Below, piece after piece: positions 1 through 64,000 of a stretch of DNA of 64,000 bases. Location of the stretch: the NCBI GenBank assembly GCA_003279875.1, contig QCGN01000006.1, forward strand, positions 1-64,000, read 5' to 3'. The stretch is from Prochlorococcus sp. AG-388-D03 (lineage in GTDB: Bacteria > Cyanobacteriota > Cyanobacteriia > PCC-6307 > Cyanobiaceae). The notes under the pieces were generated by a model. That model ran no database searches, had not been told where the DNA came from, and worked only from the letters and a program-made list of their open reading frames with translations. Every line of letters begins with the position of its first letter. Within the stretch, counting starts at the first letter, position 1. The position numbers and the translations under genes were made by a program.

Positions 1-54
1 GAGGCAATTTGGAGAATTCATGAAGAAAGTTCTGTAAGCTCAATGTTTAGATAA
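1..54 (+). CDS. possible 3' end of a gene entering from the left
   Basis: Frame 1 is open from the window edge to a TAA at 52-54 and would end a protein in ...SSVSSMFR. Frame 2 is also open to a TAA at 35-37, so the reading frame cannot be decided from so few bases. The product is unidentified. Confidence 0.25.
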   Translation, partial: EAIWRIHEESSVSSMFR

Positions 55-63
55 TTAATAAAT

Positions 64-492
64 TTATTTTTTATTGTCTTTTAGTATTTCGTTAACTTTT
101 TTAGTCACTTCTTTAGGAACGCTATCTGGGCAATATTGTATTGCTGTAGTAACTATTTGAAATTCTGCCCCTGCGAATAGTTTATCTCTATCTAATTTCT
201 TATCGCCTAATTCTTTAACTACACCTCCATGTTTGCCCTGTATTACTTGTACATAGGTCGCAGTCGCCACACCTACAGCTTTTGGGAATTCTATACCAGC
301 TTTTGAAGCTATACAAAGATATGAAGCTCCCATACCTTTATATAAATATAAATCTTCTTCAGTAGCAGCCTTGAGTTCCTTGTCTGCTTTACCCTCTATA
401 TTAAATAATGCTATGTCAAAAAGAGTTAAATATAAAAGTATTGGAAGACTTAATAATTTAAAGATTTTTTTCGAATATAAATTAATAATCAT
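64..492 (-). CDS. secreted/anchored conserved hypothetical protein, 142 aa
   Basis: The product has a basic N-terminus and a hydrophobic segment at about residues 10-33, consistent with a signal peptide or anchor. A small soluble domain follows, containing YLCIASKAGIEFPKAVG and a CP pair near the C-terminus. I recall small exported proteins of this pattern in marine picocyanobacteria, often in several copies per genome, with no established function. Two cysteines about 80 residues apart could form a disulfide outside the cytoplasm. It lies tail-to-tail with the possible partial gene at the left edge. Confidence 0.6.
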   Translation of the reverse strand: MIINLYSKKIFKLLSLPILLYLTLFDIALFNIEGKADKELKAATEEDLYLYKGMGASYLCIASKAGIEFPKAVGVATATYVQVIQGKHGGVVKELGDKKLDRDKLFAGAEFQIVTTAIQYCPDSVPKEVTKKVNEILKDNKK

Positions 493-560
493 TAATTACT
501 TTTTTATTTATTATTTAAAGATAACATCTTTTATTTTGAAACTCTATCAGTAAATGGATC

Positions 561-1103
561 TTATGTAATAATTTTAATTTCATGATGATTTTCAACTATT
601 TTAAGCTTATCTTGATTCCATGAATATATAACCCTATATCTATAATTATCTTGATCAACAAGTCTTGTATGCTCAAGGATATACCAGTCTTCATAGGTTG
701 ATTCGAAAATCATTTCATGTTCATCAACTTGTTTAATATTTGATATGCCATCAATATCGCTTAAATAAAATTTTTCTCTTATAAGTTGGTGTCCCTTTAT
801 AAATGCTTGCATTTCGCCTTTTTCTTTATATTTAGGATTTTCATCAAAAAAACTGTATTTCTTTTCTGGATACCAAGTGAATTTATAATGTGACTCCCAT
901 TCTTTTTTAGATTTCATGGCCTCGACATTTATAAACATGCAAAGATTATAAGTTTTACTCTCTTCTTCAAGAAAATAAGTCCTGTTAGATTTCCAAAGCC
1001 CAATATTACGTGAGAACCATCTTTTTAAATTACTATTTATACATACTTCTGGAGAATCAAATTCGCCGGAGTTAAAAATAGGTTTTTGATTAATAACAAC
1101 CAT
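561..1103 (-). CDS. lipocalin-like protein, distantly resembling CpcS/CpeS bilin lyases
   Basis: A 180-aa soluble protein without a signal peptide. The N-terminal pattern KRWFSRNIGLWKSNRTYF resembles the 'F...G.W.S.R.Y' start of the CpcS/CpeS phycobiliprotein lyase family. The C-terminal part (TRLVDQDNYRYRVIY ... HHEIKI) resembles that family's last beta-strands. The match is by eye and weak. Prochlorococcus of this type keeps only remnants of phycobiliprotein genes, so a bilin-binding or other calycin role is possible but unproven. Confidence 0.45.
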   Translation of the reverse strand: MVVINQKPIFNSGEFDSPEVCINSNLKRWFSRNIGLWKSNRTYFLEEESKTYNLCMFINVEAMKSKKEWESHYKFTWYPEKKYSFFDENPKYKEKGEMQAFIKGHQLIREKFYLSDIDGISNIKQVDEHEMIFESTYEDWYILEHTRLVDQDNYRYRVIYSWNQDKLKIVENHHEIKIIT

Positions 1104-1209
1104 TTATAAATAGGATCTATTTATTTCATAGCTTATCTGTAAAATTAATATAAATATCTTAATGTGTTTATAAGCAATAATAGCTTTTCAACACTTCAGA
1201 GGAAATGAT

Positions 1210-2328
1210 TTGAATGAGAAAAAAGAACTAAAACTAATACTAGTAGCTGCTAGAAATCATCTTTCAAGAGGTGATTTGAAATCATTATTATCTTATTTGG
1301 AATCAGATGATTGCGAATTTGAGATTTCTCTTCAGATTTCTGAACCAACGGAACAACCTGAACTACTTGAGTTGCATAGATTAGTTGCTATCCCAGCTCT
1401 TATTAAAGTTTCACCAGGTCCAAAGCAAATATTTGCGGGAAGTAATATTTTTGTTCAATTGCAGACTTGGTTGCCTAGATGGAAACAAGAAGGTGTTAGT
1501 AAAAATTTAGGTATTAATCTTCAACCTTCAAAAATAGATTCAACCAGAACACAAAAAGAATTTCTCCTTGAGGAGGAATTATTAGTCCTAAGGCAGGAAA
1601 ATGAGACTCTTACAAAAAGAATCGAATCACAAGAAAGACTTTTAAGAATGGTTGCTCATGAGTTGAGAACTCCCTTAACTGCTGCCACTCTGGCTATTCA
1701 AAGTCAAAAACTAGGTCAAATTGATATAAAAAAATTACAAGATGTTATTAAACGCCGCTTAGAAGAAATTGAACTTTTATCTCAAGATCTTTTAGAAGTT
1801 GGAACAACTAAATGGGAAGCACTTTTTAATCCTCAAAAAATTGATTTAGGAAATATAAGTGCCGAAGCAATTCTTGAATTAGAAAAATTCTGGAGATTAA
1901 GAAATATAGAGATTGATACTGATATTCCTTCAGATCTCCCGAACGTATTTGCAGATCAAAGAAGAATGAGACAAGTATTTTTAAATTTAATTGAAAATGC
2001 TCTGAAATTTTCAGAAGATTCTGGATTAATAAAAATTACAATGATTCATAAAACAAATCAATGGGTAGAAATAACAATTTGTGACAAAGGAGCTGGCATC
2101 CCATTAAGTGAGCAAAAAAGAATATTTCTAGATAGAGTAAGGCTACCACAGACATCTGAGGGAACGTCTGGATTTGGTATTGGATTATCTGTTTGTAGGA
2201 GAATTGTAGAAGTACATGGAGGAAGAATATGGGTTGTATCAGAAGTTGGAGAAGGTTCGTGCTTTCATTTTACTGTTCCAGTGTGGCAAGGCCAAAACAA
2301 AGATCAACAACACTTGACGAAAGGATAG
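1210..2328 (+). CDS. sasA: clock-output sensor histidine kinase SasA
   Basis: A 372-aa cytoplasmic two-component kinase that in cyanobacteria reads the state of KaiC and phosphorylates RpaA. Residues 1-95 form the KaiB-like sensor domain ([19 protein letters not shown]). A coiled linker follows at about 118-145, then an H-box with His150 ([10 protein letters not shown]). The ATPase domain carries the N box (NLIENALKF) and G boxes ([16 protein letters not shown]). There is no transmembrane segment, as expected for SasA. The start is a TTG preceded by GAGGAAATGA, and it gives the KaiB-like fold its complete first strand. Confidence 0.95.
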
Positions 2329-2369
2329 CTTTACTCCTAATTTTTTATAAGCTACTAAGCTATTTCCTT

Positions 2370-2442
2370 GGCCCCATCGTCTAGAGGCCTAGGACACCTC
2401 CCTTTCACGGAGGCGACAGGGGTTCGAATCCCCTTGGGGCTA
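2370..2442 (+). tRNA. tRNA-Glu (anticodon TTC)
   Basis: The 73-nt cloverleaf reads GGCCCCATCGTCTAG... The acceptor arm GGCCCCA pairs with TGGGGCT (first pair G-U). The anticodon stem CCTCC/GGAGG encloses loop CTTTCAC, with TTC at 2404-2406. The T-arm is AGGGGTTCGAATCCCCT. No CCA is encoded. Besides translation, Glu-tRNA starts tetrapyrrole synthesis in cyanobacteria. Confidence 0.97.
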
Positions 2443-2469
2443 TTAATTAATTTTTAAGATTTTAATTAA

Positions 2470-3006
2470 TTATTTAATTGAATTTTTTGCTTGCTTATCA
2501 ACTGCAATTATATTTTCAGAAAGATCTTTTTTCAATCTATTTTCTATCATTCCAATTGGCATCCATTGGCAACCCTGCACAGTGAGATCATAAATTAATG
2601 AGTTTTTTGAAGTGTCTTTTATATTTTGAATTTTCCAGCTGCCTTCAAATTTCCTGAAATCTCCTTTAATTAAACTAAATTTTAATAAACCAAGTTCTTT
2701 CTCTTCGAATAAATCAATAGTTACTTCAGCTGAAAATTTCATTCCAAGGAAATCTTGAGCTCCAACTTGTTTTAAATGAACGTTATTATTATTTTTATAA
2801 ATTTTTTTACTTGATAAAAGATTTGGAATATAAAGATTTAGGCGGTCATAATCAGTTAGGACATTCCATAGAGATTCGAAAGTAGCTGAGGTTGTTAACT
2901 GCGCAGCAAGTCTTCTTGTTCCTCCAGAAAGTTTCTCCATGGTTTGCTCAATTGTTCTGTAATCATTATTTTGAGAATGAGTTAATGATTCCTGAGAATT
3001 ATTCAT
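2470..3006 (-). CDS. SRPBCC (START-like) cyclase/dehydrase family protein
   Basis: A 178-aa soluble protein. Residues about 33-150 show the polyketide-cyclase/START-like pattern: TSATFESLWNVLTDYDRL at the start of the fold, then IPNLLSSK, then a VTIDLFEEKE strand and a long C-terminal helix. Members bind hydrophobic ligands, and cyanobacterial members are widespread but uncharacterised. It lies between tRNA-Glu and the divergently transcribed petH, with about 180 bp to petH for two promoters. Confidence 0.75.
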   Translation of the reverse strand: MNNSQESLTHSQNNDYRTIEQTMEKLSGGTRRLAAQLTTSATFESLWNVLTDYDRLNLYIPNLLSSKKIYKNNNNVHLKQVGAQDFLGMKFSAEVTIDLFEEKELGLLKFSLIKGDFRKFEGSWKIQNIKDTSKNSLIYDLTVQGCQWMPIGMIENRLKKDLSENIIAVDKQAKNSIK

Positions 3007-3175
3007 AGATGAATTTTTTAATTAAATAAAAAATTATTCCTGTGTAACTATACATTTAAATTAGTAATAATTGAAAAATGGAAAGATTTATAATTAAATA
3101 TTCCGATCTCAAAACGTAACCATTTTTATAAAATATATACAAATTAGGATACAAATTGATAACCTTTTATTATAA

Positions 3176-4300
<1,125 letters not shown>

Positions 4301-4414
4301 ATTTTCTTATAAATCTTTTTTTAATATTTAAAAGACTTTTTTGGTTTAGACACAAAATGTAGCTAATTGGCTAAAAAAAGACGATTTTATCTATAGATGA
4401 AATTAAAAAAAGAT

Positions 4415-5938
4415 ATGTCCTCAACCTTAAGTAATCCTCTTAGATTAGGTTTGCGACAAGAAAGAGTAATCTTTCCACAATGTCTGATTATATTTGGAGC
4501 CAGTGGAGATCTTACTCATAGAAAACTTATACCTGCCTTATTTGAACTCTATTTGCAAAGGCGGATTCCTAGTGAATTTGCCATAGTTGGATGTGCAAGA
4601 AGGCCTTGGAGTGATAATGATTTTAAGGAAAAGATGAAAACTAAGTTAGCTGATAAAATATCTGATAATGAAAAGGAATGGCAACAGTTTTCAAACTATC
4701 TATTCTATGAACCAGTTGATTTGCAGCAAAGCGATCATGTTATTAGGCTTTCCAAAAGATTAAATGAAATTGATAAATTACAGGCTACACATGGAAATAA
4801 GACCTTCTACTTATCCGTATCTCCAAATTTCTATGGAAGTGGATGTAAAGCGCTAAAGACAGCTGGATTATTAGATGACCCTAAGAAAAGTCGAATCGTT
4901 ATCGAAAAACCTTTTGGAAGAGATTATTCAAGTGCAAAAAAATTAAATAAGATCGTTCAGAGTTGTGCAGATGAAAGTCAGATATATCGGATTGATCATT
5001 ATTTGGGGAAAGAGACTGTTCAGAACATACTTGTTATGAGGTTTGCTAATACTATTTTTGAACCTATATGGAATAGGAATTATATTTCAAGTGTTCAAAT
5101 AACATCATCCGAAACAGTTGGGGTTGAAGATAGGGCTGGCTATTATGAAACTTCTGGAGCATTAAGAGATATGCTTCAAAATCATTTAACTCAAATGCTT
5201 GCCGTTATAGCAATGGAGCCGCCTGGTAAATTTGAACCTGAGGCAATAAGAAATGAAAAAGCAAAAGTTCTGCAAGCTTCAAAACTTGCAGATGAGAACG
5301 AACCATGGAATTGCTGTATCAGAGGACAGTACGCAAAAGGAGGGAATAGCCTAAAAAGACTTAAAGGTTATAGAGATGAAGATGGAGTAAATTTGAATAG
5401 TACAACTGAAACTTATATTGCTGCTAAGGTATTTATTGATAATTGGCGATGGCAAGGAGTTCCTTTCTTCTTAAGAACAGGCAAAAGGCTACCAAAAAGA
5501 CTTGGGGAAATTGTATTAACATTTAAAGATGTTCCAGTACATTTGTTTGAATCAACAATAATTAATCCCGCTCCAAATCAGCTTATTATTAGGATTCAGC
5601 CTAATGAGGGTGCTACTTTTAAATTTGAAGTCAAATCCCCTGGTTCTGGTATGAAATCAAGACCAGTTGAGATGGAATTTTCTTACGATGAATCTTTTGG
5701 AGAACCTTCTGATGAAGGCTATGTAAGGTTATTGGCTGATGCCATGCTTTCTGATCCTACATTGTTCACAAGAAGCGATGAGGTAGAAGCCGCTTGGAAA
5801 CTTTATACACCATTAATAGAATTAATGGAAAATGCTCCTTGGAAGTTACCTATTCACAAATATGAATCAATGACTTGGGGACCTCCTGAATCAGATCAAT
5901 TACTTTCCAAAGACAATATTTTTTGGCGCAGACCTTAA
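4415..5938 (+). CDS. zwf: glucose-6-phosphate 1-dehydrogenase
   Basis: Oxidises glucose-6-phosphate to the lactone and makes NADPH, the entry to the oxidative pentose phosphate pathway used at night. The NADP site is GASGDLTHRKLIPAL, the substrate/catalytic motif is RIDHYLGKE, and IVIEKPFGRD is also present. I chose the internal ATG (MSSTLSNPLRLG), because family members begin near this sequence. The ORF track starts six codons earlier at 4397. The gene is followed after 7 nt by opcA, its activator, so the two are co-transcribed. Confidence 0.95.
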   Translation: MSSTLSNPLRLGLRQERVIFPQCLIIFGASGDLTHRKLIPALFELYLQRRIPSEFAIVGCARRPWSDNDFKEKMKTKLADKISDNEKEWQQFSNYLFYEPVDLQQSDHVIRLSKRLNEIDKLQATHGNKTFYLSVSPNFYGSGCKALKTAGLLDDPKKSRIVIEKPFGRDYSSAKKLNKIVQSCADESQIYRIDHYLGKETVQNILVMRFANTIFEPIWNRNYISSVQITSSETVGVEDRAGYYETSGALRDMLQNHLTQMLAVIAMEPPGKFEPEAIRNEKAKVLQASKLADENEPWNCCIRGQYAKGGNSLKRLKGYRDEDGVNLNSTTETYIAAKVFIDNWRWQGVPFFLRTGKRLPKRLGEIVLTFKDVPVHLFESTIINPAPNQLIIRIQPNEGATFKFEVKSPGSGMKSRPVEMEFSYDESFGEPSDEGYVRLLADAMLSDPTLFTRSDEVEAAWKLYTPLIELMENAPWKLPIHKYESMTWGPPESDQLLSKDNIFWRRP

Positions 5939-5945
5939 CTTTAAA

Positions 5946-7247
5946 ATGAAACCTCAATTAACACTTCAAACCCCCTTAGAACTTCCTCCTCAAGAAATAT
6001 CTAATTATTTAAATCAATTATGGATTTCTGAAGATGAAGATAGCTCTGGAGCAAATACGTTCACTTTAATGGTCTGGCAGCCTGCTTGGCTCGAACAATG
6101 CTTAGTTCAAAAAGGCTTAATAAGAGGACCAATTACTGGAACTTTAAGCCCAGAGATAATAAAAGTTGCAAAAAAATTAATTATAGATAAAGGACTATCT
6201 CATACTACTTCTATAAATAGTGAAGAATTATTGACTTTTTTGAAGGAAAATTTATCAAGTAATGATTATGAAGACTTAAGAGGTCAATTCTTTGAATCTT
6301 CAATAAGTACTTTAAATCCTAGAAGATTAATTACCTTAGCACCAACTTTAAATAATGAATCAGAGATAAAAACTTTCGTATCTGCCTATTGCCCATTAAG
6401 TGATAACACTATATCTCAACCTATATGTGGCGACTTAGTGGTCATTAGGGGGGACTCTAATTCTATTAAGAAGAAAGGATTGAAAATTATTGATGACCTA
6501 TCTATAAAAGATTTACCTACTTGGTTATGGTGGAACGGCAACCTTGATGAATCGCAAGAGATTTTTGATTATTTTACTGATCATGGCATTAGGTTAATAG
6601 TTGATACTGCAAATGGGTCACCCAAAAGATGCTTGGAAGTTCTTTATCAATCAATAAGATCAAATAAGGCTATTAATGATTTGAATTGGGTAAGACTCAA
6701 AAGTTGGCGAGAATCATTAGCAATGATTTTTGATCCTCCATCGAGAAGGCAAATCTTAGAACATATTTCAGATATTGATATAGATATAGCAGAAGGTAAT
6801 TTTCTTCAGGCGCTACTTTTAATATCGTGGATTAGTGACAAACTAGAATGGATATTTTCAAAAATAGATAGCCATGGAGAATTAATAAAAATAGAGTTCA
6901 AAAGAAAAAATGGCGAGAAAATTTCGACATCTATAAATCATGTACCTTTAGGAAATCCAAGTATACATTTGGGACAAGTTATTGGATTAAGGTTGATCTC
7001 GAAAATTAGTGAGGTTCGCAAAAACAATACTTGTGTAATTCTTGGCTGTGAATCTGTTGAATGTATGAGACTTGAAGCTGGTGGTATGGCTGATATGCAA
7101 TTAATAGAGCAAGTTGTTCCAAATGCTTTTTCTTCCTCAGAATCTGATGTAAGTAAGTTATTGGGAAGTAGTAGAGGAAATACTAGCCCACTTTTTGAAA
7201 ATGCTATTAAAGTCGCAGTACAAATTTTTAACGATTTCAATAAATAA
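5946..7247 (+). CDS. opcA: glucose-6-phosphate dehydrogenase assembly/activator protein OpcA
   Basis: A 433-aa soluble protein of the OpcA family, which in cyanobacteria promotes oligomerisation and redox-linked activation of Zwf. It is recognised from its position 7 nt after zwf and from family-like stretches such as DLPTWLWWNGNL, LNWVRLKSWRESLA and FDPPSRR. The C-terminal CVILGCESVECM holds two cysteines that could be redox-sensitive (inference). Confidence 0.92.
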   Translation: MKPQLTLQTPLELPPQEISNYLNQLWISEDEDSSGANTFTLMVWQPAWLEQCLVQKGLIRGPITGTLSPEIIKVAKKLIIDKGLSHTTSINSEELLTFLKENLSSNDYEDLRGQFFESSISTLNPRRLITLAPTLNNESEIKTFVSAYCPLSDNTISQPICGDLVVIRGDSNSIKKKGLKIIDDLSIKDLPTWLWWNGNLDESQEIFDYFTDHGIRLIVDTANGSPKRCLEVLYQSIRSNKAINDLNWVRLKSWRESLAMIFDPPSRRQILEHISDIDIDIAEGNFLQALLLISWISDKLEWIFSKIDSHGELIKIEFKRKNGEKISTSINHVPLGNPSIHLGQVIGLRLISKISEVRKNNTCVILGCESVECMRLEAGGMADMQLIEQVVPNAFSSSESDVSKLLGSSRGNTSPLFENAIKVAVQIFNDFNK

Positions 7248-7257
7248 AAGTAAATAA

Positions 7258-8640
7258 ATGTCTTGTGTAATATCTTCTCCTTCAACCGATAGTGGGAAAA
7301 CTACTTTATCTCTTTTAATTTCATGTTGGGCTTTTTCAAAAGGTATAAAAATACAAACTTTCAAGGTAGGGCCAGATTATCTTGATCAACAACAACTTAG
7401 TTCAATTGGCCAACCTATTTGTCGGAATTTAGATATTTTTTTAAGTGGAGAAGAATGGGTTAAAAAAAATTTTTTAACTCATTCTTTGAAATATGAATTC
7501 TCATTGATTGAGGGAGCAATGGGTCTTTTTGATGGTTTAGGTGCAACTGTTTATTCAAGTACTGCAAATGTTGCCAAAATTCTTGATACTCCAGTAATTT
7601 TTATTGTAAATGCAAAAGGGCAAGTAGCCTCTCTTTTACCAACGGTTAGAGGTTTTAGAGATTTTGATAATGAATTATCAATAAAAGGAATTATTTTTAA
7701 CAATGTTAATTCTGATAGACATAAAAAATTAATTACAGAAGTTTTTAAAAATGAAGATATAGAAATCCTAGGATTTTTACCTTCTGATTCAAAAATAACT
7801 GTTAATAAAGCTAATTTAGGTTTAATTTCCCCATTTGATAGTGACAGGAAAATTGATGTAAATTATTTTGCAAGTTTTGCTGAAAAAAATCTTAATGTAA
7901 TTTCTCTAATCAAATTTTTGAAATCTCCTACACAAAAAATATTAAATCCCTCTAGGAGTGAAGATTTTAAGATAGATAAAAGGAAACCTATCGCAATTGC
8001 AGAAGATAAAATCTTTCATTTTCAATATCCTGAAACAAAGGAGTTTCTGAATGAAATAGGAATACCTCTAATTTCATGGAGTATTTTCAATAATGAAGAA
8101 ATTCCAGCTGAGGCTTCATCTTTAATTATTCCAGGAGGGTTTCCTGAAAAATATGCTAATCATATAAGTGATTCAGATAAAAGCTTAAAGTCATTAAGGA
8201 AATTCCGTAAAAAAGGATTTATTTATGCAGAGTGTGGTGGGATGATGATTTTAGGAGACTTAATAAAAGATGAAAATGGTAATAATCATAAAATGAGTGG
8301 AATACTACCTTTTAAATCAAAAAAAAGTAAATTATCGGTAGGTTATAGATATATAAAGGGTTTGAAAGACACTCCAATAATTAAACAAAATCAAGTAATA
8401 AGAGGACATGAATTTCATTATTGGGAAGTTGAGCATCCTTTTTCAGAATTTGATATTAATAAAATTGAACATAAGAATCAATTATCTTCTCCATGGGAGA
8501 TTAAATCATGGGAGACTGAATTTAAAAATGAAGGTTGGTCAGATGAAAAATTACATGCAAGTTGGATACACTTACATTTACCAAGTTGCCCTGAAGCTGC
8601 AAAAAACTTTGTAGATGCTACACAAGTTGATTATTCTTAA
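7258..8640 (+). CDS. cobB: cobyrinate a,c-diamide synthase (CobB/CbiA)
   Basis: ATP-dependent glutamine amidotransferase of corrinoid synthesis that amidates the a and c side chains of cobyrinate. The N-terminal nucleotide-binding half starts with SSPSTDSGKTTLS and contains KVGPDYLD and EGAMGLFDG. The C-terminal class I amidotransferase half has the nucleophile in YAECGGMMILG and the histidine strand in HASWIHLHLPS. At 460 aa it has normal length. It lies 10 nt after opcA and probably shares its transcript. Picocyanobacteria make pseudocobalamin, so the end product is probably that form. Confidence 0.92.
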   Translation: MSCVISSPSTDSGKTTLSLLISCWAFSKGIKIQTFKVGPDYLDQQQLSSIGQPICRNLDIFLSGEEWVKKNFLTHSLKYEFSLIEGAMGLFDGLGATVYSSTANVAKILDTPVIFIVNAKGQVASLLPTVRGFRDFDNELSIKGIIFNNVNSDRHKKLITEVFKNEDIEILGFLPSDSKITVNKANLGLISPFDSDRKIDVNYFASFAEKNLNVISLIKFLKSPTQKILNPSRSEDFKIDKRKPIAIAEDKIFHFQYPETKEFLNEIGIPLISWSIFNNEEIPAEASSLIIPGGFPEKYANHISDSDKSLKSLRKFRKKGFIYAECGGMMILGDLIKDENGNNHKMSGILPFKSKKSKLSVGYRYIKGLKDTPIIKQNQVIRGHEFHYWEVEHPFSEFDINKIEHKNQLSSPWEIKSWETEFKNEGWSDEKLHASWIHLHLPSCPEAAKNFVDATQVDYS

Positions 8641-8645
8641 GATTC

Positions 8646-9125
8646 CTAATTTACTATAAAATCAAATAGATCAAGAGGAGAACCTATAAAAACTATTCCT
8701 GGTAATGTAATTAGTGGGCCTAAAAAACTACCCACAATAACCTCAAATTTTGTATGACCGAGAGTTTCTTTTAAAGCCACTTGAGAGTTAGGCTGTATTT
8801 TTTTTGATAGTTTGTTAATTTCCGCGGCCTGAATACCAGCAGATTTTCTAACCCCACTAGCGTCATACATAACAATTAGTGCTAACGCAAAAGATAGTGC
8901 AAATATTGGACTGTCAAATCCTAATTGAAAACCTATTCCTGAAGTGGCGCCAGTTATTAAAGCAGAATGACTTGAAGGCATCCCACCTGTTTCGAACATA
9001 ATTCCAAATCTAATCTTTCCCGTTGAGAAGAAATTAAATACAACTTTTAAAAATTGAGCTAGTAAACAAGATATTAAACTCCAGAAAAGAACTGAATTAT
9101 CGAGGAATGATAAAAATTCTGACAT
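8646..9125 (-). CDS. divergent PAP2-family membrane protein (DUF212)
   Basis: A 159-aa membrane protein with about four hydrophobic segments. The family signature GGMPSSHSALITG lies in the N-terminal third, and MYDASGVRKSAGIQA follows. DUF212 proteins resemble acid phosphatases/haloperoxidases and are found in cyanobacteria and plant plastids, without a firm role. It follows crtE by 14 nt on the same strand, which hints at a lipid or isoprenoid phosphate substrate (inference). Confidence 0.85.
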   Translation of the reverse strand: MSEFLSFLDNSVLFWSLISCLLAQFLKVVFNFFSTGKIRFGIMFETGGMPSSHSALITGATSGIGFQLGFDSPIFALSFALALIVMYDASGVRKSAGIQAAEINKLSKKIQPNSQVALKETLGHTKFEVIVGSFLGPLITLPGIVFIGSPLDLFDFIVN

Positions 9126-9139
9126 AATTTTAATACAAT

Positions 9140-10042
9140 TTACCTATCTCTATTTGTAATGAAATCAGCTAAAGAGATAAGATATTTTGCATTTAACCCC
9201 CAAGGATGTATTGCTTTTTTTGCTTTATCCACTAAATCGAATGCTCTTTTCTTGGATTCTTCCAATCCAAGTAATTTGGGATAAGTAGTTTTATCTGCCA
9301 AAAGATCTTTTCCAACGGTTTTACCCATTTTCTCACTACTTGAAGTTAAATCAAGAATGTCATCAACTATTTGGAATGCCAACCCAATTCCCTCTGCATA
9401 TGTTGTTAGGGCTTTTAATAATTCTTCATTAGCTCCGGCAATCATAGCCCCAGTTCTTACGCAAGCTTTCAGTAAAGCACCAGTCTTATGAAGATGAATA
9501 TACTCTAGGGTTTCGAGATCAACTTCTTTCCCTTCACATTCCAAATCAACAACTTGGCCCCCAACTAGTCCTGGGGCACCAGCTACTAAGGAAAGCTCTC
9601 CAACTACCTTTAATAATCTATTTGGATCTACACCAGGGCTTCTTAATGAGACCATTTCAAAGGCTCTAGTTAATAATGCATCACCAGCAAGAATAGCTAA
9701 TGCATCTCCATAAACTTTATGATTAGTAGGCCTCCCTCTCCTTAAGTCGTCATTGTCCATGGCAGGCAAATCATCATGAATTAATGACATGGTATGAATC
9801 ATTTCTATTGCAACTGCTGTAGGAACAGCTAGAGAGGGATCACCGCCTGCTAGAGAACAAGATGCTAAACATAAAATCGGACGTATCCTTTTACCTCCAG
9901 CCAAGAGAGAATATCTCATCGATTCCCTCAATATTTCTGGATTCTCTGGACCTAAAGAGAAATCAAGAGCTTCTTCCACAATCTTTTTTGTGTCTTTTAG
10001 ATATTTTTCAAAATCCGAAATATTATCGATAACTTCTTTCAT
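9140..10042 (-). CDS. crtE: geranylgeranyl diphosphate synthase
   Basis: A 300-aa trans-prenyltransferase making GGPP for carotenoids, the phytyl tail of chlorophyll and quinones. The first aspartate-rich motif is [18 protein letters not shown] and the second is [19 protein letters not shown] near the N-terminus is the IPP-binding region. It sits between folD (upstream, 37 nt) and the DUF212 gene on the same strand, probably as one operon. Confidence 0.95.
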
Positions 10043-10079
10043 TTTTTACATTGAGTAATGTTTTTCTGCATCGTGGGTT

Positions 10080-10976
10080 TTATGGCAGGAGGTCATTAAG
10101 ATTTGATGATAAACCAAATTGTTTTTGCCAGCTGAAAATAGTATTTACTAGTAACATTGTCACTGTCATTGGTCCAACACCTCCTGGGACTGGTGTGTAA
10201 GCAAATACTTTGGGAATCACATCTCCTAATAATACATCCCCGCATAATCGGGGTTTACTTTTTTCGGAACTTGTTAATCTATGTATTCCAACATCAATAA
10301 TTACAGCACCGTCTTTAACAAAACTTGAGTCTATAAGGTTTGGTTTTCCTGCAGCAGCAATTAATATATCCGCTTCTTTGCATATCTTTTTTAAATTTTT
10401 TGTTTTTGAATGAGTCATTGTTACCGTCCCGTTAAGATTTAATAACATAAGAGATAAAGGTTTCCCTACCAATAGACTTCTTCCAATAACAACAATATTC
10501 TTTCCTTCAATTTTAATATTTTGGGATCTTAGTAAATTCACAATTCCAGCTGGTGTACAAGATCTCATAGCAGATTCATTTTTTACTAACTTGCCAATAT
10601 TTTGCTCATTCAATCCATCTACATCTTTGTCTGGATTTATGTAACTTATCAATCTTTGCTCATCAAATTTATTGGGTATGGGAAGTTGTAATAACATTCC
10701 ATCAATATCTTTATCAAGGTTTAATTTATTTATTAGTTGTTCAACTTCTTTTTGCTCTACTGTATCTTTTAGATGAAAGATAAAACTTTTTATCCCTACT
10801 CTAGAACAAGCTTTTTCTTTGTTTTTAACATATACCCCGCTCGCTGGATCTTCGCCTATTCTTATTACGGCCAAACCAGGATTTCTTTTCGCCATTGTTT
10901 TATTGATATAAATATAGTTATTTAATTTTTCTTCGATTTCTAAAGATAATTTTTTACCATCTAGTTTTAATGACAT
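10080..10976 (-). CDS. folD: bifunctional methylenetetrahydrofolate dehydrogenase/cyclohydrolase FolD
   Basis: A 298-aa cytoplasmic one-carbon enzyme interconverting 5,10-methylene-, methenyl- and 10-formyl-THF. The catalytic lysine region is [14 protein letters not shown], the NADP-binding loop is [15 protein letters not shown], and the signature [15 protein letters not shown] is present. It is first in the folD-crtE-DUF212 run and is divergent from the HD-domain gene. Confidence 0.96.
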
Positions 10977-11050
10977 TTAGAAAAACTTCTCCTTTTTATT
11001 CCTAGCATGCCTATAATTTTAAATTAATCAATTAGATTTAATTATATTCT

Positions 11051-12523
11051 GTGCAAAAGCCTACAAGTTTTCTTAAAAAATTAAACTACTCTTGGAAAAG
11101 AAGCCAGTTACCCTCACGCAGGCCTATTCAAATTTCAAGAATAGATAAATTAATTATTTTCCTAATATGTGTTGTTATATCTATAGTTTCTTCCTATAAA
11201 ATTCTACTTTTTCCAACTCCAAAAGGTTTAGATGTTTTTTCTTGGTTCTTAACTTTTGTTGAGGTTCTTTTTACTTGTGGATTTTTAATATTAATTTCTA
11301 GAAAAGAAAATCCAAATATTAATTCAAGACAAATTCTCTTAATTATTTCACTTCTGTTAATAGTTCAGATGATAAAAAATATATCTGGATCTGGACTTAG
11401 TCCTTTATCTCTTGTCATTCCTCCTGCTTTAATTATTTCTCAAGGTATGGGTACCATAACTGCTTTAGCTTGGGTATCAATAGCAAGTCTAAGCTGGCCT
11501 GATTCGATAACAAATATTAATAGTAATCTGTTAGTCATAACCTTGATTTGTGCAGGTGTCGTTTCAGTTCTGGGAGGAAGAATAAGAAGTCGAGCTCAGT
11601 TACTTCAACTTTCAATATTTGTTCCCATTGGGGCATTAATTTCTCAATGGGTATTAATTGGAAAAGAGGAATATCCCTTAGTAGATAACCAAGAATTTCT
11701 TACTTCAAGTGACAAATTTTTTTCTGATTCTCTGCTATTGGCAATAATAATGCTCATAACAATATTATTTATTCCTATTTTTGAGTCAATATTTGGATTG
11801 CTAACGAAGGCAAGATTATTGGAATTGGCCGATAAAGAAAAACCTCTAATTAGAAGACTCTCTATCGAAGCCCCAGGGACTTTTGAACATACTTTACTGA
11901 TATGTGGACTAGCTGAAGAGGCGACAAGAATGATTGGAGGTGATATTGATCTTATTAAAACTGGTTCTCTTTATCATGATGTTGGAAAATTACATGCACC
12001 AAATTGGTTTATTGAGAATCAAGATGGTTCGAGAAATCCACATGATGAAATTGATGATCCTTTAAAAAGCGCTGAAGTTTTACAAGCGCACGTAGATGAA
12101 GGTCTAAAGTTTGCAAGAAAAAACAGATTACCAAAACCAATAGCTAATTTTATCCCCGAACATCAAGGAACTCTAAAAATGGGATATTTTCTTAATAAGG
12201 CGGAAGAGAAAAAACTAATGTTTAATGAGAGCGATTTTAGATATAAAGGTCCAATTCCTCAATCTAAAGAAACTGCTATATTGATGCTTGCCGATGGATG
12301 TGAAGCGGCATTGAGAGCAATGGATATTAACGCTTCTGACTATGAAGCTCTTGAAACAATATCCAAAATAGTTAATTCGAGGCAGGTTGATGGTCAATTA
12401 AGTGATAGTGATCTTTCAAAGGGAGAAATTTTTCTTATAAAAAAATCTTTTTTAAATGTTTGGAAAAGAATTAGACATAGACGAATTCAATATCCAACAA
12501 CAAAGAATAATACTTTTTCTTAA
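11051..12523 (+). CDS. membrane HD-domain phosphodiesterase, PgpH-like
   Basis: A 490-aa protein with several hydrophobic helices at about residues 30-250, followed by a cytoplasmic HD domain. The HD part has APGTFEHTLL, SLYHDVGKLHAP and FIPEHQGT, the pattern of the YqfF/PgpH family that hydrolyses c-di-AMP. Unlike typical PgpH (over 700 aa) there is no large extracellular domain. I chose the GTG start at 11051, which precedes a basic stretch. The c-di-AMP substrate is inferred from the family. Confidence 0.82.
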   Translation: MQKPTSFLKKLNYSWKRSQLPSRRPIQISRIDKLIIFLICVVISIVSSYKILLFPTPKGLDVFSWFLTFVEVLFTCGFLILISRKENPNINSRQILLIISLLLIVQMIKNISGSGLSPLSLVIPPALIISQGMGTITALAWVSIASLSWPDSITNINSNLLVITLICAGVVSVLGGRIRSRAQLLQLSIFVPIGALISQWVLIGKEEYPLVDNQEFLTSSDKFFSDSLLLAIIMLITILFIPIFESIFGLLTKARLLELADKEKPLIRRLSIEAPGTFEHTLLICGLAEEATRMIGGDIDLIKTGSLYHDVGKLHAPNWFIENQDGSRNPHDEIDDPLKSAEVLQAHVDEGLKFARKNRLPKPIANFIPEHQGTLKMGYFLNKAEEKKLMFNESDFRYKGPIPQSKETAILMLADGCEAALRAMDINASDYEALETISKIVNSRQVDGQLSDSDLSKGEIFLIKKSFLNVWKRIRHRRIQYPTTKNNTFS

Positions 12524-12534
12524 TTGGATAAGTT

Positions 12535-12927
12535 TTATAATCTGATATTTCTTCGATGTTTCGGATTACACCAATATATTAATGCCAAGACCCCAAATAT
12601 GGCAGATAAAAGTGTAACACCACCAATTCCAAAAATATCTTTAAGAGTGATTAATCGAAAAATAGAATATGGCGCTGTTCCCGTAATTATCATTGAAAGA
12701 GATACCAGAGTTAAGGTAACTCCCCATTTCTTCCCAGCCAAAAGAGCAGAAGAAGAAACTATTCCAACTATTGCTGAAGGCCAACCAAGGCTTATAGCAA
12801 GAGTAATATTAGCTACTTTTAGTGGGGGGCCATAACTTATAATTAAGGCGATTATGGGTAAGGCAATGATATTACTTATCAGTCCAACCCATGCAAGAAT
12901 CCAATATCCAAATACCCTTTCTCTCAT
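12535..12927 (-). CDS. four-helix membrane protein, unknown function
   Basis: A 130-aa protein with four hydrophobic segments: about 8-30, 37-62, 70-88 and 98-120. The loops are short and the C-terminus is basic (NPKHRRNIRL). It has no motif I recognise. It is convergent with the HD-domain gene with 11 nt between stop codons, and it lies downstream of leuA on the same strand. The opposite-strand 103-codon ORF over the same bases looks like a shadow because it lacks membrane or domain logic. Confidence 0.65.
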   Translation of the reverse strand: MRERVFGYWILAWVGLISNIIALPIIALIISYGPPLKVANITLAISLGWPSAIVGIVSSSALLAGKKWGVTLTLVSLSMIITGTAPYSIFRLITLKDIFGIGGVTLLSAIFGVLALIYWCNPKHRRNIRL

Positions 12928-13017
12928 TATTTTATTTAATTTAAAATAAACTCAAAGCTTTAATCTACATTATTAAGTAACTTGATTTTGACTAAACTTA
13001 ATAATCCCAAAATTAAA

Positions 13018-14658
13018 TTAATTTTTGGGTTTTGAAAATAATTTTTTTTCGGAATTTTCTAAATTATCAAATTGGGGGTGAATAGAATTTTTTTTCTCTG
13101 AAAAGACAAGTCTGTTTAAAGCATTTACAAAAGCATTTGCAGCAGCAACAACTACATCTGTATCTGCAGAATGTCCTGAATATATTTTATTATTATTCCT
13201 AATTCTTATAGTAACTTCACCTAAAGCATCTATTCCTTCCGTCACAGATTTGACTGAAAACTCTATTAATTCATTTGGAACTTTAGCTAATGCATTTAAT
13301 GCTTCGCAAACTGCATCTACAGGTCCAGTACCTATCGCAACAGCTGTATCTTCAGTATGTTCTTCTGTATTTATAAGAGTAACTGTAGCGGTAGGCTTAG
13401 ATGTACTCCCACAACTAACTTGAACGTGACTTAATTGAAATTTAGATTCTGGAAGTTGAACTTGTTCACTAACGATCGCTTCTAAATCTCTATCGGTAAT
13501 TTCTCTTTTCCTATCGGCTAGATCTTTGAAACGGGCAAAAGCATCATTCAAATCTTCTCTACTTAAATCGTATCCCATTTCTTCCAATCTTGCTCTTACT
13601 GCACTTCTCCCGCTAAGTTTCCCTAAAGAAATTTTATTATCATTCAAACCAACAGTTTTTGCATCAATTATTTCATATGTAAGTCTATTTTTAAGAACTC
13701 CGTCCTGATGGATTCCTGATTCATGAGCAAAAGCATTTGCTCCAACAATAGCTTTATTAGGCTGAACATTCATTCCAGTTAAGTTTGATACTAATCGCGA
13801 AGTTTTTGTTATTTCTTCTGTTCTAATAGCTGTTAAAGGAGTAGGTGAATCTGCACTTCTCCCAAAGAAACTATTAAAAAAACTTTTTCTTACATGTAAT
13901 GCCATCACTAGTTCTTCTAATGATGCATTTCCTGCCCTTTCACCGATACCATTTATGGTGCATTCTAGTTGCCTTGCTCCATTTTTCGCTGCCTCAAGAA
14001 AATTTGCAACTGCTAAGCCTAAATCGTTATGACCATGAACGGAAATAACAGCCTCATCAATATTTGGAACATTTTTATTAATATCAAAAATAAGCTTCCC
14101 AAATTCACTAGGAGTTGTAAAGCCTACAGTATCTGGAATATTAATAGTTGTAGCGCCTGCTTTTATTGCTAGTTGAATTACTTCATAAAGGAATTCAGGA
14201 TCACTCCTTGAAGCATCTTCACAAGAAAATTCAATATCATCAACTAAAGTTTTAGCATAACTAACCATTTCTGGAACAATTGAAATAACGTCTTTTCTTG
14301 ATTTTCTAAGTTTATGTTTTAGATGGATATCGCTAGTAGCGATAAAGGTATGTATTCTTTTTTTAGGAGCGGGGTTTATCGCTTCGTAACAAGCCTTAAT
14401 ATCATTTGTAGATGCCCTAGCTAAGCCACAAATTATAGGACCATTTTCTCCTCCAATTACTTCAGAAATTTTATTTACTGCTTTAAAATCTCCGGGACTA
14501 GCAAAGGGAAATCCTGCTTCAATAACATCTACTCCTAATCTGGCAAGTTGATGAGCAATTGCAAGTTTCTCTTCAAGATTTAAACTTGCACCAGGAGACT
14601 GCTCTCCATCTCTAAGAGTTGTATCAAAGATCAATATTCTGCCTGGATCTTTGGACAT
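13018..14658 (-). CDS. leuA: 2-isopropylmalate synthase
   Basis: Condenses acetyl-CoA with 2-oxoisovalerate, the first committed step of leucine synthesis. At 546 aa it holds the HMGL-like TIM barrel with [15 protein letters not shown], the metal histidines in [15 protein letters not shown] and the family motif HESGIHQDG. The C-terminal regulatory domain from about residue 390 normally binds leucine. It is a single gene here with about 235 bp of AT-rich spacer upstream, shared with a divergent GH57 gene. Confidence 0.97.
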
Positions 14659-14894
14659 TAGATAAATACAATTTAGACATATATTAAGCTAATTAAAAAA
14701 AAATTACTAGATGTGGATTAATTTAATTGAATTTTATAGAAACAATCTTCAAACATTATTGATTAAATTTTTATAATTAAAAGTATTTTTATCAATTAAA
14801 TAAAGTATTCTTTATAAAAAATAAATAACTAAATATTTACCTAAACGTAAATTTTGATATTTTAAAACACTTTACTCTTAAGTCATAAAAAAGT

Positions 14895-16478
14895 ATGAAT
14901 GGGCCTTTCCCTAATAAAAATTACTTAGGCAGATTGGCAATCGTTTTACATGCTCATCTTCCATATGTGAGAAAAAATGAAAAAAATTCTTTAGAAGAAG
15001 ATTGGTTATTTCAAGCAATACTAGAAAGTTATATTCCATTGCTTCAAGTAATGGAATCTAGTAAAAAGAAGGATGCTTCTAACACAAAATTAACTTTCAG
15101 TTTATCTCCGACTTTAATATCTCTCCTTCAGGATAAGCAAATTCAAAAAAAATTCTCATCATGGATCAAAACAAGAATAGAATTTTTGACTGATTTACCT
15201 CACAAAGAACAAACTGCCTCTCAATTTCTTAGGAGGAATATAAAAAACAATTATTTATATTGGGAAGAATGTAATGGGAATTTAATAGAGAGATTTAAAA
15301 ATTTATATATAACTGGAAACTTAGATATCCTTACTTGTGCTGCTACTCATGGATATTTACCAATCCTTAGGGAAAACCCTGAAACTGTATTAGGACAAAT
15401 AAATACTGCAATTAGAAGTCATGAAATTATTTTTGGAACAAGACCCTTAGGAATTTGGTTGCCTGAGTGTGCCTATTATGAAAACTTAGATGAAATTTTA
15501 TTTAATTGCGGAATTAGATATGCAGTTTTAGACGGTCATGGTATCTTGAACGGATTCCCAAGGCCAAGGTATGGAGTTTATGCACCTATTTGTTCAAAGA
15601 AAGGCGTTGCATTTTTTGGAAGAGATAGTGAATCAACATTGCCAGTATGGTCTTCAAGAGAAGGATTTCCTGGAAATCCTGTTTATAGAGAATTTCATAA
15701 AGACTTGGGGTGGGAATTATCTACCTCAGAACTAGAAAAAAAAGGTATAACTACAAGCAGGCCTTTAGGATTAAAATTTCATAGGATTACAAACAATAAA
15801 GCTCCATTAGGCAAAAAAGAATTTTATATAGAAGATGAAGCTATAAAAAAAGTTGAAGAACATTCTGATCAATATCTATTATCAAGATCTAAACAATTGA
15901 AGAACCTTTCCTTATCTTCATCATTTGATCCTTTATTAATTGCTCCATTTGATGCTGAATTATTTGGACATTGGTGGTATGAAGGACCAAGATTTATAGA
16001 GAATATACTAAGTAAATCTAAAAAATATTCAATTAAGCTGACAAATCTAAAGGAAATTCTTCTTGAAAAGCCTAATCTTCAAATTTGTGATCCTTCTCCA
16101 TCAAGCTGGGGACAGGGCGGGTATCATAATTACTGGCTTAATGATAAAAATGCATGGATAGTACCAGAAATCACAAAAGCCGGGGCTGTTTTTGTTGAAT
16201 TAGCCTCTAGAAAGTTTACTGATGATTTTTCTATAAGATTATTAAAGCAAGCTGCGAGAGAGTTGCTTCTTTCAGAATCTTCTGATTGGAGTTTTATTTT
16301 AAGAGCTGGAACTACTACTGAACTTGCTAAAGAAAGAATTGATAGGCATATTTTTAGATTTTGGAAATTAATTGATATTTTAGAAAAAAGATCTATTGTA
16401 GATAATAAATTTCTCGAAGATATTGAAGAAGAAGATAAAATATTTCCTGAGATTAGAATTAATGATTGGCAATTATAA
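14895..16478 (+). CDS. GH57 family glucan enzyme, probable 1,4-alpha-glucan branching enzyme
   Basis: A 527-aa glycoside hydrolase family 57 protein. The start has the family's histidine motif (VLHAHLPYVR). GIWLPECAYY holds the candidate nucleophile glutamate and FDAELFGHWWYEGP the acid/base aspartate, followed by a helical C-terminal domain (SSWGQGGYHNYW, WSFILRAGTTTELA). These are the marks of the DUF1957-containing branching-enzyme-like subfamily, so a role in glycogen structure is likely. It is divergent from leuA and convergent with crtL-b. Confidence 0.85.
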   Translation: MNGPFPNKNYLGRLAIVLHAHLPYVRKNEKNSLEEDWLFQAILESYIPLLQVMESSKKKDASNTKLTFSLSPTLISLLQDKQIQKKFSSWIKTRIEFLTDLPHKEQTASQFLRRNIKNNYLYWEECNGNLIERFKNLYITGNLDILTCAATHGYLPILRENPETVLGQINTAIRSHEIIFGTRPLGIWLPECAYYENLDEILFNCGIRYAVLDGHGILNGFPRPRYGVYAPICSKKGVAFFGRDSESTLPVWSSREGFPGNPVYREFHKDLGWELSTSELEKKGITTSRPLGLKFHRITNNKAPLGKKEFYIEDEAIKKVEEHSDQYLLSRSKQLKNLSLSSSFDPLLIAPFDAELFGHWWYEGPRFIENILSKSKKYSIKLTNLKEILLEKPNLQICDPSPSSWGQGGYHNYWLNDKNAWIVPEITKAGAVFVELASRKFTDDFSIRLLKQAARELLLSESSDWSFILRAGTTTELAKERIDRHIFRFWKLIDILEKRSIVDNKFLEDIEEEDKIFPEIRINDWQL

Positions 16479-16484
16479 AAAATC

Positions 16485-17696
16485 TTATTTAATTTTTAAC
16501 ATCCCAAGCTTAACTTTTAAAGGAGAATTGATAAACATTTTACTCATTACATAAATTAGTTTTGGTAATGGAAGTGTATTTGTAAGAAAACCTACCCATT
16601 CTTTCGTTGATAATTTGAAGAAATTAGAAAAGAAGCTCCTTAATCTACTCTCATCAAAGCTCATTAATCTCCGGAGACCATATTGATAAAGCTTATGTCT
16701 TTGAGTTAATTCAAATGGCCACAAGACTGACCAACCTCTAATTGCCAATTCTCTTGAACTATAGTTTGGGTCTTTTAAAAAGATTGCTAATTTTTCAGCA
16801 AGAAATGGAGCTCTTCTTAATAGAGATCCAATCATATATCCAGACGCAGGATGAACCATACTTGCTGCTCCTCCAAAACCAAGAACTGATTGATTTTTAT
16901 ATGGTAAGGGTAAATTCATTGGGAATAAACAATTTTCTTCATGGATAATCTCTTCAACTTTTATACCTTTATTGTTTAATCTACTTAAAAGTCTTTTTTT
17001 TAGATTATCCTGAGATAAGGCTGGATAACTTGCTAGTGATGTCTCCTCAACAAAATAAGTTTCACTTCCAAGATCCATTGCATAAAGAAAAGAAGGAGAT
17101 GATAACAACTCTTCATTATTTAGATGATCAGAACGAAAATCCATTAAAACAAATTGGTCTTTATTTACAGGGGGAGAAGAAAATTTACCTACTATCCCAT
17201 AAGCAGCTTGCTGAGCGACTTCTTTTAAAAGTGGCCTTTTAATAAATTTGCTCTTGTGTCCACTTGCATCGATTACTAGTCTTGCCTTTAGTGTTAACCC
17301 TGAAAAACAAATTACTTCTGAATTTTTGTTTTCTGATTTAATTAATTTTGCAGTTTCGTTTAACCATTGAATACCTTTGCATGATTTCAAAAGTTCTTTC
17401 TGAAAAGCTTCCTGATTTATTAACCCGTAATCATAACTATGTTTTGTCGGATTATTCCCTTTTTTATTTAATCCATTCCCAAAGTAGCTCAAAGTTTTTG
17501 ACCATCTATGAGATAACAAAGAATCTAAACCTAGTTCTTCTAATTCAGATGCCCAAATCCCATAAGTATTCTCCCATTTTTCATAAGGAGATTTTGTTGA
17601 AATTCCCTTTATATTAAGATTTTGTTTAGCTAATTCCGAAGCTAAGCATAATGCGGCAGGTCCAGAACCTAAAATTAAAATATCAAGTATCTCCAT
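16485..17696 (-). CDS. crtL-b: lycopene cyclase (CrtL type, probably beta)
   Basis: A 403-aa FAD-dependent cyclase that closes the end rings of lycopene. The N-terminal Rossmann motif is DILILGSGPAALCLASELA, YGIWASELEELG is the cyclase-family stretch, and GFGGAASMVHPASGYMIG is the conserved C-terminal FAD region. Prochlorococcus has two paralogues (beta and epsilon). I assign the beta form from the location next to gyrA, as remembered for related strains; sequence alone cannot exclude the epsilon form. Confidence 0.85.
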   Translation of the reverse strand: MEILDILILGSGPAALCLASELAKQNLNIKGISTKSPYEKWENTYGIWASELEELGLDSLLSHRWSKTLSYFGNGLNKKGNNPTKHSYDYGLINQEAFQKELLKSCKGIQWLNETAKLIKSENKNSEVICFSGLTLKARLVIDASGHKSKFIKRPLLKEVAQQAAYGIVGKFSSPPVNKDQFVLMDFRSDHLNNEELLSSPSFLYAMDLGSETYFVEETSLASYPALSQDNLKKRLLSRLNNKGIKVEEIIHEENCLFPMNLPLPYKNQSVLGFGGAASMVHPASGYMIGSLLRRAPFLAEKLAIFLKDPNYSSRELAIRGWSVLWPFELTQRHKLYQYGLRRLMSFDESRLRSFFSNFFKLSTKEWVGFLTNTLPLPKLIYVMSKMFINSPLKVKLGMLKIK

Positions 17697-17721
17697 GGGA
17701 ACTGTTTAATCTCCTACTTTC

Positions 17722-20331
17722 TTAAGGCTCTTCTTCTTTAGAAATTAATTGATCTGATTCATCAATTTGTTCATGAGGAACTAATACAACTTCAGATAAA
17801 TGATCGCCATCATCTAGCTTTTGTAATTTTACTCCTGTAGCGGCTCTTGATTGCTGCGAAATTTTATCAGCATTCGTTCTAACAATAACTCCTCTCTCGG
17901 TAACAAAAATTAATTCTTCACCTTCTCCAAGCACCTTAAGTCCTACAAGAGAATCATCTTTAATTCTAAATTTTATTGCTCTTAAACCCATTCCCGCTCT
18001 TTTTTGCAATCTAAATTGGGCTACCGGCACTCTTTTACCTAGACCAAAAGAACTAGCTACTAGAACCCAAGGCCCTTTTGAAGAATTACTAACAACATCT
18101 TCATTATCTTCATTATCTTCATTATCTTCATTATCAATATTTGCTAATTGTTCTACTAGATCAGAAGTTAAAACATCCATTGATACAAGTTTATCTCCAT
18201 CTTTTAAGTTCATAGATTTTACACCTCTAGCAGTTCTGCCAAGAGGTCTTAATTCATTAATATCTAACCTGAAATGAATAGTCATTCCTTTTCTTGATCC
18301 AATTAAAACACTATCTCCTTCTGTAGATAATCTAACCCAGGTTAAAGCATCTCCGTCTTCTAGGTTGATTGCTATCAAACCATTTGAACGTATTTTTGAA
18401 AAAGCTGATAATGGCGTTCTTTTTATAAATCCAGCTTGCGTAAGCATTAATAAATAACGATCATTGTCGAAAGACTCTACTGAAACAATAGAAGTAATTT
18501 GTTCTTCCCTTGGTATTGGAAGGAGTTGAACAGAAGGAGTTCCTTTTGCGGTTCTGCTACTCATAGGGACTCTATATGCTGGAAGTGCATAAGCTACTCC
18601 TCTGTCACTAAAAAGTAAAAGAGTATCATGATCATTACAGCTTATAAATAATTTAACTTCATCATCTTCTTGAGTTTTTGTTCCTGCTTTACCTCTAGAC
18701 CCCCTGCTAGTAGATTCGAATTCACTAACAGGCATTCTTTTTAAATATCCAGCTGAAGTTAGTAAAACAACCGATCTCTCGTTAGCTATAAGGTCAATAT
18801 CATCTAAGCCCCCACCTAAATCAAGAATCTCCGTTTTCCTTGGAGATGAAAATCTTTCATCTATTTTACTAAGCTCGTCAAGAATTATTTCATTTATACG
18901 CTCTTTATTCTGCAATATATTTTTATAGTCTGTAATTCTTTTTGTAAGTTCATCATGCTCTGATTTGATTTTATCTGCTTCTAAAGCTGTTAACCTTCTT
19001 AATTGCATTTGTAAAATTGCATCTGCTTGAATAACAGATAATTCATGATCTTTTTGCAATTGTTCTCTCGCTGAATTTGTATCTTTTGCAGATCTTATTA
19101 AATCAATAATATTGTCCATGGCCTCTAGTGCTAAAAGAAGTCCTTTAATAATATGATCTCTTTCTTCTGCTTTTTTCAATAAGAAGGTTGTTCTTCTTTT
19201 AATTGTTTCAATTCTAAAATCTAGAAATACTTCCAACATTTTCCTAAGAGAAAGAGTTGTTGGTTCTCCATTGACAAGAGCTAAAATATTTGCACTAAAA
19301 TTATTTTGTAAAGGTGTTAACTTAAATAAATTATTTAAAACAACTTGGGGATATGCATCTCTTTTAAGCTCAATGACAATTCTCATTCCGTCCCTATCAC
19401 TTTCATCTCTAATATCAGAAATGCCCTCTAGTTTTTTATCATTTACTAGATCTGCAATTCTCTCAATTAAAGCTGCTTTATTAGTTTGAAAGGGGAGTTC
19501 AGTGATTATTACCGCATCTTTTTCAGCCCTTCCTGGAGATTTGATTTGTTCAATATCTGCAACACCTCTCATGGTTATAGAACCTCTCCCAGAATTGAAA
19601 GTCTCTTTAATTCCATCTCTTCCTAAGATCTGACCTCCTGTTGGAAAATCTGGACCTTTGATTAATTCAAAAAGTTCTTTATCTTCCATTAAGGGGTTTT
19701 TGATTATTGATTTAAGACCATTAATTAATTCTCCTAAATTATGGGGGGGTATATTAGTTGCCATTCCTACCGCAATTCCTGAGGATCCATTTAAAAGGAG
19801 CTGGGGTATTCTGGCTGGCAAAACTGTTGGTTCTTGTTGTGATCCATCAAAATTATCAGAAAAATCAACAGTCTCAGATTCAATATCCTCCAGTAAACTC
19901 TCATCTGTTAGGGATTGAAGACGTGACTCTGTATATCTCATCGCTGCGGGGGGGTCATTATCTACTGAGCCAAAATTTCCGTGGCCATCTATTAGCGGCA
20001 TTCTCATAGAGAAATCTTGTGCCATTCGAACTAGTGCATCATAAACAGCAGTGTCACCGTGAGGATGATACTTACCCAAAACTTCCCCAACAACCCTTGC
20101 ACATTTTCTGTATGGCCTACCGCTTGTCAATCCAAGCTCATACATAGCGTAGAGAATCCTTCTGTGAACAGGCTTTAGCCCATCTCTTGCATCAGGAAGA
20201 GCACGACCAACAATGACACTCATCGCATACTCTAGATACGATCGTGACATTTCATTTCTTAAATCAGTCTGAATGATTCGTTCATTATTCTCACTCAAAC
20301 CAGAATCCCCAGAATCAACAATATCGGACAT
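17722..20331 (-). CDS. gyrA: DNA gyrase subunit A
   Basis: An 869-aa subunit that cleaves and rejoins DNA during negative supercoiling. The breakage-reunion domain has [21 protein letters not shown] and the active-site tyrosine in [11 protein letters not shown], and a coiled-coil region follows. The C-terminal beta-pinwheel begins near the GyrA-box-like SRGSRGKAG. An acidic loop of four NED triplets in the pinwheel region is encoded by a 9-nt tandem repeat at about 18,100-18,136. The C-terminus ends in an acidic tail. Confidence 0.97.
18100..18136 (-). repeat. 9-nt tandem repeat inside gyrA encoding (NED)n
   Basis: The + strand shows about four copies of the 9-mer CTTCATTAT. On the coding strand this gives successive Asn-Glu-Asp triplets inside the C-terminal domain of GyrA. 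The period is a multiple of three, so copy-number slippage would change loop length without breaking the frame. Confidence 0.85.
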
Positions 20332-20510
20332 ATAAAAAACCTTTCTTTAATAATAATCCCTGATTGCAAGAATGAATAAAATAATGCTAATAATTAATTT
20401 TCAAATACTAATATTCTTACACAAATAATAAAAAAACTCTTTTGTTTTTAAAAAATTATTGGCTTATTACACCTTTAGTTGTTAACTTAATCAGAATAAT
20501 TAAAAAAACC

Positions 20511-21674
20511 GTGAATATTGAAATTGGTTTAAACAAAAAAGTTAGAAGAGCTTATGGTATTGATGAAATAGCATTAGTGCCTGGCTCAAGAACCCTTGAT
20601 TATGATTTAACAAATCCTTCTTGGACAATTGGAAATATTAAAAGAGAAATTCCAATTATCGCAAGTGCTATGGATAGTGTTGTTGATGTGAATACAGCTG
20701 TAGAGCTCTCTGACTTAGGTGCTATTGGTGTTCTCAATATGGAAGGTATACAAACTAGATATGAAAATCCAAAAGAAATATTGAGTCAAATTTCATCTGT
20801 TGGAAAAAATGATTTCGTTCCTTTGATGCAAAAAATATACAGAGAACCCATCAAAGAAGATCTTATTTTACAAAGAATTAACGAAATAAAAGAAAAAGGT
20901 GGCATAGCAGCATTGAGTGGAACGCCGCAAGCTGCTATTAAATTTAAAGAAACACTAGTAAATTCTAAAATAGATTTATTTTTTCTTCAAGGAACAGTTG
21001 TTTCAACTAAACATTTTGGTATAGAGGGTAGTGAGACATTAAATATCGAAAGTCTATGTAAATCTTTAAAAGTCCCAGTAATTGCAGGAAATTGTGTGAC
21101 TTATGAAGTAGCAGAACTTTTAATGAATTCTGGAGTGGCAGGGCTAATGGTGGGGATTGGCCCAGGTGCTGCTTGTACTTCGCGAGGAGTATTAGGAATA
21201 GGCATCCCCCAAGCAACAGCAATATCAGACTGTAGTTCAGCTAGAGATGACTATTTTCAAGAAACTGGTCGTTATGTTCCCATAATCGGTGACGGAGGAA
21301 TCATTACTGGTGGAGATATTTGTAAATGCATTGCTTGTGGAGCAGATGCTGTAATGATTGGTTCTCCAATAGCTAAATCATCAAGTGCCCCTGGTAATGG
21401 ATTCCATTGGGGTATGGCTACTCCAAGTCCTGTTTTACCCAGAGGGACAAGGATTGAAGTGGGTACTACAGGTTCTTTAGAGAGAATATTAAAAGGACCT
21501 GCATTGCTTGATGATGGGACACATAATTTACTTGGAGCTATTAGGACATCAATGAGTACTCTTGGAGCTGAAAATATTAAAGAAATGCAAAATGTAGATA
21601 TTGTAATTGCACCCTCTCTTTTGACAGAGGGTAAAGTGTATCAAAAAGCTCAACAGCTTGGAATGGGTAAATAA
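20511..21674 (+). CDS. guaB3: GuaB3-type IMP dehydrogenase/GMP reductase family protein
   Basis: The protein follows the cyanobacterial/actinobacterial GuaB3 pattern: VRRAYGIDEIALVPGSRTLD at the start, ASAMDSVVD, and the catalytic loop GIGPGAACTSRGVLGIG. It lacks CBS domains. I chose the GTG at 20511 (MNIEIGLNKKVRRAYG, 387 aa), because the family starts there. The track start at 20442 adds a 23-residue extension with no family match. GuaB3 proteins are reported to act as IMP dehydrogenases. It ends about 60 nt before Yfr1. Confidence 0.9.
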   Translation: MNIEIGLNKKVRRAYGIDEIALVPGSRTLDYDLTNPSWTIGNIKREIPIIASAMDSVVDVNTAVELSDLGAIGVLNMEGIQTRYENPKEILSQISSVGKNDFVPLMQKIYREPIKEDLILQRINEIKEKGGIAALSGTPQAAIKFKETLVNSKIDLFFLQGTVVSTKHFGIEGSETLNIESLCKSLKVPVIAGNCVTYEVAELLMNSGVAGLMVGIGPGAACTSRGVLGIGIPQATAISDCSSARDDYFQETGRYVPIIGDGGIITGGDICKCIACGADAVMIGSPIAKSSSAPGNGFHWGMATPSPVLPRGTRIEVGTTGSLERILKGPALLDDGTHNLLGAIRTSMSTLGAENIKEMQNVDIVIAPSLLTEGKVYQKAQQLGMGK

Positions 21675-21733
21675 TATAAAATCTTATCTTGTAAAATATA
21701 AAAAATTCTTTTTAGGAGTTATTATTAAATCAT

Positions 21734-21788
21734 GGGGGAAACCCCATACTCCTCACACACTAAATCGCCCGATTTATCGGGCTTTTTT
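21734..21788 (+). ncRNA. yfr1: Yfr1 regulatory sRNA
   Basis: A 5' hairpin (GGGG/CCCC around GAAA) is followed by the unpaired ultra-conserved core ACTCCTCACAC at 21748-21758. A rho-independent terminator follows (GCCCGATTTATCGGGC plus a T-run). This is the known architecture of cyanobacterial Yfr1, which base-pairs with mRNAs such as those of outer-membrane proteins. A TATTAT element ends about 8 nt before the first G. Its position between guaB and trxA matches marine picocyanobacteria. Confidence 0.95.
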
Positions 21789-21880
21789 TAAGACATTTTG
21801 TTACTTATATGTCTTTATCTGTAATGAAATCATCACTTAAAAGAATAGCCTGCTAAATTTTCTAAAGGAATATCTAAATT

Positions 21881-22204
21881 ATGTCATCAGCTCCCGCCGT
21901 AACTGATTCTTCATTTGACAAAGAAGTCTTGCAAAGTGATCTGCCAGTCTTAGTTGATTTTTGGGCTCCATGGTGCGGTCCTTGCAGGATGGTCGCACCA
22001 GTAGTTGAGGAGATCTCTAAGGACTTTGAAGGGAAAATTAAAGTATTTAAGTTAAATACAGATGAAAATCCCAATGTTGCAAGCCAATACGGTATTAGAA
22101 GTATTCCTACCTTAATGATATTCAAAGGTGGTCAAAAAGTTGATACTGTTGTTGGAGCTGTTCCAAAAGCAACTCTTTCAAGTACCTTGACTAAGCACTT
22201 ATAA
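21881..22204 (+). CDS. trxA: thioredoxin
   Basis: A 107-aa thiol-disulfide reductase with the active site [11 protein letters not shown] and the cis-proline region SIPTLMIF. It transfers reducing power from the photosynthetic chain to target enzymes. About 90 nt separate it from the Yfr1 terminator, so it has its own promoter. It probably leads the trxA-hisH-rsmD run. Confidence 0.97.
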
Positions 22205-22213
22205 AATAAAGAA

Positions 22214-22831
22214 TTGTCTAAAATAGGACTTATAGATTATGGAATGGGTAACATTCATTCCGTAACGAAAGCCTTAGAAAGTCTTGAAGAAGATATAATT
22301 TTGATTAAAAATAATCAACAAACAAGAGATTGCAAGGCTTTAATACTACCAGGGGTTGGATCTTTTGATCCTGCAATAAATAATCTCATTAATACAGATT
22401 TAATAAATGATATTAAAAATTGGATTAATAGTGGGAAGTCATTTTTAGGTATTTGTCTTGGATTACAATTACTTTTTGAATCTAGTGATGAAGGCTCAAT
22501 TAATGGACTTGGAATAGTGAAGGGCCAAATAAAAAGAATTCCTCAATTATCTGATCAAAGAATTCCGCATGTTGGATGGTGTGAACTTCTTCCAACAAGA
22601 AAAAATAGCTTATTAAGAAATGATGAACTAAATAATTGGGTATACTTTGTTCATTCTTATCATGCTGTACCCTCAAATACTAATGTAATAGCGGCAAATG
22701 TTAGTTATGGTTCTGAGAAATTAACAGCAATAATAGAACAAGATAATTTGCTGGCTTGCCAGTTTCATCCTGAAAAATCAGGTAAAACAGGAGAAAAACT
22801 TTTACGTAGATGGCTTAAACATATTCAATAA
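22214..22831 (+). CDS. hisH: imidazole glycerol phosphate synthase, glutamine amidotransferase subunit
   Basis: A 205-aa class I glutaminase that feeds ammonia to HisF in histidine synthesis. The oxyanion/first motif is IGLIDYGMGNIHS, the nucleophile is in FLGICLGLQLLF, and the catalytic His-Glu pair is in ACQFHPEKSG. The start is a TTG 9 nt after the trxA stop. Confidence 0.96.
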   Translation: MSKIGLIDYGMGNIHSVTKALESLEEDIILIKNNQQTRDCKALILPGVGSFDPAINNLINTDLINDIKNWINSGKSFLGICLGLQLLFESSDEGSINGLGIVKGQIKRIPQLSDQRIPHVGWCELLPTRKNSLLRNDELNNWVYFVHSYHAVPSNTNVIAANVSYGSEKLTAIIEQDNLLACQFHPEKSGKTGEKLLRRWLKHIQ

Positions 22832-22844
22832 TTCCATGTGATAC

Positions 22845-23432
22845 ATGAAATCAAATTTGAGGTTGATTGGAGGAAGAAGGCTTGAGAGCCCAAGGACTAT
22901 TGGTACTAGACCAACTACTCTAATGGTTAGAGAGGCTATTTTTAATATTTTGAAAAATACAGTAGAAAACTCCAATTGGTTAGATTTATTTAGTGGAACA
23001 GGAGCGATATCCTGCGAGGCCTATAATCATGGTGCCAAAAAAATAGTTGCAGTTGAAAAAAATAAAAACAACTCAAAAATATGTTTAAAAAATTTATATT
23101 CATTGCAAAATATTAATAATAGAAAAAATGATATTGAAGTTATTTGTAAAGATGTATTGATTTGGACAAAACCAAATAACGAAAGAAATTTTTCTATTAA
23201 TAATAATTTAGATAAAATAAAATTTGATTTTATTTATTTAGACCCCCCATATAGAGCCAATTACCATGAATTGGTTTTAAATCAAGTATTTAATTGTAAT
23301 TTTATTCGTAAAGGTACAATTGTTATTTGCGAGCATTCATTAGATTTGGATATTAAAAAGAATATTTTATGGGAGATATATGATGTTAGAACTTATGGTC
23401 AATCAAAATTGACTTTTTTAATCCATATCTAA
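22845..23432 (+). CDS. rsmD: 16S rRNA (guanine966-N2)-methyltransferase RsmD
   Basis: A 195-aa SAM-dependent enzyme. The start [20 protein letters not shown] is typical, the SAM motif is [14 protein letters not shown], and the catalytic motif is DFIYLDPPY. It lies 13 nt after hisH. Its last codons overlap the end of petG on the opposite strand by 15 nt. Confidence 0.93.
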
Positions 23433-23537
23433 CATTCCTGATCCTCTCCTATATTGATTCCATGCGCTTACAAATAATCCAAGAAGTGTAATTGGAACTA
23501 ATCCTAAAACTATTCCACATAAGAGAGGTTCAATCAT
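23418..23537 (-). CDS. petG: cytochrome b6-f complex subunit V (PetG), 39 aa
   Basis: This gene is too short for the ORF track. The protein starts [20 protein letters not shown], the conserved single helix of PetG, and continues with [12 protein letters not shown]. PetG is needed for assembly of the cytochrome b6-f complex in the thylakoid membrane. It is tail-to-tail with rsmD, overlapping by 15 nt, and is divergent from cytM. Confidence 0.95.
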
Positions 23538-23592
23538 TTTCTAGCATTTTTCTTATTTCTCATTCACAATTGTTACACAGCGACAATTTTTT

Positions 23593-23979
23593 GTGACAAC
23601 ATCTTCATCATCTGCAGCAGAAAAAAATTTAATAATGAAATTCTGGAAATGGAGTTTTATTATATTTGTGCTTTTATTAACTTTTGGAGTTTTATTTTAT
23701 TTAAATCAAGAAGAGAACAATACTTATATTCTTAAAACTCTTGAACTAAGCGGATCTGCTAAAGTTGGCGATACTCTCTTTAAAATGAATTGTGTCGGAT
23801 GTCATGGTATATCAGCAAGAGGATTAGTTGGACCAGACTTACATGCAATAACGCAGCGTTTAAATGATACGGAAATTATAAAACAGGTAACTGAAGGTCT
23901 AACACCCCCAATGCCAAGTTTTGAAATTGATCCTCAAAACATGTCCAACTTATTAACATATTTACATAGCTTAAAATAA
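23593..23979 (+). CDS. cytM: membrane-anchored c-type cytochrome, probably cytochrome cM
   Basis: A 128-aa protein with one N-terminal membrane helix (about residues 17-37). A class I cytochrome domain follows, with haem motif CVGCHG and axial methionine in TPPMPSFEI. GPDLHAI and the end NLLTYLHSLK match the cytochrome cM pattern. The family affects respiratory or photosynthetic electron flow, but its exact role is debated. The start is GTG; TTG codons overlap it. Confidence 0.85.
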   Translation: MTTSSSSAAEKNLIMKFWKWSFIIFVLLLTFGVLFYLNQEENNTYILKTLELSGSAKVGDTLFKMNCVGCHGISARGLVGPDLHAITQRLNDTEIIKQVTEGLTPPMPSFEIDPQNMSNLLTYLHSLK

Positions 23980-23982
23980 ATT

Positions 23983-24726
23983 TTGAATAAAAACATTGTC
24001 AACTTGAAAGTTGTTTTAGTAGAACCAAACGGGCCAATAAATGTTGGAAGTATTGCTAGATTATGTTCTAATTTTGAAGTAAATGAATTAAGGATAGTTT
24101 CTCCTCAATGTGATATTTTTTCTTTAGAGGCTAAAAAAATGTCCTTAAAAGGTCAAAAATATATTGATAATTGTAGAATTTTTAATAATATTGAACAAGC
24201 AATATTTGATTGTGATTTGGTTCTTGCTACTTGTGGAAGAATTGATTTAAGTAATGATATTAAGTGTGAATACCCTGAAGCGATTTCTAAGTGGATTGCA
24301 AATTTTAAAGAAATTAAAAATTTAGCTATAGTATTCGGACGAGAGGATAGAGGGTTAACTAATAGTGAATTACTTTTTGCTCATAAAATTTTTAATATAA
24401 ATTCTTCTCCAAATTATCCTTCATTAAACCTCTCTCACGCAGTTGCAATAATTTTGTATGAATTAAATAAATGTACAACAAATAATCTAAAGAAAGATTT
24501 AAAAGTTTTTAACCTTGCATCATCAAAACAAATTTACGAATCTTTTAAAGATCTAGAAGAAATGCTTATTAGGACAGGCTATCTTTTGGAACATACCTCT
24601 TTCTCAAAAATAAGTAAGTTTAAAAAATTTATTTTAAAAGCTAAGACATCAAGTCATGAGATAAATGTCTTGAGAGGAATTGTTCACCAAATCAACTGGT
24701 TTTTAGATAATTCAAAAGGCAATTGA
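23983..24726 (+). CDS. SpoU/TrmH-family RNA methyltransferase (TrmJ-like)
   Basis: A 247-aa SPOUT methyltransferase. The three family motifs are VLVEPNGPINVGSIARLCSNF, IVFGREDRGLTNSEL and NLSHAVAIILYEL. A C-terminal extension of about 80 residues resembles that of TrmJ, which 2'-O-methylates position 32 of tRNAs. The precise target is inferred. It starts with TTG 3 nt after cytM. Confidence 0.85.
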   Translation: MNKNIVNLKVVLVEPNGPINVGSIARLCSNFEVNELRIVSPQCDIFSLEAKKMSLKGQKYIDNCRIFNNIEQAIFDCDLVLATCGRIDLSNDIKCEYPEAISKWIANFKEIKNLAIVFGREDRGLTNSELLFAHKIFNINSSPNYPSLNLSHAVAIILYELNKCTTNNLKKDLKVFNLASSKQIYESFKDLEEMLIRTGYLLEHTSFSKISKFKKFILKAKTSSHEINVLRGIVHQINWFLDNSKGN

Positions 24727-24993
24727 AATTTTGTTAGAAAAGAATCGAAGCAAAGAATTATTATTAGGTTTCAAGAACTTATTTTTTGATTCTAAGGTTG
24801 GATATATTTTTAATTAGAGTATTTACAGTTATAAAAAATTAAGTTTATAAATATTTATTTGTTATCAGAAATGAATTTAAATTTTAATAAGCTCAAGGAT
24901 AATCAAAACAATCGATTTGTTTTTGATATTTACTAATAACATTTTCTGCAGTATCATCTATTGATTATTCTTAAATAAAGTAAAACTACAGCT

Positions 24994-26082
24994 GTGAGTA
25001 CTACAAAGAAAAGAAGAGTTTTTCCTTTTACGGCAGTAATTGGTCAAGAAGAAATGAAATTAGCTCTTTTATTGAATGTTATAGACCCAAGAATTGGTGG
25101 AGTGATGATTATGGGTGATAGAGGAACTGGTAAGTCAACAACTATTAGAGCTCTTGCAGATTTGTTGCCAGCAATTGATGTCGTCAAAGACGATCCTTAT
25201 AATAGTTCTCTCATTGATCCTGATTTACAAAGTAAAGAAGTTTTAGAGAGAATTATTCAAGGAGAAAGTTTAGAGAAAGACAAAAAACAAGTGCCAATGG
25301 TTGACTTGCCTTTGGGTGCAACAGAAGACAGATTATGCGGAACTATTGATATTGAAAAGGCTTTAAGCGAAGGTATAAAAGCTTTTGAACCGGGCTTATT
25401 AGCAAAAGCTAATAGAGGATTGTTATACGTTGATGAAGTAAATCTACTAGACGATCATTTGGTTGATGTTCTTTTAGATTCAGCAGCATCTGGATGGAAT
25501 ACAGTTGAGAGGGAGGGAGTTTCAGTTAGGCATCCTGCAAGATTTGTTCTGATTGGCTCAGGCAATCCTGAAGAAGGAGAACTTAGGCCTCAATTATTAG
25601 ATAGGTTTGGAATGAGCGTTGAGGTTAAGACAGTAAGAGATGCAGAATTAAGGGTTAAAGTCGTAGATCAGAGAACTTCTTTTGATGATAATCCTGATGA
25701 ATTCTCGATAAGTGTAGAGAGGCAGCAGGATGATCTTCAGCAAAAAGTTATTAAAGCTCAGGAGATATTAAATTCAGTTCAATTGGACGATGATCTAAGA
25801 TTAAACATATCAGCTATATGTGGAGAACTTGATGTTGATGGGTTAAGAGGAGACATTGTAACTAATCGATCTGCTAGAGCAATTGCTGCCTTTGAGGGAA
25901 GAACTGAAGTGCAAGAAGAGGATATCGCAAGAGTCATTACTTGTTCTTTAAGGCATCGATTAAGAAAAGATCCTTTAGAGCAAGTCGATTCGGGTGAAAG
26001 GGTTATTCAAGCATTTTGTAAAGTCTTTGATTTTAATGGAAAAGAAAACCTTTCTAAATTTCAATTATCATCAGAAGAATAA
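24994..26082 (+). CDS. chlI: magnesium chelatase subunit ChlI
   Basis: A 362-aa AAA+ ATPase of the complex that inserts Mg2+ into protoporphyrin IX, the first step unique to chlorophyll. It has [18 protein letters not shown], Walker [10 protein letters not shown], Walker [17 protein letters not shown] and the sensor region [20 protein letters not shown]. The GTG start is 267 nt after the previous gene. It leads a run through ruvC, the formyl-THF ligase, sufE and hom. Confidence 0.97.
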
Positions 26083-26086
26083 TTAA

Positions 26087-26560
26087 GTGAGGATTATTGG
26101 TATAGATCCTGGATTAGGAAGAGTTGGATATGGAATTATTGAAATAAAAAATGAAAAGAAAATATTTCTTGATTGTGGTGTAATTGAAACTAACAAAAAT
26201 AATAAAGAAGAAGATAGACTTTATGAAATTTTTAATGACCTTAATACAATAATAGATCATTGGAAACCAGAAATCGCAGCGGTTGAGAAATTTTTCTTTT
26301 ATAAATCCAGTACTACAATAAGTGTCGTTCAGGCGCGTGGAGTAATTATGATGGTATTAGCTTCCAAGAAAATCAAAATTAGTGAGTACGCACCTTCCCA
26401 GGTTAAACTTACTATTGCAGGCTCAGGGAAAGCATCAAAAAAAGATGTGATTGAAGCTGTTATGTATAACTTAAATTTGAATTACGCACCAAAACCTGAT
26501 GACTCTGCAGATGCTCTAGCCATCGCCTTAACAAAATTAAATGAAGATGGAATAAATTAG
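26087..26560 (+). CDS. ruvC: Holliday junction endonuclease RuvC
   Basis: A 157-aa nuclease that resolves four-way junctions in recombination. Acidic residues sit in [26 protein letters not shown] and [13 protein letters not shown]. It starts with GTG 4 nt after chlI, so it is co-transcribed. Confidence 0.96.
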
Positions 26561-26569
26561 ATATAAATT

Positions 26570-27127
26570 ATGTTGGCTTCAGAAAAAAAAAACTTAGAAA
26601 GGAAATATTTTAGGAATTTGATGCAGAAAAGCTCTTCTATTGAAAGGAGAAATGTAGAAATTAATGTTAATTCATATGTTGAGTCTTTGGATAAAAAAGG
26701 GATGATAATGAATCATATTGGTATATATTGGCCTCTTAAAAATGAGATTGATATAAGAAATCTTAAAGATAAATATTCATTAGCCTTACCAAGATGTGAA
26801 AAAAATAAGAAACTCTTATTTTGCGCATGGGATGGTAAAAAGTTAACTAAAGATTCTGAAGGAATACTTTCTCCTGATTCTTCTCGAAAATTAAGTTATA
26901 AAAGCATAAGTGTAATTTTTATACCTTGCCTTTCAGTTGATAAGAATTTGACAAGATTAGGTTATGGAGGAGGATATTTTGATAGATTTAGAGTAGATGA
27001 AAATTGGAGAGCTATACCATGTATTGGAGTATTAACTTCTAATTGTATCAGCCATCATTTATTAACCAAAGCGGATTGGGATATCCCTCTATCAGGCTTT
27101 ATTACAGAAAAAGAAATATTAGTCTAG
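26570..27127 (+). CDS. 5-formyltetrahydrofolate cyclo-ligase
   Basis: A 185-aa enzyme converting 5-formyl-THF to 5,10-methenyl-THF with ATP. The family motif is RLGYGGGYFDRF. The N-terminal helix with SSIERRN and the IYWPLKNEIDI strand are typical. It supplies the folate pool also used by FolD. It is 9 nt after ruvC. Confidence 0.93.
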   Translation: MLASEKKNLERKYFRNLMQKSSSIERRNVEINVNSYVESLDKKGMIMNHIGIYWPLKNEIDIRNLKDKYSLALPRCEKNKKLLFCAWDGKKLTKDSEGILSPDSSRKLSYKSISVIFIPCLSVDKNLTRLGYGGGYFDRFRVDENWRAIPCIGVLTSNCISHHLLTKADWDIPLSGFITEKEILV

Positions 27128-27163
27128 TGTGTAATTAATTAGTAATTTTAAAATTATATAAGA

Positions 27164-27589
27164 ATGGAAAAAAAAGAAACTTATATTAATTTATTTAAGC
27201 AGGTTGAGAAGCTAAAGAATGCAGAAGATCCTAAAAGAAAATATGAATATATTTTATGGTTAGGTAAAAAATTGAAAGTTCCAAATAAAAATATTTTAAT
27301 CCAAGAAAATAAAGTACAAGGATGTGTCTCTGAAGTATTTGTTAAAGCAATTTTTCAAGAAGGTAAACTTTATTGGGAAGGTTACTCTGATGCTTTGATA
27401 ACCAAGGGTTTACTAGCGTTCCTTATCAGTGGAATGAACGAGTTAACACCAAAAGAAGTTGTTAATATAAATAACAAATTTATAGAAGATACTGGCTTAA
27501 AAGCAAGCTTAACTCCCTCAAGATCTAATGGGTTTTTAAATATACTCCTTAAAATGAAGTCTCAGGCAAATGATTTTTTGTCTGAATAA
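27164..27589 (+). CDS. sufE: SufE-type cysteine desulfuration protein
   Basis: A 141-aa sulfur acceptor for SufS in Fe-S cluster assembly. The sulfur-carrying cysteine is in VQGCVSEVFV, preceded by KYEYILWLGKKL, and the end LTPSRSNGFLNILLKMKSQA is characteristic. It lies 36 nt after the formyl-THF ligase. Confidence 0.94.
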   Translation: MEKKETYINLFKQVEKLKNAEDPKRKYEYILWLGKKLKVPNKNILIQENKVQGCVSEVFVKAIFQEGKLYWEGYSDALITKGLLAFLISGMNELTPKEVVNINNKFIEDTGLKASLTPSRSNGFLNILLKMKSQANDFLSE

Positions 27590-27625
27590 TATTATAAAAT
27601 TAAAACTTATACTAACAATATAAAG

Positions 27626-28927
27626 ATGGTAAAGTGTAAAGTTGGAATTATAGGTTTTGGAACTGTAGGTAAAGGTATTTATAGAATTTTAAAATCGAAA
27701 AATGACGTTCATCCAATTTTAAAAGATATAGAAATTGTTGGAATAGCGGTTAAAAATATTAATAAAAATAGAAATATTGAATTAGAAAAAGATTTATTAA
27801 TAAATGATCCTTATGTATTAATTGATAATCCTAATATTGATGTAATTGTAGAAGTAATGGGTGGTACTGATATAGCCAAAGATATTATTTTAAAATCTCT
27901 AAAGGCTCGAAAATCTGTAGTTACAGCTAACAAAGCAGTAATTGCAAGATATGGGAGTGAAATATATGCTACGGCTGCTAAGTATGGAGTTTATGTTTTA
28001 ACAGAAGCAGCAGTTTGCGGAGGGATTCCAATAATTGAACCTTTAAAAAGATCTTTTAAAAGTAATCAAATAAATAAAATGGTTGGGATAATAAATGGCA
28101 CAACAAATTTTATACTTACAAAAATGACAAATGAAAAGGCTGATTATAAGGAAACATTACAACTCGCTCAAAAATTAGGATTTGCAGAATTTGATCCAAC
28201 TGCTGATGTTGAAGGTCATGATGCAGCGGATAAGATTTCAATTCTTACCGAGCTCGCATTTGGAGGGGAAATTAATAGAGATTTAATTAGTACACAGGGT
28301 ATTAATCAAATAAATATTAAAGATATTGAGTATGCAAATAAACTAGGTTTTGAAATAAAACTTTTAGCCTTCTCTGAAAGAAATCATATCAACAACAATG
28401 ATTCTCTTTCCTTAAATATTTGGGTAGCCCCCTCTTTAATTCCTAAACATCATCCTCTAGCAACGGTTGATGGGGTAAATAATGCTATTTTAATTGAGGC
28501 TTATCCACTTGGAGAAATAATGTTATATGGCCCGGGTGCGGGTAGTGGTCCAACTGCAGCGTCTGTAGTATCTGATATTTTAAATCTTCAGGCTTCATTA
28601 TCAAAAAATATACCTTCAACAGATCCATTATTATCTTTTAATTTCTGGAGAAATTGTCACATAATGGATTTTAATCAAATATCTAAAAAGAATTATCTCA
28701 GAATTATTTGTTTAGATACCCCAGGCGTAATTGGTAAGATTGGAGATCTATTTGGGAAGAATGATGTCTCAATAGAATCAATTGTTCAACTTGATGCAAG
28801 TGATAATAAAGCAGAAATAGTTGTGATCACACATGAAGTGTCAAATGGTAAATTTGAAAAATCAAAGGAGGAAATAAATAACCTTTATGAGGTCGAATTA
28901 ATTGCAAGTCAATTAAGTTGTATTTGA
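27626..28927 (+). CDS. hom: homoserine dehydrogenase
   Basis: A 433-aa enzyme reducing aspartate semialdehyde to homoserine for threonine and methionine. The NAD(P) site is VGIIGFGTVGKGIYRIL, with catalytic-domain motifs TANKAVIARYG and GIINGTTNFILTKM. A C-terminal ACT domain (CLDTPGVIGKIGDLFG) implies allosteric control by an amino acid, usually threonine. It lies 36 nt after sufE. Confidence 0.96.
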   Translation: MVKCKVGIIGFGTVGKGIYRILKSKNDVHPILKDIEIVGIAVKNINKNRNIELEKDLLINDPYVLIDNPNIDVIVEVMGGTDIAKDIILKSLKARKSVVTANKAVIARYGSEIYATAAKYGVYVLTEAAVCGGIPIIEPLKRSFKSNQINKMVGIINGTTNFILTKMTNEKADYKETLQLAQKLGFAEFDPTADVEGHDAADKISILTELAFGGEINRDLISTQGINQINIKDIEYANKLGFEIKLLAFSERNHINNNDSLSLNIWVAPSLIPKHHPLATVDGVNNAILIEAYPLGEIMLYGPGAGSGPTAASVVSDILNLQASLSKNIPSTDPLLSFNFWRNCHIMDFNQISKKNYLRIICLDTPGVIGKIGDLFGKNDVSIESIVQLDASDNKAEIVVITHEVSNGKFEKSKEEINNLYEVELIASQLSCI

Positions 28928-28989
28928 AAAAAATATTTGCAAATTTCTCTTTGGCTTGTTAAACCGAAGAAAGGAAATATAATTTAGAA

Positions 28990-29250
28990 ATGCTTTATTC
29001 AAACTTTATAGATAGTAAAAGTAATTATAAAATTGATAAAAATAACATTTGTAAAAACCTTTATAAAGGTGCTTGTGTAAAAATTAAAAATAGTCGAAAG
29101 ACATTTCAGGTTATAGGACTTAATTCAAAGAGTAAAGTTTGTTGGATTAGAGAGTGGCCTTTCGCTCTAGAATTTAACAAAACATTTTCATTGGAAATTA
29201 ATCAAATTACCTTACTAACCCTTTGCAATAATAGCGTTACTGAAAAATAA
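28990..29250 (+). CDS. conserved small protein, unknown function
   Basis: An 86-aa soluble protein with no signal or helix. The middle reads as a small beta-rich domain (GACVKIKNSRKTFQVIGL, KVCWIREWPFAL) and has three cysteines. It lies between hom and the ABC transporter pair on the same strand. No family recognised. Confidence 0.6.
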   Translation: MLYSNFIDSKSNYKIDKNNICKNLYKGACVKIKNSRKTFQVIGLNSKSKVCWIREWPFALEFNKTFSLEINQITLLTLCNNSVTEK

Positions 29251-29271
29251 ATTTTTGAAATTTCAAATAAA

Positions 29272-30843
29272 ATGCAGAATAATTTTTTAATAGCTATATT
29301 CATTTTCTTTATTTCCTTTTTGCAGTACTCTTGCGTTCCTAATAACAGATCCAAAAGAATTACAATTGCAAGTTCCGGTAAAATAGAGTCTCTAGATCCT
29401 GCTAGAGCAAGTACTCTTAAATCACTTCAATTATTAAGTTCTCTTGGAGATACTTTATATGAATTAAATTCTGAAGGAGATTTAATTCCTCAATTAGCAT
29501 CAGGAATGCCAATTCTTTCAAAAGATAAATTACAAATAACAATCAATATTAGAAGAAATGTTCTTTTTCATGACGGAACTCCATTTAATGCAAAAGCTAT
29601 AAAGTTTTCTTTTGACAGATTTAAAAGAATTGGGACGATGAATTATATTTTGGGAAATAAAATAAAATCAATTGAAACACCAAGTGAATACAAGTTATTA
29701 ATTAATCTAAACAAACCATCGAGCTCTGTTAAAGGGTTATTAACAGCTATAAATTTGACACCTATCTCCCCTACTTTTTATAAAGATTATTCTGATAAAT
29801 TTTTAAATGATAAATTTGTTGGAACTGGTAAATATATATTAAAGAGATTTTCAAATGAAATTCAAATTATTGATCCTAATTTAAATTATTGGGGTAAAAA
29901 ACCGAATAATGAGGGAGTTAATTTTATAGGATATTCTAATTCCTCTTCTCTTTTTGGAGCTTTAAAAAGTAGACAAATAGATGTTCTTTTATCAAATTCG
30001 ATTGATGATAGTCAAAGAAATAATTTAAATTCTTTAAGCAAAAAGAATGATATAAAAGAAGGAAATAGTCCTGCTATAGAAATAAGTTTTATTAGTCTTA
30101 GGACTAATTCTTATCCATTTAATAATCGCAGCGTAAGGTTAGCCATTGCTAAAAGTCTTAATAGGCAATTAATTAGCGATAAAGTAAGTTATGGTTTGAG
30201 GCAACCATCAAGATCTCTTGTTCCACCTATTTTAAAAAAAAGTAAGCAGGGATTATGGCCAGAATATGATCCTATAGAAGCGAAAAATTTACTAGAAAAG
30301 GAGGGTTTCTGTAACGGTAATATTTTGAAATTACCTCTTACTTTTAGGTCTAATGTACCTTCAGATAAACTTATTGCTCTTACTTGGCAAGAAGATATAA
30401 AAAATATTTTGAAAGAATGTATTAGTATCCAACTCAACGGAGTAGAGTCTACAACAATTTATAAAAATCTAAATTTAGGGATATATACAGCTGTTATTCT
30501 TGATTGGACTGGTGCTTATTCTGATCCAGAGGCATACTTAACTCCTCTCTTAAGTTGTAGTGAATTAGATGGTGAAAGCTGTAAGAAAGGAGAATCGGTT
30601 TATAGCGGGAGTTTTTGGGCGTCAAGTAATGTTCAAAAATTATTTCTTGAGAGCGAAAAATTAAATGGTGATAAAAGATTAGCTAAATTAATTGAGATAG
30701 AAATAATAGCTTCAAAATCTGTTCCTTATATTCCGATATGGATTTCATCTCAAAAAGCTTGGTCTCAAAATGAAGTATCAAAACCTATTTTTAATGGAGC
30801 AGGAATTATTTCAATGAGCGACCTTAAATTTATTAATGAGTAG
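29272..30843 (+). CDS. ABC transporter substrate-binding lipoprotein (peptide/nickel family 5)
   Basis: A 523-aa exported protein. The N-terminal helix ends in a lipobox-like LQYSC|V. The mature part has the SBP family 5 pattern: LDPARASTLKSLQLLSSL, NIRRNVLFHDGTPFNAKA with KFSFDRF, and FNNRSVRLAIAKSLNR. Members bind oligopeptides, nickel or other solutes; the substrate cannot be read here. It overlaps the permease gene by 8 nt. No ATPase or second permease gene is nearby. Confidence 0.88.
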   Translation: MQNNFLIAIFIFFISFLQYSCVPNNRSKRITIASSGKIESLDPARASTLKSLQLLSSLGDTLYELNSEGDLIPQLASGMPILSKDKLQITINIRRNVLFHDGTPFNAKAIKFSFDRFKRIGTMNYILGNKIKSIETPSEYKLLINLNKPSSSVKGLLTAINLTPISPTFYKDYSDKFLNDKFVGTGKYILKRFSNEIQIIDPNLNYWGKKPNNEGVNFIGYSNSSSLFGALKSRQIDVLLSNSIDDSQRNNLNSLSKKNDIKEGNSPAIEISFISLRTNSYPFNNRSVRLAIAKSLNRQLISDKVSYGLRQPSRSLVPPILKKSKQGLWPEYDPIEAKNLLEKEGFCNGNILKLPLTFRSNVPSDKLIALTWQEDIKNILKECISIQLNGVESTTIYKNLNLGIYTAVILDWTGAYSDPEAYLTPLLSCSELDGESCKKGESVYSGSFWASSNVQKLFLESEKLNGDKRLAKLIEIEIIASKSVPYIPIWISSQKAWSQNEVSKPIFNGAGIISMSDLKFINE

Positions 30844-31858
30844 AGACTTTATTAAAATTTTAAATTATTCTTTATTAAAGATTTCTTTAATACCTTTAAT
30901 GTTATGGATTATATCTACATTAGTTTTTATTTTGCTGAGAGTTGCACCAGGTGACCCAGTTGATGCAATTCTTGGATCTGGAGCAAATGAAGCTTCAAGA
31001 GAACTTCTTCGATATAAATTAGGATTAAATGAATCTCTGCTAAGTCAATATCTAACGTTCATAAATAATATTTTGCACTTGAATTTTGGAGAATCTTTAA
31101 GTACTCAAGAACCAGTTCTTAATATTATATTGAAGTCATTACCAGCGAGTCTAGAACTAGGTATTTTTTCAATATTTTTTGCAATTCTAATAGGTTTTCC
31201 GTTAGGCTTTTTAGGTATAAGAAATAAAGGCAAAAGAGGAGATTACATCGCTAGAGTAATTTCAATCTCGTCTTATGCAATTCCTCCTTTCTGGGGAGCT
31301 ATGTTAGTTCAATTAATATTATCGGTATATTTAAGAATTTTTCCAATTGGAGGTAGGTTCCCAATAATTCATAGCCAACCTCACATAACTGGCTTTTTAG
31401 TTATAGATAGCCTTCTTGATAATAATCTTACCTATTTGAAAGATAGTTTATATCATCTTGCACTACCTTCGTTAACACTTGGTTTTCTTTTGAGCGGAAT
31501 TTTTAGTAGATCTTTAAGGATAAATTTAGACAAGACAATAAAAAGCGACTACGTAAATGCAGCTTTAACCAGAGGCATTGCAAGAAGAAAAATCATTTTA
31601 AATCATGCTTTGCCTAATGCCCTTTTGCCTATTATTACTATTTCTGGATTAACAATAGCTTCTTTAGCAGGAGGAGCGCTTCTATTTGAAGTTACTTTTT
31701 CATGGCCTGGGATAGCTTTAAGATTATATGAAGCTATTTCCCAAAGGGATTATAATGTTGTTCAAGGTATCGTAATTATTACTTCTTTATTAATTGTCTC
31801 ATTAAATCTTTTTGTTGATATTTTTATTGCTTTACTTGACCCTCGTATTGAATACTAA
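30836..31858 (+). CDS. ABC transporter permease, DppB/OppB type
   Basis: A 340-aa inner-membrane permease with about six helices. It has the DppB marks VFILLRVAPGDPVDAILG at the start and the EAA-loop-like YVNAALTRGIARRKIILNHALPNALLP. It pairs with the preceding binding protein. The DppC-type partner and ATPases must be encoded elsewhere if the transporter is complete. Its stop overlaps the stop of the hydrolase gene on the other strand by 4 nt. Confidence 0.9.
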   Translation: MSRDFIKILNYSLLKISLIPLMLWIISTLVFILLRVAPGDPVDAILGSGANEASRELLRYKLGLNESLLSQYLTFINNILHLNFGESLSTQEPVLNIILKSLPASLELGIFSIFFAILIGFPLGFLGIRNKGKRGDYIARVISISSYAIPPFWGAMLVQLILSVYLRIFPIGGRFPIIHSQPHITGFLVIDSLLDNNLTYLKDSLYHLALPSLTLGFLLSGIFSRSLRINLDKTIKSDYVNAALTRGIARRKIILNHALPNALLPIITISGLTIASLAGGALLFEVTFSWPGIALRLYEAISQRDYNVVQGIVIITSLLIVSLNLFVDIFIALLDPRIEY

Positions 31859-33417
31859 TTTTTGATAATTTCTTTTATGGTCTTTCTATCTAAAATATGA
31901 AAATCAAGGTTACTTTCTGTTAGGTTTTTCATGGTTTTAATACTTTCGTTCTCTATTATATTTTCGAGGAATTCAATAATAACTTTTAAAGATAAATTTT
32001 GAACTGCGTTAGGATTTGATCCAATAAAAGATTTATTAATTTTAAAAATATCATTACTATCAATATCTTTTGTATACTTATCATCTATCCTTATGGGAGA
32101 AAAATGACTTGCACCTTCAATAATTAAAAATCTATTTAAGGAATTAGGAGTAGTAGATAAAAATAATTTAAATTGCTCACTAATTAAAGGCGTAATAAGA
32201 TCATAAGTTCCTCCAATAAGTAAAACTGGAATTTCAATCCCAGAATCTTTTTCTTTTGACCAGATTAAACTTCCAAATGCATTAAATCCTACTATGGCAT
32301 TTGCCCCCTTTAAATTATTTATTTCAGGTAATTCGATTTCGTTTAATTGACATTGAAGTAGTTTTGATAAATTTGTTAATGCCAAATCTTTTAGAGCAAT
32401 ATTACATCTTTTAACCAACCCATCTTTAGGTAAATCACCTTCATATAAAAATGCGACTAAAGCACCTAATGAATGCCCCATTAAAATGTAAGAATCGTTG
32501 GCTAATCCAAATTTCCCATTATTATGAGCTTTTATTACTGCATCTAAATCTTTTATACGATACGAGAATAAATCGACACTGCTTGGAATTGCATCACTGC
32601 CTTCAAGGACTTCTAATATGGCCTGGAAATTACTTCCTTTATGATCTATAAATAATACCGGCCATCCTCTCTGACTTAATTCCGTCCCTATCCATCTGAA
32701 ATTATTAATATCTCCTCCTAGTCCAGGCATAAATATAATTAGATCTTTTTTATTTATTTCTTTGCTGTTTTTCCATATTTCTATATTTAAAGGTTCAACT
32801 CGATGAGTAGTATAAATTTTAGTTTTAACTTTTATAAGGTTTGTATTGTATTTGTTTTCTGTTTCCTCCGGAAAAAAGTTGTTAGTTTTTTCTAGTGCAT
32901 TTAATTTTTGTATTAAATTTTGTTGTTTTGCTAATTCCTTTTTCCAGGAAGATATTATTGAAATTAGATTATCAATATCTAATGAAATTTCATCTGAAGG
33001 TAAAGCCTTTAAGATGTCTAAAGTTGAAACTTCCTTTTTGACTTCCAACAAATTTTCTATGGTATTAAAAACCTTAATACCATCGTTGTCATTTGGAACC
33101 AAAATAGTGTTACTTAATTCTGTAAGAATCTTTCTACCTACCCAACTTCTTAATACTTGTATATTTAAACTTTCTTCTTTAAAAACAGGGAATTTTAAAA
33201 ATTTAGATAATTCAAATATTTTTAAAAATCCATTTTGCTTCAACCAATCTATTACTTCTGTAGAATCATTATCATAAGTTTCTAAGTTTGATAACTGATC
33301 AATAGTCAAAGGGAACGACATCTCTTCGAATTTAATATTTATTTTTTCAGCAGCTTTTGAATGATTAGCTGAATAGAAACTAAAAAAACTTAAAAAAATT
33401 ACAAAAATGAATTTCAA
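31855..33417 (-). CDS. secreted alpha/beta hydrolase with N-terminal DUF1400
   Basis: A 520-aa protein with an N-terminal signal peptide (FVIFLSFFSFYSANHSKAAE). DUF1400 follows at about residues 24-150 (FEEMSFPLTIDQLSNLETY), then an alpha/beta hydrolase fold. The nucleophile elbow is GHSLGALVAF, and the candidate catalytic His is in IEGASHFSPI. Such proteins occur across cyanobacteria as predicted extracytoplasmic lipases/esterases; the substrate is unknown. The start codon lies only 2 nt from the divergent MFS start. Confidence 0.82.
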   Translation of the reverse strand: MKFIFVIFLSFFSFYSANHSKAAEKINIKFEEMSFPLTIDQLSNLETYDNDSTEVIDWLKQNGFLKIFELSKFLKFPVFKEESLNIQVLRSWVGRKILTELSNTILVPNDNDGIKVFNTIENLLEVKKEVSTLDILKALPSDEISLDIDNLISIISSWKKELAKQQNLIQKLNALEKTNNFFPEETENKYNTNLIKVKTKIYTTHRVEPLNIEIWKNSKEINKKDLIIFMPGLGGDINNFRWIGTELSQRGWPVLFIDHKGSNFQAILEVLEGSDAIPSSVDLFSYRIKDLDAVIKAHNNGKFGLANDSYILMGHSLGALVAFLYEGDLPKDGLVKRCNIALKDLALTNLSKLLQCQLNEIELPEINNLKGANAIVGFNAFGSLIWSKEKDSGIEIPVLLIGGTYDLITPLISEQFKLFLSTTPNSLNRFLIIEGASHFSPIRIDDKYTKDIDSNDIFKINKSFIGSNPNAVQNLSLKVIIEFLENIIENESIKTMKNLTESNLDFHILDRKTIKEIIKN

Positions 33418-33419
33418 TT

Positions 33420-34649
33420 GTGGTTAACCCGAATAAATTTCTTATTAATAAACTTTGGTGGAGTCAATTTCCTTTTCATTTAAGGTTAATTACTAAAATA
33501 AGATTTTTTGCATCATTTGGAGCAGGAGGTGTTATTTATTTAACATCCCTTATTTTCAATAATATTGGTTTATCAGCAACTGAAATTGGTCTAGGTTTTA
33601 CAATATCGGCAATTATAGGCACTTTAACAAGACTTTTTACAGGTAATTACTTAAATAAAAAGTACGAAATTCATTATCCTTTAGTTATCTCTTCATTAAT
33701 AAGCGTTGCTGCAGGGTTTTTTCTTATTATTTCAAAAGATACTTTCTTTTACATAGTTGGGCAAGCTTTTGTTGGTGCAGCGGCTGGTATATATTGGCCT
33801 ACTGCAGAGTTTGTAGTCCCATATTTTTGTCATCCTATCAATACTAGAAAAGCTTATGCTCTGGTTAGAAGTTCTGAGGCATTGGGGATATTTCTAGGAG
33901 TATTTATTGGAGGATTTATGAATAATTTCATATATCTCAAATCGATTTTTATAAATGATATATTTTGTATGTTCACAATTATTTTTTTGGTTTTAAGAAA
34001 TAAAACCTCGATTAAAAAAATATTAGAAAACTATCAAAAAAGTTCTTTAGATCTAATTAAAACTAATCAAGAAAAGTGGAACAAAAATACACTTTTAATA
34101 GTTTCATCTTTAGTTTTGATAACTACATCTCTCGCTTTAATTCAAGTAACATTACCGCTCGATCTTGTTAAGGGTGGGGTTTATAGAGATGCAATAAATG
34201 AACGAATTATTAGTTTTATAATATCTTTTCAATTAATTTTATTATTAATTATACAATGGCCAATTGGTTCATGGATATCAAAAAAAGGAAAATTGTTTGG
34301 ATTGAAATTTAGTCTTATTAACTTTTCTTTTGCTTCATTTTTATTATTTATATCTAGTTATTTAAATTTTGCTACTTTTTATTTTGTATTTATTGCAATG
34401 ATTCTTGTAGGTTTAGGCACATCTTCTTTTCTTCCAACGTCTACAGACATCGTTTTCTGCATAGCCCCTTTAAATAAAAAAGGTTATGCACTTGCACTTT
34501 TATCCCAATGTTTTGCCATGGGATATTTCTTTGGGCCATTCATTTCTGGGAGGGTTTTAGATTTTTTCGGTTATGCCTCAATAATTTGGGGAGCAATTTC
34601 CTTTTTCTGTTTTTTAATGTTTGCAATAATATTTAAGAAATTATTTTAA
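33420..34649 (+). CDS. major facilitator superfamily transporter
   Basis: A 409-aa membrane protein with about twelve hydrophobic helices, an MFS-like inter-helix loop (LTRLFTGNYLNKKYE) and the symmetric second half after a cytoplasmic loop near residues 190-220. The substrate is unknown. The GTG start at 33420 leaves 2 nt to the divergent hydrolase gene, so its promoter must lie inside that gene unless translation begins further in. Confidence 0.85.
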   Translation: MVNPNKFLINKLWWSQFPFHLRLITKIRFFASFGAGGVIYLTSLIFNNIGLSATEIGLGFTISAIIGTLTRLFTGNYLNKKYEIHYPLVISSLISVAAGFFLIISKDTFFYIVGQAFVGAAAGIYWPTAEFVVPYFCHPINTRKAYALVRSSEALGIFLGVFIGGFMNNFIYLKSIFINDIFCMFTIIFLVLRNKTSIKKILENYQKSSLDLIKTNQEKWNKNTLLIVSSLVLITTSLALIQVTLPLDLVKGGVYRDAINERIISFIISFQLILLLIIQWPIGSWISKKGKLFGLKFSLINFSFASFLLFISSYLNFATFYFVFIAMILVGLGTSSFLPTSTDIVFCIAPLNKKGYALALLSQCFAMGYFFGPFISGRVLDFFGYASIIWGAISFFCFLMFAIIFKKLF

Positions 34650-34671
34650 AATTTATTTCAAATAAAAATTT

Positions 34672-35040
34672 TTATTTATTTTCTATTTCAATAATTCTTC
34701 TCTCTCTAAGAAATAAGAAAAAAGGAGCAGAGAAAGCAAATGCTATTAAAAAAGTTCCAATGTAAACAATCCACATATTTTTTATATTCAATTTTTTTGA
34801 CTCATTTACTATCCAAATAAAAACGGCACTAGCACCCACTAATAAATCTCTAGAAATTGATTGAGCTGCAGGATTTGCATTTGCTAATGAAATAAAGTTC
34901 TTAATATCAAAACTATTCCCATATTCAATTGCAAAATCAAAATTTGCCATCATAGGAAGTATTGCTCCAAGTATTGATAGAGATAGGTAAAGATAGGAAA
35001 GTGCTTTTTTATTATTTTTTAATGTGTTTAATGAATTCAT
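34672..35040 (-). CDS. DUF2834 membrane protein
   Basis: About 122 aa with three hydrophobic helices. The family pattern is ANANPAAQSISRDLLVGASAVFIW followed by NESKKLNIKN. DUF2834 proteins are common in cyanobacteria and have no known role. I prefer the ATG at 35040; the track starts two codons earlier at a TTG. It is divergent from the PfkB gene with about 30 nt between starts. Confidence 0.75.
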   Translation of the reverse strand: MNSLNTLKNNKKALSYLYLSLSILGAILPMMANFDFAIEYGNSFDIKNFISLANANPAAQSISRDLLVGASAVFIWIVNESKKLNIKNMWIVYIGTFLIAFAFSAPFFLFLRERRIIEIENK

Positions 35041-35069
35041 ATACAAATGATATTTATCCTAATAATAGT

Positions 35070-35945
35070 ATGCAAAAACTTATGATTGTTGAAGAAAATA
35101 ATTCAGTAAATGAATTTCAATTTACAAAAGGGAACTTAAAGTTTGCTGTTATTGGACATATTGAATGGATAAACTTTATTGAAGTTAATCAACTACCAAA
35201 ACCAGGTTTAATCTCTCATTCAAAAAAATCTTTAGAATTCCCCGCAGGAGGAGGAACTGTAATTGCAAAAAGACTTCGAGAATTAACAAATAGTGAAGTT
35301 CATTTCTTTACATCTTTAGGGAATGATTTTTATGGAAATCAATGTTTAAATATTATAGAAAATATGGGTATTAAATTACATGTTGCATGGCGTGACAAAC
35401 CAACAAGAAAAGGATTTAGTCTAATTGATTCTGAGGGTGAAAGAGCTATTACTATTATTGGCGATAGATTGGCTCCAACGCATAAAGATAATTTAGATTG
35501 GAGTTCTCTTAATAATATGGATGGGATTTTTATTACAGCTGCAGATAAGGAAATATTAAAAAAATCTAGAATTGCAAAATCATTATGTACTACTCCCAGA
35601 TTAGGATTAGATATAATTAACGATTCAGGTGTATTTTTAGATGGACTTATTGGAAGTAATCTTGATCCAGGGGAATTTTTTAATTTAAATGAATTAAAGT
35701 TAATGCCAAAATTTGTTATTAAAACTGAAGGAGAGAATGGAGGAATAGTTTTTCCAGGAGGTAGATATAAAGCTATTGAAAATAAAATAAATAAGGTTGA
35801 TTCATACGGATGTGGTGACTCTTTCGCAGCTGGGATCCTTTATGGATTGTCATCAGGTTGGGATATAGAAGAAATTTTAAATCTTGCTAAAATAATGGGT
35901 AAAAGCTGTAGTGAACATTTTGGACCATATAAATATGATAAATAA
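35070..35945 (+). CDS. PfkB/ribokinase-family sugar kinase
   Basis: The protein has the ribokinase fold: FPAGGGTVIAKRLRELTNSEV near the start, and near the end the ATP/anion-hole motif DSYGCGDSFAAGILYGL with the catalytic Asp. The phosphorylated substrate is unknown. I chose ATG 35070 (or 35082), because the track start at 34962 runs into the opposite DUF2834 gene and its first 36 residues have no family match. Confidence 0.85.
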   Translation: MQKLMIVEENNSVNEFQFTKGNLKFAVIGHIEWINFIEVNQLPKPGLISHSKKSLEFPAGGGTVIAKRLRELTNSEVHFFTSLGNDFYGNQCLNIIENMGIKLHVAWRDKPTRKGFSLIDSEGERAITIIGDRLAPTHKDNLDWSSLNNMDGIFITAADKEILKKSRIAKSLCTTPRLGLDIINDSGVFLDGLIGSNLDPGEFFNLNELKLMPKFVIKTEGENGGIVFPGGRYKAIENKINKVDSYGCGDSFAAGILYGLSSGWDIEEILNLAKIMGKSCSEHFGPYKYDK

Positions 35946-35966
35946 CTATAGGTAGGTATATTTTTT

Positions 35967-36158
35967 ATGAAAAATTTTTTGGATATAAAAAGAAGAGCTC
36001 TTGTTGATTCAATTATTATTTTTTTCTTATTTATTTCTTCCCTAATTTTTGATTCTCTAAAAACATTAGCTGGAATATTCACATATGGGATTTTCAAAAA
36101 GGAAATATTGACTACTAGAAGCAACTTGGGATTTGATTTTAAAATAAAAATCAAATGA
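35967..36158 (+). CDS. small one-helix protein, unknown
   Basis: 63 aa with one hydrophobic segment (about residues 14-36, DSIIIFFLFISSLIFDSL) and a basic tail. It follows the kinase gene by 21 nt. Its stop overlaps the next start as ATGA, which supports both ORFs being translated. No family recognised. Confidence 0.55.
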   Translation: MKNFLDIKRRALVDSIIIFFLFISSLIFDSLKTLAGIFTYGIFKKEILTTRSNLGFDFKIKIK

Positions 36159-36508
36159 ATATAATTTTAATATTTTTTGCTTTAACTTTATTTGTATTAA
36201 TTTCTAAAAATAAATATTTAAGAAAAAATAAGAAGAATAATTTATTTAAATTTAAAAAGAAATTACTTAGTAAAGAATCAAATATAGAAAAAATTTTTTC
36301 AAGAGATGATGAAAAGACCTCTTCAGATCCAAATATTAATATTAATATTGGACTTTATGAAAATGAATATAATATAAACAGAAAATCTAATATTCATAGG
36401 GCAAGACTTTCAAAATTTAAGAAATCAAAACTAAATGGAGAAATTATATTTATAGATCAAGATCAAAAAATCTTCAAATTTATTAATGGTAAAAAAAAAT
36501 ATATCTAA
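36155..36508 (+). CDS. small membrane-anchored basic protein, unknown
   Basis: 117 aa. An N-terminal helix (MNIILIFFALTLFVLI) is followed by a very basic, Asn/Lys-rich stretch and a short C-terminal beta-like segment (GEIIFIDQDQKIFKFINGKK). It overlaps the previous gene by 4 nt, suggesting coupled translation. Confidence 0.55.
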   Translation: MNIILIFFALTLFVLISKNKYLRKNKKNNLFKFKKKLLSKESNIEKIFSRDDEKTSSDPNININIGLYENEYNINRKSNIHRARLSKFKKSKLNGEIIFIDQDQKIFKFINGKKKYI

Positions 36509-36520
36509 TTTATAAATTAT

Positions 36521-37039
36521 TTAGTTACATTCAAGACTATCTCTAGTTGAAACTCCTGTAGTGGGATTAACTCCCTCAGCAATTTTGCAAAGATTCCTTT
36601 GATCTTCACTATCAAGAATCGCGTAAGAAAAGTCTGCACCTTCTATTTGAGCACCTGCAAAGCTACTTCCAGAAGCTATCATATTTACTAAAATAGAATT
36701 TCTTAAGTCTGTTTTTTGGAAATTAACCCTATCTGCGAGTGTGTCAGTTAGGTCAATACCATTGAGATTTGAACCTTTCAAATCTGACAAAGTTAATGTT
36801 GTACCGTGAAGATCAACCTCGCTAAAATCTGCATCTCTTGCTACCGCTCCTGCTATTGATGACAAATGAAGATCCTCTCCGTGAAAATCAAAACCAGTTA
36901 TATTGGACCTTACATAACTAGGAACTTCATCCCCCTCTCCTTTTATGGCGACATTTGCACCGGCGAAAACAGGAGATGAAAATATTAAAAACGAACTAGC
37001 TAGACATAAAAAATATTTCAAGAACCTAATTAATTTCAT
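36521..37039 (-). CDS. thylakoid-lumen/periplasm pentapeptide-repeat protein
   Basis: 172 aa with a clear signal peptide ([21 protein letters not shown]). A right-handed beta-helix of A(D/N)LXX-type repeats spans about residues 50-145 ([25 protein letters not shown]). A C-terminal cap carries two cysteines ([15 protein letters not shown]...LEC). The cap resembles plant thylakoid-lumen TL15/TL17-type proteins. Function unknown; lumenal location inferred. Confidence 0.85.
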
Positions 37040-37123
37040 ATTAAGAATTTTTCAATACCCTTATCTTATATCAATAAGATAATGAATCAAAATCATTTTA
37101 AAATTTAAATAAAGTTTTTAAAA

Positions 37124-37708
37124 TTATTTAACACTATAAATTTTAAATTTAGGTTGTAAATTTTTTATGCAATCGTAAAGTTTTTGATTATCTTTACTAT
37201 TGGTAACTTTGAATTCAGATTCAACACTTCCGTCCTTATCTCTTATAGCTTGATTTAAAACAACAGAACCATTCTCATCAGAAACAGATCTATGAAAGGT
37301 TCCTCTAGGAATTTTTAAGATTAATCCACATGATTCTAATCTTACTTTGTAGAAAGGATATTCCCAGTTAAAGTTTACGAGATAAAAAGTTCTTCCTCCT
37401 GATATAGCTAAAAGGTTATCTTCTTGTTTGTGATGAATATAAAACTGCCAATTACCTAATTCTTTATCATTAGGTGGACTTACAGCTGGACCTTTATGAA
37501 TTACTAAATCTCTAAAGTTTGAGTTATTAATACTAATATCAAAAAATCTGACATCTTTTGTATCACGAAATTTCTCGTAACTTTTCAATTCAAACATTTC
37601 AGAATTGTTTGGCTTGATAAATTCGATTTTTAAAGTTGAATTCAATTTATTTGGAATATTATTTAAATGAAAACAGATATATTTTGAAGATAACGTATCA
37701 GTTAACAC
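37124..37708 (-). CDS. conserved hypothetical protein, possibly cupin-like
   Basis: 194 aa, soluble. The C-terminal half (YKVRLESCGLILKIPRGTFHRSVSDE) reads like a small double-stranded beta-helix with a histidine in the expected place of cupins, but only one His is evident. There is no signal peptide. It lies downstream of the transglutaminase gene on the same strand, about 75 nt away. No function can be assigned. Confidence 0.55.
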   Translation of the reverse strand: MLTDTLSSKYICFHLNNIPNKLNSTLKIEFIKPNNSEMFELKSYEKFRDTKDVRFFDISINNSNFRDLVIHKGPAVSPPNDKELGNWQFYIHHKQEDNLLAISGGRTFYLVNFNWEYPFYKVRLESCGLILKIPRGTFHRSVSDENGSVVLNQAIRDKDGSVESEFKVTNSKDNQKLYDCIKNLQPKFKIYSVK

Positions 37709-37784
37709 TAAATGAGGAACACCTCTACTAAGTTGATAATTAAGATTATTTTTTAAATATCCTTCAATAAAATTTAAAGTTTAA

Positions 37785-38645
37785 TTAATTACTAATTTCT
37801 AAAGGTTTTATTTCCCATGTCAAATTATTTTTAAGGTTTGTTTTACCTCTGAAGTTCCCTGTTATCACAGCCGTTAGGTTGGATTTTGAAGAAGATACTA
37901 ATGTTAAATACCTTTCGTCTATTAATCCTTTACCGCTTGGATCAAAACCTCTCCAACCAGCACCTGGAATATATAATTCAGCCCATGCATGTAATTCAAA
38001 TTCTTTTGGTAGAGGATCTTCAAAGTGATAACCACTAACAAATCTGCTTGGAATTCCTACTGATCTGCATGCCTCTACCATTAACATTGCTAAGTCTCTG
38101 CATGACCCAACCCTTTCTCTAAGAGTCCTACTTGCTGGCCATGCTGGGCCATTATGTCTTTTCGTATATTTAACTCGATCTTGAATAATTTCTATAAGTT
38201 GAAATGTGAAAGATAAGGCATTATTACAACTTCCTGCTAATGACTCTTGCGCTAATTCAACAGCAGACGGATCATGCTGACCATTTGGCATCCATCCTTC
38301 TAAAGCACCCTGTAGATCTCTGTTAATGATGCTTCTACAAAAGGGTAATGTAAGATCCCTTTCTTTAATACCATCAAGAATGCAAGGATGTTTAAGTGTC
38401 TCAACCTCGCTTATTGCTTTAATAGATAAAGAATCGGTATACCCCTCAAATGTAATTCTATTAATCTCTTCACCACTAGCGGCAAGCAACGGATAAAGAA
38501 TTTTAGGATTTGGAGAAATATTTAAATTAAAGTTTATTAGCCTTTGAAATCCATGAGATCTTGGCTTGATACATAATCGATGTTCCCCCAATTGAACTGA
38601 TTCTTCATAAGAATATTCAAGATTGTGGATATATTTAATTTTCAT
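37785..38645 (-). CDS. transglutaminase-like cysteine protease/ligase
   Basis: 286 aa. The N-terminal bacterial transglutaminase domain (about 1-100; LEYSYEESVQLGEHRLCIKP) precedes a transglutaminase core with Cys in VGSCRDLAMLMVEACRS, His in ELHAWAELYIPG and Asp in RGFDPSGKG. The start overlaps the Alpha-E stop by 4 nt. In many bacteria the same three genes occur together, predicted to make and process an unknown peptide-like product. Confidence 0.88.
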   Translation of the reverse strand: MKIKYIHNLEYSYEESVQLGEHRLCIKPRSHGFQRLINFNLNISPNPKILYPLLAASGEEINRITFEGYTDSLSIKAISEVETLKHPCILDGIKERDLTLPFCRSIINRDLQGALEGWMPNGQHDPSAVELAQESLAGSCNNALSFTFQLIEIIQDRVKYTKRHNGPAWPASRTLRERVGSCRDLAMLMVEACRSVGIPSRFVSGYHFEDPLPKEFELHAWAELYIPGAGWRGFDPSGKGLIDERYLTLVSSSKSNLTAVITGNFRGKTNLKNNLTWEIKPLEISN

Positions 38646-39598
38646 TGATCAAATTCTTTATTTATAAAATATTTATCTTCTATGAGATTATGCAGTTTGT
38701 TTAAATCAATTTGTAAGGAATCAATAGCCTCATGTAGTCCGTCTTTAATTATATCTTCAATTCTGATATAACTCCACTTTGCCTTGAGCAAACCTCTCAT
38801 ACACTCAAGTTTTGAGGGGTTGTCTGAACTTGGATAGGTATCAATCATTTTTAATGTATTACTTATACCATCCAAACAATATCTAACAGATCTTGGGAAA
38901 TTATTATCTAACAAGAGAAATCGTGCTACTGATTTCGGCTGGATAGAATTTTGTTCTGCTTTCCTGAACATTTGATAAGCACCTGCCGAACGCAAAAGAG
39001 CAATCCATTGCAGTTCATCAAGGACTCCTCCAAGTTCATCTAAGCTTGGTAGTAATAAATAATATTTTACATCTAGGATTCTTGATGTTTTATCAGCTCT
39101 TTCTATTAATCTACCTAAAATACTAAATTGACATGCAAGATCTTTGCTAAGAGTGGCGTCTGTAATGCCATAAAATAACTGACATCCTCTTCTTATTTCG
39201 CTTAATTGCTCCTGCCTTGGAAGGTCCCATATAGGCTCACCTTCTTGTAAATTCCAATACAAGATATTAATTTGTTCCCACATTTCAGATGTCATTACAT
39301 CTCTTATTTGCCTAGCATTTTCTCTGGCCAATTGAATACAAGAGATTATGCTGTTGGGATTTATTCGATCCCTAATTAAAAAATTAATAACATCATCTTG
39401 TTTTTTTTCTGGAAATCTTGAATCAAATGTTTCTCTATCACTTGAAGCATCAATTAAAGGTAGCCATGGTTCTGCGCTCCCTGGCGGGCAATCTAAAGAC
39501 ATTGCTTCACTAACCTCCACGAAACGAGATATGTTTTCAGCACGTTCTAAATAACGATTAATCCAATAAAGGGATTCAGCTACACGACTTAAAAGCAT
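38642..39598 (-). CDS. Alpha-E domain protein (DUF403)
   Basis: 318 aa, all-helical. The start MLLSRVAESLYWINRYLERAEN is the family signature, and GRLIERADKTSRILDVKYY and LRSAGAYQMFRKAE follow. It lies 1 nt after the ATP-grasp gene and overlaps the transglutaminase by 4 nt. It probably serves as a partner of the ATP-grasp enzyme (inference from conserved neighbourhood). Confidence 0.9.
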   Translation of the reverse strand: MLLSRVAESLYWINRYLERAENISRFVEVSEAMSLDCPPGSAEPWLPLIDASSDRETFDSRFPEKKQDDVINFLIRDRINPNSIISCIQLARENARQIRDVMTSEMWEQINILYWNLQEGEPIWDLPRQEQLSEIRRGCQLFYGITDATLSKDLACQFSILGRLIERADKTSRILDVKYYLLLPSLDELGGVLDELQWIALLRSAGAYQMFRKAEQNSIQPKSVARFLLLDNNFPRSVRYCLDGISNTLKMIDTYPSSDNPSKLECMRGLLKAKWSYIRIEDIIKDGLHEAIDSLQIDLNKLHNLIEDKYFINKEFDQ

Positions 39599-39599
39599 T

Positions 39600-41033
39600 C
39601 TAATTCCCTACAACCCATGTATCTTTGCATCCTCCTCCTTGAGATGAATTGACTACTAAAGAACCTTTTTTTAAGGCAACTCTAGTTAGACCTCCTGGAC
39701 TCACCCATGAATCTTTACCCCTTAAAATATAGGGTCTTAGATCAACGTGACATGGATAAAGTTCACCATCACATAATGATGGAACTGTAGAAAGTTCTAA
39801 AGTTGGTTGAGCTATAAAATTTCTAGGATTATTTTTGATTTTATCAGAGAATTCATTTATCTCAGTAGTAGTTGATTGAGGACCAATTAACATTCCATAA
39901 CCACCAGCTTCAGAGACTGATTTGACAACAAGTTTTGGAAGGTTCTTTAAAACATATTCTCTATCCTTTTCGTAATAACAAATATAGGTTTCAACATTTT
40001 TTATTATTGGTTCTTCATCAAGAAAATATTTGATCATTTTAGGAACAAAAGAATAAATCATTTTGTCATCTGCTATTCCTGTCCCTGGAACATTCGCAAC
40101 AGCAACATGACCTGCTCTCATGACATCTAGTAAGCCACTAATACCTAAATATGAATCTTTTCTGAAATGTAGAGGATCTAAAAAATCATCATCAATTCTT
40201 CTATAAATCACATCTACCCTTTTTAATCCAGAGGTAGTTTTTAAGTAAACATATTCATCATTACAGATTAAATCATGACCTTGAACTAATTGAATACCCA
40301 TTTCTTGAGCTAGATAACTATGTTCAAAATATGCACTATTAAAGATTCCAGGCGTTAATAAAACTATTTTTGGTGTATCGGTCCAAACAGCAAGTTCTTG
40401 TAAAGTCTTTAACAAAAATGATGGGTATTCATCAATAGGTTTAACTATTCTTCCCGAGAAAAGGTTAGGGAAGATATTCTTCATAACTAATCTATTCTCC
40501 AGAAAATAAGCCACGCCAGAAGGGCATCTTAAATTGTCTTCTAAAACATGCCATGTACCTCTTCCGTCTCTTATTAAATCAAGTCCCGATATTTGACACC
40601 ATTTGTTTAATGGAGGCTTAAAACCTAACATTTGAGGCCTCCATCCATCTGAGCTTTCAATTAATTCTCTTGGGATTATTCCATCATTAATAATATTTTG
40701 AGAGTTATATATATCATCTAAGAAAAGATCTATTGCCTCAAGCCTCTGTTTTAAGCCCTCTTCTAAAGTTATCCAGTCATGCTTACTTATTATTCTCGGT
40801 AAAGGGTCAAAAGGTAATATTCTTTCTGTGCCTTTTAAGCCTGTATCGTTTAACCTAAAAGTTGCTCCATGTCTAAGTAACAACTTCTTGGCCGCCGAAT
40901 GATTTCTGTTTAGTTCGTCTAAACCCATATTATCTAGTGAAGATAATAAGGGAGTTAAGATTTCTCTAGCTGAATTCAAATTGTCTTTAAAGTATTCATC
41001 AAAATTATTTTTAGGACGATAATTTGAAAACAT
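39600..41033 (-). CDS. circularly permuted ATP-grasp type 2 protein (DUF404/DUF407)
   Basis: 477 aa. Family marks are RHGATFRLND, LPFDPLPRIIS, LEDNLRCPSGVAYFLENR, YRRIDDDFLDPL and VKSVSEAGGYGMLIGP. The C-terminal part has RPYILRGKDSWVSPGGLTRVAL. ATP-grasp enzymes of this class are predicted to form peptide-type bonds in an undetermined small product. First gene of the operon with the Alpha-E and transglutaminase genes. Confidence 0.9.
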   Translation of the reverse strand: MFSNYRPKNNFDEYFKDNLNSAREILTPLLSSLDNMGLDELNRNHSAAKKLLLRHGATFRLNDTGLKGTERILPFDPLPRIISKHDWITLEEGLKQRLEAIDLFLDDIYNSQNIINDGIIPRELIESSDGWRPQMLGFKPPLNKWCQISGLDLIRDGRGTWHVLEDNLRCPSGVAYFLENRLVMKNIFPNLFSGRIVKPIDEYPSFLLKTLQELAVWTDTPKIVLLTPGIFNSAYFEHSYLAQEMGIQLVQGHDLICNDEYVYLKTTSGLKRVDVIYRRIDDDFLDPLHFRKDSYLGISGLLDVMRAGHVAVANVPGTGIADDKMIYSFVPKMIKYFLDEEPIIKNVETYICYYEKDREYVLKNLPKLVVKSVSEAGGYGMLIGPQSTTTEINEFSDKIKNNPRNFIAQPTLELSTVPSLCDGELYPCHVDLRPYILRGKDSWVSPGGLTRVALKKGSLVVNSSQGGGCKDTWVVGN

Positions 41034-41171
41034 ATATCTCTTCTTTTATTAACTTTTTACTTTAGCTTAGAATCATATTAAGTATTTAAAACTACAAAAA
41101 GAAATATCCATAAACAAAATCTATTTCAATAATTTATACATTGAACTATATTTCTTAAAAATATAAAAAAC

Positions 41172-41408
41172 ATGAACTCTGGTAATTGGCAATTTGTTTT
41201 TTTTAGATATTTTGCGAGTTTACTTTTTATTCTCTCTCATAGTTTGCTTGTTTTAGATCATCTACCTACTGGAGCTGCATTACATGGTTTGGGGGAAGTT
41301 TTTATAGCACCTTGGGCGTTTAGGGAAAGAGCCTGGGATTTAGTGGCTATTGCAATTTTATTTTTCTTCTTTGATATTTGGGGATTAATTAACACTCCTT
41401 GGAATTAA
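41172..41408 (+). CDS. small membrane protein, unknown
   Basis: 78 aa, two hydrophobic helices (about 8-28 and 52-70) separated by a Gly/His loop (DHLPTGAALHGLGEV). Good codon structure and clear ATG. It is divergent from the ATP-grasp operon. No family recognised. Confidence 0.65.
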   Translation: MNSGNWQFVFFRYFASLLFILSHSLLVLDHLPTGAALHGLGEVFIAPWAFRERAWDLVAIAILFFFFDIWGLINTPWN

Positions 41409-41449
41409 TTGATAATATTTATTAACTATTAGTAAATAATTTACTAAAA

Positions 41450-41671
41450 ATGAAATCTAAAATAAAACGAACTTTTAATTTAATTTTATCTTTTTTATTA
41501 ACAAATACTTATTTTCTATATGCTCACGATTCATTTAATGGAGGATGTGAAAATCATTGTAAAGAATCTGTTAAACAATTAATTATGAATAATGAATTAA
41601 ATAATATTAGTAATAAAAATCAAATTGAAGATAATGATTCTTGTTTAAGTAAATCACTTTGTAGAGGTTGA
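41450..41671 (+). CDS. small exported cysteine-containing protein
   Basis: 73 aa with an N-terminal signal-like segment (RTFNLILSFLLTNTYFLYA|HD). A short polar domain with four cysteines follows (GGCENHCKES ... DSCLSKSLCRG), so two disulfides are possible. Its last 52 nt overlap the convergent zinc-ribbon gene. Confidence 0.55.
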   Translation: MKSKIKRTFNLILSFLLTNTYFLYAHDSFNGGCENHCKESVKQLIMNNELNNISNKNQIEDNDSCLSKSLCRG

Positions 41672-41946
41672 TAAAATCTTAATTTTGAAATTTTCTCGAT
41701 TGAATTTGTATTAGCTTGGTAATTTCTCCTAGGAGGGTTTACTTGGTTTTTAATTAAAATAACAAACGTGTAAATCAATGGAAGTACTAGCGATGAGGAG
41801 GCGATGATAGCAATTATTTGATTAATTTTAATCAATGGTTTTTTTACTAGAGGGTCCCCACATAACCCACATATTAATTCTCCAGATGTTGATTTTTTAT
41901 GAAATTGATATTTGGGATTACAGTATGGACAATAGTAATTATTCAT
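41620..41946 (-). CDS. zinc-ribbon protein with membrane helix
   Basis: 108 aa. Two CxxC pairs (YYCPYCNP and LICGLCGDPL) form a probable zinc ribbon at residues 5-33. One hydrophobic helix follows (about 45-66) and then a basic tail. It may be a small membrane-tethered regulator or assembly factor, but no function is known. Confidence 0.7.
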   Translation of the reverse strand: MNNYYCPYCNPKYQFHKKSTSGELICGLCGDPLVKKPLIKINQIIAIIASSSLVLPLIYTFVILIKNQVNPPRRNYQANTNSIEKISKLRFYQPLQSDLLKQESLSSI

Positions 41947-42056
41947 GGATTAATATAAATTATTTTCTTATTATTAGAAATAAAAAAATTTTTGTTTGTA
42001 ATTAAGACTTCTTGCCAAATTAAGGTTTTTTGAAGTAATAGATTTAATCCAATAGT

Positions 42057-42218
42057 TCAATTGAGCCACCTTCGCTTTGAATAGAAATGGTGTGATCTCT
42101 GATCATCCACATCGGCCATAAGATCATATTTCTTTAATTTCTTAAAAACAAATTTGTATTCGATTTCAGTAAAAAATCTAGCCAAAAAGTCAGAAAAAAA
42201 TCTAAGTTTTTTTGACAT
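42057..42218 (-). CDS. short basic protein, 53 aa, unknown
   Basis: Not in the ORF track because of length. The peptide begins MSKKLRFFSDFLARFFTEIE and ends in a basic, aromatic tail (HHFYSKRRWLN). It is predicted to be helical and very basic. It lies downstream on the same strand of the candidate transcript that ends at the 42.31-kb terminator. No family recognised. Confidence 0.6.
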   Translation of the reverse strand: MSKKLRFFSDFLARFFTEIEYKFVFKKLKKYDLMADVDDQRSHHFYSKRRWLN

Positions 42219-42307
42219 TATTTTATCTCTATCAAAATAAAGTTTCTTATTACAATAAATAGCTAAAAAAGTTTAGTAATGCCAAAATTTGTTTTTTTAG
42301 AAAAATA

Positions 42308-42336
42308 AAAAGGAGAGCTTTTAAAGCTCTCCTTTC
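42308..42336 (-). terminator. strong terminator hairpin (long perfect inverted repeat)
   Basis: AGGAGAGCTTT and AAAGCTCTCCT form a perfect palindrome around one base, extended by A/T pairs to about 14 bp. Read on the minus strand it is followed by TTTTTATTTTT, a good T-tract. On the plus strand the T-run is short. It therefore most likely ends a minus-strand transcript starting near 42.52-42.62 kb. Confidence 0.8.
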
Positions 42337-42432
42337 ATTCACTTACTTATCTTATGTAACAAAACTAACAACTAGCCTAAATCATTGATCCTTGTTGTTA
42401 ATTATCTTTTAACTAAAAATAACCTTAAAAAA

Positions 42433-42522
42433 CTAATTGTTTTTAACTGGGGCAAAAACACTAGTATTGAACTTTTTTCTTATAGGGCACCTATACGATG
42501 CAGAAGAAGTAAGTTCAGACAT
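42433..42522 (-). CDS. candidate 29-aa ORF in a possible interrupted reading frame
   Basis: The ORF reads MSELTSSASYRCPIRKKFNT... and ends before a TAG. It is in the same frame as a 10-codon ORF 75 nt upstream (42565-42597) that has a strong AGGAGG. Only one TAA separates them. It may be a real micro-protein, the tail of a gene broken by a nonsense change, or simply part of a structured RNA. The terminator at 42.31 kb follows. Confidence 0.3.
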   Translation of the reverse strand: MSELTSSASYRCPIRKKFNTSVFAPVKNN

Positions 42523-42564
42523 TAATAAAAAATAATTGGAGCAGTTAATTAAATCAGTTCGGAA

Positions 42565-42612
42565 TTATTCCGAAATTGCAGGCAGGCTATCGATCATTTT
42601 GAAAGACCTCCT
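42565..42612 (-). promoter_or_regulatory. AGGAGG ribosome-binding site and 10-codon leader-like ORF
   Basis: On the minus strand AGGAGGT (42606-42612) stands about 9 nt before ATG (42597), which opens MIDSLPAISE and stops at TAA. The stop lies inside the inverted repeat TTCGGAA-TTA-TTCCGAA (42558-42574). Strong Shine-Dalgarno sequences are uncommon in this window, so this one stands out. Confidence 0.4.
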
Positions 42613-42833
42613 AAAACTCAACATTCATAAACTAATCAAAATATTTTTAAATAACAATCCGTTTTTGTACGCATTGATTTTTAATCCAAAATGTCCGATA
42701 GTGGTAATCAATTTGTTTATTTTCCGCTTTAAATTTTATATATTTCTTGTTTAGTTTTTTAGTAAGTTTTGCTTATTTCTTTTCTTATCTCTCTCGTTTA
42801 TGTTAACCCTAAATGAATTGTGGAAATCTATTT

Positions 42834-43007
42834 ATGACTAATTCAAAAATTCAAAATAATCACAATAATGATATTAATAATAATAAAAACAATCCCGTTG
42901 ATGAATATTTACAGTGTCTTTCATATTGCGATATTCATCCGAAAGGTATTGATAATGATTGCGAAGCGATTTGTATTGAGAGACATTTGAAAACTAATTA
43001 TTGGTAA
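42834..43007 (+). CDS. small twin-CX3C protein
   Basis: 57 aa from the second ATG (MTNSKIQNN...), which I prefer to the track start at 42813. An Asn-rich N-terminus precedes CLSYCDIHPKGIDNDCEAICIERHL, that is C-x3-C ... C-x3-C. Twin CX3C motifs form helical hairpins held by two disulfides or bind metal. It sits next to the zinc-homeostasis genes, convergent with the WD40 gene. Function unknown. Confidence 0.6.
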   Translation: MTNSKIQNNHNNDINNNKNNPVDEYLQCLSYCDIHPKGIDNDCEAICIERHLKTNYW

Positions 43008-43023
43008 ATATATAAGCTAGAAA

Positions 43024-44097
43024 TTATTTGAACCCTTTTGAAGAGGAACTTGTTCGGACTTTAAAATTCCAAACGGTTACAACACCCTTCGCATTAACTG
43101 CAGCTAAAGCGCAGTCATCAGGTCTCCAAGCAATATCTCCAACTAAATCTCCAGCAAAAGCAGCTCCTACAGGATCCCCATTTCCGTCGTTTTTAAGAAA
43201 ACTAGCTACTACTGAACCATCTCTTGAACCTGAAGCAACTAGCAAACCTTTGTTAGAAAAAGCTAGGCTAGAAATTGGTTCAGTGTGATGACATAATTCT
43301 CCCGGCATTGTTCCTTCAGGGCCATTTCCTGAAAAACTCCATACTGTAATTCTTTCGCTACCACTTGTTGCTAGTAGCATGCCAGTATCGTCAAATGAAA
43401 GATGAGAAGGCTTTCCAGGATAACCTGTCATTTCAGCATCAAGTCCAGTTGATCTACGCCAGAAATGTACCGAATTATCCTGACTCCCACAGGCGACAAT
43501 ATCTCCATCAGGGCTTAACTGCATCGAAACTAGTGAACCTTGCCATTCAAGTTTCTGATTAGTCTTTTTATTTGCTACATCAAAGAAAGTTACGCGTCCG
43601 TAGCATGCAGTTGCTAATTCATTCTTATTCGACCACGATATGGCACTTACTGTACTTGGATGTTCTTCTGAAACCCATTGTTCATTACCATCTTGATTAA
43701 ATACATATACTTTTTTGGAAAAAGCTACGGCTAAATATAAACCTCCATTTGACCAACTTAAATGTTCTACCCAACCTTTACCAAGTTTAATGGCTTTAAT
43801 TTCCTCTCCATTATTGCAATTTAATATTCGAACTATTCCGTCTTGCCCTGAAGTTGCAAAAATCTCTCCATTCGGATGGATAGACATTGCAAGAAGACCT
43901 CCGGAATGGGCTTCATCCTTTTTCCAAATAAGCTTTCCTGTATCTCCTTCGAACCCATAAAGCCCTCCAACTACGTCTCCAACGATAAAGAGTTCCCCTT
44001 TTAAAGCCCAACCACAAACTATTGCATAATCATCAACTTCAGCAGACCATCCTTCATGAAACATGCCTCTAGGGCTAAAAGGTTCTATATCAGGCAC
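43024..44097 (-). CDS. WD40-repeat beta-propeller protein
   Basis: 357 aa made of about seven WD-type blades (examples: GLLAMSIHPNGEIFATSGQDG, QLSPDGDIVACGSQDNSVHFW, PISSLAFSNKGLLVASGSRDG). No signal peptide, so cytoplasmic. It starts 13 nt inside the COG0523 GTPase gene, so the two are translationally coupled. It is probably a scaffold working with that GTPase (inference). Confidence 0.88.
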   Translation of the reverse strand: MPDIEPFSPRGMFHEGWSAEVDDYAIVCGWALKGELFIVGDVVGGLYGFEGDTGKLIWKKDEAHSGGLLAMSIHPNGEIFATSGQDGIVRILNCNNGEEIKAIKLGKGWVEHLSWSNGGLYLAVAFSKKVYVFNQDGNEQWVSEEHPSTVSAISWSNKNELATACYGRVTFFDVANKKTNQKLEWQGSLVSMQLSPDGDIVACGSQDNSVHFWRRSTGLDAEMTGYPGKPSHLSFDDTGMLLATSGSERITVWSFSGNGPEGTMPGELCHHTEPISSLAFSNKGLLVASGSRDGSVVASFLKNDGNGDPVGAAFAGDLVGDIAWRPDDCALAAVNAKGVVTVWNFKVRTSSSSKGFK

Positions 44098-45443
44098 TTA
44101 TCAAATCCCTCTTGCATTTCTTTTTCATTTAGATTTCTCCCAATAAACACGAGTTGATTTCTTCGTGGTTCATTTCCCCATTCTTTATCTGGTTGGGCAG
44201 TAAATAACATATGAACTCCTTGAAATACTATTCTGCGTGGATTGCCAGAATAACTAATAAAACCTTTTGTTCTGAATATATCAACTCCTTTCTCGGAAAG
44301 AAGTCTTCCCATCCAAGTATTCAACTTTTCTGGATCTACATCTCCAAAACGCTCTATTGCAATTGATCCAACTTCATCATCATGTTCATGTTCTGCGACC
44401 CAGTTTCTTTCAGTTTTAAAAGGAATTTCCTTAACATTATCTTGGGAATCTATTTTTAGCACTTTCATATTGAATTCTTCAGCAGTATGTTGTGTGAACA
44501 ATCCAACTTTTGACGCTTTTTCAATATCCAAAATAAAAGATTTAGATCCTTTGTTTTGCAATTTAAGACTTACATGCTCATCATACGGAATAGTATTTCC
44601 AGGTTCCAAGTTTTTAGCTTTTTCTGCATAAAGTCTTACAGAGGCTTCTGCACCCTCTTTTAATTCTTCTTCACTAAATCCTTGATTAGCAAAAGCTACT
44701 AAGGACATTTCAGGATCAGGCCCTTCTTCAAGTTTTAATTCATATTTTCCAGGCTCAAGCTCATAAACTCCTGACCATTCAAAAGGATATTCAGGTTCTA
44801 AGAAAGTTGGTCTACGCTTTAAAATTTGGTCAAGATCGAATGCACTCAAATTTAAAACTGTCTCAATAGGAACTTCTGCTTTCTCTGCTCGAATAATACG
44901 AGTCATTCGATTCATATCTCTTAATCTTGATTCAAGGTTATCAAGAGCATCATTTGAGACTAAATCAGTTTTATTAAGGACTAAGACATCTGCAAATGCC
45001 ACTTGTTCAGAACTCTTATCACTACGCCCAAGTTGTTGATCAATATGAGCTGCATCAACTAATGTAACTATTCCATCAAGTGTGAATTCAGAACTAATTT
45101 CTTCATCCATAAAAAATGTTTGAGCAACAGGACCAGGGTCAGCTAACCCAGTTGTTTCAACTAAAACGTAGTCAAATTTATCCCTTCTTTTCATTAAATT
45201 ACCAAGGACTCTAATAAGATCTCCGCGAACAGTACAACAAATGCAACCATTAGACATTTCAAATACTTCTTCATCGGCGTTTATAACCAATCCTTGATCA
45301 ATTCCAACTTCTCCATATTCGTTCTCAATTACAGCGATTCGCTTACCATGTTCTTCGCTTAAAATTCTATTAAGAAGAGTCGTTTTGCCAGAACCAAGAA
45401 ATCCAGTCAGGATTGTCACAGGCACTTTTTCGTTAATACTCAT
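44085..45443 (-). CDS. CobW/COG0523-family GTPase, putative zinc metallochaperone
   Basis: 452 aa. The P-loop is GFLGSGKTTLLNRIL, the metal site is NGCICCTVRGDL (CxCC), the switch region is VETTGLADPGPV and base specificity is NKTDLVS. The C-terminal CobW_C domain ends with the FQGVHMLFTAQ strand. The location beside znuA, with a Zur-box-like sequence upstream, points to zinc delivery under zinc limitation rather than cobalamin synthesis. Confidence 0.88.
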   Translation of the reverse strand: MSINEKVPVTILTGFLGSGKTTLLNRILSEEHGKRIAVIENEYGEVGIDQGLVINADEEVFEMSNGCICCTVRGDLIRVLGNLMKRRDKFDYVLVETTGLADPGPVAQTFFMDEEISSEFTLDGIVTLVDAAHIDQQLGRSDKSSEQVAFADVLVLNKTDLVSNDALDNLESRLRDMNRMTRIIRAEKAEVPIETVLNLSAFDLDQILKRRPTFLEPEYPFEWSGVYELEPGKYELKLEEGPDPEMSLVAFANQGFSEEELKEGAEASVRLYAEKAKNLEPGNTIPYDEHVSLKLQNKGSKSFILDIEKASKVGLFTQHTAEEFNMKVLKIDSQDNVKEIPFKTERNWVAEHEHDDEVGSIAIERFGDVDPEKLNTWMGRLLSEKGVDIFRTKGFISYSGNPRRIVFQGVHMLFTAQPDKEWGNEPRRNQLVFIGRNLNEKEMQEGFDKCLI

Positions 45444-45465
45444 TAACCAATTAACCTAAATAAAA

Positions 45466-45496
45466 TAATGTCTAATAGATAATATATTAGACATTA
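45466..45496. repeat. 11-bp perfect inverted repeat between znuA and the GTPase gene
   Basis: TAATGTCTAAT and ATTAGACATTA flank a 9-nt spacer. There is no T-tract after it, so it is either a weak terminator/attenuator between znuA and the GTPase gene or a protein-binding site. It lies just downstream of the Zur-box-like sequence with respect to transcription. Confidence 0.6.
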
Positions 45497-45504
45497 ACTG
45501 ATAA

Positions 45505-45519
45505 TGAAAACCGTTATCT
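45505..45519 (-). promoter_or_regulatory. Zur-box-like palindrome upstream of the COG0523 gene
   Basis: TGAAAAC-C-GTTATCT fits the 7-1-7 palindrome type used by cyanobacterial Zur (5 of 7 positions paired), with an extra TGATAAT half-site just beside it. It stands about 60 nt before the GTPase start. Regulation is inferred from sequence and context. Confidence 0.5.
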
Positions 45520-45529
45520 ATAGAAAAGT

Positions 45530-47080
45530 TTAATTTTGAAGAGAATTCCAGGTGCCTTCAAGGTTGGAGGCTGCTTCTTTATCACATGTTCCACCTAATG
45601 AATTAACAATGGTACATGTATTGTGGACAGCAACAGAAACTGTATTCCCTGTCATCATTAATCCATCAACAAATATTTGATTAGAAGCTAAAGGAACTGA
45701 ACTTTGTCTACTCAAGTTTTTTAATAACTTAGAAGCTGGTATTTGTTCAGGAATAATTGCCTTAACATTTTCTTCATCAAGCATCTTCAACGTTGATTGA
45801 ATATTGTCAGGTCTTAGACTTGATGAGTCACCAAGAAAATCTAGTAAGCTAATAGTCTCTAATCCAAAAGCATCACCGTAATATTCCATTGCTTTATGTT
45901 TAGATACAATAATTCTGTTTGATTCTGGAATTGTTGAGACCTGTGCAACAATCCAGCTATCGAGTTCTTCTAGTGTTGAATCTACTGAAGCAAATCTCGC
46001 ATTGATTGATTTCCTGTCAGATCTATTAAAAACAGATATATCTTTCTTTAAACTTTTACTTACAACTTCTCCCATTTTTATAATGTTATGAGGATCATGC
46101 CAAACATGAGGATCTAATCCTCCGTGATCATGGTGGTGATGTCCCTCTCCTTCATCTGGTACTTGTGCTATTGGTTCAACATCAGAATTAGAAATATCTT
46201 TAAAGAAGTGTTCTTCGGCTTCAAACTCAAAAGGCATATGTTCAGTGAAGAATGTATATTGGCCATCTTCTTGAATTTCTACATTAAATACTGTACTCTC
46301 CTTCCTTTGATCAAAATTAAGAACATAGGCTTTATTACTCGCTACGAGAGTTCCATTATTTTTTTTGTTTATTGAATACTTAGATCCTAATAGCTCTTTA
46401 GCTAGTTCTTCAGAAGATTCAATATCATTTGATTCGAGAATCACCATTTTCATAGCTGGATCTGCATATTCCCCACCTACCTTTGCGAATGACCATTTGT
46501 AGGAACCTTTAGAGAGTTGAAATTTGCCTGCCCATTCAAATGAACCTTCTGCATGGTCATCATGCCCATCATGATCAGAGTGATCATCTAATTTTGCTGC
46601 AGAGTGATCATCATGGTCATCATGCCCACCATGATCAGAGTGATCATCTAATTTTGCTGCAGAGTGATCATCATGGTCATCATGCCCACCATGATCAGAG
46701 TGGTCATCTACATCTATAGCACTTACACCAATTACAACTGTTTGAGGCTTACCCTCCCAATTTTTCATGCTTGGGGTCATCTCTTTCCCTAGAGTAAAAA
46801 CTTTATCCGCACTGTTAAGTAATTGAGCTTGTCTTGGGGTTATTTTAAAGTCATGTACATCTTGTTTTCTATCAACCAAACAAGTTACTTCATCAGAAGG
46901 TAAGGCAATAGATTTTACTAAATCGCAAGTGAGTGGCTCTACAGCTACATATGATTTTTCTTTCGCTAAAACATCTTGAGCAACTGTTGATAATAATACG
47001 GTTCCAGCTAATAAAGAGTTTTTGATAACAGAATGATTAGATCTCTTATTACTAAAGATTACTTTTTTAAAAATTGACAT
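45530..47080 (-). CDS. znuA: zinc ABC transporter substrate-binding protein ZnuA with histidine-rich repeats and inserted domain
   Basis: 516 aa, much longer than usual ZnuA (about 300). An N-terminal signal region (NSLLAGTVLLSTVAQDVLA) is followed by the ZnuA start (AVEPLTCDLVKSIALPSDEV). A His/Asp-rich segment (about 130-178) contains tandem DDHSDHGGHDDHDDHSAAKL units. An extra domain of about 120 residues follows (FEWAGKFQLSKGSYKWSF...), then a second His cluster (GHHHHDHGG). The metal-binding C-terminal lobe has DPHVWHDPHNI, SKHKAMEYYG and IPEQIPAS. It is divergent from znuC. Confidence 0.93.
   Translation of the reverse strand: MSIFKKVIFSNKRSNHSVIKNSLLAGTVLLSTVAQDVLAKEKSYVAVEPLTCDLVKSIALPSDEVTCLVDRKQDVHDFKITPRQAQLLNSADKVFTLGKEMTPSMKNWEGKPQTVVIGVSAIDVDDHSDHGGHDDHDDHSAAKLDDHSDHGGHDDHDDHSAAKLDDHSDHDGHDDHAEGSFEWAGKFQLSKGSYKWSFAKVGGEYADPAMKMVILESNDIESSEELAKELLGSKYSINKKNNGTLVASNKAYVLNFDQRKESTVFNVEIQEDGQYTFFTEHMPFEFEAEEHFFKDISNSDVEPIAQVPDEGEGHHHHDHGGLDPHVWHDPHNIIKMGEVVSKSLKKDISVFNRSDRKSINARFASVDSTLEELDSWIVAQVSTIPESNRIIVSKHKAMEYYGDAFGLETISLLDFLGDSSSLRPDNIQSTLKMLDEENVKAIIPEQIPASKLLKNLSRQSSVPLASNQIFVDGLMMTGNTVSVAVHNTCTIVNSLGGTCDKEAASNLEGTWNSLQN
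46551..46702 (-). repeat. 60-nt tandem repeat in znuA (about 2.5 copies)
   Basis: Positions 46561-46620 and 46621-46680 are identical except for one base (CCCATC versus CCCACC), and a partial third copy follows. Each unit encodes 20 residues rich in His and Asp. The low divergence suggests recent duplication or ongoing homogenisation. Confidence 0.95.
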
Positions 47081-47105
47081 TCAATAAATTTCAAATACTT
47101 AAAAA

Positions 47106-47120
47106 TGATAATCATTTTCA
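47106..47120. promoter_or_regulatory. Zur box in the znuA-znuC intergenic region
   Basis: TGATAAT-C-ATTTTCA is a 7-1-7 palindrome with one mismatch, close to the cyanobacterial Zur consensus TGATAATNATTATCA. It lies between the divergent znuA and znuC genes, nearer znuA (about 26 nt from its start), so it probably represses znuA and perhaps znuC when zinc is sufficient. Confidence 0.75.
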
Positions 47121-47218
47121 TAATTAATAGCAATATTTGGTATCAATTGTTATGAAATAAGTATGGATTCCATAATATTGATAAAATAAAGGTCTAACTG
47201 ACTTAAATATATTCTTTA

Positions 47219-47989
47219 ATGGCTACTTTAATTGCAGATAATTTAACTTATTCTTATTCTAAAAAAAGCAAGCCAGCTTTAAATAAGGTTTCAGTTCAAA
47301 TAAAACCAGGAACATTGACTGCTCTTGTTGGACCAAATGGAGCTGGTAAATCAACTCTTTTGAAATTATTGCAAGGACAAAATAATCCTGATATTGGAGA
47401 TATAACTATTGATGGTGAAAGTTTAGTTAGAACTAGATCCCAGGTTGCACTTATGCCACAAAGAAGCTCAATGAATTGGAAATTTCCGATTACTGTTGAG
47501 AAATTAGTCTCATTAGGTCAAATAAAATATTCAAAATCAAAAAATACTAATCCATTCCAAATAAAGGCTCTTCTCGCAAATCCAAAGTCTTGGGTTAATA
47601 AATGTTGCGAATTGGAAGCAACAATGCAAAGAGTTGGCATTTCAAATCTTGCAAATAGAAGACTTGATTCTCTTTCAGGTGGACAACAACAAAGAGCACT
47701 TTTGGCTAAAACTTTAATGTCCCCTGCAAGAATTCTTCTGCTAGATGAACCATGTGCTGCATTAGATCCTCCCGCAAAAGACGATTTTCTTAAGATAGTC
47801 CGTCAACTCGCAGATGCAGGCTTAGCTTTGTTTATAAGTAGTCATGATTGGGGCTCATCTCTCAATAGTTATGATCATGTAGTTGTTTTAGATAAAACAG
47901 TATTAGCATCCGGAACTCCCAATTCAATACAAGGCAAATTGGATGATCTTAATATTAGTTCTTTAAAAGAGAATAATTCTTGTGATTAA
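47219..47989 (+). CDS. znuC: zinc ABC transporter ATP-binding protein
   Basis: 256 aa. Walker A is GPNGAGKSTLLKLL, the signature is LSGGQQQRALLAKTL, Walker B is RILLLDEPCAALDPP and the H-loop is ISSHDWG. It powers zinc uptake with ZnuA and ZnuB. The zur gene lies on the opposite strand between znuC and znuB. Confidence 0.95.
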   Translation: MATLIADNLTYSYSKKSKPALNKVSVQIKPGTLTALVGPNGAGKSTLLKLLQGQNNPDIGDITIDGESLVRTRSQVALMPQRSSMNWKFPITVEKLVSLGQIKYSKSKNTNPFQIKALLANPKSWVNKCCELEATMQRVGISNLANRRLDSLSGGQQQRALLAKTLMSPARILLLDEPCAALDPPAKDDFLKIVRQLADAGLALFISSHDWGSSLNSYDHVVVLDKTVLASGTPNSIQGKLDDLNISSLKENNSCD

Positions 47990-48003
47990 AAATATTTTTA
48001 AAT

Positions 48004-48402
48004 TTAACTCTGAGCTTGATAACAGTTTTGACAAAGGCCGAAATATTCAAGTGTATGAAACAAAAGTTGAAATTTTTTTGGGTTTTTCTTTGGACTATGA
48101 ATATCTTTTACCGGACAACCTTCCATTTTGGAGGTTTCTCCACATTGAACACATGTCAGATGGTGAATATCTCTATCAACAGGAGTGTAAAGTACTTCAC
48201 CTGTTGGAAGATGTCTAGATCTAATTAATCCATGTTTTATAAGAACTTGAAGATTTCTATAAACTGTTGTCAAACCCATAGATTTGCCATCCATAATCAA
48301 TTGCCTATGCAATTCTTGACCACTCAATTCATCATCACATTTTTTAAGTTCTTCAAGAAGTTGCTCTTGTCTTTTGGTAATGTCAGGCTTGGTTACCATC
48401 AT
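48004..48402 (-). CDS. zur: Fur-family zinc uptake regulator Zur
   Basis: About 132 aa. A winged-helix DNA-binding part (MGLTTVYRNLQVLIKHGLI) is followed by a dimer/metal domain with HHLTCVQCGETSKMEGCP and a C-terminal CQNC; the CxxC pairs bind structural zinc. It is assigned as Zur rather than Fur from its position among znu genes. I chose ATG 48402; the track start at 48408 is a TTG two codons upstream. Confidence 0.85.
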   Translation of the reverse strand: MMVTKPDITKRQEQLLEELKKCDDELSGQELHRQLIMDGKSMGLTTVYRNLQVLIKHGLIRSRHLPTGEVLYTPVDRDIHHLTCVQCGETSKMEGCPVKDIHSPKKNPKKFQLLFHTLEYFGLCQNCYQAQS

Positions 48403-48455
48403 TTTCAAGATCTTTTAATGTCCTGCTTTTTTGATCATAACGAATCATACGATTA

Positions 48456-49244
48456 ATGTCTTTTTTAAACAACTGGTGGTTAATTCCATTAATAATTACC
48501 ATTTTCTCTGGAATCTTATGCCCAGCTATGGGAACCGTATTGATTACTCATAGAAGACTATTACAAGTAAATTTAATTTCTCATTGTGTTTTACCAGGAC
48601 TAGCTCTAGCTCTAGCTCTAGGTATTCATCCCTCAATTGGAGGAGTTATAAGTGGTCTTGTTGGTGCAATTATTGCGGAGAGTTTAACTAATAAAAAAAA
48701 TGAAAATTATGAAGCAGTTATGAATACAATTCTTGCTGGCATGCTTGGTTTTGGGGTTTTACTAATTCCACTTCTTGGGATAAGAATTGATTTAGAGGCA
48801 GTATTATTTGGGGATTTATTAACCGCAAACCTTGGCGATTTGTTAAGAACAATTATTGCTTTTCTAACATTCATTTTATTAGTAACATTCGGATATGAAA
48901 AAGTTGTATATGTCGGATTAGATCCAGAGGGCGCCTCAGCTAGTGGAATAAATGTGTCTTTGTTAAACCTAGCTCTAAGTTTTACGACGGCACTAGTAAT
49001 CGTTAGTTCAATGTCAGCTGTTGGCGTAATTCTAGTAATTGCATTACTATCTACGCCTACTTTATTAGGACTTGATAAAGCACAAAGTCTTAGGATTGCG
49101 ATGTTGAGATCTTCATTCTTTGGACTTTGTATTTCTCTATTGGGTTTTATTCTTTCAATTGTTTTTAACTTATCTCCTGGGCCTGCAATAAGTGTTATTT
49201 GCGTCGCTTCATTAATAATTCCAAAAATTGGAAATAAATTTTAA
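48456..49244 (+). CDS. znuB: zinc ABC transporter permease
   Basis: 262 aa, about seven to eight helices, ABC-3 family. LISHCVLPGLALALALG and GLDPEGASASGI are typical of this family. It completes the ZnuABC importer. The gap to znuC is taken up by zur in antisense, so znuB is transcribed either through zur or from a promoter in the 50 nt between zur and znuB. Confidence 0.94.
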   Translation: MSFLNNWWLIPLIITIFSGILCPAMGTVLITHRRLLQVNLISHCVLPGLALALALGIHPSIGGVISGLVGAIIAESLTNKKNENYEAVMNTILAGMLGFGVLLIPLLGIRIDLEAVLFGDLLTANLGDLLRTIIAFLTFILLVTFGYEKVVYVGLDPEGASASGINVSLLNLALSFTTALVIVSSMSAVGVILVIALLSTPTLLGLDKAQSLRIAMLRSSFFGLCISLLGFILSIVFNLSPGPAISVICVASLIIPKIGNKF

Positions 49245-49252
49245 AACTTTTT

Positions 49253-49399
49253 TCAAAGTTTAAATGTCCAATCAGAATTAAGGACCTCCGCTTCTGGATT
49301 GTTTCTTAAAGCCACTTCAATAGCATCTTTCTTATTATTTGCTATAACAACCTCATCAAATTCTTTACCGTCTTTTTTTAGACTTACTTTGAATCGCAT
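49253..49399 (-). CDS. small protein, 48 aa, unknown
   Basis: Below the track cut-off. It starts MRFKVSLKKDGKEFDEVVIA and continues with NNKKDAIEVALRNNPEA, a beta-beta-alpha-like pattern. It ends 8 nt after the convergent znuB stop. Regular codon use and a compact predicted fold make it a likely real gene; no function known. Confidence 0.65.
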   Translation of the reverse strand: MRFKVSLKKDGKEFDEVVIANNKKDAIEVALRNNPEAEVLNSDWTFKL

Positions 49400-49491
49400 A
49401 GAAACATTAAAATTACTTTTATCTTAATTTTTATTAAAAAGAAAATAAATACTTTATTACCAAAAAATGTAATTTATTTATTGAATATTAT

Positions 49492-49740
49492 TTAATTCTT
49501 TTGAAGCTTTTCTACTACACTTTCTTTCTCAATTTTTGCAACATCTTGAAGTCCATTAGCATCAAACCAAGGAGCACTTTCCCAATCAAATCCTTCTCCA
49601 AAGGTGTTATCAGGTGCAGCTACATACCAATGACATGATGTATCCGGCACATCTACTGCACACTTTGACCAATCAGCTTCCCATTGAGGAACTTGAACCC
49701 ACATAACAGAAGCTAGAAAAATAGAAATAATAAAATGCAT
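49492..49740 (-). CDS. small exported protein, unknown
   Basis: 82 aa with a hydrophobic N-terminal segment (MHFIISIFLASVMWVQV) and a Trp-rich acidic domain. Two cysteines (WSKCAVDVPDTSCHWYVAAPD) probably form a disulfide. It looks conserved in design (defined CP-like loop), but I recognise no named family. Confidence 0.6.
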   Translation of the reverse strand: MHFIISIFLASVMWVQVPQWEADWSKCAVDVPDTSCHWYVAAPDNTFGEGFDWESAPWFDANGLQDVAKIEKESVVEKLQKN

Positions 49741-49748
49741 AATATTTT

Positions 49749-49886
49749 TTAGCAGAATTTAGATAGACTTTTTTCACATTCTTTTTTTCTCTTCTTCCAG
49801 TATTCTTCTACTACTTGATAGTTATGTTTCACTTTAACTTTTTTTAGACTATCTTCTTTAACAAAAAAGGTAATTTTTCTTTTCAT
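49749..49886 (-). CDS. short lysine-rich protein, 45 aa
   Basis: Below the track cut-off. MKRKITFFVKEDSLKKVKVKH continues into a helical NYQVVEEYWKKRKKECEKSL and ends in cysteine. It is 8 nt upstream of the exported 82-aa gene on the same strand, so the two may form an operon. The start KITFFVKEDSLKKVKVKHNY looks like a beta-hairpin. Confidence 0.55.
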   Translation of the reverse strand: MKRKITFFVKEDSLKKVKVKHNYQVVEEYWKKRKKECEKSLSKFC

Positions 49887-50280
49887 AAATCCTTCCTATC
49901 AATTTCTGTTATATAGGATAAATTAATAATTTTTTGAAGTGAATTTATACTTAAATAATTTCTATTTATCTCTTACGGTATTTTGGAATGAAGACTAAAA
50001 AATTTCTGAATTATAAAATTTGTTCTTAGTTAGATTGAAAAAAATACTTATCGACTAAAGTTTATATTGCTATGCCCTTTGTTTTCGGAATATACAAATC
50101 AGAATTATAATCTAAGTATCTAAGAGAATATTTAACAACTCCTCTAACAATTGAGAAAAAATTATTGCTTATAAAATGTAGATTACTTTTTTAAATTTTT
50201 TTTTCATTTAAAAGTAATTTTTAAAAATTTTATATTTTAATATTTTTTATTAACCAATAAATTATTAATGAATTAGGGAT
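49887..50280. other. 394-nt AT-rich intergenic region
   Basis: No ORF with a normal start is convincing. On the minus strand a 42-codon stretch ending at 50062 reads protein-like (IVRGVVKYSLRYLDYN) but has no ATG, GTG or TTG at a useful place. The right end supplies the promoter region for the sRNA at 50.32 kb. Confidence 0.5.
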
Positions 50281-50323
50281 TTATACTGTAGCTATTTTAT
50301 TTCAAATAGGTGTAAATTTATTA

Positions 50324-50392
50324 GGTCAGAAACTCCTCACACACATTTTTCTGATAAAAGAAGTACTCAAACTATGCTTTGGGTACTTTTTT
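50324..50392 (+). ncRNA. Yfr1-motif sRNA, second locus
   Basis: ACTCCTCACAC (50332-50342), the exact Yfr1 core, lies almost entirely in the loop of a hairpin whose stem is TCAGAAA/TTTCTGA. It is followed by a terminator of 11 pairs (AAGTACTCAAA / TTTGGGTACTT) and a T6 tract. The 5' end at about 50324 is an estimate. The arrangement differs from Yfr1, where the core lies between hairpins. It could mimic Yfr1 on the same targets (inference). Confidence 0.75.
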
Positions 50393-50485
50393 ATTTCTAG
50401 TATTGTGACAGTTGATATACTTACCCAAAAGGTATTTCACCCTTTAAGTATTCGTGTGATATTAGGTTTGTGTGTAGGAGATGTT

Positions 50486-50562
50486 TTATTAAATCAGTGG
50501 AAACAAGGAAACACTTGATTTTTTAAAGCTTTTAAAGACCCTTTTCTAAGGGTCTTTTTTTT
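50486..50562 (+). ncRNA. Yfr2-family-like sRNA
   Basis: Two GGAAACA boxes (50499-50505 and 50507-50513) sit in the loop of an AATCAGTG / CACTTGATT hairpin. A terminator follows, AGACCCTT-TTCT-AAGGGTCT with a T9 tract at about 50536-50563. Repeated GGAAACA in the loop of the main 5' hairpin is my recollection of the cyanobacterial Yfr2 family signature. The 5' end is uncertain. The terminator abuts the stop of the convergent 96-aa gene and may serve both. Confidence 0.75.
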
Positions 50563-50852
50563 TATTTATAGCCAAGGTCATATTCAATAATTAATTTTTT
50601 AAAATTATTAACCCTTTCTTTTTTATTCTTTAAGGGTCTTGAGTAATCAAGCACTGCAGCACAACACAATTGCCAACAAGATTTTTCATCTAACTCTAAT
50701 TTCTTGCATATATTTTTTGGGGCCATTATCAAAGAATTTATTTCTGATATGTGCTGAGTTGCTTCCCATAACTCTCCTTCAAGAAAGTCGAGTTCAATAC
50801 TTGATAATAATTCTGTGACTACATAATCTTTCACTAGTTCAGTTAATTCCAA
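50562..50852 (-). CDS. conserved hypothetical protein, 96 aa
   Basis: A soluble helical protein (LTELVKDYVVTELLSSIELD ... CWQLCCAAVLDYSRPLKNKK) with four cysteines, three of them clustered. No family recognised. It converges on the sRNA pair. Confidence 0.6.
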   Translation of the reverse strand: MELTELVKDYVVTELLSSIELDFLEGELWEATQHISEINSLIMAPKNICKKLELDEKSCWQLCCAAVLDYSRPLKNKKERVNNFKKLIIEYDLGYK

Positions 50853-51058
50853 AATATCTAGATTTTTGAGTGAATATGTAAACTTTAAGATTCTTTTATT
50901 TTCTTTGATACCTTATTTAAGATTATCTTTAATAAATTTTTATTTTTTAATAATTGCAGTAATCCTAGTAACTTGAGAAGAAATTAGATTCAATTAAAAT
51001 TATTCCTTCCAAATCTTTAGTTTCGTTCGTTAGATTAGTTAAAAAGCTGTATTTTTTT

Positions 51059-51442
51059 ATGCAAAAATTAATTGTAAGTATTTTTATATTTATTTGTTTT
51101 ATATTTCCTTCTTCTTCATTTGCTTCTCACATTGAGTTGAGTGAATGTGTAGAAATAGCTCATTGTGTAAAAGAAGAATGGGATGTTAGTTCAATTGAAG
51201 AACCTTTTAAAGATATTAAAGAAATTATTGAAAATTCACAAAGATTTGTGATAGTTGACCTTGATCGAGATTATATTCATGCTGAAGTAACAAGTAAATG
51301 GATGAAATATGTTGATGATTTAGAAATTTCTTTTGCTCCTGAAAATAGTAAATTGTCAGTAAGGTCTGAATCAAGAGTTGGAGAAAGTGACTTAGGAGTG
51401 AATCAGAAAAGAGTAGATATATTAAAAGCTAAGTTGTTTTAA
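51059..51442 (+). CDS. exported DUF1499 protein
   Basis: 127 aa. The signal peptide (IVSIFIFICFIFPSSSFA|S) is followed by the DUF1499 pattern: ECVEIAHCVKEEW, YIHAEVTSKWMKYVDDLEISF and the conserved end RSESRVGESDLGVNQKRVD. Function unknown; widespread in photosynthetic bacteria and plants. Confidence 0.88.
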   Translation: MQKLIVSIFIFICFIFPSSSFASHIELSECVEIAHCVKEEWDVSSIEEPFKDIKEIIENSQRFVIVDLDRDYIHAEVTSKWMKYVDDLEISFAPENSKLSVRSESRVGESDLGVNQKRVDILKAKLF

Positions 51443-51609
51443 AAATTTCTTTGATTTAAAAAGTTTAAATCTTTAATTTTTAGTAATTTAAAGTAATATC
51501 AATTAAAAAAATATTATTATTTTTAAAAATTAAAGAATTTTGTAAATTTAATATTTTCATCTTCCTTTATCAAAGGTTTATTATTATCTAAGGTTTTAAT
51601 CTTAATCTC

Positions 51610-51897
51610 ATGATAATAAATTTAATTTTATTATTTATACTTGGAAGTATATTTGTTTGGTTTTATAAGAATATTAAGAAATTTGGTATGCTCTGGACAG
51701 TTAAGGGCTTATTGCAAATAGGCATACTAATACTTTTTATAGGAAGTTTTATTAAATTATTTGTTACCTTACCCTCTAATGTATATATAAAATTGATATT
51801 TTGTTTTACTTACATATGGTGTACTGTCGGAATAAATGTGAATTTTATGATACCTTTGATTGATTTGATTAATAAAAAAATTGAGATAAATAGATAA
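51610..51897 (+). CDS. small three-helix membrane protein, unknown
   Basis: 95 aa with hydrophobic segments at about 2-18, 33-52 and 58-80 and basic loops. No motif recognised. It lies about 170 nt after the DUF1499 gene. Confidence 0.6.
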   Translation: MIINLILLFILGSIFVWFYKNIKKFGMLWTVKGLLQIGILILFIGSFIKLFVTLPSNVYIKLIFCFTYIWCTVGINVNFMIPLIDLINKKIEINR

Positions 51898-52006
51898 TTC
51901 AAGTGTTAAAAAATTTTGAATTTTATTATAATAATTAACATCTATTAGCGTAATTATTAAAGACAGTAGATAAAATTTATGAGAAATTTGTCTCTTAATT
52001 TTTTAA

Positions 52007-52429
52007 TTATTTTTGTATAGTTTTTTGGTAATGCCAATTTATCTGGATATCAAGGGAGCTAGATAGATTTCTAGTTACAGGGCAATCTTTAGAAGCATTT
52101 TGTATAAACATAAATTTTTCTTTTGGTAAATCTTCAGGAATATAAATATCTATTATTAGCTGCTCAATTTTCCTCTCTTTATTTTTAGTCATTATTTTCT
52201 CAATATCTAAGGATATATTTTCTAATTTCCAACCATTTGATCTCGCTTTAATTGCCATTATGGTTAGAAGGCAAGACCCTAGTGAAGTTGCCAATAAATC
52301 TGTTGGAGAGAAGTTTTCACCTTTGCCACAATGATCTAAAGGAGCATCAGTTTTTATTAAATTTCCTGATTGAAGATGTTTGGCTTCACATTTTAAATCT
52401 CCTAAATAAGAACATTTAATTTTACTCAT
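52007..52429 (-). CDS. OsmC/Ohr-family protein
   Basis: 140 aa. The two family cysteines are in SLGSCLLTIMAIKA and KDCPVTRNLS, and GENFSPTDLLATSLG is the typical lead-in. Members reduce organic hydroperoxides, but OsmC-like proteins with other roles exist. Followed closely by small hypothetical genes on the same strand. Confidence 0.88.
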   Translation of the reverse strand: MSKIKCSYLGDLKCEAKHLQSGNLIKTDAPLDHCGKGENFSPTDLLATSLGSCLLTIMAIKARSNGWKLENISLDIEKIMTKNKERKIEQLIIDIYIPEDLPKEKFMFIQNASKDCPVTRNLSSSLDIQINWHYQKTIQK

Positions 52430-52438
52430 TATAAAAAG

Positions 52439-52651
52439 CTAAGAAATAGAATTTTTCACTTTAACTTCGGGATATGAAGTCATTATTGTATCCGCTAAAT
52501 TTCTCAATATATCAGTTATATATTGTAGGGGAGATGCTAATTGTCTAAGATAAGAAAAATAATACTTGGTTAGTTTTGTATAAGCAGGAAAAATTATTTC
52601 ATCTATTTGCGATTTCGTTGTTACCCATCTAGTTGTATTTTTATTAGACAT
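52439..52651 (-). CDS. small helical protein, unknown
   Basis: 70 aa from the internal ATG (MSNKNTTRWVTTKSQIDEIIF). I prefer this to the track start at 52735, which would overlap the upstream gene. Mostly helical, no signal. It lies 9 nt upstream of the OsmC gene. Confidence 0.5.
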   Translation of the reverse strand: MSNKNTTRWVTTKSQIDEIIFPAYTKLTKYYFSYLRQLASPLQYITDILRNLADTIMTSYPEVKVKNSIS

Positions 52652-52718
52652 AAAATTTTTTTTAATCTTATATGAGTTTTTTAAAAAGATATTAATAGTT
52701 GAGCATATGCTAATTATT

Positions 52719-52961
52719 TTATTTTTCATATCCATATTTCTTTAAACAATATTCAATCAATTTCATTGAATCACTTAGAGTTCTTTGACTTTTGTTTTTA
52801 AGATCAAAACATTCATTTAATACTTCAGCAGATTTTTTCAATTTATTTTTTTCTTCATTTCTTAAATCTCTAGAAATATTAAATTTACTATATTTTTTTA
52901 AACACACTATAAACACAATAGATATTAAAATTAAAGTAAAGGTAATCTTTAAAATCTTCAT
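52719..52961 (-). CDS. small one-helix membrane protein, unknown
   Basis: 80 aa with an N-terminal hydrophobic helix (ILKITFTLILISIVFIVCL). A charged helical tail with two cysteines follows (LNECFDLKNKS ... EYCLKKYG). No family recognised. Confidence 0.55.
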   Translation of the reverse strand: MKILKITFTLILISIVFIVCLKKYSKFNISRDLRNEEKNKLKKSAEVLNECFDLKNKSQRTLSDSMKLIEYCLKKYGYEK

Positions 52962-53050
52962 TAATTTATTGCACTTATTAGTTTTTGGATTAATAAAATT
53001 TGATCTATTGATCCATTTTTTTAATCATTATGAAACAGGTTCTTTAAATA

Positions 53051-53152
53051 CTAGATAACCATATATGTAGAGGCAACAATAGTTATTACAGCAATTGATA
53101 CAAAAATGTATGGTACAGATCTTATGGGGATATAAAACTTATCTTTAGACAT
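53051..53152 (-). CDS. 33-aa one-helix membrane peptide
   Basis: Below the track cut-off. MSKDKFYIPIRSVPYIFVSI is followed by a hydrophobic stretch to the end (AVITIVASTYMVI). The size and plan (short polar N-terminus, one helix) resemble small photosystem or b6-f subunits, but it matches none I know. Confidence 0.55.
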   Translation of the reverse strand: MSKDKFYIPIRSVPYIFVSIAVITIVASTYMVI

Positions 53153-53238
53153 AAATATTCTTTTTACCAATACTTACATTGTTACAAGTATTTATTAGTC
53201 TCAAAATATACTAAAACTCAAGTTTGGAAATCTTAAAT

Positions 53239-53442
53239 TTAAATTTTTAATAAATATAGTAACTCTAGATCTTGTCTAGAGTCAGATATTCTTCTTTTCA
53301 AAAAATTCAATTCTTCTGGACTCATTTTTGATTCTTTAATCATTATTTCAGCTTGCTCAATAGCGTGCTCGATATTTTTTATCTTAATGTCTCTTATTTC
53401 AGGATTTTCTTTACATGCTTTGTGTGTGTGAAAGTCAATCAT
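53239..53442 (-). CDS. small helical protein, unknown
   Basis: 67 aa. After MIDFHTHKACKENPEI the protein is a likely two-helix bundle (IKNIEHAIEQAEIMIKES / PEELNFLKRRISDSRQDL). No membrane segment and no family recognised. Confidence 0.6.
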   Translation of the reverse strand: MIDFHTHKACKENPEIRDIKIKNIEHAIEQAEIMIKESKMSPEELNFLKRRISDSRQDLELLYLLKI

Positions 53443-53552
53443 TCTTAATTTTAGTAAATAGTTAAATAGTTCAGTTGGTTGAAATTAGTAGATTTTTAAT
53501 CACAAAATTTATCAAAAATTACTATATTAGCTAAAGAACTTTAATCTTAACT

Positions 53553-53588
53553 AACCTTCTCTTCTTTTGATCGAGTGGGTTTTTTTTA
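53553..53588 (+). terminator. possible terminator of a short intergenic transcript
   Basis: AACC..CTC can pair with GAG..GGTT (two mismatches) around TTCTTTTGATC, followed by a T8 tract. No + strand gene ends nearby. A TACTAT element at about 53520 could drive a transcript of about 60 nt ending here. Confidence 0.4.
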
Positions 53589-53621
53589 TGGTGTAATATA
53601 TCTCTAGCATAAATTTAAATT

Positions 53622-53975
53622 TTGGAAGACTCAAAGTTAAACCCTGAAGATAATAATTCAACTGATTCATCTTCCAACATAAAGAAAGAAAATAGTAAGG
53701 AGGAGAATGTTGAAGCATTTACTGAATTTCTTGAAGAAGCCAGTAATCAGGAAGGTATCAAAGGAAATGCAAACTTTAATTTAGAAGGAGAAAAACCAGA
53801 TACTAAGGACAATACTATTTTTAAGAGAATCCTTAATGATGGATTTGATGGAATTTCATCAAATCCTAATTATAAAATGTTAGCACTTTTGATTATTCTT
53901 TTGATCAATTTGTCTCTATTTTTTCTTATTGGAAATGTTGGTAAGGCTTTCTTAAGAAAAGCAGGAATTATGTAA
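53622..53975 (+). CDS. acidic protein with C-terminal membrane helix, unknown
   Basis: 117 aa. The first 80 residues are acidic and Asn/Ser-rich (low complexity), then one helix follows (KMLALLIILLINLSLFFLIG) and a short basic tail. The start is a TTG. The topology suggests a tail-anchored protein. Confidence 0.55.
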   Translation: MEDSKLNPEDNNSTDSSSNIKKENSKEENVEAFTEFLEEASNQEGIKGNANFNLEGEKPDTKDNTIFKRILNDGFDGISSNPNYKMLALLIILLINLSLFFLIGNVGKAFLRKAGIM

Positions 53976-54062
53976 TAAATAAGTTAATTGTTTTATCGGA
54001 ACTTTACAATTTTAGGTTTTTAGAAGAATCCATGATAATTTTAATTTTTAAATTTATAAATA

Positions 54063-54224
54063 TTGGATAATAAAGAACCTGAAAACCCTGTTGTTTATCT
54101 TTCAAATTTAATTAAAAGGCTAGATGTTAAAAAAAGAAATGGTGTAGTAGCTTTAGTTATTGTTAATTTCTTAGTTATTCTTTTATTTAAAATTTATTTG
54201 AAAGGGTCGGGCTTATTATCTTGA
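54063..54224 (+). CDS. 53-aa one-helix membrane protein
   Basis: Below the track cut-off, with a TTG start. A polar N-terminus (DNKEPENPVVYLSNLIKRLD) is followed by a basic stop-transfer stretch and a helix (VVALVIVNFLVILLF). It lies about 90 nt after the preceding gene on the same strand and ends 15 nt from the convergent TM2 gene. Confidence 0.55.
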   Translation: MDNKEPENPVVYLSNLIKRLDVKKRNGVVALVIVNFLVILLFKIYLKGSGLLS

Positions 54225-54239
54225 ATAAATTTATTAGGA

Positions 54240-54554
54240 TTATTCAGCATTTTCAAATTGTTTGGCTAATCTGAAAGCCTTTTTAATTATAAGAAATCCG
54301 CCATATGCTCCTGCAAGTAAAGGTAAAATAATTAAGGGATTTAGTGAATAATCTGAATAATTTTTCATACCATCAACGTATTCGAATCCAGAACATTTCA
54401 AATACAAAAAAGTAAAGAAAGTAATACTCCATCCAGCAATAGATAGAATCCCACCTTTTTTGTTACCCTCATAAAATCTATCCAATCCTAAACCCCAACC
54501 GACTATTAAAAAAAATCCTCTCATAATTGAATTTTTTTCTTTATTTTTAAGCAT
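54240..54554 (-). CDS. TM2-domain membrane protein
   Basis: 104 aa. The first helix carries the TM2 signature (GWGLGLDRFYEGNKKGGIL), followed by two more hydrophobic segments. TM2 proteins are small membrane proteins of unclear role. Translation may begin at the second methionine (residue 11). Confidence 0.72.
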   Translation of the reverse strand: MLKNKEKNSIMRGFFLIVGWGLGLDRFYEGNKKGGILSIAGWSITFFTFLYLKCSGFEYVDGMKNYSDYSLNPLIILPLLAGAYGGFLIIKKAFRLAKQFENAE

Positions 54555-54714
54555 GATTTTTTTAAAATGTTCATTTTGAACATAACCTATTTATTAGAAT
54601 CTCGCGAAATTTAATTAAGTAAATCTACTTAAATTTCAGTTAATTTCCGAAAATTTGTAATATTGAACTTTAAAAAAAATTTCCATGGCCTATAACTATA
54701 ATTAATTTCACTAT

Positions 54715-55884
54715 TTGATCTTGATTAAAAACAGATTTGTTATCGCTTTCCTCTCTACTGGATTATTAGCCACAGTTATACCTCCTTCATTTTCAAATCC
54801 AGATTTTGATAAAGAATCTAGAATTTTAAACAAAGATATAATTACTATTGAGGAAAATAATTTAAACACTTACATTCCTAAAAACAAAACTGACGAATAC
54901 ATTATAAAAGGCGCTAATTATGTTACTAAATTTGTACCATTAATGAATTCTGGATCAGAAGGTAGTGACTATACAAATTTAATTATTAATGATGGTAAAA
55001 GATTATTAGTTGATTCTGGATTCGATTTTATAAATAGTTCTGTAGATAATCAAATTAATAGAATTCCATTTTTAGCTCAAACATCAATTTCAATTTCAGG
55101 AGGAGCTGATAAAAAAGGAGATTGGGATTCTGATATGAGCTTTTCCTTAAATAGTTTATTGAAATTAGGTGAACTTGCCGTTGATGAAGCAGGGGATATC
55201 AAAACCCTTTCTTTTTCTCAAGTAAGAGTAGCTACAGGCTTGGATTCAAATGGTACAACAACAAATTTAGGAATTGGTATTAGGCATCGCCCTAATGAAG
55301 TCTCAATGGTTGGAGGTAATATATTCTGGGACTATAGGATGACAGACTATAGCGATGCCCACAGCAGGCTTGGTTTAGGAGGTGAATATCTTTGGAAAGA
55401 TCTTGAAATTAGAAATAATTGGTACATTCCTATAACGGATGAAAAAGATGTGACAGTTGGAGGTTCAAACTATAAAGAAAAAGTTGTCCCTGGTTGGGAT
55501 GCAGAGATTGGTTATAGATTACCTAATTACCCTGAACTTGCATTTTTTGTAAGGGGATTCAATTGGGATTATAAAAATACTCAAGATAACTCTGGACTGG
55601 AAGGATCAGTTAGTTGGCAAGCTTCTCCTTTTGTCGGGGTTGAAGTTTGGGTATCGAACGAAATATCAGGAGCCTCGTCGCCTTCTCTTAATTCACAACT
55701 TCCTGGAATAAATGAAACTTTTTTTGGTTTAAGAATGAATATTACTAGTAATCCTTTAATTTTTGGTAAAAAAGAATATAAGAATAATATGATTACGCAA
55801 ATGACACAACCTGTTAAACGAAGATATGATGTTCTTCTCGAACGTTCTGGTGGAAACTTTGTTAACAGAGCCAAAGGCGCTTAG
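54715..55884 (+). CDS. outer-membrane beta-barrel resembling inverse autotransporter (intimin/invasin type)
   Basis: 389 aa with a signal peptide (FVIAFLSTGLLATVIPPSFS). From about residue 110 it shows the inverse-autotransporter barrel pattern: NLGIGIRHRP, GGNIFWDYRMTDYSDAHSRL, GLGGEYLWKDLEIRNNWYIP, then GWDAEIGYRLPNYPELAFFVRG. In the known family an adhesive passenger follows the barrel; here only about 30 residues remain. A secreted six-cysteine protein is encoded 34 nt downstream. The TTG start is likely. Confidence 0.78.
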   Translation: MILIKNRFVIAFLSTGLLATVIPPSFSNPDFDKESRILNKDIITIEENNLNTYIPKNKTDEYIIKGANYVTKFVPLMNSGSEGSDYTNLIINDGKRLLVDSGFDFINSSVDNQINRIPFLAQTSISISGGADKKGDWDSDMSFSLNSLLKLGELAVDEAGDIKTLSFSQVRVATGLDSNGTTTNLGIGIRHRPNEVSMVGGNIFWDYRMTDYSDAHSRLGLGGEYLWKDLEIRNNWYIPITDEKDVTVGGSNYKEKVVPGWDAEIGYRLPNYPELAFFVRGFNWDYKNTQDNSGLEGSVSWQASPFVGVEVWVSNEISGASSPSLNSQLPGINETFFGLRMNITSNPLIFGKKEYKNNMITQMTQPVKRRYDVLLERSGGNFVNRAKGA

Positions 55885-55918
55885 TTCTTAAACATTTAAA
55901 TTTACTAACTTAAAAAAA

Positions 55919-56794
55919 ATGAATCAAACTAACAAAAATTTAATCAAAATATCAGCTGGAATTAGCTTTAGCTTTATTGCGAATTTAATTGATCCTATAT
56001 CTCAAGTTAAAGCAAATTCTTGCATACCCTCTGGTCAAGACGATCTGTCTGGGGGGTCATGTTATGTGACTCCAGTTACTTATAAAATCAAAGTTTACGA
56101 AATGGGTTTATGTACCTCAGACCCCCTTTCTGGTACTTATATAAATGACTCTGATGAAGTGGTAACCAATAACACTATTGATGAATCAACTTGCACAAAA
56201 ACTTTCGAATCCGCCTCCGGTTATACAGTTGACTTAGGAGGTAATGCTTCTTCATCACTTGTAGGAACAAGTTTCAGGCCAGAACCAGGAACATATCCCA
56301 GTGCATACATAAAAATTAAGAATACTTTTACAATGAAAGGTTCTTATACACTTGGTGGCACCCCATATTTTTCTATGGCCTACAGCGGTAACAATAACGT
56401 CACTACAACCGAGGCAAATAATGCAGAATTTGACGAACCTCTTATGGACTTTAGTAGTGGAAGAACTTGTGAGTCAAATGAATCAGATAGGGCTATGGCA
56501 GGCTCAGAAGTTTTCAATAGCGGAGTTACGGGAACAATGAAAGCTGTATTGGCAACCGTAAATGGCTCGGGAAATTATGTAGGGACTTCTAGTGCTGACT
56601 GTGGTACCTCTACCCATCTATACGGAGCATTCTCGCCTACATCTCCCGTCGTCATAACCGACGGAACTCAAGGACTAGAAGTTACGTTTACTGTTACACA
56701 GAGAGGGATGACTATTCATCAAGCTGGTGGAGATAATACGGTAATTGGTAATTTTTCAAGTGGTCCTTTTAGTCCTGCTTTTAAGACTTTTTGA
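55919..56794 (+). CDS. secreted cysteine-containing protein, partner of the beta-barrel gene
   Basis: 291 aa. After an N-terminal signal-like segment the mature part is Ser/Thr/Gly/Asn-rich and beta-like. It has six cysteines (NSCIPS, GSCYV, LCTSD, STCTK, RTCES, DCGTS), enough for three disulfides. The Cys-rich plan with TYKIKVYEMGLCTSDPLSG resembles surface or pilin-like proteins of marine bacteria, but no family is certain. By eye the codons look less AT-rich than in neighbouring genes, which may indicate transfer. Confidence 0.7.
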   Translation: MNQTNKNLIKISAGISFSFIANLIDPISQVKANSCIPSGQDDLSGGSCYVTPVTYKIKVYEMGLCTSDPLSGTYINDSDEVVTNNTIDESTCTKTFESASGYTVDLGGNASSSLVGTSFRPEPGTYPSAYIKIKNTFTMKGSYTLGGTPYFSMAYSGNNNVTTTEANNAEFDEPLMDFSSGRTCESNESDRAMAGSEVFNSGVTGTMKAVLATVNGSGNYVGTSSADCGTSTHLYGAFSPTSPVVITDGTQGLEVTFTVTQRGMTIHQAGGDNTVIGNFSSGPFSPAFKTF

Positions 56795-56929
56795 TAAATA
56801 AAACTGAAGTAATAATTTTTTAGTAACTCTAAATTTCCCTTTTATTTTTTGGTGTTTATTGCTAAGGTTTTATTTATACTAATATTTAATTTGCTATTTG
56901 TTCAGTATTGATATTTAAATACTGGATTC

Positions 56930-57177
56930 CATCAATAAGGGGTAAAAAAGTTCTCAGTAGGTGGCTATTATATTAATGCTGAGATTATTAAAAATAATAT
57001 CCTCTTGGATCTCTAGAAAGTAAAATAATTTTTAAAACTGATGATCCAAATCTTCTATGAGCAAGATGATTTATTTCTGAGGGACTAGATTGGAAGTCAT
57101 TTTCAGCCTTAATAAAGATGAATTAAGAAGCAATGTTCTAAATGCTTATAATCAACAAATAGATATAGTTGTATAAA
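56930..57177 (+). pseudogene. possible decayed coding region
   Basis: Within the 386-nt gap 56795-57180 several short protein-like stretches occur in shifting frames, each ended by stops: KFSVGGYYINAEIIKNNILLDL, KIIFKTDDPNLL and EVIFSLNKDELRSNVLNAYN. This is what a decayed gene looks like, but I cannot name the parent. The first 130 nt of the gap hold nothing recognisable. Confidence 0.35.
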
Positions 57178-57180
57178 AAA

Positions 57181-57933
57181 TTATTGATTTAATAAAGATA
57201 TCGATGGTCTAATATAAATAAAAATAGATCCATATAAATCTTTCATTATTCTTAATTCATTGTCTAAATAGATTACTGATATTTCACAAGAAGGGATTTC
57301 TTTATTCCAAGTTAATTTCTCCCATACTTCTTTAACTGGATACCATCTATTCATGAGAAGTTTACTAAAGATTGGAATATTATTAAGACCCTCGACCTTT
57401 GAAACTTTAGTTTTTTGCAGATTCATTTGGAGTGAATTATCTTTTAAATTTAATTCATCAGCAAATGTAATTACCCTACCGCCAAATGTTGGAAGAAGCT
57501 TAAACCAACCAAGGATTGGAATTGTAGTAAGGCCAAAAATTATGGTGTCAAATGTAGAGATAAATACTTTCTTTTCAAAATCAATTTTTTGAGCGATTCT
57601 TCCAATAGTTGATAAACCAAATGATCCAACTTGCAATTGGTGTAATTTGAAAAATAGATTACTTTTGAATTCGTCATTTAATGCTTTTTCTATTGCAAGA
57701 AAAAAAGGCGAGCTCCTAAATAATTCAACTGTTGAGTAAATTAATTCCCATTCTCCTGATAATTTTTCTTCTGTGATTTTAGAATTATTTCTTTCAAGAT
57801 CCTTTATAAGATCTTCCATTTCTTTTAACTTCTCTTGGTACAAAGGAGCAATTAATTTGTTTAGTCTTTGGCCTCTATCTGTTATGGAGGCTATTTGATA
57901 TATCTTCTTTTTTATCTCCTCAATATCAGCCAT
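57181..57933 (-). CDS. PAP/fibrillin (plastid-lipid-associated) family protein
   Basis: 250 aa. Family marks are LSGEWELIYSTVELFRSSPFF near the start, the central lipocalin-like strands (GRIAQKIDFEKKVFISTF) and the C-terminal SVIYLDNELRIMKDLYGSIFIYIR. Fibrillins bind lipids at thylakoids and plastoglobule-like bodies and help protect photosystems. A second, shorter member lies at 60.25 kb. Confidence 0.85.
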   Translation of the reverse strand: MADIEEIKKKIYQIASITDRGQRLNKLIAPLYQEKLKEMEDLIKDLERNNSKITEEKLSGEWELIYSTVELFRSSPFFLAIEKALNDEFKSNLFFKLHQLQVGSFGLSTIGRIAQKIDFEKKVFISTFDTIIFGLTTIPILGWFKLLPTFGGRVITFADELNLKDNSLQMNLQKTKVSKVEGLNNIPIFSKLLMNRWYPVKEVWEKLTWNKEIPSCEISVIYLDNELRIMKDLYGSIFIYIRPSISLLNQ

Positions 57934-58024
57934 AAATAAAAATTTAATAATCTTTATGATAATTAAATTTTTGAGTATTGGTGCCCAACCAGAATTCTAT
58001 TTAATTTGATAGACATTAAATTAT

Positions 58025-58207
58025 TTAAGATTCCCCCCATCTTTTTCCAATTTCGTAACCCCATTTAGAGGTTAAATTAATTACTTCTTCATGATTTTTG
58101 CAATCTGATAATTCTTTCTTTTTTTTAGGATTTTTTTTTATTAATTCAGATATTTTATTTAATTGTTCAATTTTTTTAAGAAAATTAATTAAATCTCTTT
58201 CAGCCAT
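58025..58207 (-). CDS. Nif11-like peptide, 60 aa
   Basis: I chose the ATG giving MAERDLINFLKKIEQLNKIS; the track start at 58276 adds residues without a match. The pattern (N-terminal NFLKKIEQ, lysine-rich middle, EVINLTSKWGYEIG) is that of the Nif11 domain, used as leader in some bacterial peptides. There is no GG cleavage site with a Cys/Ser/Thr-rich core, so it is probably not a lanthipeptide precursor. Confidence 0.7.
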   Translation of the reverse strand: MAERDLINFLKKIEQLNKISELIKKNPKKKKELSDCKNHEEVINLTSKWGYEIGKRWGES

Positions 58208-58214
58208 TTTGATA

Positions 58215-58322
58215 TTAAGAAGTGTATTTTTGGTCGTAGGTGAAAATATAATATAAGACCCAGCCAACTCCAGCAATCAAAATTGCAACCATTATATTTA
58301 CTGACCAAACTATTTCTATCAT
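58215..58322 (-). CDS. 35-aa one-helix membrane peptide
   Basis: Below the track cut-off. MIEIVWSVNIMVAILIAGVG continues WVLYYIFTYDQKYTS: one helix with a short polar tail. It lies 7 nt upstream of the Nif11-like gene on the same strand and probably shares its transcript. Confidence 0.6.
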   Translation of the reverse strand: MIEIVWSVNIMVAILIAGVGWVLYYIFTYDQKYTS

Positions 58323-58451
58323 TTTTTTTTATTATTATTAATATATTAACTAAATTTTTAATCAATTTTCTAATCAAATTTAGAGAGTATTTAAGTATTG
58401 TATTTGAACATATATATGAACTATATTTGTTTAAAGTAATTTAATTCAAAA

Positions 58452-58631
58452 ATGGGAGAAGCAAAAAGAAGAGAAGAATTAGGATTGCCGCCTAGAGAAA
58501 AAAAGGTAGTAAAAAATGAATCGAAAAATAATTTAAATCAAATCTTGAATAAATATCCTTATTTTCCTTATATATTAGGAATATCTCTCCTTACAATTTT
58601 GATTATCGATCTAATTAATTACTATAAATAG
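58452..58631 (+). CDS. 59-aa protein with basic N-terminus and C-terminal helix
   Basis: Just below the track cut-off. MGEAKRREELGLPPREKK is a start seen in small cyanobacterial proteins. A polar linker and one membrane helix follow (YILGISLLTILIIDLI). Function unknown. Confidence 0.7.
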   Translation: MGEAKRREELGLPPREKKVVKNESKNNLNQILNKYPYFPYILGISLLTILIIDLINYYK

Positions 58632-58754
58632 TTTAAAAAAAATTTTTTCATATCTTAATTTTTAATTTATAAATCTGAAATATTATGTTTCGCATTTTTA
58701 GAAATAATTTTCCATAATTAAATGATTACTTAATCAAAAAAAATAGAATTTCAA

Positions 58755-59057
58755 ATGTTTGATAATATCGATATCGCCATAGTCCAAGCAGTAGGATTTT
58801 TTGGTGTCTTTGGATTTTTTGTATATCAACTTTTATCAGAAGGTAAAAAAACAGTTCAAACTCAATTGAAATCTCCTGCAAAAAAAGTAAATAAATCAAT
58901 TGATTTAATTGAGAATCCCAACAAGAAAGGGTTATTTGGTAGAAAAAAAGAACCGATTAAATTAGATGTTAAACCAAAGAAAAAAGGACTATTTGGTAAA
59001 AAAGTAGAGTCCGTTAAAGTTGAAAAAAAGTCTAGAAAAAAAGGTTGGTTTAGTTAG
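58755..59057 (+). CDS. one-helix membrane protein with KKGLFG repeats
   Basis: 100 aa. An N-terminal helix (IVQAVGFFGVFGFFVYQLL) is followed by a very basic tail with repeated KKGLFGRKKE / KKGLFGKKVE / KKGWFS units at about 15-25 residue spacing. The tail could bind nucleic acid or acidic surfaces at the membrane (inference). No named family. Confidence 0.6.
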   Translation: MFDNIDIAIVQAVGFFGVFGFFVYQLLSEGKKTVQTQLKSPAKKVNKSIDLIENPNKKGLFGRKKEPIKLDVKPKKKGLFGKKVESVKVEKKSRKKGWFS

Positions 59058-59139
59058 ATATTTTAAAAATGATTTTGATATCTTTTATACAAAAATATTA
59101 TTATTCTGTTTTTATAATTAGATAAATAAATTTAATTTA

Positions 59140-59271
59140 ATGAATCATAGAGAAATTACTAAAAGATATAGTGATTTAATTAATAGAGCTGAACAAGCCA
59201 ATGGTAGAAAAGAAATTGTTGGTTTACTTAAAAAAGCTGCTAAATTAAAATCTAAAATTGAACTGAAATAA
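59140..59271 (+). CDS. 43-aa basic helical protein
   Basis: Below the track cut-off. MNHREITKRYSDLINRAEQA is followed by RKEIVGLLKKAAKLKSKI, a likely two-helix hairpin with positive charge. Regular codon use and a good start. Function unknown. Confidence 0.6.
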   Translation: MNHREITKRYSDLINRAEQANGRKEIVGLLKKAAKLKSKIELK

Positions 59272-59354
59272 ATAGATTTTCATAATTTTTCTAAATGTAA
59301 AATTTATTTAAACAAAAAAATATTCATGCGATAATCATATGAAATTTTTTCGTT

Positions 59355-59525
59355 ATGAATAAAAAAGGTTATACAACTGAAAGCGGTGGAAGACAAAATG
59401 GATTTGCAATAGAACCGGAAATTAATCCAATAACACAAGGAGAATCTAAGAATTCATTTCTCTTATTCTTGGGGTTATTATTACCTTTCTTAATAGGTGC
59501 GATTTATTATTTTAAAACGCTTTGA
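59355..59525 (+). CDS. psb34: Psb34-like photosystem II assembly protein, 56 aa
   Basis: Below the track cut-off. The N-terminus GYTTESGGRQNGFAIEPEI matches the YTTE-GGR-N-FAIEP start of cyanobacterial Psb34, a one-helix relative of high-light-inducible proteins. A single membrane helix follows (FLLFLGLLLPFLIGAIYYF). Psb34 binds CP47 during photosystem II assembly. The ATG is at 59355. Confidence 0.82.
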   Translation: MNKKGYTTESGGRQNGFAIEPEINPITQGESKNSFLLFLGLLLPFLIGAIYYFKTL

Positions 59526-59539
59526 ATAAAAACATTTTT

Positions 59540-59719
59540 TTATAAATCATTTTTGGAAATATATTCTTGAGAACTTATGATATCTTGCATTATTCCTTGG
59601 GAGGAGGAGTTGAATCCATTTTTTTCAAGAAAAGTTTTAACTTCCTTGAATTTCTTTTGAATTTTTTTTGTGTAAGGGGTTGTCATTAAATAATCATCAT
59701 GTTCAGTGGAGTAGTTCAT
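59540..59719 (-). CDS. 59-aa polar helical protein, unknown
   Basis: Below the track cut-off. MNYSTEHDDYLMTTPYTKKI is followed by a lysine-rich helix (QKKFKEVKTFLEKNG) and a Ser/Gln-rich end. It ends 14 nt from the convergent psb34 stop. No family recognised. Confidence 0.55.
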   Translation of the reverse strand: MNYSTEHDDYLMTTPYTKKIQKKFKEVKTFLEKNGFNSSSQGIMQDIISSQEYISKNDL

Positions 59720-59890
59720 TTGATTTAATTCTTAATTATCATTATAAATTCTGCTAAACATTGCATGAATAATGAAGTTATAACCATTACAAAAATTGAT
59801 TACTAGTAATAAATACTTAATTATAGAAAATTAATTGGTTCTGTTTTCTCAGTTGTTACTCTCAGAGAATTATTTGAAAATCTTTTAATA

Positions 59891-60175
59891 CTAAAGAGTG
59901 CTTATTGTTACTAGTTCCATTAAATTTCTTGATCTCAGATAGTCCTGAAATGCATCAGAGTAGAAAGCTTTTTTTGCAGCTATTTTTGATTCGAACTCTA
60001 TTACTATACCTAGTTGGCCGCCATCCCACTTGTGTGAATTAGAATCTTGAGTGATGTCTTTTTTTACTACAACGCCACCGACTGATCTTATCCAAGGCAA
60101 AACTGTTCTTATGTATTCGAGAAACAAATCGGCATTTGGAATAGATATTTTCTTAAGCCAGTAACTCTTTGTCAT
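59891..60175 (-). CDS. DUF1330-like small ferredoxin-fold protein
   Basis: 94 aa. The dimeric alpha/beta pattern includes FLEYIRTVLPWIRSVGGVVV, the LGIVIEFESKIAAKKAFYSD strand-helix and FQDYLRSRNL. DUF1330 members are of unknown function. Divergent from the second fibrillin-like gene. Confidence 0.7.
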   Translation of the reverse strand: MTKSYWLKKISIPNADLFLEYIRTVLPWIRSVGGVVVKKDITQDSNSHKWDGGQLGIVIEFESKIAAKKAFYSDAFQDYLRSRNLMELVTISTL

Positions 60176-60253
60176 GAAATCAAAACATTTTCAGTAGAAT
60201 ATAACACATAGACGTAAGTATTTTTGCTCAAACTGTTTTGTAAATCTATTTAA

Positions 60254-60796
60254 ATGAATCTAGAACAACAATTATTGGACTTGCTCCTTTCAAAACCGAA
60301 TACAAAAGAGATTAAGAATATGGCTGAAGAACTAGAAAAGAAATCAAATTTTACTATTAGCAACGATATTGAGAAGTTACGAGGGATTTGGGAGCTTAGA
60401 TGGAGTAGTTCAAAAGCTCCATTTTTGAATTATTCGCCGTTAGTTGATAATTTTCAAATTCTTGATCCACTCAATCTTAATGCTTTAAATTTACTCAAAC
60501 CTAAAGGAATTAAAGCAATTATGGGAACAGGGATCGTAGCAAAACTGAAATCAATAAATGAAAAAAAAATTGGAGTTAACTTTACTCATGCTGGCATAAT
60601 TGGACCAAATGTTGGAATAACTAAAATAAAGGCTTTAACAAAGATAAAAAGAGAACAAAAAGGGTGGTTAGAAATTACTTTTTTAGATAAAGATCTTAGA
60701 ATTTGTAGGGGAGATAAAGGAACTTTATTTATTCTTAGAAAAATTAAAGACGAAACTTTATATAAAAGGTTTCAGAAATTTATTGAATCTATATGA
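60254..60796 (+). CDS. PAP/fibrillin family protein, short form
   Basis: 180 aa. LRGIWELRWSSSKAPFLNYS is the family start, followed by beta-strands (INEKKIGVNFTHAGIIGP) and the typical end WLEITFLDKDLRICRGDKGTLFILRK. Predicted lipid-binding at thylakoids. A paralogue lies at 57.18-57.93 kb. Confidence 0.82.
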   Translation: MNLEQQLLDLLLSKPNTKEIKNMAEELEKKSNFTISNDIEKLRGIWELRWSSSKAPFLNYSPLVDNFQILDPLNLNALNLLKPKGIKAIMGTGIVAKLKSINEKKIGVNFTHAGIIGPNVGITKIKALTKIKREQKGWLEITFLDKDLRICRGDKGTLFILRKIKDETLYKRFQKFIESI

Positions 60797-60804
60797 ATCC
60801 CTTT

Positions 60805-61098
60805 TTATCTTTTAATCCAAATAAATTTCAAAAAGAAGTAAATTGGTAAATATTTAAATGCCTCTTTGGGTATTTCATATGATAAATATTTTAATAATTC
60901 TTCAATCCAGTAACCTATATCAAATCCAAAAAGGGATCTTTCTAGGACAAACCATAATTCCTTATCAAAGATGGTTCTTAAATTAAGATAGATATATTCC
61001 CAATGAAATGTATTCCAATATTTTTGTAAATAAGAAGATATTATTAGCCAGAAAGATATAAAAATAAAACTTTTTGCAAACTTAATGATCTTTTTCAT
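60805..61098 (-). CDS. aromatic-rich membrane-associated protein, unknown
   Basis: 97 aa with an N-terminal helix (FAKSFIFISFWLIISSYL) and a Tyr/Trp/Phe-rich remainder (HWEYIYLNLRTIF, GFDIGYWIEELLKYLS). It ends 8 nt from the convergent fibrillin gene. No family recognised. Confidence 0.55.
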   Translation of the reverse strand: MKKIIKFAKSFIFISFWLIISSYLQKYWNTFHWEYIYLNLRTIFDKELWFVLERSLFGFDIGYWIEELLKYLSYEIPKEAFKYLPIYFFLKFIWIKR

Positions 61099-61242
61099 TA
61101 TTACTTTGGCTTAGGGAAGAATAAAATCTATTAACTATCTTTTATTTATAATATTAGTTAAGTTTTATATTTATCACTAAATATAAGCATAAAAATATAA
61201 AAAATTTTTTGATGATAAATAATCTTTAGAGAATTTAAATGA

Positions 61243-61371
61243 TTAATTTTCTTTTTTAGGTAAGTTTTGTGCCTCTATGTTTTTATCTCTTAGTTTAAGT
61301 CCCCAAAATAAAAAAGTTAGATAAATAAAAATACTACCAAAAAGTATTATTAATAGTTTTGAAAAATCCAT
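61243..61371 (-). CDS. 42-aa one-helix membrane peptide
   Basis: Below the track cut-off. MDFSKLLIILFGSIFIYLTF is followed by LFWGLKLRDKNIEAQNLPKK. One N-terminal helix and a charged tail. It is the only ORF I can support between the 97-aa gene and the MAPEG gene; the rest of 61,099-61,491 is AT-rich spacer. Confidence 0.55.
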   Translation of the reverse strand: MDFSKLLIILFGSIFIYLTFLFWGLKLRDKNIEAQNLPKKEN

Positions 61372-61491
61372 GAAAGTTTTTTAAGCGTATTTTCAATATT
61401 TAAATTTTAAATCATTTTTGAATATACTTGTTAAAGATTAATCCGCGATATTAAAATGTAATTACTAAGCTGAATTAAATATAAAAGATAT

Positions 61492-61896
61492 ATGTCAGTC
61501 GTTTTTGCTTGGAGCCTTTGCCTCTCTGTTGCAGTAGTTTTACTATCTACAATACCTCTTACACTTGGGAGAATCAAAGCTGGCTATTCAATGAAGAACA
61601 TGTCTGCACCAAGAGCATTATTTGATGAACTTCCAGACTTTGGTAAAAGAGCTGTTTGGTGTCATCAAAATTGCTGGGAAAGTATTTCTATTCATGCCCC
61701 AGCTTGCTTGCTTTGTTTAATTACTTTACCTGATTCAAATCTCTCATTAACTGTGGCATGGATACATCCTCTTTTTCGCTTTTTATATATTTGGGCCTAT
61801 GTATTTAATATTCCTATTGCAAGAGGTTTAATTTGGGCTTCTGGCGTTTTTACAACACTAATTTTATATAAAGAAGGAATAACTCAACTAATATAA
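61492..61896 (+). CDS. MAPEG-family membrane protein
   Basis: 134 aa, four helices. Family features are AGYSMKNMSAPRALFDELP, AVWCHQNCWESISIHAPACLL and HPLFRFLYIWAYVFNIPIARGL. MAPEG proteins include glutathione transferases and eicosanoid enzymes; cyanobacterial members have no settled substrate. It is convergent with the Mrr-type nuclease gene, 5 nt apart. Confidence 0.85.
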   Translation: MSVVFAWSLCLSVAVVLLSTIPLTLGRIKAGYSMKNMSAPRALFDELPDFGKRAVWCHQNCWESISIHAPACLLCLITLPDSNLSLTVAWIHPLFRFLYIWAYVFNIPIARGLIWASGVFTTLILYKEGITQLI

Positions 61897-61901
61897 ATGG
61901 A

Positions 61902-62774
61902 CTAAAAAAAAAGTTTTCCTAAATCTTTTAATTCTGAATCATTTATTAATACAACCTTATTAGCTCTAGCTAATTTTTGTGCAGATTTAGTAAAGCCTGA
62001 TTTTGAAACTAATACTGCATGAGTACCCTTCCAATATAATTTACCGGCTGAAATTTCTTGAACAGCTTTATTACCTACAACTTTTTTATGGTTCTTACAT
62101 TGAATACATATTCTTACATTATCAATGGAAGCAATTAAATCGACGCCTTGGTCTCCTGTATTGGGTGTTTCTTTGACTTTCCAACCATTTTGTTTAAGAA
62201 TTTCCATACAATGACTTTCAAAAATAATTCCATTTTTATAATTTTGATTATTTTTTTTTAAGGTATTTTTTCCTAGAATTCTTAAACAAGATTTTTCTAT
62301 TTGACTAGCTATAAATATAAACCAATCCTCACTCAATAAAATTCTATCAGCTCCAATTATTTCATCAGTAATAATAGGATTAACTTTTTGATAAGAGTCC
62401 CATTTCTCAAAAAAAGATTCTTGACCTGAAAATTCTTTTAAAATAACTTTTTCCCAAAAATAAGGAATACCCTCTTTAAATCTTTTTGAATCATTATTAA
62501 GACTCTTCTTAATTGAAATTTCGTCTAGAGGAGGGTTTCCTATCCACTTTTTCAAGTCTTCATTTCCATAAGCATCTGTTTCTTTTAATCTGATCCTTTC
62601 CTCTAATAAATTGTATTTATTTTCATCAATCAATTTATTTAATGTTTCTATAAAATAATTTGCATTTAAAGAAATCTTTAACTTATATTTTCTTTTTTTT
62701 AATAGATAACTTCTTAGAATAACAATTGAAATTAGAATTATTACTAAAGTTAAAATAATAAAAATATCATTCAT
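61902..62774 (-). CDS. membrane-anchored Mrr-type restriction endonuclease-like protein
   Basis: 290 aa. An N-terminal helix (IFIILTLVIILISIVIL) is followed by an unknown helical middle. The C-terminal Mrr_cat/endonuclease domain has E in GIIFESHCMEIL, D in GDQGVDLIAS and QCK in RICIQCKNHKKV, the PD-(D/E)xK layout. No methylase or other restriction subunit is adjacent. A role in foreign-DNA defence is possible; the membrane anchor is unusual for such enzymes. Confidence 0.82.
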   Translation of the reverse strand: MNDIFIILTLVIILISIVILRSYLLKKRKYKLKISLNANYFIETLNKLIDENKYNLLEERIRLKETDAYGNEDLKKWIGNPPLDEISIKKSLNNDSKRFKEGIPYFWEKVILKEFSGQESFFEKWDSYQKVNPIITDEIIGADRILLSEDWFIFIASQIEKSCLRILGKNTLKKNNQNYKNGIIFESHCMEILKQNGWKVKETPNTGDQGVDLIASIDNVRICIQCKNHKKVVGNKAVQEISAGKLYWKGTHAVLVSKSGFTKSAQKLARANKVVLINDSELKDLGKLFF

Positions 62775-62796
62775 TAATTTGTTTTTATTTTAAATA

Positions 62797-63048
62797 TCAA
62801 AAAGTTTTTGTTTTTCTAATTACAAAATCATTTTTTGTAATTAATGTAGAGTTCTTTATATCAAAACCACTTATTGCAGATATCTCCCCCTCTATTCCTT
62901 CTAATGTTAATTGTTCAATAATACCTTTTATAACTTCATCCTCAACTAATTTTCTATCAATTCTTTCAGGGGTTATATCTGTAAGCCATTTAGATGTCTT
63001 TTTTTTTACAACCTCTGTAGGATTCGTTATTTTTAAGTAAATGGCCAT
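62797..63048 (-). CDS. small soluble protein, unknown
   Basis: 83 aa, alternating strands and helices (IYLKITNPTEVVKKK, VEDEVIKGIIEQLTLEGIEGE, NDFVIRKTKTF). It lies 22 nt upstream of the Mrr-type gene on the same strand and may be co-transcribed. No family recognised. Confidence 0.6.
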   Translation of the reverse strand: MAIYLKITNPTEVVKKKTSKWLTDITPERIDRKLVEDEVIKGIIEQLTLEGIEGEISAISGFDIKNSTLITKNDFVIRKTKTF

Positions 63049-63089
63049 TTTATAAATATATCTTTCGTTATTATAAGCAAAGTCTATTT

Positions 63090-63290
63090 TTAATCATTAT
63101 TTTCATTATTACTTTCCCATTCAAGAAATTGAAAAATAATAATTGCAAAGATTGAAAAAAAAGCAATAAAGAGACCTAGCCAACCTATAAATTTGTGCTC
63201 AGTAAAGAGATTAGTGAGTGATGATGTTTCTTGATATCTTGATTCCATTTGATATTGATATGAATCAAGGACTAGAAATAAATCATTCAT
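63090..63290 (-). CDS. small one-helix membrane protein
   Basis: 66 aa. A polar N-terminal half precedes KFIGWLGLFIAFFSIFAIIIF and an acidic Asn-rich tail. The start could be the second methionine (residue 15). Function unknown. Confidence 0.55.
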   Translation of the reverse strand: MNDLFLVLDSYQYQMESRYQETSSLTNLFTEHKFIGWLGLFIAFFSIFAIIIFQFLEWESNNENND

Positions 63291-63343
63291 TAGCTAAAGA
63301 AACTATTTTATGTATTTAATAAATTAATTTTATAATAATGTTA

Positions 63344-63760
63344 TTAGTTTAACTTTAAAAAAGCCTTTGATATAAAGTCTGGTCTTTTTCTAATAATAGA
63401 AAAATTTTGTTTATCTACTAGAACCAAATTCACTACAGCAATGGTTAGAACCTTGTTATGCTTGTTGATGAATTTTGAATTAATTTTTATTTTTGGACTT
63501 TTGCCTATATCGAATAAACTTTCAATTGTAATATTATCCCCAAGATACAAGGGTTGAATATATTTAATTGAGGTATCTATTAATGGTAATTCAAATCCAT
63601 TTTTAGATAGATCAAAATAATCTATACCTGCTTTAGAAAGAGCATTAACTCTCCCTTCTTCAAGCCAATTAAAATATGTACCGTGCCACATAACCCCTGC
63701 ATGATCTGAATGCTGTGGTAAGACTATCTTATTAATTTTCCAAATTTTTTTTACATTCAT
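63344..63760 (-). CDS. hotdog-fold acyl-CoA thioesterase
   Basis: 138 aa. VLPQHSDHAGVMWHGTYFNWLEEGR is the 4-hydroxybenzoyl-CoA thioesterase-type active-site region (Asp in SDHAG), followed by IKYIQPLYLGDNITIES. In cyanobacteria a related enzyme hydrolyses DHNA-CoA for phylloquinone, but this substrate is only a possibility here. Confidence 0.85.
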   Translation of the reverse strand: MNVKKIWKINKIVLPQHSDHAGVMWHGTYFNWLEEGRVNALSKAGIDYFDLSKNGFELPLIDTSIKYIQPLYLGDNITIESLFDIGKSPKIKINSKFINKHNKVLTIAVVNLVLVDKQNFSIIRKRPDFISKAFLKLN

Positions 63761-63874
63761 TTTTATAAAAAATATTATATTTTTATATTTATAATCAAAT
63801 AATTTAGAACTTGTTAGTGATGTAGGTTTATCTTCATTAAAATAAAAAAAATGTAAAATTGTATTTTTAAAATT

Positions 63875-64000
63875 ATGTTTAATCGAAACTATAAAGAAAG
63901 AAAAATGAAAAAAATATTTCAGTGGCGGGAGTATTTAAATTGGAAGAAGATGACTTCAAACCAAAAAATAAATCTTAAAAGAGCATGTTTATTTCCTTTT
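63875..64000 (+). CDS. 5' end of an unidentified gene running out of the window
   Basis: An ORF opens at ATG 63875 (or ATG 63905) and stays open to the edge. It is basic and aromatic (MFNRNYKERKMKKIFQWREY). Too little is present to name a family. Confidence 0.4.
   Translation, partial: MFNRNYKERKMKKIFQWREYLNWKKMTSNQKINLKRACLFPF

Follow-up and report, generated by a model that had tools for sequence, protein, structure and literature searches.

Does a second copy of the Yfr1 core, held in a hairpin of its own, belong to a new mimic of this small RNA or to a regulator that is already known? The question arises in a stretch of 64,000 nucleotides from Prochlorococcus sp. AG-388-D03 (contig QCGN01000006.1, hereafter the window), in which the 11-mer ACTCCTCACAC was said to occur twice and is indeed present exactly twice, at 21748 and 50332, both times on the + strand. 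A pattern search of both strands of the whole genome, a draft of 52 contigs that is 80% complete, found four copies, namely Yfr1 and three Yfr10-family genes, the two copies outside the window lying within Yfr10-family genes on contigs C9 and C24. Three sRNAs of Prochlorococcus MED4 have the RNA form of this core, ACUCCUCACAC, in common: Yfr1, Yfr10 and Yfr18 (Steglich et al. 2008, PMC2518516).

The element is real, yet already known, and its description dates from 2008. A scan of the window with all Rfam families returned four matches (Yfr10, Cyano-1, Yfr1 and one tRNA), and the element at 50325-50402 belongs to a known family because it matches the covariance model of Yfr10 (RF02362), with 76 bits on the + strand against a gathering cut-off of 43. 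The limits proposed in the original prediction, 50324-50392, agree with this match. We therefore read the locus, with a probability of about 0.95, as a trans-acting sRNA of the Yfr10 family that is the orthologue of MED4 Yfr18 and stands in tandem with a Yfr2-family (Yfr5-type) RNA, the antagonist model included. As such, the idea of a Yfr1 mimic was right in kind, in that this is a separate sRNA that shows the Yfr1 core in another fold and is able to share or add to the targets of Yfr1; what did not hold was its novelty. The features on which this reading draws are the following.

50325-50402, + strand: Yfr10-family sRNA, orthologue of MED4 Yfr18 (RF02362 model positions 1-78, full length; synteny)
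50326-50354, + strand: hairpin 1 (TCAGAAA/TTTCTGA), whose loop holds the core (predicted RNA fold)
50332-50344, + strand: Yfr1-type core ACTCCTCACAC with the Prochlorococcus AC extension (motif and extension in PMC2518516)
50357-50392, + strand: rho-independent terminator hairpin and T run (RNA folding; terminator scan)
50313-50318, + strand: putative -10 promoter element TAAATT (read by eye in sequence and alignment)
21732-21785, + strand: Yfr1 (RF01116), site of the window's other core copy (58 bits, gathering cut-off 38)

The predicted fold of 50324-50394 reaches -21.3 kcal/mol (z = -5.2), a value that none of 200 shuffles equalled. It places the 11-mer in the loop of the TCAGAAA/TTTCTGA hairpin, just as had been proposed; the stem consists of these two arms and one closing G-U pair, and the first A of the 11-mer closes it. 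The layout that characterizes Yfr10, with ACUCCUCACAC single-stranded in a hairpin loop and a terminator hairpin behind it, is found in this predicted fold. The terminator hairpin and its T run were confirmed, although the RNA fold gives it 15 pairs and the terminator scan, at 50357-50392, likewise counted 15, A-T pairs with the T tail among them, where the original prediction had 11. A conserved protein frame in place of the RNA had been named as a sign against the prediction; no open reading frame of at least 30 amino acids covers 50325-50392, and a protein-coding alternative was rejected on this ground. Phage origin was likewise rejected, with no match among 50,697 phage records.

Counted from 50325, the putative TAAATT element spans -12 to -7, and a TANNNT motif has the same spacing before MED4 Yfr10 (TAATGT), MED4 Yfr18 (TAGATT) and the other two copies of this genome. 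Further upstream, about 40 nt before the hairpin, a conserved block at 50273-50291 reads TTAGGGATTTATACTGTAG here and TTAGTAATTTATACTGTAG in many relatives, and a similar block precedes the other Yfr10 copies of the genome. This block could serve as a second promoter or as the site of a regulator.

Poor conservation of the core and stems in sister strains would likewise have spoken against the prediction; both proved to be conserved. Yfr10 matches are present in 48 of the 61 genomes of the genus and in 20 of its 21 near-complete genomes, and at 68 of 80 Prochlorococcus loci the exact 11-mer occupies the syntenic place after the same ABC-transporter permease gene. The remaining 12 loci comprise five in which the same hairpin holds a variant core, six whose sequence ends less than 1.7 kb past the start of the gene, and hence before the site, and one (L065) that is of sufficient length yet gives no match. 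The loci of the alignment were picked by the exact 11-mer, so that conservation of the core in it is biased, whereas the stems were not picked in this way. For the two hairpins, 92-95% of the alignment cells are paired, and four pairs have changed on both sides, three of them in the terminator hairpin. For hairpin 1, in which 94.6% of cells are paired among 27 distinct orthologues, the support from covariation within the genus is thin, since it contributes one of the four double changes (C-G to U-A) in a single sequence. In 56 of 58 distinct orthologues, the predicted fold leaves 10 or all 11 bases of the core unpaired.

Outside the genus, weak Yfr10 matches occur in g56, a second GTDB genus within the family. 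There the core is looped out by a stem of other sequence (AACAGGAC/GTTCTGTT, for instance), and the downstream element has an exact or nearly exact complement of the core, TGTGAGGAGT. The g56 loci also have an inverted repeat, ACTCCTCATAGGAGT or a near form of it, with a core-like start, 35 nt upstream of the core (L137, 105-119 on the + strand; L138, minus strand).

The assignment to Yfr18 in particular rests on position. In MED4, one Yfr10 match falls exactly on the published coordinates of Yfr10, 346661-346738, and the third match, 972241-972321(-), overlaps published Yfr18, complement(972284..972388), within which the 11-mer at 972304 also falls. This third match is adjoined by a Cyano-1 match at 972111-972178(-), and Yfr18 was placed beside Yfr5 by the authors (PMC2518516). 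On the same strand and downstream of Yfr1, MED4 Yfr18 follows at a spacing of 28,467 nt and the window gene at 28,584 nt, which, with the overlap just described, identifies the window gene as the Yfr18 orthologue; in the 25 genomes where a single contig holds both genes, the two are 24.6-34.0 kb apart, mostly 27.5-28.9 kb. Against a simple equation of the two counts that the reported Yfr18 sizes of 29 and 76 nt (PMC2518516) do not simply fit a 78-nt hairpin-terminator RNA. The published 5' end of MED4 Yfr18, 972388, precedes the Rfam start by 67 nt, yet the -10-like TAGATT is at the distance that suits the latter.

Overlooked by the original prediction was the neighbour of the element, a Yfr2-family (Cyano-1) partner that begins 66 nt downstream and contains a near-complement of the core.

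50468-50535, + strand: Cyano-1 (Yfr2-family) sRNA, equivalent of MED4 Yfr5 (RF01701, 62 bits, gathering cut-off 41)
50470-50480, + strand: GTGTGTAGGAG arm, near-complement of the core (duplex of short segments)
50534-50557, + strand: terminator of the Yfr5-type RNA (terminator scan)

The gap between the two matches, which lie on the same strand, is 65 nt. The genome holds three Yfr10 and three Cyano-1 matches, paired every time, and across the 61 genomes of the genus a Cyano-1 gene follows 59-90 nt downstream on the same strand for 76 of 77 Yfr10 matches. An arm of the GTGTGTAGGAG type is present in 70 of 70 orthologous loci. Short segments of the core and arm form a duplex of -17.6 kcal/mol, an energy equalled or surpassed by 3 of 25,594 sampled segments of the window; the top two of these, at about -25, presumably correspond to the complements of the core at its two sites. 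It is only these short accessible segments, not the full-length RNAs, that stand out: the full-length Yfr18 and Yfr5 duplex computed with RNAduplex (-17.6) is no stronger than those of shuffles, 74 of 200 being as good, and full-length energies were for this reason not used as evidence of pairing. At locus L144 (G211) the order appears reversed, the Cyano-1 match preceding the Yfr10-like hairpin on their common strand. A half-complete genome of the genus (G031, about 0.8 Mb) has unusually many tandems: each of its six Yfr10 matches is paired with one of its six Cyano-1 matches, and two of these pairs lie within one locus (L143).

Published work on MED4 indicates what such a tandem might do. 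Yfr18 expression was seen there by Northern blot and 5' RACE (PMC2518516), and the tandems Yfr10/Yfr2, Yfr12/Yfr4 and Yfr18/Yfr5 were noted, with mutual pairing proposed (Steglich et al. 2008, PMC2518516). MED4 Yfr10 binds mRNAs through the core motif (Lambrecht et al. 2019, PMC6778093), as established by pull-down and primer extension, by RNase E protection and by footprints that included core mutants; binding of ppa requires the UCCU within the core, Yfr10 and Yfr1 have some targets in common and others of their own, Yfr2 binds both and blocks their binding to mRNA, and Yfr10 goes up in darkness (all PMC6778093). Thus, with mRNA binding by Yfr10 and its blocking by Yfr2 published, the mimic idea has already been studied. 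That the core mediates binding of mRNA targets and of Yfr2 is a published result for MED4 Yfr10 (PMC6778093), and it is by analogy that we infer the Yfr18 copy of AG-388-D03 to be expressed and to act like MED4 Yfr10. A short transcript of about 70-80 nt would start near 50325 and expose the core single-stranded in its hairpin loop, this loop would pair with partly complementary mRNA stretches that overlap the Yfr1 target set, and the downstream Yfr2-family RNA, through its near-complement, would act as an antagonist that titrates the loop away. The suggestion that the element adds to Yfr1 targeting was right in kind. It had named GUGUGAGGAGU-type sites; a search of both strands of the genome found just the four sRNA copies and no exact site of this kind elsewhere.

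The alternative that survives best holds that the element is mainly transcribed together with the Yfr5-type RNA, as the 5' portion of a joint RNA in which the Yfr5 arm masks the core in cis, and that processing frees two antagonists in a fixed ratio. When this joint RNA is folded, the predicted minimum-energy structure has the arm paired to 10-12 bases of the core region in 70 of 70 distinct orthologous loci, and a 270-nt precursor of Yfr10 and Yfr2 is known from MED4 (PMC2518516). This cis pairing, however, results automatically from the complementarity and is not independent evidence; the conserved terminator at 50357-50392 should stop most transcripts, and the different responses of MED4 Yfr10 and Yfr2 under stress (PMC6778093) speak against a fixed ratio, so that we regard this alternative as unlikely. 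A related model, for which we would give rather long odds, is that the Yfr10/Yfr18-Yfr2/Yfr5 pair forms a built-in switch, in which core and antagonist would mask each other in the read-through RNA and read-through or RNase processing would set the ratio of free loop to antagonist.

That the element is a drifted duplicate of Yfr1 is very improbable: the two have the 11-mer and two further bases in common, but they differ in fold and Rfam family, no similarity between them was seen beyond the core, and the element occupies a separate conserved locus, all of which bears out the original view that it is no simple duplicate. The Yfr1 model (RF01116) has no match at 50325-50402, and its sole match in the window, at 21732-21785, is the only one in the genome. 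A chance 11-mer beside an ordinary terminator, conceivable in an AT-rich region with many T runs, is refuted by an expectation of 0.01 copies per window in dinucleotide shuffles, by the reversed 11-mer, which has just 0-1 copies per genome, and by conservation of the hairpin across the genus.

The Yfr10-family reading places the element in the published Prochlorococcus sRNA network of Yfr1, Yfr10 and Yfr2, which touches carbon and nitrogen metabolism. What is added here is modest, namely that in the sampled genomes a Yfr10-type gene is almost always directly upstream of a Yfr2-family gene. This near-constant tandem, together with a layout kept with different stems in a second GTDB genus, supports the view of a joint evolution of the two RNAs.

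Among known systems, MED4 Yfr18 is closest, with the orthologous position, the identical hairpin sequence around the core (TCAGAAACTCCTCACACACATTTTTCTGA) and a Yfr2-family gene downstream, while its terminator and linker sequences differ and its published 5' end lies farther upstream, by 67 nt. MED4 Yfr10 (RF02362; 346661-346738) likewise has the core in a hairpin loop, then a terminator and then a Yfr2-family RNA, but it lies at another locus, in genomic island 1, whereas the window element is at the Yfr18 locus. With Yfr1 (RF01116) the element has the identical 11-mer core plus AC in common; the core of Yfr1 is located between two hairpins and not in a loop, its locus is another one, and no further similarity was seen. 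The Yfr2 family (Cyano-1, RF01701), finally, is the next gene of the tandem and, with its near-complementary arm, represents the antagonist partner and not the same RNA.
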